A stretch of DNA of 40,166 bases from Candidatus Methanomethylophilaceae archaeon (GTDB lineage: Archaea; Thermoplasmatota; Thermoplasmata; Methanomassiliicoccales; Methanomethylophilaceae). The position numbers were made by a program, and so were the translations under genes. Under the pieces are notes generated by a model. The model was not told the origin of the DNA. It ran no database searches and was given only the letters and a program-made list of their open reading frames with translations. The DNA lies in assembly GCA_017524805.1 (NCBI GenBank), contig JAFXUX010000021.1, positions 1 to 40,166 of the forward strand, written 5' to 3'. This document shows positions 1 to 40,166 of the stretch, piece after piece. Every line of letters starts with the position of its first letter. The stretch's first letter is position 1.

Positions 1-1
1 A

Positions 2-244
2 GCGGCCACGCTCCGCGACAACAATGTCAGGGAGCCGGTGCGGACGGTGCTCCAGTCGCTGGACAACATCATGGCCGTCGGCCATGGCGTCGAATGGAGG
101 GTGCTGGAGGTGACCAAGCGCAACAGGGGCTTCCTCAGCGCACTGAGGATCCAGAAGCCCGACGAGAGGCAGACGCTGCCCGCATCCCAATACATCCCTC
201 AAAGCGCCATCGAAACTGCGAAAGAGGGCCAGAAGGCCGAATGA
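2..244 (+). CDS. C-terminal part of an unrecognised protein
   Basis: The frame is open from the left edge of the window to a TGA at 242-244, so only about the last 80 residues are seen. The visible part is soluble, with no membrane segment and no motif I recognise; it reads LRDNNVREPV, then a stretch ending IPQSAIETAK. Codon use resembles the host genes that follow. Its stop overlaps the ATG of the downstream glycosylase gene (ATGA at 241-244), so the two are probably translationally coupled in one operon. The function cannot be assigned without the N-terminus. Confidence 0.6.
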   Translation, partial: AATLRDNNVREPVRTVLQSLDNIMAVGHGVEWRVLEVTKRNRGFLSALRIQKPDERQTLPASQYIPQSAIETAKEGQKAE

Positions 245-669
245 TATACCTACAAAAACGAGAAATTCAGATAACAGAGACCGAGGCGTACACGGGAGAG
301 GATGACAGCGCCGCGCACGCCAGATTCGGACGCACCGAGAGAAACTCCGTGCTCTATGAGGCCGGAGGCAAAGCCTACGTCTATCGCTGCCATATGTACT
401 GGCTTCTCAACATCACTGCCGGAAGGGAGGGGAATCCGCAATGCGTCCTGATCAGGGGCGTGGAAGGCAGGGATGGCCCCGGAAAAGCGTCGGAACTCAT
501 GGGAATCTGCAAAGAGATGTATGGGAACCCCTTGGACGAAGAGCATGGGCTGTGGCTGGAGCGCTCGCCATGCGACTTCGAGATAGTGTCCCGCCCCAGA
601 ATCGGAATCGGGTACGCCACGGAGAAAGACAGGGAAGCCCCTCTGAATTTCAGAATCAAATTGCGCTGA
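241..669 (+). CDS. DNA-3-methyladenine glycosylase, MPG/AAG type (short)
   Basis: Predicted base-excision repair enzyme that flips out alkylated purines and cleaves the N-glycosidic bond. The 142-aa product carries the MPG core: ITETEAY with the catalytic Glu, the AAHARFGRTERN segment, YVYR near residue 50, VLIRGVEG, GPGK and RIGIG near the C-terminus. The ATG at 241 overlaps the upstream stop, which supports this start. The family usually has about 35-40 further N-terminal residues (the LLGK..LVR region) before the ETEAY motif; here the protein begins only about 10 residues before it. Upstream codons in this frame are open but encode an Arg/Glu-rich shadow of the preceding gene. Either a naturally short archaeal form or an N-terminally trimmed one. 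Confidence 0.82.
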   Translation: MIYLQKREIQITETEAYTGEDDSAAHARFGRTERNSVLYEAGGKAYVYRCHMYWLLNITAGREGNPQCVLIRGVEGRDGPGKASELMGICKEMYGNPLDEEHGLWLERSPCDFEIVSRPRIGIGYATEKDREAPLNFRIKLR

Positions 670-689
670 CACACCCCTCCTATGCGAAG

Positions 690-699
690 CGTTAAATTA
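690..699 (+). promoter_or_regulatory. TATA box for the 720 gene (leaderless)
   Basis: GTTAAATTAC is centred about 25 nt before the ATG at 720. This is the distance at which archaeal transcription would start at or next to the start codon, giving a leaderless mRNA. Confidence 0.5.
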
Positions 700-719
700 C
701 CTATGAGTATAGTAGGTTT

Positions 720-1259
720 ATGGATGGCGCAGAACTTTTTGGCAGGACCGTATCGACTGTGCAAGAGGCCTGCATGAAAATCGGTGATGCCCGCGGAAGC
801 ATGCGGCTATACTACCCTTTCGACGGAGATTTTGAGAGTCTCAAAAGCGAATTCATGGATGCATCCAGCGGCATACTGGACAGCACCGTCCTGGAGCTCA
901 TGCCCGGAAGGGTGAGGATCACGGTCTCCGAAAAGGATAGCGGAAGGATTCTGGGACTTCCTGCGAAAGAGTCGATGAAGAGAACCATCGAACTCATCAA
1001 AGATTGCGCCACGACAGACGAATTCCGCAGATCGATAGCGGCAGAGTTTCCTGGCGCGGAAATCAGCAAATCATCGGACATCGAATTCGATTGGGTCATG
1101 GTCTTCCCGGAAAAGGAGGACACGGACGTCTACTGCATCTCCGAAGAGCTTGGAGCCCTGACCTACCACAGATTCTCCGCTGAGGAGTACCGGAAGCTCG
1201 GATTCGAAATGCCAAGGAAATCTGGGAATCGATGGGATTGCAATAACCTATTAAAATAG
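720..1259 (+). CDS. Conserved hypothetical protein (possibly DUF3877-like)
   Basis: 179-aa soluble alpha/beta protein with no signal peptide or membrane segment. Segments such as MRLYYPFDGD near residue 30 and ALTYHRFSAEEYRKLGF near the C-terminus resemble what I remember of the DUF3877 family, whose function is unknown; this match is from memory and unverified. The gene has its own TATA box and is probably leaderless. It ends in two consecutive TAG codons (1257-1262) and lies in the same frame as nifS downstream with no other stop between them, which matters if the host decodes UAG as pyrrolysine. Its position before nifS-nifU may hint at a link to Fe-S assembly, but nothing in the protein shows this. 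Confidence 0.72.
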   Translation: MDGAELFGRTVSTVQEACMKIGDARGSMRLYYPFDGDFESLKSEFMDASSGILDSTVLELMPGRVRITVSEKDSGRILGLPAKESMKRTIELIKDCATTDEFRRSIAAEFPGAEISKSSDIEFDWVMVFPEKEDTDVYCISEELGALTYHRFSAEEYRKLGFEMPRKSGNRWDCNNLLK

Positions 1260-1266
1260 TAGGAAT

Positions 1267-1277
1267 TACTAAATACG
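1267..1277 (+). promoter_or_regulatory. TATA box for nifS
   Basis: TACTAAATACG is centred about 27 nt before the nifS ATG at 1299, so nifSU probably has its own leaderless promoter rather than depending on the preceding gene. Confidence 0.5.
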
Positions 1278-1298
1278 CCTCTGACCATCGCACTTGAC

Positions 1299-2489
1299 AT
1301 GAGCAATGTGGAACAGATCTATCTGGACAACGCAGCGACCTCTCGCATGAGGAAGGAAGCGTTCGATGCGATGCTGCCGTATTTCATGGACGAATACGCG
1401 AATCCTTCGAGCATACATTCCATGTCGAGGAATCCGAGGGCCGCCGTAAAGAAGGCCAGAGAGCAGATCGCCAATTGTCTGAATTGCGACCAATCCGAGA
1501 TCTTCTTCACTTCCGGAGGCACCGAATCGGACAATTGGGCGCTGATCTCCGGCGCCGAGATGCAGTCCCAAAAAGGGAAGCACATCATCATATCCTCGAT
1601 AGAGCACCATGCGATACTTGAGACGGCGAATTACCTGAAGAAAAGGGGATTCGAAGTATCGGAAGCCGAAGTCGACGGGAATGGGACTGTGATGCTGGAC
1701 GATCTGAAGGGACTGTTCAGGCCCGATACCATATTGGTAGCGGTCATGACGGCCAACAACGAGATCGGAACCATCGAGCCCGTCAAGGAGATCGCTAGGA
1801 TCGCCCACGAGCACGGGGCTCTGTTCTTCACCGATGCCGTCCAGGCTTTCGCCCATATACCGTTGGACGTGAAGGATCTGGACGTGGACATGCTGAGCGC
1901 CAGCGGCCACAAATTCGGCGGGCCCAAAGGCGTGGGATTCCTGTACGTCCGCAAGGGCATCCGTCTGCCTCCGTTCATGCACGGCGGAGAGCAGGAGAAC
2001 GGCAGAAGGGCGGGAACCACCAACGTCCCCGGCATAGTCGGGATGGGCGCGGCAGCAGAGATAGCCTGCGCCGAGATGGAAGAGACTGGCAAGCGTCTTT
2101 CCGCGCTCCGCGACCATTACATAAAGCGCGTGGAGAAAGAGATCCCATACTGCAGACTGAACGGGCACAGGACGGACAGGCTCCCGAGCAACGCCAATTT
2201 CAGCTTCCGCTTCGTCGAAGGGGAATCGATGCTGATGAATCTGGGGATGAAGGGCGTGTACGTATCCACGGGATCGGCGTGCGCTTCAGGGTCGCTGGAT
2301 CCCTCCCACGTCCTGCTGGCCATAGGCTTGCCGCACGATATCGCCCACGGGTCCATACGGGCGTCCTTCCCCGAAGACATAACCTTGGAGCAGGTGGACA
2401 AAGCGGTTGACTGCCTCAAAGAAACGGTGGAGAGGATCAGATCCCTGTCACCGCTTTACGATGATTTCCTAAAAAAAGGAGGCGAATGA
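1299..2489 (+). CDS. nifS: Cysteine desulfurase
   Basis: PLP enzyme of aminotransferase class V that removes sulfur from cysteine as a persulfide and passes it to the scaffold protein encoded next. At 396 aa it has full family length. It opens with IYLDNAATS, has TSGGTESDN near residue 70, the PLP-binding Lys205 in SGHKFGGPKG and the active-site Cys328 in STGSACASG, so it should be active. The ATG at 1299 gives the expected short N-terminus. The stop at 2487-2489 directly abuts the ATG of the scaffold gene at 2490, giving a tight nifS-nifU operon. NifS and IscS cannot be separated by sequence alone; the lack of nif genes nearby suggests general Fe-S assembly. Confidence 0.95.
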   Translation: MSNVEQIYLDNAATSRMRKEAFDAMLPYFMDEYANPSSIHSMSRNPRAAVKKAREQIANCLNCDQSEIFFTSGGTESDNWALISGAEMQSQKGKHIIISSIEHHAILETANYLKKRGFEVSEAEVDGNGTVMLDDLKGLFRPDTILVAVMTANNEIGTIEPVKEIARIAHEHGALFFTDAVQAFAHIPLDVKDLDVDMLSASGHKFGGPKGVGFLYVRKGIRLPPFMHGGEQENGRRAGTTNVPGIVGMGAAAEIACAEMEETGKRLSALRDHYIKRVEKEIPYCRLNGHRTDRLPSNANFSFRFVEGESMLMNLGMKGVYVSTGSACASGSLDPSHVLLAIGLPHDIAHGSIRASFPEDITLEQVDKAVDCLKETVERIRSLSPLYDDFLKKGGE

Positions 2490-2918
2490 ATGTACGACGG
2501 AGAATACAGCGAGAAAGTGATAGACCACTTCACCAACCCCAGGAACGTCGGGGAGATAGAGAACCCTTCCGGAGTCGGAACCGTAGGGAACGCGAAATGC
2601 GGGGACATAATGAGGATCTTCCTCGACATCGATGAGAACGGCATCATCCGCGACTGCAAATTCAAGACGTTCGGCTGCGGGGCGGCAGTAGCCAGCAGCA
2701 GCATGGCCACCGAGATGGTGAAAGGGAAGTCGGTCCAGGAAGCGATGGAGATAACCAACAAAGCCGTCATGGAGGCTCTCGACGGATTGCCGGTTGTCAA
2801 AGTCCACTGCTCGCTCCTCGCGGAAGAAGCCATACACGCGGCGCTGTGGGATTACGCCCAGAAGACGTCGACGAAAATCGAGGGGCTCCGCCCTCCGAAA
2901 GCCGACATAAACGATTGA
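2490..2918 (+). CDS. nifU: Fe-S cluster assembly scaffold protein
   Basis: IscU/NifU N-domain-type scaffold on which [2Fe-2S] and [4Fe-4S] clusters are built from sulfur delivered by the desulfurase. The 142-aa protein keeps the three cluster cysteines, Cys37 (NAKCGD), Cys63 (FGCGAA) and Cys107 (VHCSLLAEEA), and Asp39 beside Cys37, which in the family favours cluster release. It lacks the C-terminal Nfu domain of full-length NifU, so it is closer to IscU in layout. The gene starts on the nucleotide after the nifS stop and is followed by a GC-rich hairpin, so the operon ends here. Confidence 0.94.
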   Translation: MYDGEYSEKVIDHFTNPRNVGEIENPSGVGTVGNAKCGDIMRIFLDIDENGIIRDCKFKTFGCGAAVASSSMATEMVKGKSVQEAMEITNKAVMEALDGLPVVKVHCSLLAEEAIHAALWDYAQKTSTKIEGLRPPKADIND

Positions 2919-2921
2919 TAA

Positions 2922-2956
2922 GGCCGGGGTGTTTCCGCCCCGCCTTTCTCCTCTTT
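2922..2956 (+). terminator. Terminator-like hairpin between nifU and rarA
   Basis: A GGCCGGGG / CCCCGCC hairpin (with a bulge) lies just after the nifU stop and is followed by the pyrimidine-rich tail TTTCTCCTCTTTC. It sits between two convergent genes and could serve both. Confidence 0.5.
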
Positions 2957-2960
2957 CGGA

Positions 2961-4346
2961 TCATTCTTTTTTCCGCTTCTTCTCGGCGCGGTAATCCGGG
3001 TACGGAACTTTTTCTGTCTGGCCTGCATGATCTTTCTGCCATTGGAGTATCCACTCATACCTGCGCTTGAGAGCCTTCTCCAGGCCTTGTTCAGTAGGCC
3101 GGTAGTAATGCTTTCCGACCAGCGAATCCGGCATGCACTGCATGGTCGTGATCTTGTCCTCGGCGGCATGTGGATACTGGTAATCCGCGCCGTATCCCAG
3201 CTCCTTCTGCAATGATGTGTACCCTGCGCGTATCGCCATCGGGATCGGATCGGAATCGTGCTTCCTCGCGTCGTCTCTGGCCGCCATGTAAGCCGTGAGG
3301 ACGGAGTTGGATTTCGGGGAGAGGCAAACGAACATAGCGGCCATGGCAAGATGTATGTCGCATTCCGGATGCCCTATTGTCCTGGCGGCTTCCATCGCAT
3401 CCATCGCAACATGGAGGCACTCCGGATCGGCCAAACCGACATCCTCCGCGGCGGCATGGGCGATCCTTCTGGCTATCCAGACCGGATCCTCGCCGCCCTC
3501 CAGCATGCGGGCCAGCCAGAACAGGGCAGCGTCGACGTCGCTGTTGCGCATGGCCTCATGCAACGCGGAGATGACCTGGAAATGCTCCTCGCCGTTCTTG
3601 TCGTAGAGCATAGACTTGCGGGAGGTGCAATCCTGGATGATCCCGTCCGTGACTGTTATGGTCCCGTCTCCGTTGTCCCCGTAGTTCAGGACCGTCTCCA
3701 GCGTGTTCAGAGCGGTTCTGGAATCCCCCTTGGAGAAATCCGCGATGATGCGGTACGCCTTCTCTGGGATGTCCACCTTGTAATCCCCATACCCGCTGGG
3801 AGACTCGACTGCCCTCTTCAGAATCGCGATCATGTCCTCCTTCGAGAGCGGGCGCAGAACGAAGACTTTGCATCTGGACAGAAGGGCGCCGTTGAGCTCG
3901 AAGGACGGGTTCTCGGTGGTAGCACCTATGAGGATTATGCTGCCTTTCTCGACGAACGGAAGAAACGCATCCTGCTGTGTCTTGTTGAAATGATGGATCT
4001 CGTCCACGAAAAGGACCGTCCTTTTGCCGCGCCTTCTTTCGGACTCGGCTTCGGACATCACTTTGCGGATTTCGGCGATTCCGGATGTGACCGCGGGAAA
4101 GTCTACGAAGCGGGCGTCGGTGCTGCGGGCGACCATGCGCGCCAGCGTCGTCTTCCCGACCCCTGGCGGGCCCCAAAGAATCATCGATGAAACCGCTCCG
4201 CCGTCTATCATGCGCCTCAGAGGTTTGCCTTCGCCGAGAAGATGCTCCTGGCCGAAGAAACCGGACAGATCGTCCGGGCGCATCCTCGACGCAAGTGGCT
4301 CCGGAGCTGCGCCTTCCTCTTCCTCGTCAAGCAGAAGCTGCCTCAT
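2961..4346 (-). CDS. rarA: Replication-associated recombination protein A (AAA+ ATPase)
   Basis: Member of the RarA/MgsA/WRNIP1 family, clamp-loader-like AAA+ ATPases acting at stalled replication forks. The 461-aa protein has the characteristic MRPDDLSGFFGQEHLL start, Walker A GPPGVGKT at residues 59-66, Walker B LFVDEIHHF near 115, sensor 1 IGATTENPSF and the C-terminal helical tetramerisation region (SDVDAALFWLARMLEGG). All motor motifs are intact. A run of Glu after residue 7 is unusual but harmless. The gene is transcribed alone, convergent to nifSU. Its promoter region is shared with the Fe-S flavoprotein gene transcribed away from it. Confidence 0.93.
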   Translation of the reverse strand: MRQLLLDEEEEGAAPEPLASRMRPDDLSGFFGQEHLLGEGKPLRRMIDGGAVSSMILWGPPGVGKTTLARMVARSTDARFVDFPAVTSGIAEIRKVMSEAESERRRGKRTVLFVDEIHHFNKTQQDAFLPFVEKGSIILIGATTENPSFELNGALLSRCKVFVLRPLSKEDMIAILKRAVESPSGYGDYKVDIPEKAYRIIADFSKGDSRTALNTLETVLNYGDNGDGTITVTDGIIQDCTSRKSMLYDKNGEEHFQVISALHEAMRNSDVDAALFWLARMLEGGEDPVWIARRIAHAAAEDVGLADPECLHVAMDAMEAARTIGHPECDIHLAMAAMFVCLSPKSNSVLTAYMAARDDARKHDSDPIPMAIRAGYTSLQKELGYGADYQYPHAAEDKITTMQCMPDSLVGKHYYRPTEQGLEKALKRRYEWILQWQKDHAGQTEKVPYPDYRAEKKRKKE

Positions 4347-4483
4347 CAGCTATGGTATGGCTTCTCGGATATGAACGGTTAACCGCCGACCGCATGGGCA
4401 TGACAGAAAAAACCAAAGGATAATCATGAAACCGCGGCATATCGGCGGGATAATTCGATTATTACGCGCTAATGGTAGATATG

Positions 4484-4492
4484 GTTATATAG
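4484..4492 (+). promoter_or_regulatory. TATA box for the flavoprotein gene
   Basis: GTTATATAG lies about 30 nt before the ATG at 4520, predicting a leader of only a few nucleotides. Confidence 0.5.
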
Positions 4493-4519
4493 AAACAGAA
4501 GTTACAACAATCGAGCTAT

Positions 4520-5062
4520 ATGTCGATAGCAGCAATCATATCCAGCCCCATCAAAGGGAACACGTACGCCATCGTGAACGCCATGGCGGAACAGCTCAAA
4601 GCCGACGGAAAAGACGTCCAGGTCTTCGACATAAACGCCATGAAGGACCGCCGCGGATGCCAAGGATGCAACGCATGCAAGCGCAAAGGCTCCTGCGTGA
4701 CGAAAGACGATCTCACCCCTGTCATCGACGCCATCAGGAACGCGGACGGAGTCATCCTCTCCACTCCCGTCTATTTCGGCGAAGCATGCGGCCAGTACAG
4801 GCTCTTGGAAGACAGATTCTACAGCTTCTTGAACGCGGACTTCAGCGTCAACATCGCGCCCGGAAAGAAGGTTGCCGTCGTCGTATCCGCCGGCTCTGCT
4901 GGCGCAGACAAACTGGCGGAGAAGATCGAGGGCACGATGAAGAACTTCTTCAAATGCGAGCCTGTCGGAACCATAACCGTGACCACTGCCAACGATCCCA
5001 AATGCGCCGCGAACAGCGCCGACATCATGGCGAAGGCCAAAGAGATCGCGAAGAAATTCTGA
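4520..5062 (+). CDS. Iron-sulfur flavoprotein (flavodoxin-like, Isf type)
   Basis: 180-aa FMN-binding flavodoxin-fold protein. It begins with SIAAIISSPIKGNTYAIV, where the SSPIKGNTY loop is the FMN phosphate site. Cys47, Cys50, Cys53 and Cys59 form the compact C-x2-C-x2-C-x5-C cluster motif typical of Isf proteins of methanogens, which move electrons between ferredoxin and small acceptors such as O2 or H2O2. The TPVYFGEACGQYR segment near residue 76 fits the flavin ring site. It stands alone behind its own TATA box and is convergent with a nitroreductase gene. The physiological acceptor cannot be inferred. Confidence 0.88.
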   Translation: MSIAAIISSPIKGNTYAIVNAMAEQLKADGKDVQVFDINAMKDRRGCQGCNACKRKGSCVTKDDLTPVIDAIRNADGVILSTPVYFGEACGQYRLLEDRFYSFLNADFSVNIAPGKKVAVVVSAGSAGADKLAEKIEGTMKNFFKCEPVGTITVTTANDPKCAANSADIMAKAKEIAKKF

Positions 5063-5069
5063 TTTTGAA

Positions 5070-5098
5070 AGGGCCCTTTCCTTAGGGATCGGGCCCGC
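5070..5098. terminator. Possible shared terminator between convergent genes
   Basis: Two GGGCCC palindromes (near 5070 and 5091) flank a short T/C-rich spacer between the flavoprotein stop and the nitroreductase stop, able to fold on either strand. The element is weak, without a long T tract. Confidence 0.3.
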
Positions 5099-5101
5099 TT
5101 C

Positions 5102-5752
5102 TCAAATCCATTCGAAATTCTCTTTCCCGGCTCCCAGCTCAAAATGGAACTTCACGATTCCCATATCTATCTGCTTGAGCGTGCTGGCCGGGGCGCTGAT
5201 TCTGACCAAATTCCCGTCGCGCTCAAAGGTGAAATCCTGCCTGTTCAAGCCTGTCGGGGCGAGCAAAGCGCATTCGACCCCGTTCACAAACCACTCCGGG
5301 GCGCCGCTGAGATCGGCTATCTTTTCTACGGGTTTGTTTTTGTGGGGGACGCCCTGCGTCATACCGTACCCAACGGAAATGTTGATCACATTCCTGAGGC
5401 CTGCTACGCACTCCGTCTTCTTGGCCATAAGCGCCCAGCATGTATTGAGGCCGAGCGTCTGGGCGTAAAGGACCGCCTGCTCCCCGTAATAGCCGGCTTT
5501 CCAATTCAGATCGTCAGATTCCGGGCCTGAAATTGAGATATAATTCATGGCGTTCTTGAAGTGTGTGGTGGCCTTGAGCAACAGCCCTCCGAAAGCCTTC
5601 GGCTCATCCAGAACGAGCTCCAATGTCAGCCCGCTCTCCGAATTGATGCGATCTATCTCTTCGCGGAGAAGCTTCAGCACATTCCCCTCGATTCTCTTGC
5701 CGGAGTATTGCCTAACCGAATGGCGAAGTCTGGCCGCCTCATGCAGGTCCAT
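5102..5752 (-). CDS. Nitroreductase family protein
   Basis: 216-aa flavin-dependent oxidoreductase of the nitroreductase superfamily, which transfers electrons from reduced flavin to varied acceptors. Visible landmarks are RHSVRQYSGKRI at the N-terminus (FMN phosphate contacts), the central YYGEQAVLYAQTLGLNTCW helix, GYG near residue 128 and APTGLNRQ near residue 170. The layout and the split N- and C-terminal flavin contacts match members annotated as putative nitroreductase in methanogens and clostridia. It is divergent from the AlkA-like gene. The substrate cannot be read from the sequence. Confidence 0.85.
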   Translation of the reverse strand: MDLHEAARLRHSVRQYSGKRIEGNVLKLLREEIDRINSESGLTLELVLDEPKAFGGLLLKATTHFKNAMNYISISGPESDDLNWKAGYYGEQAVLYAQTLGLNTCWALMAKKTECVAGLRNVINISVGYGMTQGVPHKNKPVEKIADLSGAPEWFVNGVECALLAPTGLNRQDFTFERDGNLVRISAPASTLKQIDMGIVKFHFELGAGKENFEWI

Positions 5753-5828
5753 AAGTGCAATTCATGGTCTGAGAATAATAACATATCGAAATGCGCAACC
5801 GTTTATCTTCGGACTGACATTTTCAGCC

Positions 5829-6470
5829 GTGGAATACGTCGAATGCACGGAAGAAGAGATCGCTTATCTCAGCTCGTCAGACAGCGCAATGGCATCCCTC
5901 ATCAGGAAGGTCGGCAAAATAGGATTCGAAGCGGACCCAGACCTGCATACCTCGCTGGTCCGCTGCATCATAGGGCAGCAGATCTCTATCCCGATGTACG
6001 AGCGGATTTGGGATGAATTCAAGAAGGAATATGGGGAGATTCCCAGCCCTGAAAGAGTACTGGATGGCGGCATCGGAAAACTGAAATCCCTGGGCATTCC
6101 GACAAGCAGAGCGGAATATATCCTCGGCATATCCAAAGGATTCCTGGATGGCGATCTGGATCAGAGCGCGATCGAAAGAATGGATGACGATGACGCATTC
6201 CGCGCTCTGGTCAAGATCAGGGGCGTAGGTCCATGGACGGCAGAGATGGCAATGATATTCTGCCTGCGCCGCAAGAATGTATTCAGCTTCGGGGATTTGG
6301 CTCTCATACGCGGGATCCGCAGAATGTACGGATTGGAGAGCGTTTCCAAAGCCGATTTCGAATCTTACCGCAAATTATTCAGCCCCTATTGCACGGCAGC
6401 CAGCCTCTACATATGGGAGGTGGGAGAAGGGCGTGTCGCCGGATTCCTGGAATCTTCGGTTAAAGATTGA
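5829..6470 (+). CDS. DNA-3-methyladenine glycosylase II (AlkA-like, HhH-GPD)
   Basis: Base-excision repair glycosylase for alkylated bases. The 213-aa product has LVRCIIGQQIS (opening helix of the HhH-GPD domain), the helix-hairpin-helix KIRGVGPWTAEMA that grips the DNA backbone, and the catalytic Asp in FSFGDLALIRG. It lacks the N-terminal TBP-like domain of E. coli AlkA and the C-terminal Fe-S loop of endonuclease III/MutY. I chose GTG 5829 because the frame is open upstream only across the divergent nitroreductase gene, the GTG directly precedes conserved-looking sequence, and a TATA-like TTTATCTT lies about 25 nt before it. With the MPG-type enzyme at 241, it is the second alkylbase glycosylase in the window. 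Confidence 0.86.
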   Translation: MEYVECTEEEIAYLSSSDSAMASLIRKVGKIGFEADPDLHTSLVRCIIGQQISIPMYERIWDEFKKEYGEIPSPERVLDGGIGKLKSLGIPTSRAEYILGISKGFLDGDLDQSAIERMDDDDAFRALVKIRGVGPWTAEMAMIFCLRRKNVFSFGDLALIRGIRRMYGLESVSKADFESYRKLFSPYCTAASLYIWEVGEGRVAGFLESSVKD

Positions 6471-6554
6471 AATACAACCGAGAAAACATGACGGAAAACA
6501 GCACACCAACCTTCGTGTTCATACTGCATCGGATGTGTTAAAGGCTATTTCCGC

Positions 6555-7661
6555 ATGACTTTACGCATGAGCGGGCTGTCCAAAAAAGAACGCTCCCTTG
6601 GATGCCTATTCGGAGGGGCCATAGGGGACGCGTTCGGATACACCATCGAATTCTCCGATATCCAATCGATCAGGGAATGGTACGGGGATTGCGGCCTCCA
6701 AGAGCCAGTCCAATACAGAGGAAAATACAGGATATCGGACGATACCCAGATGACGCTCCTCACGGCTGACGGCCTGCTCACAGGAGAGACGAGATTCTGC
6801 TGCAGGGGAATAGCGTCTTCACCGGCGGACTACGCCTATCCGAAATACAGGATGTGGGCGAAGCTCCAGGGATTCGATGTCGAGGGGTGCGTCCATAACT
6901 CATGGCTGTTCGAAGACCCCGCCACGTATGCCAGGCGCAGCCCCGGAAACACATGCATATCGGATCTGTGCCGGAACGAATTCGCCGCGAAGCCGGACCA
7001 GCCGAGAAACAGCAGCAAAGGTTGCGGAGGGCTGATGAGGGCCGCTCCGGCCGGCATCGCTGCGCATCGGTTTTCGGACCCAAATATCAAAGCCATCGAA
7101 TGGGGAGAGGAGATAGCAGCCGCAACCCATGGGCATCCTCTGGGATGGATGACGGCCGGAATCATGGCCGGGATAATCAACCGCATCATGATCGGAGACT
7201 CTCTGGAGAAGTCCATCCAGCGTGCCATCAGTTTCTGCGAATCCAGACACAAAGGAAGCGGATATGCGGCTCAGCTGTCCAGCATCATAGATGAGACCCT
7301 GGCGCTTGCCGAATCGGATGGAAACGATCTCGAATGCATGTCGAAATTGGGAGAAGGATGGATAGCCGAAGAGACGCTTGCCATGGCTTTATTCTCATGC
7401 ATAAGGCATCAGAACGACATCAAAGGATGCCTCAGATGCGCCGTGAACGTCACCGGAGATTCCGATTCAATAGGTTCTGTAGCAGGAAACATCCTTGGCG
7501 CCCTCGTCGGCATAGATGCGGTAAAGGAAGCGTTCGAAATCCGCAGGGTCGAATGCCACGATCTTATCGAGATAACCGCGGCAGACCTGGCAGCCGGCTG
7601 TCCAACGGACGGGCTGGTGCTGACAGATGAGGGCTGGAAAGACAGATGGACCCGCTTATGA
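6555..7661 (+). CDS. ADP-ribosylglycohydrolase family protein
   Basis: 368-aa all-alpha enzyme of the ARH/DraG superfamily, which cleaves ADP-ribose from proteins or small molecules using a binuclear Mg site. GCLFGGAIGDAFG at residues 16-28, SDDTQMT at 61-67 (first metal ligands) and TGDSDSIGSVAGNILGA near 301-317 (second ligand set) are all present, as is the SKGCGGLMRAAP loop. No ART partner such as DraT is visible. The ATG at 6555 is preceded by TGTTAAAGG; an ATG at 6567 is a second possible start. It follows the AlkA-like gene by 84 nt but looks separately transcribed. The true target is unknown. Confidence 0.9.
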   Translation: MTLRMSGLSKKERSLGCLFGGAIGDAFGYTIEFSDIQSIREWYGDCGLQEPVQYRGKYRISDDTQMTLLTADGLLTGETRFCCRGIASSPADYAYPKYRMWAKLQGFDVEGCVHNSWLFEDPATYARRSPGNTCISDLCRNEFAAKPDQPRNSSKGCGGLMRAAPAGIAAHRFSDPNIKAIEWGEEIAAATHGHPLGWMTAGIMAGIINRIMIGDSLEKSIQRAISFCESRHKGSGYAAQLSSIIDETLALAESDGNDLECMSKLGEGWIAEETLAMALFSCIRHQNDIKGCLRCAVNVTGDSDSIGSVAGNILGALVGIDAVKEAFEIRRVECHDLIEITAADLAAGCPTDGLVLTDEGWKDRWTRL

Positions 7662-7787
7662 AAGCTGCCAGTCTGATCTGAGCCGAATGATCAGCAAATC
7701 CAGATCATTTGGCATAGGAATAGAGACAGAAACAGAGACAGAATCAGGGCAAATCAGAATAATGCTGTTGCCCTAATCCATATGATG

Positions 7788-7817
7788 AAAAAGAAGGAGA
7801 AGAGGGTAGATCCCCTC
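7788..7817 (-). terminator. Intrinsic-type terminator after leuS
   Basis: Read on the minus strand, GAGGG GATCTA CCCTC (7802-7817) is followed by TTCTCCTTCTTTTTC. The hairpin plus pyrimidine tail lies about 30 nt beyond the leuS stop. Confidence 0.55.
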
Positions 7818-7844
7818 GTTCCCCGCATTATTTTGTCGCGAACC

Positions 7845-10727
7845 TTACTCGAGGAGTATGGCAGGCCTTCCTGGGGCAGCCACTTTGGATTTTCCCTGGG
7901 GATCGTAAAGACCATCGGCATCGGAATCAAAGACGGAAACCTCGGTCTTGAGTTCATCGCTGAAGAAAGCGGCGGCATTGCTGAGAAGAGCGAACTCATC
8001 GGTATTGACGATGGCTTTCTTGTCTTCGATGGAAGCCCTTCCGAAATCGATGGCAACCTTCTTGGCGAATTCAGACGCTGCCTTGCCCTTCGTTTTTATT
8101 CCATCATCCGACATGCAGCGCTTGGTCAGGGAAGGCACTGACAGTGTCCCGTCTTCCATCATCTCCAGCGCATATCCCATGACTTTCTTCTTCCAGCTGG
8201 GGGAGACATACAGAATCGTGCGTTTGGGTTCGATCTTGGAGATCTTCCTGACCTCGGCGACGTCGGACATGATGTCGCGGATGAGGTTCTCGCTGTATTC
8301 GGCCGAACCGGATATCCTGCTCTCGTCAGCCTCGGGGAACTGGCCGGCGGAGACCAGACCTTCGAAGCCTGCCATCTCCCAGAGTTCCTCGGCGATGTGC
8401 GGGGTAACAGGCATCATGGCCTGGATCCAGATCCTCAGAGCCTCTTTGATAGCCTTCCCGCTGCATCCTCCGCGTCTGCTGGACCATTTCATGTCGTTGA
8501 GCATATCGAAATAGACTATGGTGCACATCTGCCTGAGCTCATAGCCCTCCATGGCCTGGCGGATCTCTTTGATGTGGGTGTTGAACTTGGATATGAGCCA
8601 GGCGTCCATCGGACCCTCCGGGGAACCGCTGCCTGCGATTAGCTCCTGGACGAACGAGGCTATCCTCTCGATCCTCTGCTTGTACATCATGACAGCGTCC
8701 TCGCTCCATTCCACGTCGACGAACATAGACGCTATGTGGGCGTAATAGAGCCTCATGGCATCTACGCCGAATTTGGCGGCCGCGCCCGGGATGGGCTGGG
8801 CCCCGCCTTTCGACTTGGAGATCTTGTCGCTGTTCTTCCCGGTGACGTACCAGTTCACGGTTATTCCGCGGGGCCACATCTCCTCGGGGAGTATGGCCAC
8901 ATGGTTGAAGAGGAACCCAGGGAAGTGGACGGTCATGTGCTCTTTCCCTCCGAGGTTGATGTCCAGAGGGTACCAATAGAGGACATCCTTCCTGATCTTC
9001 TCGAGAAGGACTTCGGAGACGCCGGTGCGGGAGGAAACAGCTTTTTTGTCCCCTTTTCCGAGTATGACGTAATCGAAGAACTCCTCGGTCATCTGCTCTG
9101 GCTTGAGCCTGCCGTCGTTCGCATAAAGCGAGATGAGATAGTAGACTGGATACAGGGTGGAATCGGAAATCGCTTCTATAACCCACTTGTCGTCGAACGG
9201 GAACCTGGTGCCGAGCCAGTTGCCCTGCCTTACGCAAGCCCTTTCCCTGTACCAGTTGAGGACTGAATGGACGTTGTCCCTGTATTCCTGGGGGTTGATG
9301 TCCATGGTCTTGCAGTGCTCGGACGTCTTCTCGGTGAGTTCTTTATCAGCATAGTTGATGAACCACTGGTCGTCCAGCCTCTTTATGTGGACGCGGGCGC
9401 CGCATCTGCAGACGACTTCCTCGTTGAGATCGCGGAAAATCTCGGCCTCGCCGGAATCGATCATGGCCTGGCGCATCTTGTCTTTGGCCTCCTCAACGCG
9501 CATCCCGGCGTATTCTCCGCAGACGGCCTTCATGCGGCCCATGTGGTATCCATCCTTGTAGACCTGCTTCTTGGCCTCGACCAGCCTCGGATCGCCTGGA
9601 CGCTCGATTCCCATGCGTTTGATGATGTCCTCGGCGGGGAAATCGCCGTACCCTTTCATCTCGATGATTGAGATGGGAACCACGGAATCGATTAGCTCTT
9701 GCGAAAGTCCGTACTCTTCCCTGAACTTGGGATCTTTCTTGACTTCCTGGAGCGAAATCCAATCGTCCGGCGCATCGGAAGGGACGGATGTTACCAGCCC
9801 GGTTCCCACATCCGGATCGCAGAACGATGCCGGGAGCACGGGAATCTCTTTGTGGACCATGGGGGCTTCGCACATCCATCCGATCATGTCTCTGCCGGGG
9901 ATGATGCCAACGTCCTCCACGCCGTCCATCTGGAGCGGAATCTTCTCGGCGGCCTGCGGGGAGACGATCCAAACCTCGCCGTCCTTCCTGATTCTCCTGT
10001 ACTCCACCGACGGGTTCACCCAGAAGCAGACCTGGCCATAGACCGTCTCAGGTCTGAGAGTCGCCGCGACGAGGTATTCGTCCCCGTGCCTGAATTTAAG
10101 GAGAGTGTACTCCTGGGTCTCGGCCCTGCCGCCCTTGGAAAGGTCAGTCTCAGAAGGATCGACCGCCACAGGTCCGCAATTAGGGCAGACGGTTGCGTAA
10201 TAGGGCTTTTGGATGAGCAGATGGGCATCATTGAGCTTCCTGAACTGCCATTCGATGAATTTGGCGTAATCAGGATACAAAGTGCAGGTGAATCTCCTCC
10301 AATCGGCGAGGAAACCGAACCTCTTCCAATACTCGTTGACGTAGACGTCATTGAAGAACTCGATGACGGACATCGGTTTCCCGAGCTCGGGGATCTTCTG
10401 CTCCGGACAGCCGTTCCTGAGCAGATAATCGACGGTTTTCTCGTCTCCCCTGGCGATCTTGCTGGCAAGACTGATCCCTCCGTTTCCGGTGGCGTGAGTG
10501 CCGACGGGAAACAGGACATTGTACCCAGTCATACGCTTGTATCTGCCGATCGCATCGACATATGAATAACCTCTGAGGTGTCCGACGTGCAGATATCCAG
10601 TTACGCCGGGATAAGCGAAAATGAGCATGAATTTCTTTTTCGAATCGTCAGGCTCAGATTTGTCCAGATTCGCCTCAATCCAACGGGTCTGCCATTTTTT
10701 TTCGATGCTTCCATAGTCGATTTCCAT
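7845..10727 (-). CDS. leuS: Leucyl-tRNA synthetase (archaeal type)
   Basis: Class Ia synthetase charging tRNA-Leu. The 960-aa protein has the archaeal/eukaryal layout: HVGH at residues 47-50 (HIGH motif), a zinc-finger-like pair CPNC in the N-terminal half and CRCG further on, a CP1 editing insertion, KISKSKGG near residue 635 (KMSKS), then the anticodon-binding helical domain and a C-terminal extension. Length and start (MEIDYGSIEKKWQ) match archaeal family members. It is a single-gene transcript with a TATA element at 10758-10775 and a hairpin terminator downstream. A cognate tRNA-Leu gene lies about 5 kb away. Confidence 0.96.
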   Translation of the reverse strand: MEIDYGSIEKKWQTRWIEANLDKSEPDDSKKKFMLIFAYPGVTGYLHVGHLRGYSYVDAIGRYKRMTGYNVLFPVGTHATGNGGISLASKIARGDEKTVDYLLRNGCPEQKIPELGKPMSVIEFFNDVYVNEYWKRFGFLADWRRFTCTLYPDYAKFIEWQFRKLNDAHLLIQKPYYATVCPNCGPVAVDPSETDLSKGGRAETQEYTLLKFRHGDEYLVAATLRPETVYGQVCFWVNPSVEYRRIRKDGEVWIVSPQAAEKIPLQMDGVEDVGIIPGRDMIGWMCEAPMVHKEIPVLPASFCDPDVGTGLVTSVPSDAPDDWISLQEVKKDPKFREEYGLSQELIDSVVPISIIEMKGYGDFPAEDIIKRMGIERPGDPRLVEAKKQVYKDGYHMGRMKAVCGEYAGMRVEEAKDKMRQAMIDSGEAEIFRDLNEEVVCRCGARVHIKRLDDQWFINYADKELTEKTSEHCKTMDINPQEYRDNVHSVLNWYRERACVRQGNWLGTRFPFDDKWVIEAISDSTLYPVYYLISLYANDGRLKPEQMTEEFFDYVILGKGDKKAVSSRTGVSEVLLEKIRKDVLYWYPLDINLGGKEHMTVHFPGFLFNHVAILPEEMWPRGITVNWYVTGKNSDKISKSKGGAQPIPGAAAKFGVDAMRLYYAHIASMFVDVEWSEDAVMMYKQRIERIASFVQELIAGSGSPEGPMDAWLISKFNTHIKEIRQAMEGYELRQMCTIVYFDMLNDMKWSSRRGGCSGKAIKEALRIWIQAMMPVTPHIAEELWEMAGFEGLVSAGQFPEADESRISGSAEYSENLIRDIMSDVAEVRKISKIEPKRTILYVSPSWKKKVMGYALEMMEDGTLSVPSLTKRCMSDDGIKTKGKAASEFAKKVAIDFGRASIEDKKAIVNTDEFALLSNAAAFFSDELKTEVSVFDSDADGLYDPQGKSKVAAPGRPAILLE

Positions 10728-10757
10728 GATGGCCCTGCCTTCTTCCCTTTCCTGAAA

Positions 10758-10775
10758 GTAATATTATTATTATAG
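10758..10775 (-). promoter_or_regulatory. AT-rich TATA element for leuS
   Basis: On the minus strand CTATAATAATAATATTAC lies 31-48 nt before the leuS start. It is the only strong TATA-like stretch upstream of leuS and implies a leader of roughly 10-20 nt. Confidence 0.5.
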
Positions 10776-10972
10776 TCTCCGCCAAAGAGCTATTGACACA
10801 GTCGCTTCTGATCGTCGGACTGAGCCAGAATTAATGATAAGACGCAGATGACAACGAAATTTCAAAAACAATAAAATTGTATTTACAAGAGCATTTAAAT
10901 GTCAAAAAATAGAATATCCAATGATTTTGAAAGAAATTGCAGTCTTTTCTGCTTGTCATCCGCGTAAGGCAG

Positions 10973-10985
10973 AATTTAAATATCG
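10973..10985 (+). promoter_or_regulatory. TATA box of the RHH / FtsZ-like operon
   Basis: AATTTAAATATCG would place the transcription start near 11005, about 45 nt before the translation start, so this operon has a leader, unlike many neighbours. Confidence 0.55.
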
Positions 10986-10987
10986 CC

Positions 10988-11008
10988 TAGCTGATGTGTT
11001 TACAGCTA
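10988..11008. promoter_or_regulatory. Inverted repeat TAGCTG-N9-CAGCTA (operator candidate)
   Basis: A perfect 6-bp inverted repeat with a 9-nt spacer lies just downstream of the TATA box and spans the predicted transcription start. It is a plausible binding site for the RHH protein encoded directly downstream. Confidence 0.4.
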
Positions 11009-11014
11009 ATCCCA

Positions 11015-11027
11015 AACGCTAAGCGTT
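11015..11027. promoter_or_regulatory. Palindrome AACGCT-A-AGCGTT (operator or leader hairpin)
   Basis: A perfect 13-bp palindrome in the predicted leader, about 22 nt before the RHH gene start. Compact palindromes like this are typical RHH operators; in RNA it could only form a weak hairpin. Confidence 0.4.
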
Positions 11028-11048
11028 AGGTAAGCGGAGTGTGCCGAA

Positions 11049-11417
11049 TTGACGGATGACGGAATGAAGATCACAATCAGGGTGGGTCCCGATGAGATAC
11101 AGCTCATCGAAGACTACATGGATCAGTTCCACGTTGGGAACAGATCTGACTTCATCCGCGATGCCATCAGAGGCTACATAAACTTCAGAAGAAACGAAAC
11201 GGGATCCACCAGCAACTCGGATGTCGGGGGAATATTCATCCACCTCAGCGATCTGCATCTGGAGATTCTCGCCAACCTTAAGAAGATGGGCATTTGCCTG
11301 TCTGAAGAGGAATTCATCAGGAAATGCGTCATCGACGCCATAATGCCCAAAGAAGCAGAGAACAAAGCCATCGACGAAGCTTTCGCTTCAGCTCAAAGTT
11401 CGACCACATACAGATGA
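11049..11417 (+). CDS. Tandem ribbon-helix-helix regulator (CdrS-like context)
   Basis: 122-aa putative DNA-binding regulator. Residues about 6-45 form a classic RHH unit: strand MKITIRVG, helix DEIQLIEDYMDQF, turn, helix SDFIRDAIRGYI. Residues about 62-100 look like a second unit (strand GIFIHLS, helix DLHLEILANLKKMG, helix SEEEFIRKCVIDAI), so one chain may carry two RHH units. The start is TTG 11049 or ATG 11064. The gene overlaps the FtsZ-family gene downstream by ATGA. In haloarchaea the short RHH regulator CdrS is co-transcribed with ftsZ2 and controls cell division; the same pairing here suggests a related role, which is inference from gene order and fold. Confidence 0.8.
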   Translation: MTDDGMKITIRVGPDEIQLIEDYMDQFHVGNRSDFIRDAIRGYINFRRNETGSTSNSDVGGIFIHLSDLHLEILANLKKMGICLSEEEFIRKCVIDAIMPKEAENKAIDEAFASAQSSTTYR

Positions 11418-12172
11418 AGGGAAAGCAGATGGAAAACGACTCCAACCTAGTAAACGACTTGAAAAGAAGGGATGCACTCATGACGGCGAACGAAAATGGC
11501 AGCACGGATTGCCCGCGCATAGCTGTGGTTGGCGTTGGAGGAGCGGGATGCAACGTCATCTCCTCTTTCAGTGGAAGGGAATGCCAAGTGGATACCATAG
11601 CTATAAACACGGACAGAAAGGCTCTCGAAAAGACCGAAGCAGACAAGAAAATCTACATCTGCAAAGAGGTCCTCAAGGGAGAAGGCACGCGCGGAGACGC
11701 CAACCTCGGCAAAAAGTGCGCTGAATGCCACATAGAAGAGATCAGGGATGCTCTCTTCGGATACGAATACGTGTTTGTCGTCGCCGGCCTTGGCGGGGGA
11801 ACGGGCAGCGGCGCCATGCCGATAGTCATCGATTCGGCGGCTATCGGCGGCGCGGAAACATCTGCGATAGCGATCAAGCCTTTCTTCTTTGAAGGGGAGA
11901 GGAAAGAGCTTGCGGCAAAGGCCTACAGACGCGTGCAAGCCGTATGCAGGAACTCTTGCCTGGTCGACAACAACCTGATCATGTCGCTGGAAGAGGATTG
12001 CGATCTGAACACCGCATTCTCGAAGGTGAACGAAGGCATCGTAGATCACATAGCTGAGTTCGCGAAATCCGTCGAAATCAACTCCCCGAGCAAGAAACGC
12101 ATTTCAGACATCAAACCCAGCAGAACCGAAAGAACAGGCATCATACCCTTGGGCCTGCTCGTATGCGCTTGA
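11414..12172 (+). CDS. FtsZ-family GTP-binding domain protein lacking T7 loop and C-terminal domain
   Basis: 252-aa tubulin/FtsZ homologue. It keeps the nucleotide-binding half: VVGVGGAGCNV at residues 38-48, AINTDRKALE, GEGTRGDANLGKK, and the tubulin signature AGLGGGTGSG at 124-133, then IKPFFFEGERK. It ends soon after the helix that in FtsZ leads into the T7 loop; the catalytic N-x-D-x-x-D loop and the entire C-terminal domain are absent, replaced by a short basic tail (SPSKKRISDIKPSRTER). Normal FtsZ has about 350-400 residues. No downstream frame continues the fold, so this is not an obvious frameshift. Starts at ATG 11414 (overlapping the RHH stop) or ATG 11429. It may cap or regulate true FtsZ filaments. 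Confidence 0.85.
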   Translation: MKGKQMENDSNLVNDLKRRDALMTANENGSTDCPRIAVVGVGGAGCNVISSFSGRECQVDTIAINTDRKALEKTEADKKIYICKEVLKGEGTRGDANLGKKCAECHIEEIRDALFGYEYVFVVAGLGGGTGSGAMPIVIDSAAIGGAETSAIAIKPFFFEGERKELAAKAYRRVQAVCRNSCLVDNNLIMSLEEDCDLNTAFSKVNEGIVDHIAEFAKSVEINSPSKKRISDIKPSRTERTGIIPLGLLVCA

Positions 12173-12196
12173 ACTGACGCTTCATTTTTCCCCTGG

Positions 12197-12230
12197 CAGG
12201 GGGGCGCCGCTCCCCTGTACTCTCTGTTTT
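12197..12230 (+). terminator. Terminator after the FtsZ-like gene
   Basis: CAGGGG (12197-12202) and CCCCTG (12212-12217) form a 6-bp stem followed by TACTCTCTGTTTT, 25 nt past the stop. Confidence 0.5.
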
Positions 12231-12312
12231 CTTGTCTGAACCTCAAGGAAATCATCATTGTGCAAACGCATAAAATCGCGTCAAATTGCGATAAATCGAT
12301 GGCACAAACCGC

Positions 12313-12358
12313 TTGTCGGACAAATTAAATGCCCATAAGAGTTTGTCTTACGGACAAA
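12313..12358. promoter_or_regulatory. Two TTGTC..GACAA palindromes flanking a TATA-like stretch
   Basis: TTGTCGGACAA (12313-12323) and TTTGTC-TTACG-GACAAA (12342-12358) share the same half sites, with centres about 32 bp apart, roughly three helical turns. Between them lies CAAATTAAATGC, a possible TATA box. The convergent genes on both sides end here, so no annotated gene needs this promoter. Confidence 0.35.
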
Positions 12359-12393
12359 AACGCGTGTCTTCCTATGAAATTGCCCTGAAAATG

Positions 12394-12425
12394 AGAGATA
12401 AAAGGGGGCCGCCCAAAAACTGGGC
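12394..12425 (-). terminator. Terminator after iorB
   Basis: On the minus strand GCCCAGTTTTTGGGC (12411-12425) is followed by GGCCCCC and then TTTTATCTC, about 10 nt beyond the iorB stop. Confidence 0.5.
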
Positions 12426-12435
12426 AGCCTCGGTT

Positions 12436-13026
12436 TCATTGGGATGCGGCCTGGTAACCCATCTCGAAAGCCTTGGAGTTCAGATCCCTGAATTTTTCCG
12501 GGACCTGCTCCATGAGGACCTTAAGAAGCACATCCTTGGGGATAGGGAACCCTTTGACGGCCGACATCGCGCCGATCATGACGGCATTGGCGGCGACGGC
12601 TTTCCCGGCTTTGATGGCTATGTCCGTGGCATCGATCGTCTTGAGGTTGGGGGCCAGAGACCTGACCGCGGATACGATGCTGTCGACCGGGGGATATTCC
12701 TCGAACCCGGCGGCGACCATAGAAGGCAGAACCGGGTCGAGATTCATCAGCACAGTCGTATCCTTGTTCCCGAGGGGAAGGCTCCTGCATGTTTCCACAG
12801 GCTCGAATCCGAGTATCATATCGGCGGATCCTGCGGCCTCCAACGGGCTTGCGACCCCGTCTCCGAAGCGCACGGTGGAGAGGACGCTTCCGCCCCTCTG
12901 GGCCATCCCGTGGACTTCGCTCATGGCGACGTCATAACCCATCTGCATGGCGGCGTTTCCGAGCACCATCGACGCGAGAAGGACGCCCTGTCCGCCCACT
13001 CCGACTATCTGGACTGTGTATTTCAT
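12436..13026 (-). CDS. iorB: Indolepyruvate ferredoxin oxidoreductase, beta subunit
   Basis: 196-aa gamma-type subunit of the 2-oxoacid:ferredoxin oxidoreductase superfamily. With IorA it oxidatively decarboxylates aryl pyruvates to aryl-acyl-CoA with ferredoxin as acceptor; in methanogens it can also run in the biosynthetic direction. Visible: YTVQIVGVGGQGVLLASMVLG at the N-terminus and SEVHGMAQRGGSV near residue 40, the family signature. The ATG at 13026 overlaps the iorA stop (ATGA), which fixes the start; the frame is open further upstream only as a shadow of iorA. The hairpin terminator follows. Confidence 0.93.
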   Translation of the reverse strand: MKYTVQIVGVGGQGVLLASMVLGNAAMQMGYDVAMSEVHGMAQRGGSVLSTVRFGDGVASPLEAAGSADMILGFEPVETCRSLPLGNKDTTVLMNLDPVLPSMVAAGFEEYPPVDSIVSAVRSLAPNLKTIDATDIAIKAGKAVAANAVMIGAMSAVKGFPIPKDVLLKVLMEQVPEKFRDLNSKAFEMGYQAASQ

Positions 13027-14837
13027 CTTCTCACCTCGATCGCCCCTCTGGGGCAGACGGAAGCGCACATGCCGCAGCCTATGCATTGGACCGGGTCAGG
13101 CGTGATTTTGCCGTCCTTTTTGAACAGAGCCGGGCATGCGATCGTCTTCAGGCAGGTTCCGCAGCCGTTGCATTTGTTTTGGTCGATGACGCAGACGCCG
13201 GGGACCAGCTGCTTGCTCTTCTTGAGCTCGAGAGGGCAGGGGCATTTAGAAATGATGACGGCGACCCCTTCGAACGCCAGGGCATCCCTGAAAGTCTGCG
13301 TGGCCGATTTGACGTCATATGGATTGACCGTCCTCACGAATTCCACGCCTATGCCTTTGACCATCGATTCGATGTCTATCGGCTTGGTGGAAACGCCTCC
13401 GAAATCCCTTCCGGTTCCGGGGTTAGGCTGATGCCCTGTCATCGCGGTCGTGCGGTTGTCCAGGATGACCATGACTATGCGATGCCTGTTGAACAGAGCG
13501 TTGACCAGAGGCGGAACACCTGCGTGGAAGAACGTGGAATCGCCCATGAACGCGACCGCGCGCTGATCGGTGGATCTGTCGAAACCTCCCGCGGCTCCGG
13601 CGCCTCCGCCCATGCAGATAATGAAATCGGCGGCCTGGAAGGGGGGCTGGACCCCGAGAGTATAGCATCCGATATCCGAGCAGTAGATGACGTCCTCCTT
13701 TCCGGCGGCCCTCTTGGCGGCGGCGAACATGCCTCTGTGGGGACATCCCGCGCATAGGGTCGGCGGCCTGCTGGGAAGATCCATCTTGGGAACGGACAGA
13801 GGCTCGGGGAATTCCTTGACCTTTACGAATTCGGATATGCCTTTCAGAGTGTCCGGAGAGTATTCCCAGGCCCTCGGCAGATGGCCGGTCCTCTTGCCGT
13901 AAACCGGGACTGTGATGCCGTTCTGGGCGCAGATCCTGAGAACCTGATCCTCGACGAACGGCTCCAGCTCCTCGGCAACTATGACCAGCCTCTTGGATTT
14001 GACGAAATCGGCGATCTTCTTCTCGGGCAGAGGGTTGGTGAATCCCAGCTTGAGTATAGAAACCCCGGAAACAAACTCCTTGACGTACGTATACGCCACG
14101 CCCGAGGCTATGATGCCTATGTCTCCCTCTCCTTCGACGAAATTCAGCGGCGATTTCTCCGAGAGATCCGAGGCCTTGGCATACTTCTCGAGTATTACCT
14201 TCCTGTTGAGCCTCGCGTAGGCAGGTATGTTTACGAATCTCTTGACGTCCCTGTCGAAATGGCCTGCGGTCTTCCTCTCGGATATGGGTCCGAACTCGAC
14301 TATTCCCCTGGCATGGTTCATACGGGTGGTAGTCCTGAAAAGCAGAGGCATCTCCAGCTCCTCCGAGACCCTGTAGGCCTCCGCCACCATGCTCCGCCCT
14401 TCGGCAGGAGTGGAAGGCTCCATCATAGGCATCAGAGCCAGGACGGAATAATACCTGTTGTCCTGCTCGTTCTGAGAGCTGTGGGCAGACGGGTCATCCG
14501 CGCTCATGATTAGCATTCCGCCCCTGACGCCGGCGTATGCCAGTGTCATCATAGGGTCGGCGGCTACGTTCAACCCGACATGCTTCATGAAAACGAACGA
14601 TCTCACCCCTGAGGAAGCGGCCGCGGCAGAGACCTCCACGGCGACCTTCTCGTTGGTGGAGAACTCAAAGTACATTCCCGTATCGGAGGAAATCTTCTCC
14701 AGGATATTGCCTATCTCCGAAGATGGCGTGCCGGGATACGTCGAAGCGAATCCCACTCCGGCCTCGATCAAGCCGCGAGTTATCGCCTCATTTCCAAGGA
14801 GGAGCTGTTTTCCCCCTTCGCTGAGCAGATTTACCAT
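13023..14837 (-). CDS. iorA: Indolepyruvate ferredoxin oxidoreductase, alpha subunit
   Basis: 604-aa catalytic subunit. In order: a pyrimidine-binding TPP domain (STYPGTPSSEIG near residue 35), a transketolase C-like domain, a PP-binding TPP domain with GDSTFFHAG and ILDNRTTAMTGHQPNPG around residues 430-470, and a C-terminal ferredoxin domain with two [4Fe-4S] motifs (CNGCGTC and CIGCGMCASVCPRGAI), the last ending a few residues from the stop. A Shine-Dalgarno-like GAGGT lies 7 nt before the ATG, and a TATA box is at 14856-14868. The gene overlaps iorB in an operon. Cofactor residues look complete. Confidence 0.95.
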   Translation of the reverse strand: MVNLLSEGGKQLLLGNEAITRGLIEAGVGFASTYPGTPSSEIGNILEKISSDTGMYFEFSTNEKVAVEVSAAAASSGVRSFVFMKHVGLNVAADPMMTLAYAGVRGGMLIMSADDPSAHSSQNEQDNRYYSVLALMPMMEPSTPAEGRSMVAEAYRVSEELEMPLLFRTTTRMNHARGIVEFGPISERKTAGHFDRDVKRFVNIPAYARLNRKVILEKYAKASDLSEKSPLNFVEGEGDIGIIASGVAYTYVKEFVSGVSILKLGFTNPLPEKKIADFVKSKRLVIVAEELEPFVEDQVLRICAQNGITVPVYGKRTGHLPRAWEYSPDTLKGISEFVKVKEFPEPLSVPKMDLPSRPPTLCAGCPHRGMFAAAKRAAGKEDVIYCSDIGCYTLGVQPPFQAADFIICMGGGAGAAGGFDRSTDQRAVAFMGDSTFFHAGVPPLVNALFNRHRIVMVILDNRTTAMTGHQPNPGTGRDFGGVSTKPIDIESMVKGIGVEFVRTVNPYDVKSATQTFRDALAFEGVAVIISKCPCPLELKKSKQLVPGVCVIDQNKCNGCGTCLKTIACPALFKKDGKITPDPVQCIGCGMCASVCPRGAIEVRR

Positions 14838-14855
14838 CTGATTGACCTCTTGCGC

Positions 14856-14868
14856 GTATATAATAAAT
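14856..14868 (-). promoter_or_regulatory. TATA box of iorAB
   Basis: On the minus strand ATTTATTATATAC lies 19-31 nt before the iorA start. The divergent TATA box for the QueG-like gene (GATTTATAAG, 14951-14960) is about 90 bp away. Confidence 0.55.
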
Positions 14869-14907
14869 CAGAGTTATAACTGGTTCGCAGGCAATAATGC
14901 TCAAAAA

Positions 14908-14954
14908 ATCAGGGACATATTAGGGCTAATCAGGGCAACTCTGATGTCTCTGAT
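14908..14954. promoter_or_regulatory. Imperfect inverted repeat between divergent promoters
   Basis: ATCAGGGACAT (14908-14918) is matched by ATGTCTCTGAT (14944-14954), 10 of 11 positions complementary. Between them a further ATCAG..CTGAT pair occurs (ATCAGGGCAACTCTGAT). The array sits between the iorAB and QueG-like promoters and is a good candidate for a shared operator. Confidence 0.45.
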
Positions 14955-14995
14955 TTATAAGAAAAACATTTGAATCCAGCAGGGCATCAGCACCC

Positions 14996-15814
14996 GTGGA
15001 TTCCGAAGAGGTTATGGGGCGTATCAGGGACGTGGCGCGCTCAATGGGTATAGCGGATATCGGCGTGGCATCAGCGGATGCTTGGGACGACGACCCCGAA
15101 GGCAGAAGCCCGAAGGACCTGATGTCATCGTGCAGATCGGTGATCGTAATAGGGATACCTCTCCCCAAGACGATAACGGATACCGCACCATCGAGCTATT
15201 ACAGCCACCTTTATTCCGTCGTCAACTCGAGCCTGGACAACGCCTCGGAGAGGATCGCTTTGGAATTGGGCATGCTGGGATTCGATGCGATCTACGTGCC
15301 CAGAGACGGTTACAAAGGGATCAAAGGCCTCAGAGCCTGCATGGGATCTTTCTTCTCGCATAAGCAGGCCGCATATTATGCCGGCATGGGATCGTATGGC
15401 ATCAACGGATTGGTGCTGACAGAGAAATATGGGCCCAGAATCAGATTCTCCTCCGTCCTGACTTCAGCCGAAATACCGTCTGACGCACCATCCGAAAAAG
15501 AATTGTGCATCAAATGCGGGAGATGCGCCGAGAATTGCCCGGCCAAGGCGATATCAGACGGAAAGATAGATAGGAGCGCGTGTCTGGACCGCAACGAAGA
15601 GCTCAGCAAACATGGCATATCACCATGCGGAAAATGCATGGCAGTCTGTCCTATCGGAAACATTAAGACAGCGCCGATGTCGCAGAAAGGACGCGACAAT
15701 GTCGCAAGATTCGTTTACCGACGCAATTTATATAATTCAAACAGGCATCGAGTTGAATCAAGCAGAGGTTGTCAAGCTCGGTCAACGACGCAGGACTTAG
15801 GATCCTGTCCCTAG
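14996..15814 (+). CDS. QueG-like 4Fe-4S protein (epoxyqueuosine reductase family)
   Basis: 272-aa protein with the N-terminal region of the QueG/reductive-dehalogenase-like superfamily (VIVIGIPLPKT, RDGYKGIKGLRACMGSFF, YYAGMGSYGINGLVLTEKYG) and two [4Fe-4S] motifs, CIKCGRCAENCPAKAI and CGKCMAVCPIG. Bacterial QueG completes queuosine; archaeal short homologues have no proven substrate. GTG 14996 follows the TATA box GATTTATAAG by about 40 nt; ATG 15014 is an alternative. The frame runs 53 nt into the tRNA-Leu gene and ends at a TAG inside its variable arm. The last 35 or so residues contain no domain and overlap the tRNA promoter, so the natural C-terminus may have been lost or extended. Confidence 0.8.
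   Translation: MDSEEVMGRIRDVARSMGIADIGVASADAWDDDPEGRSPKDLMSSCRSVIVIGIPLPKTITDTAPSSYYSHLYSVVNSSLDNASERIALELGMLGFDAIYVPRDGYKGIKGLRACMGSFFSHKQAAYYAGMGSYGINGLVLTEKYGPRIRFSSVLTSAEIPSDAPSEKELCIKCGRCAENCPAKAISDGKIDRSACLDRNEELSKHGISPCGKCMAVCPIGNIKTAPMSQKGRDNVARFVYRRNLYNSNRHRVESSRGCQARSTTQDLGSCP
15727..15734 (+). promoter_or_regulatory. TATA box for tRNA-Leu
   Basis: TTTATATA is centred about 31 nt before the 5' end of the tRNA and lies inside the 3' end of the upstream protein frame. Confidence 0.6.
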
Positions 15815-15848
15815 CGGTTCGTGCGTTCAAATCGCACCCTCTGCACCA
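15762..15848 (+). tRNA. tRNA-Leu (anticodon UAG), CCA encoded
   Basis: The acceptor stem GCAGAGG pairs with CCTCTGC (15838-15844); discriminator A and an encoded CCA end at 15848. The anticodon stem is CAGGA/TCCTG around the loop CTTAGGA, with anticodon TAG at 15798-15800. A long variable arm (about 15808-15820) marks it as class II, and the T stem is GTGCG/CGCAC with loop TTCAAAT. All arms pair, so it should be functional and read CUA and other CUN codons. It is on the same strand as, and overlaps, the 3' end of the QueG-like reading frame. Confidence 0.95.
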
Positions 15849-15878
15849 TTTTCGAATCGGCTGTAACGTCTGGCATAC

Positions 15879-16748
15879 TCAATCGCTCCCTGGGTAAGGC
15901 AGCAGATCGAAGCAATCGCGCATACGCAGACTGAGGTATTCGTCGGCCCCATCCGGCATCCGCGCAGCGAGGATGAAATACTCCTGGAATAGGGCCTCGA
16001 GAGCGCCTACCGTTTCTGAGAACTCATCGAAACGCTGCTCCTGCCAATAATCCGACAGGGAATCCCATCCCAGGCTGCCGATCCCGTCTAAGATGCGCTC
16101 GGTGTTCTCCCATTCGGCGGAGAGGAAACTGGAGCATACGCGAAACGAGTATGCCGCAAAAGAGTTCCTTCCACCGAGCATATTCACGATGGAGGCAAGC
16201 TGAGCCACGGAATCCGATGCTTTTCTGAGGATATCGAGCGAATAGCCGGGGAAGACGTGGAACAGACATGCTGTTGCAAGCTTCCTGAGTTTGAAAGCGG
16301 CTTGGACGCAGCTGGGAATGTCGATGCCCTGGATTCCGGATGGCACCGCTTCTATGACGTCCTGGACCAAAGCGCGGCCGTACGGCGCCAAATCCTTTCC
16401 CATCGACATCAGCCCGGAATACGATTCGAAGTTCCCCTGGACGTAGTAGTTGGAAATCACTTCCACCATCTGGGGATAGATGAGATCCAGAATGCGTTGG
16501 GCTTCCGGTCCCTCCAGATTGTGCATAGAGGAGGCGAGCCTCTCCCAATAGACCATGCCTTCCTCCGGATCCAGACCGAAAGAGAACATCCCGGTGAAGA
16601 ACAGCGTCTCAGCATCGTCCGGATATCTTTTGAGCAATATGCGGGCGCTTGCCCTCACGCTTGAGGGATCCCCGCTGCGGATGCAAGTGAACAGCAGATC
16701 CATGAGATCCTTTTTGCTGAGGCCTATGCCGCCGTCTCCGTCGCCCAT
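15879..16748 (-). CDS. Hypothetical helical protein (TPR-like N-terminus)
   Basis: 289-aa protein that I do not recognise. It is almost entirely alpha-helical by eye. The first 70 residues (DLMDLLFTCIRSGDPSSVRASARILLKRYPDDAETLFFTGMF in character) resemble a tetratricopeptide-type helix pair; no full repeat array is evident. No signal peptide, membrane helix or metal motif is seen. The TATA box at 16778-16789 predicts a transcript starting about 10 nt before the ATG. It is convergent with tRNA-Leu and divergent from nothing close. It is likely a real, lineage-restricted gene because it has a clean promoter and host-like codon use. Confidence 0.7.
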   Translation of the reverse strand: MGDGDGGIGLSKKDLMDLLFTCIRSGDPSSVRASARILLKRYPDDAETLFFTGMFSFGLDPEEGMVYWERLASSMHNLEGPEAQRILDLIYPQMVEVISNYYVQGNFESYSGLMSMGKDLAPYGRALVQDVIEAVPSGIQGIDIPSCVQAAFKLRKLATACLFHVFPGYSLDILRKASDSVAQLASIVNMLGGRNSFAAYSFRVCSSFLSAEWENTERILDGIGSLGWDSLSDYWQEQRFDEFSETVGALEALFQEYFILAARMPDGADEYLSLRMRDCFDLLPYPGSD

Positions 16749-16777
16749 AGTGCCGCATAGGATCTATGGTATTTATC

Positions 16778-16789
16778 ATTTATATTGTG
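16778..16789 (-). promoter_or_regulatory. TATA box for the 289-aa hypothetical gene
   Basis: Minus-strand ACAATATAAATG is centred about 35 nt before the ATG at 16748. Confidence 0.45.
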
Positions 16790-16929
16790 TATAAAAACGC
16801 AGGAATCGATACCTTAAACAACAATGCAAACAATAGTTTAAGTCTAAAATAACCATTTTATATGCATCTAAATGCTCGTGTCAGACATATGATCCAATAT
16901 GAGAATGAATGGGCCAGCATGAGCAAAAG

Positions 16930-16953
16930 ATGGTTTGGGGCGGTCCGCCCCTG
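16930..16953 (-). terminator. Stop-proximal hairpin after the aminotransferase gene
   Basis: On the minus strand GGGG CGGACCG CCCC follows the stop by about 7 nt and is trailed by AAACCATCTTTT. The same arrangement occurs after gdhA and the large LRR gene. Confidence 0.45.
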
Positions 16954-16957
16954 AGGC

Positions 16958-18166
16958 TCAGACGTGCCTTTTTATGAAGCGCTCGGTCTTGTCGAAGGCC
17001 TCGCCCAGAATGTCTGTGGGAGCCAGCAGAACGGTGCGGAAATGATCTACACCGAATTCCTGGCAGAAACCGGAGCCGTGGACAAAAACCACGCCTTCCT
17101 CTTTGATGAGGCTGAAGACGAAATCCTTGTCGGTTCTCCATGGGGTCCCCTGCAGATCGATCTTGGGGAACATGTAGAGCGCACCCTTGGCCTTCCTCGA
17201 GCTGAGAAGAGGGATCTCATTGATCCGCTTGTATGTGAAATCGGCCCTCTCCTTGAGCTTCCGGTTCATATCGACGATATAGTCCTGGGGACCTTCCAGC
17301 GATGCCTTGGCAGCCGCCTGGCAGGGGACATTGGGGCATATCCTCGCGCGGAACTGCTTCATCATTCCGGCCCTTATCTCGTCCATGAGACCGTCCTCAT
17401 CCATGAAATAGCAGTATCCGACCCTCCATCCGGGCATCAGATTGACCTTGGAGAAGCCGTTGAGGATTATCCTCGGAACATCGCTGGGAAGCCTCGACGC
17501 GGAGAAGAATTTCCCGTCGAAGACTATCTTATCATATATCTCGTCGGATATGAGCGGGATGCCGTATTCGGCCGCGATATCGCCGAACTCCTTTATCGCC
17601 TTGGCATCGTACACTGCGCCGGTGGGATTGTTCGGGTTGCAGATGATCAGGGCCTTCGTGCTGTCGGTTATCCTCTTGCGGAGCATATCCGTGTCCGGCC
17701 TCCAATCCTCCTCTTCGATCTGCCTGTAAGGCACCACCCTTCCCTCGTAGAAGTTGATATATTGTGAGTAGGAGGGATATCCGGGTCCAGGAACCAAAAC
17801 TTCGTCGCCCGGCTCGATGAAAGTCCCCATCATGATGTTGATGCATTCGCTGACTCCGGCGGTGACGTAGACGTCATCGGAAGAGATCGAGATGCCGTTC
17901 TTCTCCAGCTCCCTGCGGACGATGGCTTCCCTGAGATCGGGCTGCCCCTGGGAATCCCCGTATCCGTTGTCGACAAGGTCCACCGCCTCCCTGAGAGTCT
18001 GCTTGAAGTATTCGGGCGTCTCGAAATCCCATTTGTTCGGATCGCCGATGTTGAGACCCAGGAGCTTCCTGCCGGCTTTGGCGGCCTCGGCGGCGGGAAC
18101 GGTGACCTCGCGGATGGCATAATTCATTCCCAACGACCTTCTGGATGCTTTGATTTGCTTCTTCAT
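16958..18166 (-). CDS. Aminotransferase class I/II (alanine/aspartate type)
   Basis: 402-aa fold-type I PLP enzyme. Landmarks: NIGDPNKWDF near the N-terminus, DNGYGDSQGQPDLREAI (substrate gate), PGPGYPSYSQYI, ICNPNNPTGAVYD, SDEIYDKIVFDG and the PLP Lys near residue 238 in NGFSKVNLMPGWRVGY, with the distal Arg near the C-terminus. The set resembles AlaA/AspC-like enzymes of archaea that exchange amino groups between alanine or aspartate and 2-oxoglutarate. ATG 18166 is chosen because the TATA box at 18194-18203 puts the transcript start about 6 nt upstream; the frame is open further upstream but untranscribed. It lies next to glutamate dehydrogenase, a natural partner recycling glutamate. Exact substrate uncertain. 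Confidence 0.9.
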   Translation of the reverse strand: MKKQIKASRRSLGMNYAIREVTVPAAEAAKAGRKLLGLNIGDPNKWDFETPEYFKQTLREAVDLVDNGYGDSQGQPDLREAIVRRELEKNGISISSDDVYVTAGVSECINIMMGTFIEPGDEVLVPGPGYPSYSQYINFYEGRVVPYRQIEEEDWRPDTDMLRKRITDSTKALIICNPNNPTGAVYDAKAIKEFGDIAAEYGIPLISDEIYDKIVFDGKFFSASRLPSDVPRIILNGFSKVNLMPGWRVGYCYFMDEDGLMDEIRAGMMKQFRARICPNVPCQAAAKASLEGPQDYIVDMNRKLKERADFTYKRINEIPLLSSRKAKGALYMFPKIDLQGTPWRTDKDFVFSLIKEEGVVFVHGSGFCQEFGVDHFRTVLLAPTDILGEAFDKTERFIKRHV

Positions 18167-18193
18167 AAGCGATCGACCATCTAATTGCTCATT

Positions 18194-18203
18194 GATATAT
18201 AAT
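18194..18203 (-). promoter_or_regulatory. TATA box of the aminotransferase gene
   Basis: Minus-strand CATTATATATC is centred about 32 nt before the ATG at 18166. This decides the start against a longer upstream extension of the frame. Confidence 0.55.
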
Positions 18204-18271
18204 GGATATCGGTGTCCAGACATCCCACAAAAAAGGACGGGGCGATATCTGTTATGTTCTGCCGCGCCAGA

Positions 18272-18313
18272 CATCGTCCGGCGCGTAAAAGGTTTCGGAG
18301 GGGAAGACCCCCT
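18272..18313 (-). terminator. Double hairpin after gdhA
   Basis: Directly after the gdhA stop the minus strand reads AGGGGGTCTTCCCCT, then CCGAAACCTTTTA, then a second GCGCC..GGCGC hairpin. It resembles the elements after the neighbouring minus-strand genes. Confidence 0.5.
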
Positions 18314-19666
<1,353 letters not shown>

Positions 19667-19701
19667 TTAGCCTCTGCGAATGATGGGCTTACATAGCACA
19701 A

Positions 19702-19714
19702 GTATTATTTAAAG
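19702..19714 (-). promoter_or_regulatory. TATA box of gdhA
   Basis: Minus-strand CTTTAAATAATAC lies 40-50 nt before the ATG at 19663, predicting a leader of about 20 nt. Confidence 0.5.
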
Positions 19715-19849
19715 GATACATTCAAGAATCTTGTAATATGAAATATGATTAGATAATTGTCTAATTCTAATAAGATTTTCAAGACGTTTGAATATGTAAT
19801 ACATTGCTGGCGCATCACGGGCGGAAATCTAATCAGAAAATGCAGGAAA

Positions 19850-19895
19850 AGGCCGGACCTGCCGGCCTGTAAAGGGTTTGCGGGGGAAATCCCCC
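19850..19895 (-). terminator. Tandem hairpins after the three-module LRR gene
   Basis: Minus strand: GGGGG ATTT CCCCC (19882-19895) starts 3 nt after the stop, then GCAAACCCTTTA, then the perfect 7-bp stem AGGCCGG/CCGGCCT (19850-19868) followed by TTTTCC. Confidence 0.55.
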
Positions 19896-19898
19896 ACT

Positions 19899-22800
19899 TC
19901 AGGAAAGGGTCACGACGGTCGATTCGACAGGGGGGCAGATGGTGAGCACACCATCGTCGCCCTCGAAGCTGTGTCCAGCGAGGTTCTCGGGGGTGGCGGA
20001 AAGGCGGTTGCCGCCCTCGTCGAGGAACTTGATTCCGTAGAACGCGTTGACTCCGATGTAGGTGATTCCACCGTTGAAGTCGATGAACTCCAGGTCGGTG
20101 CAGTAGGCGAAAGCGCTCTTTCCGATCTGCTTGCATCCTTCCATCAGGACGACGTTCTCGAGCTCATCGCACTTGTAGAATGCGTGCCTCTCGATGTCGC
20201 AGGCGACCACTACGGTAGTGATCTCGTCGCAGTCCATGAAGGCCTTCATTCCGACCCTTGCGACGGAGAACTCGTAGTCTCCGATGAATGCCATCTCGGG
20301 TATGAAGAGCTCTTCCGAGGGAGTGCCGTCATATCCGATGACCTTGACGGTCATGTCTCCGAGGCTCATCACTTCGAAGATGAATTCTTCATCGGTGAAA
20401 GTGCTGAAGACATTCAGGGGCAGGGTGATCGAAAGGCTGGGATCATAATTGGAGAAGACCATTATTTCGGTGTAGCCTTCTGCGACGGTAGTGATGATGC
20501 CCAGATCATCGACGACAGCGACGTTCTCGTTGGTGGAGAAGTAGGTGACATTGGGGTTGGTGCAGTCGATGGGCCCTACGGTGACCTCGAGGGCTTCGAA
20601 GTCTCCGAGAGCGAGGTATTCGCTGTGCTCGACGGAAATCTCCTGGGTGGAGATGAAGGGAGTCTCGAAAGTTCCCCATCCGGGCCAGTTGTAGACCGTC
20701 TTGAGCATATCGTAGATGGCGGCGTCGCCCTCGCTTTCGAAGGTGTGCTCGATCTCCTCCTCGTCGAAGGTGATGGGCTGGAAGGTGATGGCGAAAGTCG
20801 TAGCGGGGCCCATGTAGTTGGGTATGGTCACGGGAGCCTGCTTCCAAGTGTCCTCGAAGACGTACTGCACGGGGTAGTAGTAAACATCGGGGTAAGGGGG
20901 GTACTGGTTCTCGAGAGAGGAGATTCCGGATCCGTTTCCGTCCATTCCGTTGATCTTGGCGATGGAGTATCCGTACTTGGTCTTCTTGAGCTCGAGAGAT
21001 CCCTCTCCGAATTTCTGGTCGCAAGCCTTGATCAGAGCGTTCCTGGCGTTGTCGGCGCAGACGACTTCGGTGGAAGGTCCGCCGTAGTTCTCATCGGTTC
21101 CGAGGAAGAATCCGGAGATGGTTCCTCCAAGATCGATGTAGAAGGTGTAAGTGACCCTGTAGAGATCCGAGTTCTCTCCGATGTACTTGTATCCGGCGAG
21201 GTTCTCGACGTTGGCCTTGATGGAATTGCCGTTCTCGTCGTGGAACTTGGTTCCGTAGAAGGCGTTGACGCCCAGGTAGCTGACGGAATCGGCCATGGTG
21301 ACGCTGGTGAGGGAGGGGCAGTAGGCGAAAGCGCTCTTTCCGATCTGCTCGCACTTCTCTCCGATTTCGATGGATCCGATGCCGTCGCACTTGTAGAATG
21401 CGTGCCTCTCGATGTCGCAGTTCACGACGACGGAAGTGATGTCGTCGCAGTCCATGAAGGCCTTCATTCCGACCCTGGTGACGGTGTACTGCTCGCCCCT
21501 GAATTCAACGATCTCGGGGATGAAAGCCTCTCCTTCGAGATCGATGCTGGCGATGACTTTGACTTCCTTCGCGTCGGCGTCGGTGACCTGGAATACGAAG
21601 TTGTTGAGCTCGAAGACGTCGATTTCCCTGAAGACGGGGGCGGAGGGGCTTCCGTAGGTCCATCCGTAGACGTCCTGGAACATCTTGTAGACTTTGTCTC
21701 CGTAGTAGGCGCCGCTGAATCCCATGTTCTCTTCGAAGTGGTACACGATAGGCTCGGATTCAAAGGAGATGGGCATAAGGACGATGGCGAAAACGGTGGA
21801 TTCGCCTTCGTAGGCTCCGATGTAGGTGTCAAGCTGCTTCCACTCGCCGTCCTCCATTACGAACTGGACGGGGTAGAAGTATATCCAGTGCTCATAGTCG
21901 GGGTTGAGGGATTCGTCGGGGAAGATGTACATTCCGTTTCCGTCGATTCCGTTGATGGTCTTGATGGCTCCGCTGGAGCTGATTTCGAGGGCTCCCTCGT
22001 GGAACTTCTGGTCGCAGACGGCCTTGAGAGCGGACAGGACATCGGTGGCGGTCGCGGTCTCCCAGCTGGCGTCTCCGTAATCGTATATGTTGTCGCTCTC
22101 GCCGACGATGTTGTAGATCTCTCCTCCGAGGTCGATGTAGAACGTGTAGTCATACATCAGGATCCTGAAGAGCTCGGCGTCCATTCCGGAGTAGGTGTAT
22201 CCGGGGAGGTTGTCGACGTTGGCTTTGATGGCTTCGCCGTTCTCGTCATAGAAGTGGGCGCCGTAGAAGGCGTTGACTCCGATGTAGTAGACGGACTCGG
22301 GAATGGTGACGCCGGCAAGAGCGGGGCAGTAGGCGAAAGCGCTCTTTCCGATCTGCTCGCATCCGTCTTTGAGGGTGACAATAGCGAGGTTGTCGCACTT
22401 ATAGAAAGCGTGCCTCTCGATGTCGCAGCTGAGGGTCACGGACGTGATGTCGTCGCGGTCCATGAAGGCCTTCATTCCGACTCTCCAGACGTTCAGGTCG
22501 ACGCCAAGGAAATTGATGGAGTCGGGAATGACGATGTCTCCGGTGACATTCTCGGTGCTTCCGATGACCTTGACATCGTAATAGTTGTCCTGCATCTCGT
22601 AGATGAGGCCGTCCTGGACAAAGGTGAAGGGGGCCCTGAAGACAGGCTGGGAGGTGGCTCCGGCAGTCCATCCGTAGACATCTTGGAGGTACTGGTAGAC
22701 TTCGTTGCCCTGGCCTTCCTCGGAATACATTCCGTTGTACTCGTCGAAGGTGAAGTATTCGTCATCTCCGAAGGAGGTGGGCATGGTGATGAGAGCGAAA

Positions 22801-23282
22801 ACAGTCTCGTCTCCGGAATAGCTTCCGAGAGGCGCATTGGCAACAGACCAGGATTCGCCGTCCCAAACGAACTGGATGGGATAAAGATAAATGTAATGGT
22901 TCCAAGGTTCCTCTTCGACGAAGCTTTGGTCGGGGAAAATGGTGACACCGTTTCCGTCGGCTCCGTTGATCTCGCTGATATATCCGCTGCTGCTGAATTC
23001 GATCGCGCCCTCATATCCGAACTTCTGTTCGCATGCGAGGGTCAGCGCCTCTTTGACGCTGCTGGCATAGACGACTTCAAGGCTTCCGTCGCCGTAGTCG
23101 CCTTCGAAATCGCCGAACGGGTCGGCAAAGCTCATAATAGTTCCGCCGAGGTCGATGAAGAATTTGTACTCCGTGAGTTCGGATTCATCGTCCGCGTCAG
23201 ACTGAGCCGCGACGGCAGCGGCAGATATTACCGCAACGATCGCGATGATGCTCGCGATCGCCATCGTTTTGAAATTGCTCAT
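19899..23282 (-). CDS. Secreted BspA-like LRR_5 protein with three repeated modules
   Basis: 1127-aa surface or secreted protein. Residues 1-30 are a Sec signal peptide (basic start, hydrophobic IIAIVAVISAAAVAA). Three modules follow, starting near residues 37, 377 and 714. Each has a roughly 150-200-aa domain opening with YxFYIDLGG and containing INGxDGNG, reminiscent of DUF4430-type folds, then a leucine-rich LRR_5 block with VGMKAFMDxDDI, CDIERHAFYKCD and IGKSAFAYC. The third module carries an extra Ig-like (BIG_2-like) domain near 874-962. There is no C-terminal membrane anchor. The ATG at 23282 has GGAGG 9 nt upstream, so I prefer it to TTG 23288. Likely adhesion or host/cell contact; ligands unknown. 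Confidence 0.85.
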   Translation of the reverse strand: MSNFKTMAIASIIAIVAVISAAAVAAQSDADDESELTEYKFFIDLGGTIMSFADPFGDFEGDYGDGSLEVVYASSVKEALTLACEQKFGYEGAIEFSSSGYISEINGADGNGVTIFPDQSFVEEEPWNHYIYLYPIQFVWDGESWSVANAPLGSYSGDETVFALITMPTSFGDDEYFTFDEYNGMYSEEGQGNEVYQYLQDVYGWTAGATSQPVFRAPFTFVQDGLIYEMQDNYYDVKVIGSTENVTGDIVIPDSINFLGVDLNVWRVGMKAFMDRDDITSVTLSCDIERHAFYKCDNLAIVTLKDGCEQIGKSAFAYCPALAGVTIPESVYYIGVNAFYGAHFYDENGEAIKANVDNLPGYTYSGMDAELFRILMYDYTFYIDLGGEIYNIVGESDNIYDYGDASWETATATDVLSALKAVCDQKFHEGALEISSSGAIKTINGIDGNGMYIFPDESLNPDYEHWIYFYPVQFVMEDGEWKQLDTYIGAYEGESTVFAIVLMPISFESEPIVYHFEENMGFSGAYYGDKVYKMFQDVYGWTYGSPSAPVFREIDVFELNNFVFQVTDADAKEVKVIASIDLEGEAFIPEIVEFRGEQYTVTRVGMKAFMDCDDITSVVVNCDIERHAFYKCDGIGSIEIGEKCEQIGKSAFAYCPSLTSVTMADSVSYLGVNAFYGTKFHDENGNSIKANVENLAGYKYIGENSDLYRVTYTFYIDLGGTISGFFLGTDENYGGPSTEVVCADNARNALIKACDQKFGEGSLELKKTKYGYSIAKINGMDGNGSGISSLENQYPPYPDVYYYPVQYVFEDTWKQAPVTIPNYMGPATTFAITFQPITFDEEEIEHTFESEGDAAIYDMLKTVYNWPGWGTFETPFISTQEISVEHSEYLALGDFEALEVTVGPIDCTNPNVTYFSTNENVAVVDDLGIITTVAEGYTEIMVFSNYDPSLSITLPLNVFSTFTDEEFIFEVMSLGDMTVKVIGYDGTPSEELFIPEMAFIGDYEFSVARVGMKAFMDCDEITTVVVACDIERHAFYKCDELENVVLMEGCKQIGKSAFAYCTDLEFIDFNGGITYIGVNAFYGIKFLDEGGNRLSATPENLAGHSFEGDDGVLTICPPVESTVVTLS
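20140..22480 (-). repeat. Three near-identical LRR-coding segments
   Basis: Segments around 20,050-20,260, 21,190-21,480 and 22,190-22,480 encode almost the same LRR block. For example GTAGAATGCGTGCCTCTCGA recurs at the first two, and the third differs by few bases. Nucleotide identity is higher than in the intervening domains, pointing to recent duplication or gene conversion. Confidence 0.7.
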
Positions 23283-23349
23283 GTTCAATTTCCTCCAATA
23301 AAGCTGTTTGCATTGGATTCTAAATCCAATAATATGGTATTAATTCGCG

Positions 23350-23362
23350 TTTATATAATTCT
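23350..23362 (-). promoter_or_regulatory. TATA box of the three-module LRR gene
   Basis: Minus-strand GAATTATATAAAC lies about 70-80 nt before the ATG, so this mRNA should have a leader of about 45 nt carrying the GGAGG ribosome site. Confidence 0.5.
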
Positions 23363-23483
23363 GAGTGCTCATAACCGCCATAGCATCCAGACCGGATGAT
23401 ATATCTGATTCTCAGTGCCGGCTGGGCGGCGGGAAAGGATTGCGGGAAAAACCGGAGCCCCGAAAAGAAAGGGCCGGGCAGAA

Positions 23484-23521
23484 AACAATAAAAAGGACCG
23501 CCGGAAGAGAACCCCTCCGGC
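23484..23521 (-). terminator. Strong terminator after carB
   Basis: Minus strand: CCGCCGGA - GGGGTTCTCT - TCCGGCGG, then TCCTTTTTATTG. A perfect 8-bp stem followed by a T tract, just past the carB stop. Confidence 0.75.
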
Positions 23522-23535
23522 GGGATTGCCCCGGA

Positions 23536-26500
23536 TCAGACCAGACCGTGGAACTCCTTCATGCTCCTGACGCCGAGGCCGCCTTCCCGGGCGACCTTGA
23601 TTGCGCGGACGGCTATGTCGGCGCCCTGGACTGTGGTCATGAAGGGTATCTCCAGCTCGACGGCGAGCCTGCGCATGGTGTATCCGTCGCGTATTGCCCC
23701 GGACTTCTGGGAGGGCGTGTTGATGATCAGGTTGATCTCCCCGTCCCTCATCAGTCCGACCGCGTTGGGCTTCTGGCCCTCGTTTATCTTGAACACGGTG
23801 ACGGTCTCGACGCCGCAGTCCCTGAGGTATGTCGAAGTGCCTTTGGTGGCATAGACGGTGAATCCCATTGCCTTGAGCTCCTTCACCGGCGCCAGGATCT
23901 TCTCCTTGTCGGCGTCGTTCACGGTGACGTACACCCCGCCCTGGGTGGGAAGCCTGTTCCCGGCAGCGATGAGAGCCTTGTAGCAGGCTTTGCTGAAATC
24001 CTCGTCGATTCCCATGACCTCTCCGGTAGATTTCATCTCTGGCGTGAGGATCGAATCCACTCCGGGAAGCTTCAGGAACGGGAACACAGACGCTTTGATG
24101 GCATAGTGGTCTATCGCCCTGTATCCGCCGAGCCCGAATTCCTTCAGGGTCTTGCCGAGCATGATCCTGGTGGCGATCTTGGCCAGCGGAATCCCGGTGG
24201 CCTTGGATATGAACGGGACGGTCCTGGAAGCCCTCGGATTGGCCTCGATCATATAGATCTGGCCGTTCTTCACGGCTAACTGGAGGTTCATGAGGCCGCG
24301 GATCTGAAGGGCCAGCGCGACCCTCTCGGTGATGTCGACGATCTCGCTGATTATCGCCTTCGAAAGGGTGAACGGCGGAAGGACCATGGTGGCGTCCCCG
24401 GAGTGGCATCCAGCGTATTCCACGTGCTCCATTATGCCTCCGACATAGACGTCGGTGCCGTCGCAGAGCGCGTCGACATCTATCTCGATGGCTTCGGTGA
24501 GGTATTTGTCTATGAGGATGGGGTGGTTGTGCGAGACCTTAACGGCGGTGTCCACGTAAGTCTTGAGCTCCGCAGTGGAATAGACGATCTCCATCGCCCT
24601 CCCTCCGAGGACGTAAGACGGTCTTACGAGGACCGGATAGCCTATGTCCTCGGCGATTGCCCTGGCCTCTTCGAAGGAGTACCCGGTGCCTGACTTGGGC
24701 TGCTTGATCTTCAGCTCATCCATAAGCTTGGAGAACCTGCGCCTGTCCTCGGCGATGTCCATGCTGTCGGGGCTGGTACCCAGAATCTTGGTCTTGGTTC
24801 CGGCAAGCGCCTTCTCCAGGTCGACAGCCAGGTTGACCGACGTCTGACCGCCGTACTGGACTATGACGCCGTCCGCATCCTCGGATTCTATCGTGTTGAG
24901 GACATCTTCCAAGGTCAGAGGCTCGAAGTAAAGCCTGTCCGAGATGTCATAATCCGTGGAGACGGTCTCGGGGTTGTTGTTGATGATGACCGCGTCTACG
25001 CCCTCTTCCTGAAGGGCCATGACCCCATGCACGCAGCAATAATCGAACTCGATTCCCTGGCCTATCCTTATGGGGCCGCCGCCGATGATGACCACTTTCT
25101 TGTTTTCTGATGGCGCGGCTTCGGACGAACGCCCGTATGTTGAATAGAAGTAAGGAGTCTCCGCCGCGAACTCCGCGGAGCACGTGTCGACCATCTTGTA
25201 GACCGGGATTATGCCCTCGGCCTTCCTCTTGGCGCGGACCTCCATCGGAGGCAAACCGCAGAGCTCGCCGATGGTCTCGTCTGAGAATCCCATGGCCTTG
25301 GCGTCCTTGAGGATCTGCCTGTCGAGACCGGCCTTTATCCTGCCCTCCATGTCCACTATGTTCTTCAGCTTCTGGACGAAGAACGCGTCCCACTGCGAGA
25401 GCTCTGCCACTTTCTGGACGGACCAGCCTTTCCTGAGGGCCTCTCCCATGGCGAATATGCGCTTGTCGGTGGCGTTCGCAAGCTCCTCTGCGATTGCGCC
25501 GTCATCCATTTCGATCATATCGAGGCCTTTTGCCCCAATCTCAAGGGATCTGAGGCCTTTCAGAAGGGCCTCCTCGAATGTCCTGCCGATGGCCATGACC
25601 TCTCCGGTGGATTTCATCTGGGTCCCGAGATGCCTGTCCACGGTGCGGAACTTGTCGAAGGGCCAGCGGGGTATCTTGATGACCACATAATCCACGGCGG
25701 GCTCGAAAGCGGCGTACGTGGTGCCGGTGATTCTGTTGGGAATCTCGTCCAGAGTGTATCCCACGGCGATCTTGGTGGCCACCCTGGCGATCGGATATCC
25801 GGTTGCCTTCGACGCCAGCGCGGAAGAACGCGAAACGCGGGGGTTGACCTCGATCAGCCTGTAGTCCCCGTTGGCAGGGTTGTAGGCGAACTGGACGTTG
25901 CATCCGCCGTCGATGTTGAGGGCGCGGATGACTTTGATCGCGGCGGATCTGAGGCGCTGGTGGTCTTTGTCGGACAGGGTAAGGCACGGGGCGCAGACAA
26001 TGCTCTCCCCGGTGTGTATCCCCATGGCATCCAGATTCTCCATGTTGCATATTATGATGCAATTGTCGTTGGAGTCCCTCATAACCTCGTACTCGTACTC
26101 CTTCCAGCCGAGCACGCTCTCCTCGATCAGGACCTGGTGGATCCTGGAATAAGCCAGCCCGCGGGCGCAGATCTCCTCGAGTTCCGCCTCATTGTGGGCA
26201 ATCCCGCCTCCGGTACCACCCAGAGTGTACGCCGGCCTGATGAGAACAGGGTATTTCCCGATGATTTTGACGGCTTCCTTGGCCTCTTCGATGCTGTTGA
26301 CGCTTCTGGAAACGGGAATCGGCTCTCCGATCCTCTCCATCGTCTCTTTGAACAGCTCCCTGTCCTCGGACATGGCGATGGCGTCCGGCTGAGTTCCCAC
26401 GAGAGCGGCGCCCAGCCTCTCCAATTCACCGGAATCGGCAAGCTCCGAGCATATGTTGAGGGCGGTCTGGCCCCCCATGCTGGAGATTACCCCGTCGACG

Positions 26501-26739
26501 CCTTCTTTCTCGATGATTCTGGCGACATTGTCTGCCGTGAGCGGCTCTATGTAAACGCTGTCGGCGGTATCCACATCCGTCTGGATGGTCGCGGGATTTG
26601 AGTTGACAAGTACAGTGCTGTAACCTTCTTCCCTGAGGGAGCGGCAGGCCTGAGTGCCTGAGAAATCGAATTCGGCGGCCTGCCCGATCACTATGGGGCC
26701 GGAGCCGATGACGAGAAGTTTCTTGTAATCTTTCCTCAC
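23536..26739 (-). CDS. carB: Carbamoyl-phosphate synthase large subunit
   Basis: 1067-aa ATP-grasp enzyme producing carbamoyl phosphate from bicarbonate, ATP and glutamine-derived ammonia for pyrimidine and arginine synthesis. Two homologous halves are seen: an N-terminal carboxyphosphate domain opening KKLLVIGSGPIVIGQAAEFD, an oligomerisation region, a second ATP-grasp half beginning KKVVIIGGGPIRIGQGIEFD, and a C-terminal MGS-like regulatory domain (GFTVYATKGTSTYLRD). Length is normal. It starts with GTG at 26739, overlapping the carA stop (GTGA), so the two subunits are translationally coupled. Confidence 0.97.
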   Translation of the reverse strand: MRKDYKKLLVIGSGPIVIGQAAEFDFSGTQACRSLREEGYSTVLVNSNPATIQTDVDTADSVYIEPLTADNVARIIEKEGVDGVISSMGGQTALNICSELADSGELERLGAALVGTQPDAIAMSEDRELFKETMERIGEPIPVSRSVNSIEEAKEAVKIIGKYPVLIRPAYTLGGTGGGIAHNEAELEEICARGLAYSRIHQVLIEESVLGWKEYEYEVMRDSNDNCIIICNMENLDAMGIHTGESIVCAPCLTLSDKDHQRLRSAAIKVIRALNIDGGCNVQFAYNPANGDYRLIEVNPRVSRSSALASKATGYPIARVATKIAVGYTLDEIPNRITGTTYAAFEPAVDYVVIKIPRWPFDKFRTVDRHLGTQMKSTGEVMAIGRTFEEALLKGLRSLEIGAKGLDMIEMDDGAIAEELANATDKRIFAMGEALRKGWSVQKVAELSQWDAFFVQKLKNIVDMEGRIKAGLDRQILKDAKAMGFSDETIGELCGLPPMEVRAKRKAEGIIPVYKMVDTCSAEFAAETPYFYSTYGRSSEAAPSENKKVVIIGGGPIRIGQGIEFDYCCVHGVMALQEEGVDAVIINNNPETVSTDYDISDRLYFEPLTLEDVLNTIESEDADGVIVQYGGQTSVNLAVDLEKALAGTKTKILGTSPDSMDIAEDRRRFSKLMDELKIKQPKSGTGYSFEEARAIAEDIGYPVLVRPSYVLGGRAMEIVYSTAELKTYVDTAVKVSHNHPILIDKYLTEAIEIDVDALCDGTDVYVGGIMEHVEYAGCHSGDATMVLPPFTLSKAIISEIVDITERVALALQIRGLMNLQLAVKNGQIYMIEANPRASRTVPFISKATGIPLAKIATRIMLGKTLKEFGLGGYRAIDHYAIKASVFPFLKLPGVDSILTPEMKSTGEVMGIDEDFSKACYKALIAAGNRLPTQGGVYVTVNDADKEKILAPVKELKAMGFTVYATKGTSTYLRDCGVETVTVFKINEGQKPNAVGLMRDGEINLIINTPSQKSGAIRDGYTMRRLAVELEIPFMTTVQGADIAVRAIKVAREGGLGVRSMKEFHGLV

Positions 26740-27818
26740 AGTCTCCCCTCCTTGACCATCTTTCCGAATCTATCGAACAGGAAAGCTGTATCCACGGGGC
26801 CCGGGGAAGCCTCCGGATGGTATTGGGACGTGAAAATAGGCAGATTCTTGTGCCTCACGCCTTCCACGGTGCCGTCGTTGACGTTTATCTGGTCTGCGAT
26901 GAGCCCGGTGCCTCCCAGGCTGTTCTCATCGACGGCGTATCCGTGGTTCTGGGATGTGATGTAAACGCGCCCCTCGAATTTGACTGGCTGGTTGCAGCCG
27001 CGGTGCCCGAATTTCATTTTGTAAGTCGTCGCGCCCATGGCACGGGCGATTACCTGGCTCCCGTAGCATATGCCATAGATAGGCATGACGGAACTGAGAT
27101 TGGAGACGGTCTTTACAGTCGTTCCTTGGATGGCGGGATGGGATGGGTCTCCCGGGCCGTTGGTGACAAGCAGACCATTGACCTTGGACTCGATTATGAC
27201 GTCCGACGGCGTATCATATGGGAACATCACCACGTCGAATCTGGAGCTCAGATCCCTGATAATCCCATCTTTGGTGCCGCAATCCAGAAGGCCGACGGTG
27301 ATGTCCTTTCCGTTCCTGATCTCGGTTATCTTCTTGCAGGAGACTTCCGCGACGAGATTGCTATCGGAAGGGAGCGGCATCGACTTGAGCTTAGAAATCG
27401 TGCCTTCTATATCTGAACCTTTGATGATAGCCCCTTTCACGGTCCCTTCCGTGCGGAGCTTTATTACCAAGTCGCGGGTGTCTATGCCGGAAATGCCTGG
27501 GACCCCGTGTTTCTTGAGATAAGCGTCCAGAGTTCCCCCGCCGTACATCGCCGAGGGGTTCCTGCAATACTCCCTGACCACAAGGCCGCGGGTGTGGACC
27601 GCATCCGACTGGTCGAATCCGTCTACTATTCCATAATCTCCAACAAGAGGATATGTCATGACGAGGATCTGACCTCTGAAAGAGGGATCTGTGAGGCTTT
27701 CCTGATAGCCGTCCATCCCCGTGGAAAATACTACCTCTCCGACTGCTTCCGTCTCGGATCCGAACAGATCGCCCTCATAGGCGGTCCCATCTTCGAGAAC
27801 CAAATATCCGCGTGCCAT
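26736..27818 (-). CDS. carA: Carbamoyl-phosphate synthase small subunit
   Basis: 360-aa glutamine amidotransferase that supplies ammonia to CarB. The N-terminal small-subunit domain (YLVLEDGTAYEGDLFG) is followed by a class I GATase domain with the nucleophile Cys near residue 250 in YGICYGSQ, FGHRGCNQPV, and the His/Glu pair in HPEASPGP near 332. The usual GICLGHQ is GICYGSQ here, a mild departure beside an intact Cys. First gene of carAB, preceded by a TATA box (27844-27852) and a palindrome at the predicted transcription start. Confidence 0.96.
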   Translation of the reverse strand: MARGYLVLEDGTAYEGDLFGSETEAVGEVVFSTGMDGYQESLTDPSFRGQILVMTYPLVGDYGIVDGFDQSDAVHTRGLVVREYCRNPSAMYGGGTLDAYLKKHGVPGISGIDTRDLVIKLRTEGTVKGAIIKGSDIEGTISKLKSMPLPSDSNLVAEVSCKKITEIRNGKDITVGLLDCGTKDGIIRDLSSRFDVVMFPYDTPSDVIIESKVNGLLVTNGPGDPSHPAIQGTTVKTVSNLSSVMPIYGICYGSQVIARAMGATTYKMKFGHRGCNQPVKFEGRVYITSQNHGYAVDENSLGGTGLIADQINVNDGTVEGVRHKNLPIFTSQYHPEASPGPVDTAFLFDRFGKMVKEGRL

Positions 27819-27827
27819 TGAGGTTAA

Positions 27828-27840
27828 ATCAGATTCTGAT
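27828..27840. promoter_or_regulatory. Palindrome ATCAGA-T-TCTGAT at the carAB promoter
   Basis: A perfect 13-bp palindrome between the TATA box and the carA start (27818). Bound protein would block initiation. The half site ATCAG/CTGAT also occurs in the iorAB upstream region. Confidence 0.45.
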
Positions 27841-27843
27841 ACC

Positions 27844-27852
27844 GTATATAAC
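27844..27852 (-). promoter_or_regulatory. TATA box of carAB
   Basis: Minus-strand GTTATATAC is centred about 30 nt before the carA ATG, predicting a nearly leaderless mRNA. Confidence 0.55.
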
Positions 27853-27982
27853 CCCTATGATTTGGCCATGACAAGCCAATCAGAAGGTTGTCTGAAAACC
27901 GACAAACCCCATTTTTTCATACTGTTAATGCGCTTTCGCGCCCAATCCAAGAATCAGCTCGGAATCGCAAAGAATAATAATC

Positions 27983-29038
27983 ATGAGCGTCCAGAAGGCA
28001 TCCATGCGCGTTCTGAGCGAGGACAAGCCGGCCGGAGACATCAGACTTCTGGTCGAGACTGACGAGGACCTTTGGCATCTGTACAACATAGTGGAGGTGG
28101 GAGACCTCGTCACGGCTTCGACGACCAGACGCGAGGAAAAATCTGCGGACAAAATCCGCGCCGAAAGGGCCGAGAAGAAAAGGATGACGTTGGGGATCCG
28201 CATCGAAAAGATAGAATTCTCGGAGGACGACCTCCGCCTGAAGCTGCTTGGGACCATAGAATCGGGCCCCCAGGACATAGGCCAGCATCACACTCTGATC
28301 TTCGAGAACGGCGATTCCCTGACGATTTCCAAAAGGAAATGGAAGGATACCCAGCGCGAAAGGATCGCCAGGGCAGTCTCGGACTCTAAAAAACCGCGCA
28401 TAGCGTTCGTATCTCTGGATCAGGACGAGGCGACCATAGCTGTCCTGAGGCAATTCGGGCTCAAGGAGATCGCGACCGTGCGCTCCGGCAGATCTGGGAA
28501 GCAATACGCCGAAAAACCGCAGGCTGACGGCTATCACGCAGAGATTTCAAGCAAACTCAAAGCCATCGGCGAGCCTAACATGCCGCTGGTACTCCTCGGC
28601 CCCGGGTTCGAGAAAGAGACTCTGGCGGAAGACCTCAAAGGAGAGGGTATTTTCGACAGTATTTACGTCTACCATACCGGACAATGCGGCATGGCCGGGA
28701 TAAACGAGCTCATGAAAGCCGGGATGGGCGCCGACGTTCTGAGGGAATCCTCGGTCGGAACCGAGCTGGAAGCCGTGGAATCCCTCATGGCGGCCATCGG
28801 AAAGGGCGGAAATGCCACTTACGGAACCTCACAGGTAGAAACCGCCGCCATAGCCGGGGCAGTGGATAGGCTTCTCATACTGGACAGCAAGCTCAGGGAG
28901 GAGGATCTTGACGAAATCGTCCGCGCCGTGGAGTCCCAAAAGGGTGAAGTAATCGTGGTTTCGAGCCAGCATGACGGCGGAAAGCAGCTCGCGGCCCTCG
29001 GAGGCATGGCGGCTATGCTCAGATACAAGATGGAATGA
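27983..29038 (+). CDS. pelA: mRNA surveillance protein pelota
   Basis: 351-aa archaeal Pelota/Dom34, which with the GTPase aABCE1/aEF1A system rescues ribosomes stalled on mRNA. Three eRF1-like domains are visible: an N-terminal Sm-like domain (WHLYNIVEVGDLVTASTTR), a central domain (PRIAFVSLDQDEATIAVLRQFG) without the GGQ peptide-release motif, as expected for Pelota, and a C-terminal L7Ae-like domain (GNATYGTSQVETAAIAGAVDRLLILD). Length is typical. The gene is divergent from carA; no clear TATA box is seen. In an organism suspected of reassigning UAG, stalled-ribosome rescue may be especially relevant (inference). Confidence 0.95.
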   Translation: MSVQKASMRVLSEDKPAGDIRLLVETDEDLWHLYNIVEVGDLVTASTTRREEKSADKIRAERAEKKRMTLGIRIEKIEFSEDDLRLKLLGTIESGPQDIGQHHTLIFENGDSLTISKRKWKDTQRERIARAVSDSKKPRIAFVSLDQDEATIAVLRQFGLKEIATVRSGRSGKQYAEKPQADGYHAEISSKLKAIGEPNMPLVLLGPGFEKETLAEDLKGEGIFDSIYVYHTGQCGMAGINELMKAGMGADVLRESSVGTELEAVESLMAAIGKGGNATYGTSQVETAAIAGAVDRLLILDSKLREEDLDEIVRAVESQKGEVIVVSSQHDGGKQLAALGGMAAMLRYKME

Positions 29039-29131
29039 GCGGCTTCTATTACCAACAATTAATTTACTGCATCCGCATACGGCATTCAATCCTATACGCC
29101 GCACGATAGCGGAGTACCCTGGGGGCCATCC

Positions 29132-30358
29132 ATGAAAAGCAAAAATGAAGTCATGTCCCGTTTCGACAGGGACGTCTGCATCTGCGATACGACGATCAGA
29201 GATTCAGAGAACGCTTCGGGCGTAGTCCTTTCGATGACGGAGAAATACAAATTGGCGAAGCTGATCGACAAGACCTGCGTCTCTCAGATAGACGTCGGGA
29301 TGCCGTCAATAGGCATCGAGGAGAAGAAGACCGTGAAGCGCATCGCGCGCATGGGCCTCGAAGCCTCCGTCATGGCATCCAACAGGGCAGAGATATCGGA
29401 CATCAACGACAGCCTGTCATGCGATGTGGACTCCGTTTCCATCGCCCTCCCCGTGTCGGAGATCCTTTACGAGAACAGATACGGCGAGAACAGCGAGTGG
29501 GTCCTCGACAAGATCTTCGAGTCCGTGGAGTACGCCAACAGCCACGGGCTGTACACTTCTTGCGTCCTCGAGGATGCTGGCCGCGCCAGCCTCTCGTTCC
29601 TCGTGAACTGCGCGATGAACGCGAAGCAGGCCAACGCGGACCGCATCGTCTACTGCGACAGCATCGGAGTCGGAGAGCCCTTCGACACCTTCGAAAGGGT
29701 CAAGGTCCTCAAGCAGGCCACTGATATGGACATCGAGATACAGGCCCGCAACGATTTCGGGATGGCCACCGCCAACAGCCTGGCGGGAATCAAAGCCGGA
29801 GCCAAATTCGTCGGGGCTTCCATCATGGGGATCGGAGCCAGAGCCGGTAACGCGCCGCTCGAAGAGGTCGCGCTCATCGCCGAGGAGAAGCTCGGAATAG
29901 ACACGAAGATCGACCTCCCCGCCCTCAGAAACGTCGCTACCGCGCTGTCGAAATCCTCCGGCCGCAGGATCTGGGAATCCAAACCCATCTTCGGAAGCGG
30001 ATGCTTCGCCCAGGAGACAGGAATCACCGCCGACGGGAACTCTACCACCGGAGGCATCATGGAAGCTTACGATCCCTTCCTCGTCGGAGGGCACAGGGAG
30101 ATCGTCCTGGGTAAGCACAGCAACGTCGAGAGTGTCATCGCCGTGCTGAAGCAGCAGGGCCAGGAGATCGACCCCGACCAGGCGGAGAAGCTGACCGAGA
30201 TGGTGAAGAGGAACGCATCGGACCTCCACCGCTGCCTCTCCACCGACGATCTGCTGGAGCTCTTCCAGGATCTTGTCGACGACCAGCTGTTCGACGAGGA
30301 ACCGGAGGAAGAGGACGAGGACATCGTCCAGATCGGCGATTCCGACGACTCCGAGTGA
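29132..30358 (+). CDS. Homocitrate/isopropylmalate synthase-like protein with altered active site
   Basis: 408-aa protein of the HMGL-like TIM-barrel family. It aligns by eye with NifV-type homocitrate synthases through its length, ending REIVLGKHSNVESVI plus a very acidic tail. The usual L-R-D-G-x-Q signature is IRDSEN; the metal-binding H-x-H-N-D is QARND; the later S-G-I-H-x-D-G is TGITADG; GERAGN is GARAGN. The metal histidines and catalytic His are therefore all replaced while the barrel (NDFGMATANSLAGIKAGA) stays well conserved. Canonical acetyl-CoA aldol chemistry seems unlikely. GGGGG lies about 10 nt before the ATG. It follows pelota by 93 nt. It may be a repurposed or regulatory paralogue. 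Confidence 0.82.
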   Translation: MKSKNEVMSRFDRDVCICDTTIRDSENASGVVLSMTEKYKLAKLIDKTCVSQIDVGMPSIGIEEKKTVKRIARMGLEASVMASNRAEISDINDSLSCDVDSVSIALPVSEILYENRYGENSEWVLDKIFESVEYANSHGLYTSCVLEDAGRASLSFLVNCAMNAKQANADRIVYCDSIGVGEPFDTFERVKVLKQATDMDIEIQARNDFGMATANSLAGIKAGAKFVGASIMGIGARAGNAPLEEVALIAEEKLGIDTKIDLPALRNVATALSKSSGRRIWESKPIFGSGCFAQETGITADGNSTTGGIMEAYDPFLVGGHREIVLGKHSNVESVIAVLKQQGQEIDPDQAEKLTEMVKRNASDLHRCLSTDDLLELFQDLVDDQLFDEEPEEEDEDIVQIGDSDDSE

Positions 30359-30363
30359 TATTC

Positions 30364-30390
30364 AACGGCCCTTCGGGGCCACCTTTCATT
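30364..30390 (+). terminator. Terminator after the synthase-like gene
   Basis: GGCCC TTC GGGGCC hairpin followed by ACCTTTCATTTT, a few nucleotides past the stop. Confidence 0.55.
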
Positions 30391-30448
30391 TTAACAATCT
30401 TATAATTCTCTGATTCCCCTTTTTAATTCGCAGGGATTCTTAGATATC

Positions 30449-30590
30449 ATGTCCTCAGAAAGCAACTTCAGACTGTTTGAGACAAAGCATGTGCTTCGCA
30501 TACTCGTCTATCTGCATCTGTGCGGCCCGAAGAGCAAATCCGACATCTATAGGGCGGTTTCCACCAATCCTCAGATGACCAGAAAACTAA
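30449..30590 (+). pseudogene. Winged-helix regulator gene, 5' fragment cut by insertion
   Basis: The first 47 codons encode a winged-helix N-terminus (FETKHVLRILVYLHLCGPKSKSDIYRAV, then NPQMTRKL), with a leaderless promoter (TTTTTAATTCG about 25 nt upstream). Around 30,588 this pattern stops, just where the recognition helix should continue to the usual L-x-x-x-G-L-I. The frame remains open to 30850 but only as a shadow of the recombinase gene on the other strand. The adjacent recombinase and G+C change indicate that an element integrated here; the 3' part should lie beyond the window's right end. Confidence 0.65.
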
Positions 30591-30617
30591 TGCTCCGCAT
30601 GGCATCCCCCAGCGAAG

Positions 30618-30633
30618 CGGCGAGTCGGCGAGT
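30618..30633. repeat. Tandem CGGCGAGT repeat next to the insertion point
   Basis: CGGCGAGT occurs twice head to tail (30618-30625 and 30626-30633), immediately left of and touching the recombinase stop. It may be part of the attachment site or a recombinase arm site; the matching right site is outside the window. Confidence 0.35.
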
Positions 30634-32291
30634 CAACTGCTGTCTTCCGGTGCGGAAAAGACATGGGATTTTGAGTTATATGAGAGTTTCGCCGACCATG
30701 CGAAAAAGGGAAGGGGTGCGGACCCCTCAGACGATCGGCAGAACAGGGCGGCTTGTACCGCGGCACCAGCCGCGGAGAGCTTGCGCGGGTCCGCATCCAG
30801 ATAGCGCGATATGGTGGTCTGGACATCCTCATGACGCATCATGCGCCTGATCGTATCCAGGTCCATGCCCCCGTCATAGAGGGTCATGCAGTAGAGCCGG
30901 CGCAGGGTGTGGCTGGAGAACTCGATCCCCGTGCTCTCCCGGAGCCGCCTGAGCTGGACGTCGACGAAACCGACTGACGCGGCCCCGCCGCGGCGGCGGC
31001 CGGGCATGACAAACAGGCTCCCCTCCGAGCGGTCCCCGGCCTCGGCCAGGATCGCCTCCCTGACCGGGATGTAAGCGCGGATGGCTTCGGCCACGCCGGC
31101 GGGGACCTCCTTGACGACGACCTTGCCCGATGCCCCCGATCCCTTGCCTCTGATGACCACGGAAGTGCCGACGAAGTCCGACAGCTTAAGGCCCGCCATC
31201 TCCGCCCGCCTCATCCCGAGCCCGGCGCCGAGGGCCAGGATCGCCCTCTGGGTCTCGTCGGCCGCGCCCCACAGCCTCTCCCAGTCGCCCCTGCCGATCC
31301 AGGTCCGCCTGACCTCCTCGAAAGGCCAGACCATGTCGGCCTGGAGATAAGGGTTGTGGCCAGCAGTGAAATGGACGAAACGCCCCAGATCGCATAGCAT
31401 CGTCCTGACGGTCCTCTGCTTGACCCCGTCCAGGCGGAGCCTGGCCCTGCGGATCATGTGAAGGTCGATGTCGCGGACCCTGACCGGCCCCTCCCACTCG
31501 ACGATCGCGCGATAGCCGTTGGCGATGTTCCGCCTAAGCGACGACAGAGTCCTGGGGCGGAGCCCCCTCTCCGTCTGGTCGGCGATGAACGCGTCCAGCA
31601 GCCCCTCGAACTCGGACCACTCCTCCGTCGTCGCGTGCGCGCCCGCTTCCTGATGGCGCTCAGGGGATGCCCCTGCCACATCCCGGAGGAAGCGGCGCAG
31701 ATTGTAAAGGGCATTCGCCTTGCGGGCCGGGTCCACCCCCTGGATCACCGCATCCAAATGGCCGAAGCAATCGCCGTCGATGGCCGCCAGGGAGCGGATG
31801 CCCATGTCGCGCTCCAGCGCCCTGCAGAGCGTGGCGATGTCGGTGCCGACCCGGGTCAGCGTGGACACGCTGGCGCCCGCGGACTCCAGGCGGGCGAGGT
31901 GGAAGTTGAGCTCGGCCTGGAACAGGAATTCCCCCATGTGCCCGTCGACCCATCTGGGGGCGGCCCGCGGATCGATCTCCAGAAAAGGGTTGCGGCCGTA
32001 GGCGTGGCCCATGAAACGGCCCATGTAAAGCATGGCCATCCGGGAGTAATAGCCGTTGAGGCCGTCCTTCTCCATTATCGCGGCTACTGCCCGGAATGTC
32101 TCGGCGTCGATGCCGTCGGGGGCCGCCGGCGGCATCCTGGCCAGAAATCCCCTGATGGAAGCGCGGATGCAAGCAAGGTTGTGGTGGCCGCGCCCGTCGG
32201 ACGCGAGGAATGCGAGATAGCTTTCGACTTTCTCGCCATAGGCTAGCCAATTCTCTTTTAAATAACATGATTCCGTTTTGACTTTGACCAT
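30633..32291 (-). CDS. Tyrosine recombinase / integrase
   Basis: 552-aa site-specific recombinase of the XerC/phage-integrase family, expected to integrate and excise the element. The C-terminal catalytic domain is complete: Arg near 361 (GLGMRRAE), a Lys in RGKGSGASGK, His461 and Arg464 (SSHTLRR), His487 (MRHEDV) and Tyr497 (SRYLD). The N-terminal 340 residues appear to hold two SAM-like core-binding domains rather than one, making it longer than usual. The last 35 residues run through a terminator-like hairpin and the attachment region and look non-native. Start ATG 32291 has GAGG nearby. The gene lies at the left end of the element, as expected. Confidence 0.92.
   Translation of the reverse strand: MVKVKTESCYLKENWLAYGEKVESYLAFLASDGRGHHNLACIRASIRGFLARMPPAAPDGIDAETFRAVAAIMEKDGLNGYYSRMAMLYMGRFMGHAYGRNPFLEIDPRAAPRWVDGHMGEFLFQAELNFHLARLESAGASVSTLTRVGTDIATLCRALERDMGIRSLAAIDGDCFGHLDAVIQGVDPARKANALYNLRRFLRDVAGASPERHQEAGAHATTEEWSEFEGLLDAFIADQTERGLRPRTLSSLRRNIANGYRAIVEWEGPVRVRDIDLHMIRRARLRLDGVKQRTVRTMLCDLGRFVHFTAGHNPYLQADMVWPFEEVRRTWIGRGDWERLWGAADETQRAILALGAGLGMRRAEMAGLKLSDFVGTSVVIRGKGSGASGKVVVKEVPAGVAEAIRAYIPVREAILAEAGDRSEGSLFVMPGRRRGGAASVGFVDVQLRRLRESTGIEFSSHTLRRLYCMTLYDGGMDLDTIRRMMRHEDVQTTISRYLDADPRKLSAAGAAVQAALFCRSSEGSAPLPFFAWSAKLSYNSKSHVFSAPEDSS
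30703..30729 (-). terminator. Terminator-like hairpin inside the recombinase 3' end
   Basis: Minus strand: TGA (30729-30727) runs directly into AGGGGT GCGG ACCCCT-type hairpin sequence and then TTCCCTTTTT. This is the same stop-plus-hairpin pattern as after host genes, but the TGA is out of frame with the annotated recombinase. Confidence 0.45.
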
Positions 32292-32311
32292 GGTGATCCC
32301 TCACTGTGGCA

Positions 32312-32344
32312 GGGCCCGTCCCTGCTTCCAACGTCGACGGGCCC
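32312..32344. other. Perfect 9-bp hairpin between AbrB-like gene and recombinase
   Basis: GGGCCCGTC (32312-32320) pairs with GACGGGCCC (32336-32344) around a 15-nt loop. On the minus strand the T run precedes rather than follows the stem, so it is not a standard terminator; it could attenuate or occlude recombinase expression. Confidence 0.4.
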
Positions 32345-32353
32345 CAAAAAGAA

Positions 32354-32533
32354 TTATTCGGGCTCCCCGCCCTCTGGCCACTCCCCCAGCGTCGGTCTCT
32401 TAATGACCACGTCCAGGTAGTCGCCCTCCTTCAGTGCCATCCTCTCAGCCACGCCCGCCGGGACCGTCACATAGCGCATCGACCCGTTGACGAGGTACTT
32501 GGCCGGAAAAGCCGTCTCGATGATAGACCTCAT
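32354..32533 (-). CDS. AbrB/SpoVT-like (MazE-type) small DNA-binding protein
   Basis: 59-aa protein with a swapped-hairpin AbrB fold signature: RYVTVPAGVAERMALKEGDYLDVVIKR in two short stretches, i.e. a beta strand, VP-A-x-x-x-A-R-M, L-K-E-G-D-Y, then V-V-I-K. Such proteins are repressors or antitoxins; no toxin is encoded beside it. The ATG at 32533 lies about 28 nt from a TATA box (32557-32566), so it is leaderless. It is the first gene of the leftward unit including the recombinase, separated from it by a strong hairpin, and probably controls the divergent promoters of the element. Confidence 0.8.
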   Translation of the reverse strand: MRSIIETAFPAKYLVNGSMRYVTVPAGVAERMALKEGDYLDVVIKRPTLGEWPEGGEPE

Positions 32534-32556
32534 GGCAATGTGTTAATTGATTTGAT

Positions 32557-32566
32557 AGTATATAAT
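32557..32566 (-). promoter_or_regulatory. TATA box of the AbrB-like gene
   Basis: Minus-strand ATTATATACT, about 28 nt before the ATG at 32533, giving a leaderless transcript. Confidence 0.5.
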
Positions 32567-32603
32567 TATAATTCTATTATGATTAAGTTATAATTTTATT
32601 ATG
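32567..32603. promoter_or_regulatory. Direct repeat TATAATTYTATTATG, 22 bp apart
   Basis: TATAATTCTATTATG (32567-32581) and TATAATTTTATTATG (32589-32603) repeat with a 22-bp period, two helical turns, between the divergent AbrB-like and winged-helix genes. It is a good operator candidate for either protein. Confidence 0.5.
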
Positions 32604-32646
32604 GTTATATTGCAATTTTTTCAATTCCGGTGACAAGACGACGGGA

Positions 32647-32655
32647 CTTTATATC
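32647..32655 (+). promoter_or_regulatory. TATA box of the tandem winged-helix gene
   Basis: CTTTATATC centred 25 nt before the ATG at 32676, predicting a leaderless mRNA. Confidence 0.55.
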
Positions 32656-32675
32656 CACATCCCTTTCGTCGGTCG

Positions 32676-33314
32676 ATGGAAAAAGTGCGCAGCATCGGGA
32701 TGAAACGCTTCCACTCCATCATGCTCGCGCTCAGAGAAGGGGGGGCCAGCACCATGAAGGCGCTCCAAGGCATCGTGACCAACCACGCGGTCCTCCGCGG
32801 CATGCTGGAGACCATGGAGAGCGAGGGGCTGATCGAGATCAAAGTCGCCGTGAGCGACCGCAAGACCGTCGGAGCGTCCCTGACCCCCAAGGGCCGGGCC
32901 GTGGCCGACCTGCTGAGGGATGCGGACCTGATGGTCTATAGAGGAGACCCGGACGAGCCGAGGGGACTGGACGAGAGGAAGGCCGCCGACATCCTCATCC
33001 GCCTGCTAGACGGGCCCGCACTCCAGGGGGACCTGATGCGGGTGGCCCGGTCATTCGGCACGGTCAAAAAGGCCCTGGGCGCGCTGGACGGCGACGGGCT
33101 CATCGCCATCGAGAGCGGCGGACGGGAGATCAGGGTGGCGCTGACGCCCCTCGGGGAAAGGGTCGCAAGAATCCTGGCGGAGGCCCGCGAAGCGATCGCG
33201 TCCGAACGAGCGGCAGAAAAGGGAAAGGGGTTTGGCCGGGGGCTGCCCGGCAGTTTTAGGTTCAGGCTTCCGCGACCAGGATCTTCCCCTGGCCGGAGAA
33301 GGCGCACCCTCTGA
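32676..33314 (+). CDS. Tandem winged-helix transcriptional regulator
   Basis: 212-aa regulator with two MarR-like winged-helix units. The first (about 10-85) ends MLETMESEGLIEIKVAVSDRKTVGASLTPKGRAVADLL; the second (about 100-165) has KKALGALDGDGLIAIESGG and VALTPLGERVARIL. The helix-wing pattern repeats, suggesting an internal duplication. It is leaderless and divergent from the AbrB-like gene, across the direct-repeat operator, as in a lysis-lysogeny-like control switch (inference). The last 17 or so codons overlap the 3' end of the convergent surface-protein gene and are Arg-rich, so the C-terminal tail may be of little consequence. Confidence 0.8.
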   Translation: MEKVRSIGMKRFHSIMLALREGGASTMKALQGIVTNHAVLRGMLETMESEGLIEIKVAVSDRKTVGASLTPKGRAVADLLRDADLMVYRGDPDEPRGLDERKAADILIRLLDGPALQGDLMRVARSFGTVKKALGALDGDGLIAIESGGREIRVALTPLGERVARILAEAREAIASERAAEKGKGFGRGLPGSFRFRLPRPGSSPGRRRRTL

Positions 33315-36300
33315 GGTTCTCTGCGGTGGCCTTGATCTTGGTGCCGCCGGCGCTCTTGAAGGTGTAGCCGAAGAAAGCCTTGGAGTCGACGTCCGCGAGG
33401 CCGTCCCCGAACTCAACCTCCTGAAGGCCGGTCCCGGAGAACGCGCCGTACCCGATGGCCACGGCACCGCTCAGGTCGACGAAGGCGAGGTTCTTGCAGC
33501 AGTAGAAGGCATGCTTGCCGATGGAAGCGACGCCGCTCAGATCGATGGTGGACAGCGAATCGCATCCGCTGAACGCGCTGGTCCCCAAAACGGTGACCCC
33601 GCCGAGGTCAACGCCCTCAAGGGCCTTGCAGCCGAAGAAGGCGTAGGCCCCGACCGATGCCGCCCCGTCGAGGGTGACGCACTCGAGATTCTCGCATCCG
33701 TGGAAGGCACTGCTGCCGACGTCGACGTCCGAGGTCACTGAGACGATGGAGCTGTTCCTCAAGAAAGCCTTGGGGGCTATGGAGGTGACCGTCCAATCGA
33801 ATCCGAGATAACTGATGGACGCGGGGATGTAAAGGTCGGTCGCTTCGTCGTTGGCCAGGCAGACCGCCGAGACGTTCTTGGAGCCGATGCCGTTGGAGGT
33901 TATCCTGTACTTCACGTCGCCGCTGACGATGGTGCCCTTGAGGGGCGGGACGTAGAGATCGAGGTCGCTGTCCTTCCCGGTGAACTTGTGGCCGGCCATC
34001 GCGTCGGCGAGTGCCATCTCCTCTCCGCTCTCGCCAATGAAGACACATCCGTCGAAGGCGTTCTCCGCGACGCACCCGAAATCGGCGTTGAAAACGATGT
34101 AATTCAGGCTGTCGCATGCGAAGGCGCGGTCGCCGATGCGGCTGACGGTGCCGCCCGAGAACTTGAGACACTCCAGCGTGCTCCCGCTGAAAGCTCCGTC
34201 CCCGATCTTGGAAACGGTGGCAGGAATCTTCGCGTAGCGGAAATAGGTGATGGCATCCCCGTCCTCGCAATCCCCCTTGAGGGCTGCCCCGACGTTCTGG
34301 AAGGCGCCTGCGGCAATCTCGGCCACGCATTCGGAGAACGCGACCGTCTGCTTTGCGGCCGGGAACTTCAGAAGGACGGCGGCGTCCCTGTCGTACAGCA
34401 CGCCGTTTACTGAGGAATAGACCTCGTTTCCGCCGGAAACCTCGATATTTACGAGATAGGGGCTATCCAAGGCTCCCGCGCCGATGCGGGCGACAGTATC
34501 GCCGACCTTGACGGAGGCGACCGTGGAGCAGGCGGCGAAGGCACCATCGGCTATGGAGACGGGGACGAACCCTGCGCCGCCGCAGTAAACCAGCCCCGGG
34601 ATCTCAATCTGGGCGGGCTCGCCATCGAAACCGACGGCGGATACGGTCGTGCGGTCTGCCAGGACGCGGTATTTCACGCCCTCGTAGACGAAGGAGAGCA
34701 GGGTCGAAGAGAATTCGGCGGTTGCGGTCATCTCGCCGATGACGGTCCTTGAGGGGACGGTCCATCCCTCGAAAGAGTAGGAGAACTCGTCGGTCGAATC
34801 GCTTGCGATCGCTTCGGCACTGGCCCCCCCGATGGTCAGAACATTGCCGCTGAGGACGACGGTCGCCCCATAGGGAGCGGTGATCTCCCCGAGGGTCACG
34901 TGCCCGGCTTCCTCGTCGGAGGACACGATGGCGACGGCGTACTCCCTGACCGTCCTGGTGATCTCGTAGTGCGCCTCGAAATCCCCGGCGACGATGGTGT
35001 CCGCCGCGAGCTCCCCGTCGCCCGACATCCAGCCGCTGAAGGCGTAGCGGTATTCGGCGGTATCCTCGTGGAGGCTGACGGTGAATTCGGCGAAGCCGAC
35101 CACGGTAAGGGTCTTGCCGTCATCGGATACCGTAATCTGAGTGCCGTATGGGGCGTCGAACTCCACGGTCTGGGTGATCCCGCAGTCGTTAGAGTTGACC
35201 GTGACCTGGTACTCCCTGACCGACTCGGAGAACGCGGCGAAATAGGTCGCGTCGGCGGTGACGTCGGGCAGATCGGCCACGGCGGACCCTTCGGTCTGGC
35301 CGGGAGAGGCCGCCCATCCGGCGAACTCGTAGGCGTACTGTGCGGTGGGTTCCTTCGACGGCTCGTCCGAATCGTAGGAGGGCCTCGCCCCGTGCGCGAC
35401 GGTGTCCGTCTCCAGCACCTCGGAGCCGTCCTGGGACATCCAGGTTACGGCGTGGGAGGAGCCGGAGAAGCTCACGGTGATGGTCGCCGCGGAGGAGATC
35501 CTGCCGGTCGGGGAGCAACCGGCGAACGCATAGCCGTCGGCGGGGACCACATTGATGGTCCTCGTCTCGGTCTGGTTTCCGCTGCCCGTCTTGACGCGGG
35601 TCAGGGTGATGGTGGATTTCTCGACGTCGACGGTGACGGTCGTCCCGGTGTTCCCGGACTTGCGGATGACGACGGGCCTGATGTGCTCGCCGCCGTCCTC
35701 GGGGTCAGAGGCGAAGCTGACGACGAAGTCGCGGCTGTCAACCACGATGTAGCCGCCGGTGCCGTCGAATATGACCTCGCTGCCCAGCATGTCGGCGACG
35801 TCATACGGGCTCATCCCGTCCCAGTTGTAGATCAGAGTGGAATTCCCGGAGACCCTGACGTCCTCCAGCGGGCATCCGGCGAAGGCGCCCGCCTTGATGT
35901 ACTCGACGTAGTCGGACATCGAGACCTTCCTGAGCGAGGAGCACCCGTCGAAGGCGTGCTCCCCTATGACGTCCAGGCCCCTGGCCGCGGTCAGATCCAC
36001 CTCGGCCAGGTTAGGGCATCCGGCGAAGGCGTAGCTGCCGATGTCGTTGGTCCAGCCGACGTAGGAGTTGCGGAAGGTGCCCGTGAAGACGACCTTCCTG
36101 ATGTCGTTCCTGAGATCCTTCCACGGGATCGCGGGATCGTCCGCGGATTCGTAGTTGTCCATCACGGAGCTGCCGCTGGCGCCCGTGACCGTCATGACCC
36201 CGGTGTCCGTGTCGAAGCTCCATGCGACGCCGGTGCCGCAGTTGCCGCCGATGACAGAGGCATCCGAGTCCCCAGGCAACGCCGACAGGGCGAGCGCCGA

Positions 36301-36375
36301 CACGGCTAAGAGCAGGACCGCAAGAGCCAGGCCCTTGGCGGTCCCCCTCGCATCCCTCACTAGTGGTGTGCTCAT
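33262..36375 (-). CDS. Secreted BspA-like protein with LRR_5 and InlB-type repeats
   Basis: 1037-aa surface protein carried on the element. Residues 1-40: Sec signal peptide (GLALAVLLLAVSALALSA). Then a BspA-type start (GVAWSFDTDTGVMTVTG), LRR_5 repeats near 118-175 (YAFAGCPNLAEVDL, EHAFDGCSSLRKV), a beta-rich stretch with Listeria-Bacteroides/InlB B-type repeats near 345, 442 and 535 (YEFAGWA, YAFSGWM, YSFEGWT), and a second long LRR_5 block from about 580 to the end (KAFLRNSSIVSV, SAFHGCENLECV, KAFFGYTFKS). No C-terminal anchor. GAGGGGG lies 8 nt before the ATG, only 13 nt after the upstream HExxH gene, so it belongs to that operon. Likely a cargo adhesin. Confidence 0.87.
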   Translation of the reverse strand: MSTPLVRDARGTAKGLALAVLLLAVSALALSALPGDSDASVIGGNCGTGVAWSFDTDTGVMTVTGASGSSVMDNYESADDPAIPWKDLRNDIRKVVFTGTFRNSYVGWTNDIGSYAFAGCPNLAEVDLTAARGLDVIGEHAFDGCSSLRKVSMSDYVEYIKAGAFAGCPLEDVRVSGNSTLIYNWDGMSPYDVADMLGSEVIFDGTGGYIVVDSRDFVVSFASDPEDGGEHIRPVVIRKSGNTGTTVTVDVEKSTITLTRVKTGSGNQTETRTINVVPADGYAFAGCSPTGRISSAATITVSFSGSSHAVTWMSQDGSEVLETDTVAHGARPSYDSDEPSKEPTAQYAYEFAGWAASPGQTEGSAVADLPDVTADATYFAAFSESVREYQVTVNSNDCGITQTVEFDAPYGTQITVSDDGKTLTVVGFAEFTVSLHEDTAEYRYAFSGWMSGDGELAADTIVAGDFEAHYEITRTVREYAVAIVSSDEEAGHVTLGEITAPYGATVVLSGNVLTIGGASAEAIASDSTDEFSYSFEGWTVPSRTVIGEMTATAEFSSTLLSFVYEGVKYRVLADRTTVSAVGFDGEPAQIEIPGLVYCGGAGFVPVSIADGAFAACSTVASVKVGDTVARIGAGALDSPYLVNIEVSGGNEVYSSVNGVLYDRDAAVLLKFPAAKQTVAFSECVAEIAAGAFQNVGAALKGDCEDGDAITYFRYAKIPATVSKIGDGAFSGSTLECLKFSGGTVSRIGDRAFACDSLNYIVFNADFGCVAENAFDGCVFIGESGEEMALADAMAGHKFTGKDSDLDLYVPPLKGTIVSGDVKYRITSNGIGSKNVSAVCLANDEATDLYIPASISYLGFDWTVTSIAPKAFLRNSSIVSVTSDVDVGSSAFHGCENLECVTLDGAASVGAYAFFGCKALEGVDLGGVTVLGTSAFSGCDSLSTIDLSGVASIGKHAFYCCKNLAFVDLSGAVAIGYGAFSGTGLQEVEFGDGLADVDSKAFFGYTFKSAGGTKIKATAENLRGCAFSGQGKILVAEA

Positions 36376-36388
36376 GGTCTGTGCCCCC

Positions 36389-37690
36389 TCAGCGCCTCGA
36401 TTTGGGCTTCCTGGCCCTGGCGGTTTTCTTCGGTGCGGCCTTCCTCTTCCTGGGGTTGGCCCTGGCGGATACCGGCACGGGCGCGACGGTCACCCCGGGC
36501 GGGAGCCCCTGCGTCGCCTTGGACTTCGCCCTCGGCCTCTTGACGGCCTGGGGCATAGTGCCGGCGGCCTCCCTGGCCCTGAGATACGCCTCGGCGGAGT
36601 CCGCCTTGTAGTAGCGGAGCCCGCTGATCGAGGTGTCCGCGAACTTCGCCTTGACGGTCTTCTCCGCGGGGCGCCCCTTCTTCGGCTTGCCCTGGCCGAC
36701 AAGAAGGCCCCTGTCGTAGGCGTAGCGCTCCCTGTAGTTGGAGCCGTGCTTCCTGGTGTGCTCGTAGTAGCCGGTGGGGCTCTCGGTGGGGAGCCTGGTC
36801 CTGGCGGTGGTCTCGGCAACGGTCGCGGCCTCCTCCAGGTTCCTGGCGGAGTTGAACTCGTGCTGACTCAAGCCGTCCCTCATCATCCTCTCGCCCTTAT
36901 CGTTCAGAGGGAAGGGGGTCCTCGTGAGCCCGCCCCTGGTCTCGTCGGCGTGGCGGAGGTGGTGGGTGAACTCGTGGACGAGAGTGTCCTCGTCCCAGTT
37001 GGGGCCAAGCATGATGAACGGGGTCTTGGCGTTCTCGTAGCTGTCCCACTTTGCGCGGTAGTAGCCCCCGACGCCCCTTCCGGTGTGGCCCTCCTGGATG
37101 ATCATGCCCTCGCCCCTGACGGCCTTCCTGAGCTCGGCGGCGGTGAAGTTCTCGCGGAGGATTTTGATGGCCCTCTCGGCGGATGCCTTGGGCATGATGA
37201 GGGTCATCCTCTTCCCCACGGCCTGCTGGGTCTTGGTGGCGTCTTTGTAGAGGGCCTCTATCTCCGACGCCATAGTCGTGTCGTCGATCCCGTAGATGTC
37301 GCTCTCGGCGGGGTACTGCCACCACCCTGATTTCACGAGCTGCTGGGGTGTCCAGCCTCCCCTGGGCTCGCGGTGCATGACCTCCGCGTCCCTGGACAGG
37401 TCGACCGCTATGGACCTTGCCTTCGCGGGGGGCCTGACCCCCTGGGTCTCCGACATGAAGCGGGCCACGACGTATTCCCTGGGGACTTTCCCCCTCCTGT
37501 CGACGGGCAGCTCGTACTTGGCGCCCGATTTGGTCGTCACGGTGACGGTCGGGATCTTGACGGGGCCCTCCCCGCCGATCTTCCCCTTGGTCAGGGGGAC
37601 GTAGGCATCTTTGGAGTGGCGGTAGTAGGCGACCTCGTTCCATCCCTTCGGATGGACCTTCGCCTTGGCCTGCTTCCTCTTGGCGGCCAT
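36389..37690 (-). CDS. HExxH metallopeptidase-like element protein 1
   Basis: 433-aa basic protein not recognised as a known family. It contains a zincin-type HEFTHH motif near residue 239 and is a paralogue of the protein at 38635: shared pieces are DIYGIDD, NFTAAEL, GYYRAKW, LVHEFTHHLRH and EEAATVAETTART, and both end in clusters of Lys/Arg (RKPKSRR). The Lys-rich N-terminus (MAAKRKQAKAKVHPKG) fits ATG 37690, preceded by GGGGTG; the frame is open upstream only as an Arg-rich shadow of the preceding gene, with which it overlaps by about 100 nt. Possible roles are processing of element structural proteins or DNA-bound peptidase activity; neither is shown. Confidence 0.78.
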   Translation of the reverse strand: MAAKRKQAKAKVHPKGWNEVAYYRHSKDAYVPLTKGKIGGEGPVKIPTVTVTTKSGAKYELPVDRRGKVPREYVVARFMSETQGVRPPAKARSIAVDLSRDAEVMHREPRGGWTPQQLVKSGWWQYPAESDIYGIDDTTMASEIEALYKDATKTQQAVGKRMTLIMPKASAERAIKILRENFTAAELRKAVRGEGMIIQEGHTGRGVGGYYRAKWDSYENAKTPFIMLGPNWDEDTLVHEFTHHLRHADETRGGLTRTPFPLNDKGERMMRDGLSQHEFNSARNLEEAATVAETTARTRLPTESPTGYYEHTRKHGSNYRERYAYDRGLLVGQGKPKKGRPAEKTVKAKFADTSISGLRYYKADSAEAYLRAREAAGTMPQAVKRPRAKSKATQGLPPGVTVAPVPVSARANPRKRKAAPKKTARARKPKSRR

Positions 37691-38322
37691 CTTCGCACCC
37701 CGTAGACGGCTCCGCGGCGGCCCTTCAGTATCCCTTCGACGTCGACCCTCTTGGAGGTGTCCACGCGCGCGTACCCGTGGACGTACCCGCGCGAGGACGC
37801 GCGGGACCTCTTCATGGACCTGGCCTTGGCGGAGGCGGCCTCGCGCGACGCGCATACGATCGCCTGCCTGCTGTTGTTGGGGCCCATCTCGAGGGCGACC
37901 CAGTCCATGCTGGCCTCCCTCTTCGCCGACGCCCTCTTCGAGGGGGCCCTGGCCTTGGCCCTGGGCTTGGGATTGGCCTTCCCTTTCTTGGTTCCGGGCT
38001 TCAGGGGGACGATGCCGTATCTGACCTTCCTCCCCCCTTCGTTGAGGACGATGACGGGGCCGGTGTAACCGACCTCGCTGACGGACGCCCTCTTGATCTC
38101 CGCGCGGTAAGCCTTCTTCAGGTCCTTGCGCGTGCTGTACTTAGACGGATCTATCCTGTTTGCCATTGTGTCTTCTCCTTTAGCGTTCAGAGAAAGTGCC
38201 AGGGCAGCCAGCCCCAGCGATGCGGAGGAGATGGCTAGGTTGGCCAGGTCGATGCGCTCCTTGCGGCGCTCGTACCTGGTCAGCCCTTCCTCCCATTGGT
38301 ATTCGTGTTCGCCCTTCCCCAT
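37591..38322 (-). CDS. Basic element protein with N-terminal membrane segment and internal start
   Basis: Frame of 243 codons. Residues about 26-46 (LANLAISSASLGLAALALSL) are a possible membrane helix. At codon 53 (38166) an ATG preceded by AAAGGAG at ideal spacing could start a second, soluble 191-aa form beginning MANRIDPSKYSTRKDLKKAY. The rest is strongly basic and low in complexity (KPRAKARAPSKRASAKRE), suggesting nucleic-acid binding. The last roughly 33 codons overlap the next gene. ATG 38322 follows the upstream stop by 4 nt. I do not recognise a family. Either two proteins from one frame, or only the internal start is used and the upstream part is a shadow. Confidence 0.6.
   Translation of the reverse strand: MGKGEHEYQWEEGLTRYERRKERIDLANLAISSASLGLAALALSLNAKGEDTMANRIDPSKYSTRKDLKKAYRAEIKRASVSEVGYTGPVIVLNEGGRKVRYGIVPLKPGTKKGKANPKPRAKARAPSKRASAKREASMDWVALEMGPNNSRQAIVCASREAASAKARSMKRSRASSRGYVHGYARVDTSKRVDVEGILKGRRGAVYGVRRWPPRGSRPRRRSIRRDGTRSPTTATPKMPTSP
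38173..38182 (-). promoter_or_regulatory. Strong internal Shine-Dalgarno site
   Basis: Minus-strand TAAAGGAGAAG lies 7-8 nt before the in-frame ATG at 38166, much stronger than the weak site at 38322. It decides that translation can begin inside the frame. Confidence 0.6.
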
Positions 38323-38326
38323 GCAA

Positions 38327-38638
38327 TCACCACACCGAGTAGGGCTGGAGCTCGTCCTCCATCATCCTGAGCTCCTGGGCGTCGACCCTGTCGTCTCCGC
38401 CCTCTGTCGTCTTCCTGTAGAGCTCCGCAACGTCCGGGCTGTCCGAAAGGCCGGACGGCCACCAGCGGTCGGCGCCTTCCTCGTAGCATCTGGCCCAGAA
38501 CGTCCCCATCCCGCGGTTGTAGAATATGCGGGCGGGGCCCACGTGGGAGTTGAAGTCCCTGACAGCCTGCGAGAGGCCCGTGGGATCCTCCTCGGCCCTC
38601 TCGGGCCCGCGGCGGCCTTTGAAATGGCGTATCCTCAT
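38327..38638 (-). CDS. Hypothetical element protein, 103 aa
   Basis: Small soluble protein beginning MRIRHFKGRRG and ending DELQPYSVW, with a Trp-rich middle (GTFWARCYEEGADRWWPSG). No family recognised. Its ATG overlaps the stop of the HExxH gene upstream (ATGA at 38635-38638) and its stop is 4 nt before the next start, so it is a genuine member of the leftward operon. No Cys/His metal set or membrane segment is visible. Confidence 0.68.
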   Translation of the reverse strand: MRIRHFKGRRGPERAEEDPTGLSQAVRDFNSHVGPARIFYNRGMGTFWARCYEEGADRWWPSGLSDSPDVAELYRKTTEGGDDRVDAQELRMMEDELQPYSVW

Positions 38639-39492
38639 CTCCTAGACCTCCTGCGGTTGGACGATATGATGGCCCTGGAGATCGACGTCCGGTCGTAGGA
38701 CTCCCTGGCAGCCCTGACGGCCGCCTCGCCTTTGAGGGCCTTCGACCCGCTGATGACCATCTGGTCGCGCATGTACGCGGACCTCGGGTCGGCCCCGGGG
38801 ATACTGGAATAGTACCCCGATTCGACCGGGTCGGGCTTCGTCCTGGCCACGGTCTCGGCCACGGTCTCGGTCTCCTCCCTGCGGACGATCTCGTCCCTGG
38901 CCTTCTTCGGGAGGCGGGCGTAGCCGCTCTCCATGACCTTCCCTGTGGTCGGGAACGCGCTGCGGGCCTGGGCGACGCGGAGGTGGTGCACGGCCTCGTG
39001 GACGATGCCGTCCGGGGTGGTGCCCTCCTCCAGGACGATCTTCGGCACCGGCACGCCCTCCTGCCTGCGGAGGTAGTATCCGGTGCATCCGCCCATCGAC
39101 GGCTCCGTGGAGACGACCAGCGACGGCCATTCGGCCATGCTCTCAAGCTCCCCGGCGGTGAACGAATCGGCGAGGACCCTCTTGATGCGGGCGGCCTCCT
39201 TCCTGTCGGCCACGACCGCGATCCGGGACAGCGCCTTCCTCTTCCGCCCCATGACCCCGAACGGGACCAGGTACGCGGGGGAGCGCCCGTCGTCCACGCC
39301 TTCGATGTCGCACGACGACGGATCGTCCCACCATTCCGCGGCCTCCTCCGGGGTGAGCCTCCCGGGGAGCCTCCTGCGGGACCTCTCGCTGAGGTCCTCC
39401 GGCCGGCCGGCCTCGTGGAGCCTCTCTATGAGCGCAAGGCGGGGTACGTACCCGTCCCCGTCCGAGGGGATGTCCCTCCTGGCCATCGCCAT
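38635..39492 (-). CDS. HExxH metallopeptidase-like element protein 2
   Basis: 285-aa paralogue of the protein at 36389. The zincin motif HEAVHH is near residue 165, in GIVHEAVHHLRVA. Shared landmarks in the same order are DIEGVDD, SFTAGELES, GYYLRR, HEAVHH, TVAETVART and a basic C-terminus (NRRRSRR). ATG 39492 is chosen (39486 is equally possible) because codons upstream are an Arg-rich shadow of the preceding gene, which it overlaps by 66 nt. A GGGG stretch lies just before the start. The pattern indicates duplication within the element. Substrate unknown. Confidence 0.77.
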   Translation of the reverse strand: MAMARRDIPSDGDGYVPRLALIERLHEAGRPEDLSERSRRRLPGRLTPEEAAEWWDDPSSCDIEGVDDGRSPAYLVPFGVMGRKRKALSRIAVVADRKEAARIKRVLADSFTAGELESMAEWPSLVVSTEPSMGGCTGYYLRRQEGVPVPKIVLEEGTTPDGIVHEAVHHLRVAQARSAFPTTGKVMESGYARLPKKARDEIVRREETETVAETVARTKPDPVESGYYSSIPGADPRSAYMRDQMVISGSKALKGEAAVRAARESYDRTSISRAIISSNRRRSRR

Positions 39493-39800
39493 CGCCCCAG
39501 CTCTACGAACTCCCGGGTCCTGCGCTGCTCCCAGCCGCCGGTCACGATGTTGTGGACGGCCTCGCGGACCACCATGCGGAGGTCCTCGTCGCCGGCGTCC
39601 GCGAACCAGTCGCTCACCCTGAGCACCAGCTTCCCCCTCCCGGGGCTCTTCCATTCGACGTCCGTGCCGTCGAGGTGGGCGAACCTCGCCTCGACATTCC
39701 TGAAACCGTAGCGCGCGCCGACCTGCGAGGCGATCAGGGACAGCCTGTCGCCCGGGGTCACGACGCGCACGTCCACGCCCTTGGCTTTCCTCTTCCTCAT
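39426..39800 (-). CDS. REAVH protein, possible degenerate third member
   Basis: 124-aa basic protein beginning MRKRKAKGVDVRVVT. Near residue 79 it has VVREAVHNIV, which resembles the VHEAVHHL of the following gene with the first His replaced by Arg; zinc binding through HExxH would then be lost. Upstream (LVLRVSDWFADAGDEDLR) looks like the strand-helix run-up to such a motif. It ends with TAG, one of only three genes in the window to do so, and overlaps the next gene by 66 nt. First gene of the leftward operon. Relationship to the two full HExxH proteins is inferred from the short motif only. Confidence 0.6.
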   Translation of the reverse strand: MRKRKAKGVDVRVVTPGDRLSLIASQVGARYGFRNVEARFAHLDGTDVEWKSPGRGKLVLRVSDWFADAGDEDLRMVVREAVHNIVTGGWEQRRTREFVELGRWRWPGGTSPRTGTGTYPALRS

Positions 39801-39946
39801 GCTATCGCATCCTGCGAAGCGGTTTGCCCTGCGGCGGGATTCTGCGCCAGAAAAATGCGGGAAGCAATAGTTAATTGTGGGGTCGAGGTCGCCCCCCGCG
39901 GGCCACAGCGGCCCCCCGGAAAACCCCCTAAAACCCGGGGACCAAG

Positions 39947-39960
39947 ATAGATATATATGC
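39947..39960. promoter_or_regulatory. Symmetric TATA element
   Basis: ATAGATATATATGC reads as a TATA box on both strands. On the plus strand it lies 27 nt before ATG 39981; on the minus strand it would start the operon beginning at 39800 with a leader of about 120 nt. Confidence 0.45.
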
Positions 39961-39980
39961 GCGCGGAAGGCCCCACCCCC

Positions 39981-40115
39981 ATGTGTGTGGGTTCCCCCGG
40001 GGAAATGCTCCAGATTCAGCCCGCAGGAAAAACAGTTCCGGCGGAGCCCGCACCGGCAGTCCCAAACACTTCGGCCAGGGCCGATTTTTTCAACACCAAC
40101 TACAAATATGCGTAA
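39981..40115 (+). CDS. Possible 44-aa leaderless small protein
   Basis: ATG 39981 to TAA 40113-40115 encodes a small protein whose second Met begins MLQIQPAGKTVPAE and which ends FFNTNYKYA. Composition is protein-like rather than Arg-rich as in shadow frames, and the start lies 27 nt after a TATA element, the leaderless distance. ATG 40005 would give 36 aa. A hairpin with T tract lies inside its 3' part (40071-40090), which argues against it or suggests an RNA instead. Its last codons and stop lie in the first 16-bp repeat. No family recognised. Confidence 0.35.
   Translation: MCVGSPGEMLQIQPAGKTVPAEPAPAVPNTSARADFFNTNYKYA
40071..40090 (+). terminator. Hairpin plus T tract
   Basis: TCGGC-CAGG-GCCGA followed by TTTTTT has intrinsic-terminator form on the plus strand. 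With the TATA element at 39947-39960 it could bound a transcript of roughly 110 nt. Confidence 0.4.
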
Positions 40116-40166
40116 AACGGGGCCTCCCGCCGGACCCCGCCGAACGCATTAAATATGCGTAAAACG
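40104..40166. repeat. Direct repeat AAATATGCGTAAAACG, 47-bp period
   Basis: AAATATGCGTAAAACG occurs at 40104-40119 and 40151-40166, the last base of the window. The second copy also forms a palindrome, ACGCAT-TAAAT-ATGCGT (40144-40160). Only two copies are visible; the array may continue beyond the window. Confidence 0.6.

Follow-up and report, generated by a model that had tools for sequence, protein, structure and literature searches.

A tandem ribbon-helix-helix gene paired with a GTPase-domain-only relative of FtsZ in archaea with an apparent family-wide loss of the Z-ring

Nearly all euryarchaea are taken to divide by means of FtsZ, for which SepF is the anchor; MciZ and SulA bind the ends of FtsZ filaments although they are unrelated to FtsZ in sequence. 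In haloarchaea and other archaea, the cdrS-ftsZ2 operon places an RHH (ribbon-helix-helix) gene next to a full-length FtsZ2 (PMC7439475, PMC8406309), and Pende et al. reported ftsZ2 near parD and SepF following FtsZ (PMC8178401). The FtsZ superfamily also holds two divergent families, FtsZl1 and FtsZl2 (Makarova and Koonin 2010, PMC2875224); in FtsZl1 the polymer-forming parts are altered or missing, the T6-H7 region is absent, and the protein carries a coiled coil and an unrelated helical C-terminal domain (PMC2875224). Here we analyzed a 40,166-nucleotide stretch of archaeal DNA (the window) that carries a tandem-RHH gene together with a gene for an FtsZ relative made of the GTPase domain only, which we call FtsZ-deltaC (Table 1). 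As contig C21, the window comes from a 1.95-Mb genome of 98% completeness in family f1, which we take to be the Methanomethylophilaceae. The survey covered genomes of the class Thermoplasmata; many of those compared are MAGs, and claims of absence rest on the complete ones among them. The matching loci include MAGs labelled Methanomassiliicoccaceae archaeon and Candidatus Methanoplasma.

Table 1. Positions of the features of the RHH and FtsZ-deltaC locus in the window.
Feature	Position	Strand	Remarks
Tandem RHH protein gene	11049..11417	+	122 aa, TTG start; N-terminal unit CdrS/NikR-like, second unit (about aa 60-110) ParD-like
FtsZ-deltaC, GTPase-domain-only FtsZ relative	11414..12172	+	252 aa from ATG 11414; 230 aa from the ATG 11480 favoured by comparison
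GGGATGCAC element	11469..11477	+	directly 5' of the probable true start, ATG 11480; same element in most family loci
T1 nucleotide loop GVGGAGC	11531..11551	+	G42 and G43 invariant; G40, A44 and G45 near-invariant (56 sequences)
T4 tubulin signature GLGGGTGSG	11786..11812	+	G127, G128 and G131 invariant; G125, G129, T130 and G133 near-invariant (56 sequences)
Core helix H7, last folded element	12005..12082	+	AlphaFold2 residues 198-223; the T7 loop would come next in FtsZ
Low-confidence tail	12083..12169	+	29 aa, AlphaFold2; ends in a short genus-level peptide

An earlier note on this DNA had described an FtsZ-family protein that keeps its nucleotide-binding motifs and is cut before the T7 loop, and both parts of that description held. 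The profile of the tubulin/FtsZ GTPase domain (PF00091) matched FtsZ-deltaC with 99.6 bits against a cut-off of 33, and the T1 and T4 loops were conserved across 56 sequences. The FtsZ model TIGR00065, however, aligned over positions 15-205 of 353 only and scored 151.9 bits, below its cut-off of 295.2; a profile extending over the C-terminal domain (CTD) ended here at position 186, and the profile match to PDB structures stopped just short of the FtsZ T7 region. No motif resembling the catalytic NxDxxD of the T7 loop was present in any of the 56 sequences, the CTD was absent, and the FtsZ_C profile (PF12327) was unmatched anywhere in the genome of the window. The AlphaFold2 model built on the 56-sequence alignment showed a confident and complete GTPase fold and the whole of helix H7, followed by a disordered or low-confidence tail, and Foldseek placed it on FtsZ with an rmsd of 1.3-1.5 Å across about 185-190 residues, the GTPase domain and H7 superposing in the structural comparison that the earlier note had called for. 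Thus, the FtsZ-deltaC chain ends at the H7/T7 boundary, and the T7 loop and CTD are missing. The tail closes with a peptide of the type P-[IL]-x-x-L-[IM]-[SN]-A, predicted as a short helix, that is similar inside the genus and not beyond it. A CTD supplied by a split gene was rejected because FtsZ_C found no match and the sole CTD-bearing relative in the genome is a T7-less paralogue on contig C27.

The product of the upstream reading frame scored above the cut-off of RHH_1 (PF01402) in a Pfam search. When a profile of 49 homologues was compared with known structures, its first half matched NikR (E 1.6e-4) and its second half independently matched ParD-type antitoxins (E 6.6e-5), so that both halves match RHH structures and the two RHH units, proposed at the outset for this protein, are therefore real. 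The match to the CdrS equivalog model NF058555 was weak, at 20.9 bits against a cut-off of 100. A short palindrome, AACGCTAAGCGTT, lies at 11015-11027, 5' of the RHH start in the window, and may be an operator or a chance occurrence.

The two genes had been thought to be translationally coupled, since ATG 11414 overlaps the RHH stop codon (ATGA). Comparison with relatives did not bear this idea out: in family loci the RHH gene and FtsZ-deltaC are separated by roughly 60-110 nt, most of these loci start FtsZ-deltaC between 0 and a few bases after the conserved GGGATGCAC, and the overlap is not conserved. Starting at ATG 11480 gives MTANENGSTDCPRIAVVGVGG, a 62-nt spacer and a protein comparable in length to many of its relatives (226-240 aa). 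The true start is probably ATG 11480, and coupling by the ATGA overlap is probably incidental. Loci of genus g10 (L045, L046, L098, L099) have a conserved 52-aa reading frame (MD.E.LE.H.KALEALRS...) placed after the RHH gene and before FtsZ-deltaC.

Many f1 loci share the element AAGGGATGGGA, found both in the RHH leader (L048, L086, L101, L090, L093, L051, L049, L087, L088 and others) and in the RHH-FtsZ spacer (L139-L158), and the spacer of sister and other class families carries GAAGGGATGGGATGCAC. In the leader, the arms on either side of AAGGGATGGGA pair with each other while their sequence varies from species to species, the pattern of an RNA hairpin; the element had no Rfam match. We rejected it as an operator for the RHH protein, because its variable self-complementary flanks point to RNA and not to a palindromic operator, and because the window has no leader copy. 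Genomes across the class hold about one copy each of a related 21-nt sequence, AGAAGGGATGGGATGCACTCT; of nine genomes searched, most had a single locus (L198-L206), and the sequence was exact in eight. In the window's genome it lies at G000:C9:7101-7121, where it adjoins the SRP54 gene in divergent orientation, an arrangement thus seen in at least one f1 genome. AGAAGGGATGGGATGCACTCT lies in the loop of a hairpin whose arms differ but are complementary, found no Rfam match either, and may be a small RNA or protein-binding element not described before.

A dedicated profile found FtsZ-deltaC in 43 of the 45 f1 genomes that are at least 90% complete, the two exceptions holding a trace match only (G005) and a fragment (G088), and the tandem-RHH gene was 5' of FtsZ-deltaC in every one of 45 f1 loci inspected. 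The search for short FtsZ homologues beside RHH genes that the earlier note had suggested recovered the pair in 14 families of the class Thermoplasmata, comprising, beyond f1, families f2-f6 of the same order and f7, f9, f16, f18, f19, f23, f25 and f31 elsewhere in the class; the RHH gene accompanied FtsZ-deltaC at 19 of 20 loci from the 13 other families, and the locus without it was the second copy of a genome that has two. In the other-family genomes examined, FtsZ-deltaC coexists with several full-length FtsZs. Across eleven close pairs the dN/dS of FtsZ-deltaC was 0.08-0.28, mostly about 0.1, and by this measure the protein is under purifying selection. In a tree of the GTPase domain, the FtsZ-deltaC copies of the window's family grouped with the truncated copies of sister families (support 0.97); the deep branches were weakly supported, and a single origin of the truncated copies across the class is not proven. 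The prevalence, the RHH pairing and the dN/dS bear out the idea of a genuine conserved module, and because the truncated form occupies essentially the whole family it is not a recent frameshift or assembly error.

We also asked which other FtsZ proteins these genomes contain. TIGR00065 matched something in 96 of 102 f1 genomes and exceeded its FtsZ cut-off in none of the 102; FtsZ was above the cut-off in 251 of 349 genomes of the class, and all five sister families, f2-f6, have full-length FtsZ (E-values 1e-116 to 1e-132). Profile searches found no full-length, T7-bearing FtsZ in the window's genome or in f1. In the sister families, one full-length FtsZ with an intact T7 loop of the NLDF type comes with a tandem-RHH gene (103-113 aa) of its own and has a TrmJ-like methyltransferase as neighbour, and by this gene content the TrmJ-linked locus is the one that matches cdrS-ftsZ2. 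Genus g10 of f1 keeps TrmJ and the RHH gene at this locus, but its T7 reads VSVGMSKL; two of its loci (L043 in G081:C21 and L044 in G084:C67) are intermediates in which a near full-length FtsZ with altered T7 stands with the RHH gene, and G081 still gives a SepF match (E 3e-13). The TrmJ- and rpl12-linked gene of other f1 genera has lost both the T7 segment and the RHH gene, and its CTD is still recognisable. Most f1 genomes carry a divergent FtsZ relative of about 270-300 aa directly after rpl12 and next to a TrmJ-like methyltransferase gene (L002/L064 in G000:C27, and L065-L082), in which the CTD is present, the T7 segment is deleted (consensus GPFFSTF..K.YT) and the NLDF motif is missing; the model of one rpl12/TrmJ-linked protein shows the complete FtsZ fold, CTD included, at a TM-score of about 0.80 against FtsZ. 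Judged from these loci, the cdrS-ftsZ2 locus is ancestral and decayed stepwise in f1. FtsZ-deltaC itself was rejected as the decayed FtsZ2, because sister families have it alongside intact FtsZs and because it groups in the tree with their truncated copies, the decayed ftsZ2 being the rpl12/TrmJ-linked gene.

The CTD-bearing relative was found in 37 of 45 near-complete f1 genomes, nearly all of which also have FtsZ-deltaC. In six f1 genomes that are 92-99% complete (G001, G060, G087, G091, G093 and G094), FtsZ-deltaC is present with no CTD-bearing relative detected and is the only FtsZ relative detected. SepF was strong in all sister-family genomes; in the window's genus, none of the 17 near-complete genomes gave a match, and most other f1 genera had a weak match or none. 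A Snf7 search for ESCRT-III as the replacement came up empty across 54 genomes of the order, but its sensitivity is low: among the controls the model found only Sulfolobus, and that below its cut-off. Altogether these gene inventories point to an apparent family-wide loss of the Z-ring in f1. Elsewhere, one sister-family genome encodes a full-length FtsZ with an in-frame TAG (G209:C5:91587-92567), which is possibly read through because the order uses pyrrolysine. Further genomes of the class (family f29, genera g74, g77 and g85) had no FtsZ match at all, in agreement with the published absence of FtsZ from Picrophilus, Acidiplasma and Ferroplasma.

What FtsZ-deltaC does in such cells can be proposed from its gene partner, its fold and its distribution. 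The role we favour, and consider quite possible though somewhat short of probable, is that of a GTP-binding partner of its RHH regulator; we prefer it because the RHH pairing is strict, the nucleotide pocket is intact, and FtsZ-deltaC persists where canonical FtsZ has been lost and even, in some genomes, where no CTD-bearing relative can be detected any more. The two genes would then form an ancient Thermoplasmata operon of a tandem-RHH transcription factor and an FtsZ-derived GTP-binding protein no longer able to form protofilaments. FtsZ-deltaC would act as a monomeric, GTP/GDP-dependent partner that senses nucleotide or growth state and alters the binding of the RHH protein to DNA, and the pair would thereby set division or growth genes and would neither build nor cap a filament. 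Against this, genes in one operon need not act on each other, a role directed at FtsZ is possible in most families, where full-length FtsZs are present, and a CTD-bearing partner could be too diverged for detection or lie in assembly gaps. More tentative still is the wider proposition that f1 lost the FtsZ ring (no T7-bearing FtsZ, SepF lost or degenerate, no ESCRT-III detected) and keeps an ancient, non-polymerising, FtsZ-derived GTP switch partnered with a transcription factor. If true, a cytoskeletal GTPase would have been turned into a gene regulator in cells dividing by a mechanism yet to be found.

The earlier note had instead proposed filament capping. In a fuller form of this reading, FtsZ-deltaC would be a GTP-dependent end-cap or assembly inhibitor: its GTP face would dock on a terminal full-length FtsZ, at the T7/CTD face of that subunit, and it would leave no T7 face for the next one, with the RHH protein setting its dose, much as MciZ or SulA work but built from FtsZ itself. 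The half that is kept is indeed the GTP-binding half, whose face contacts the T7 side of a neighbour, and several full-length FtsZs coexist with it in the families examined outside f1. However, FtsZ-deltaC stays conserved in f1, which has no T7-competent FtsZ to cap, and in six f1 genomes even a CTD-bearing relative went undetected. Because f1 lacks canonical FtsZ and FtsZ-deltaC is the sole FtsZ relative in those six genomes, capping is unlikely as its general role. With no full-length, T7-bearing FtsZ found in the window's genome or in f1, an outcome that the earlier note had itself listed as refuting, capping of the host's full FtsZ filaments cannot operate there, and the truncation and the RHH pairing stand; in other class families with full-length FtsZs, capping may still apply.

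A slightly smaller chance falls to a two-part FtsZ substitute in f1, in which FtsZ-deltaC and the T7-less, CTD-bearing relative beside rpl12 would act together in division as a heterodimer or short heteropolymer. The frequent co-occurrence of the two genes and the full FtsZ fold modelled for the second protein, though it lacks the NLDF of T7, fit such a pairing, whereas the six genomes with FtsZ-deltaC and no detected second protein do not, and FtsZ-deltaC is older than the decay of the second gene, given that it stands beside intact FtsZ in sister families. It is improbable, in turn, that FtsZ-deltaC acts through its tail in division or membrane positioning, say as an adaptor switched by GTP, with no need of filaments or of the RHH protein: the C-terminal peptide is conserved at genus level and predicted as a short helix, but from one genus to another the RHH pairing is conserved and the tail is not. 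Finally, the reading as a pseudogene, a frameshift, an assembly error or a normal ftsZ cut short recently, for which the shortness of the protein is the sole argument, can be dismissed with near certainty, as the same length recurs in dozens of species, single-contig genomes included, the dN/dS is about 0.1, and no CTD remnant exists downstream or elsewhere.

The f1 group contains human-gut and rumen methanogens, and its retention of a half-length FtsZ relative, though every working full-length FtsZ is gone, raises questions about cell division in this group and about the task of the half protein. If f1 is truly without a polymerising FtsZ, its division machinery is still to be identified, which is directly testable, and the module offers a natural experiment on which FtsZ functions need a filament. 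Surveys of presence and absence that count FtsZ matches may moreover score the GTPase-only protein as FtsZ.

Among known systems, the cdrS-ftsZ2 operon is the one to which the locus had initially been likened, and as in that operon a small RHH gene immediately precedes a gene of the FtsZ family in the same orientation (45 of 45 f1 loci and 19 of 20 others). In contrast to cdrS-ftsZ2, the RHH protein here has two units and falls below the CdrS cut-off, and FtsZ-deltaC lacks the T7 loop and CTD of a full-length FtsZ2. TrmJ lies beside the locus of the second paralogue and, in sister families, beside the full-length FtsZ with its own RHH gene, and was at none of the FtsZ-deltaC loci scanned. By gene order, the RHH-FtsZ-deltaC pair is an operon separate from cdrS-ftsZ2, which the likening had missed: that operon is the TrmJ-linked locus of the sister families, decayed in f1. 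FtsZ-deltaC shares with canonical FtsZ (FtsZ1/FtsZ2) the superposing GTPase domain and H7 and the nucleotide loops, but lacks the T7 loop, the CTD and the SepF-binding tail at the C terminus and scores below the TIGR00065 cut-off. Like FtsZl1 and FtsZl2 it is a divergent protein of the FtsZ superfamily; unlike FtsZl1 it keeps H7, has no extra domain, is at most 252 aa long and is closest to FtsZ itself. A capping FtsZ-deltaC would resemble MciZ and SulA in binding the T7/CTD face of the terminal subunit, but it derives from FtsZ and has no target FtsZ in f1. A search of papers outside subscription, including those on Methanomassiliicoccales and the FtsZ family, found no published description of the pair. 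Thus, the pairing of an RHH protein with a GTPase-only FtsZ appears to be a new, cdrS-ftsZ-like variant, joined in f1 by an apparent family-wide loss of the Z-ring.
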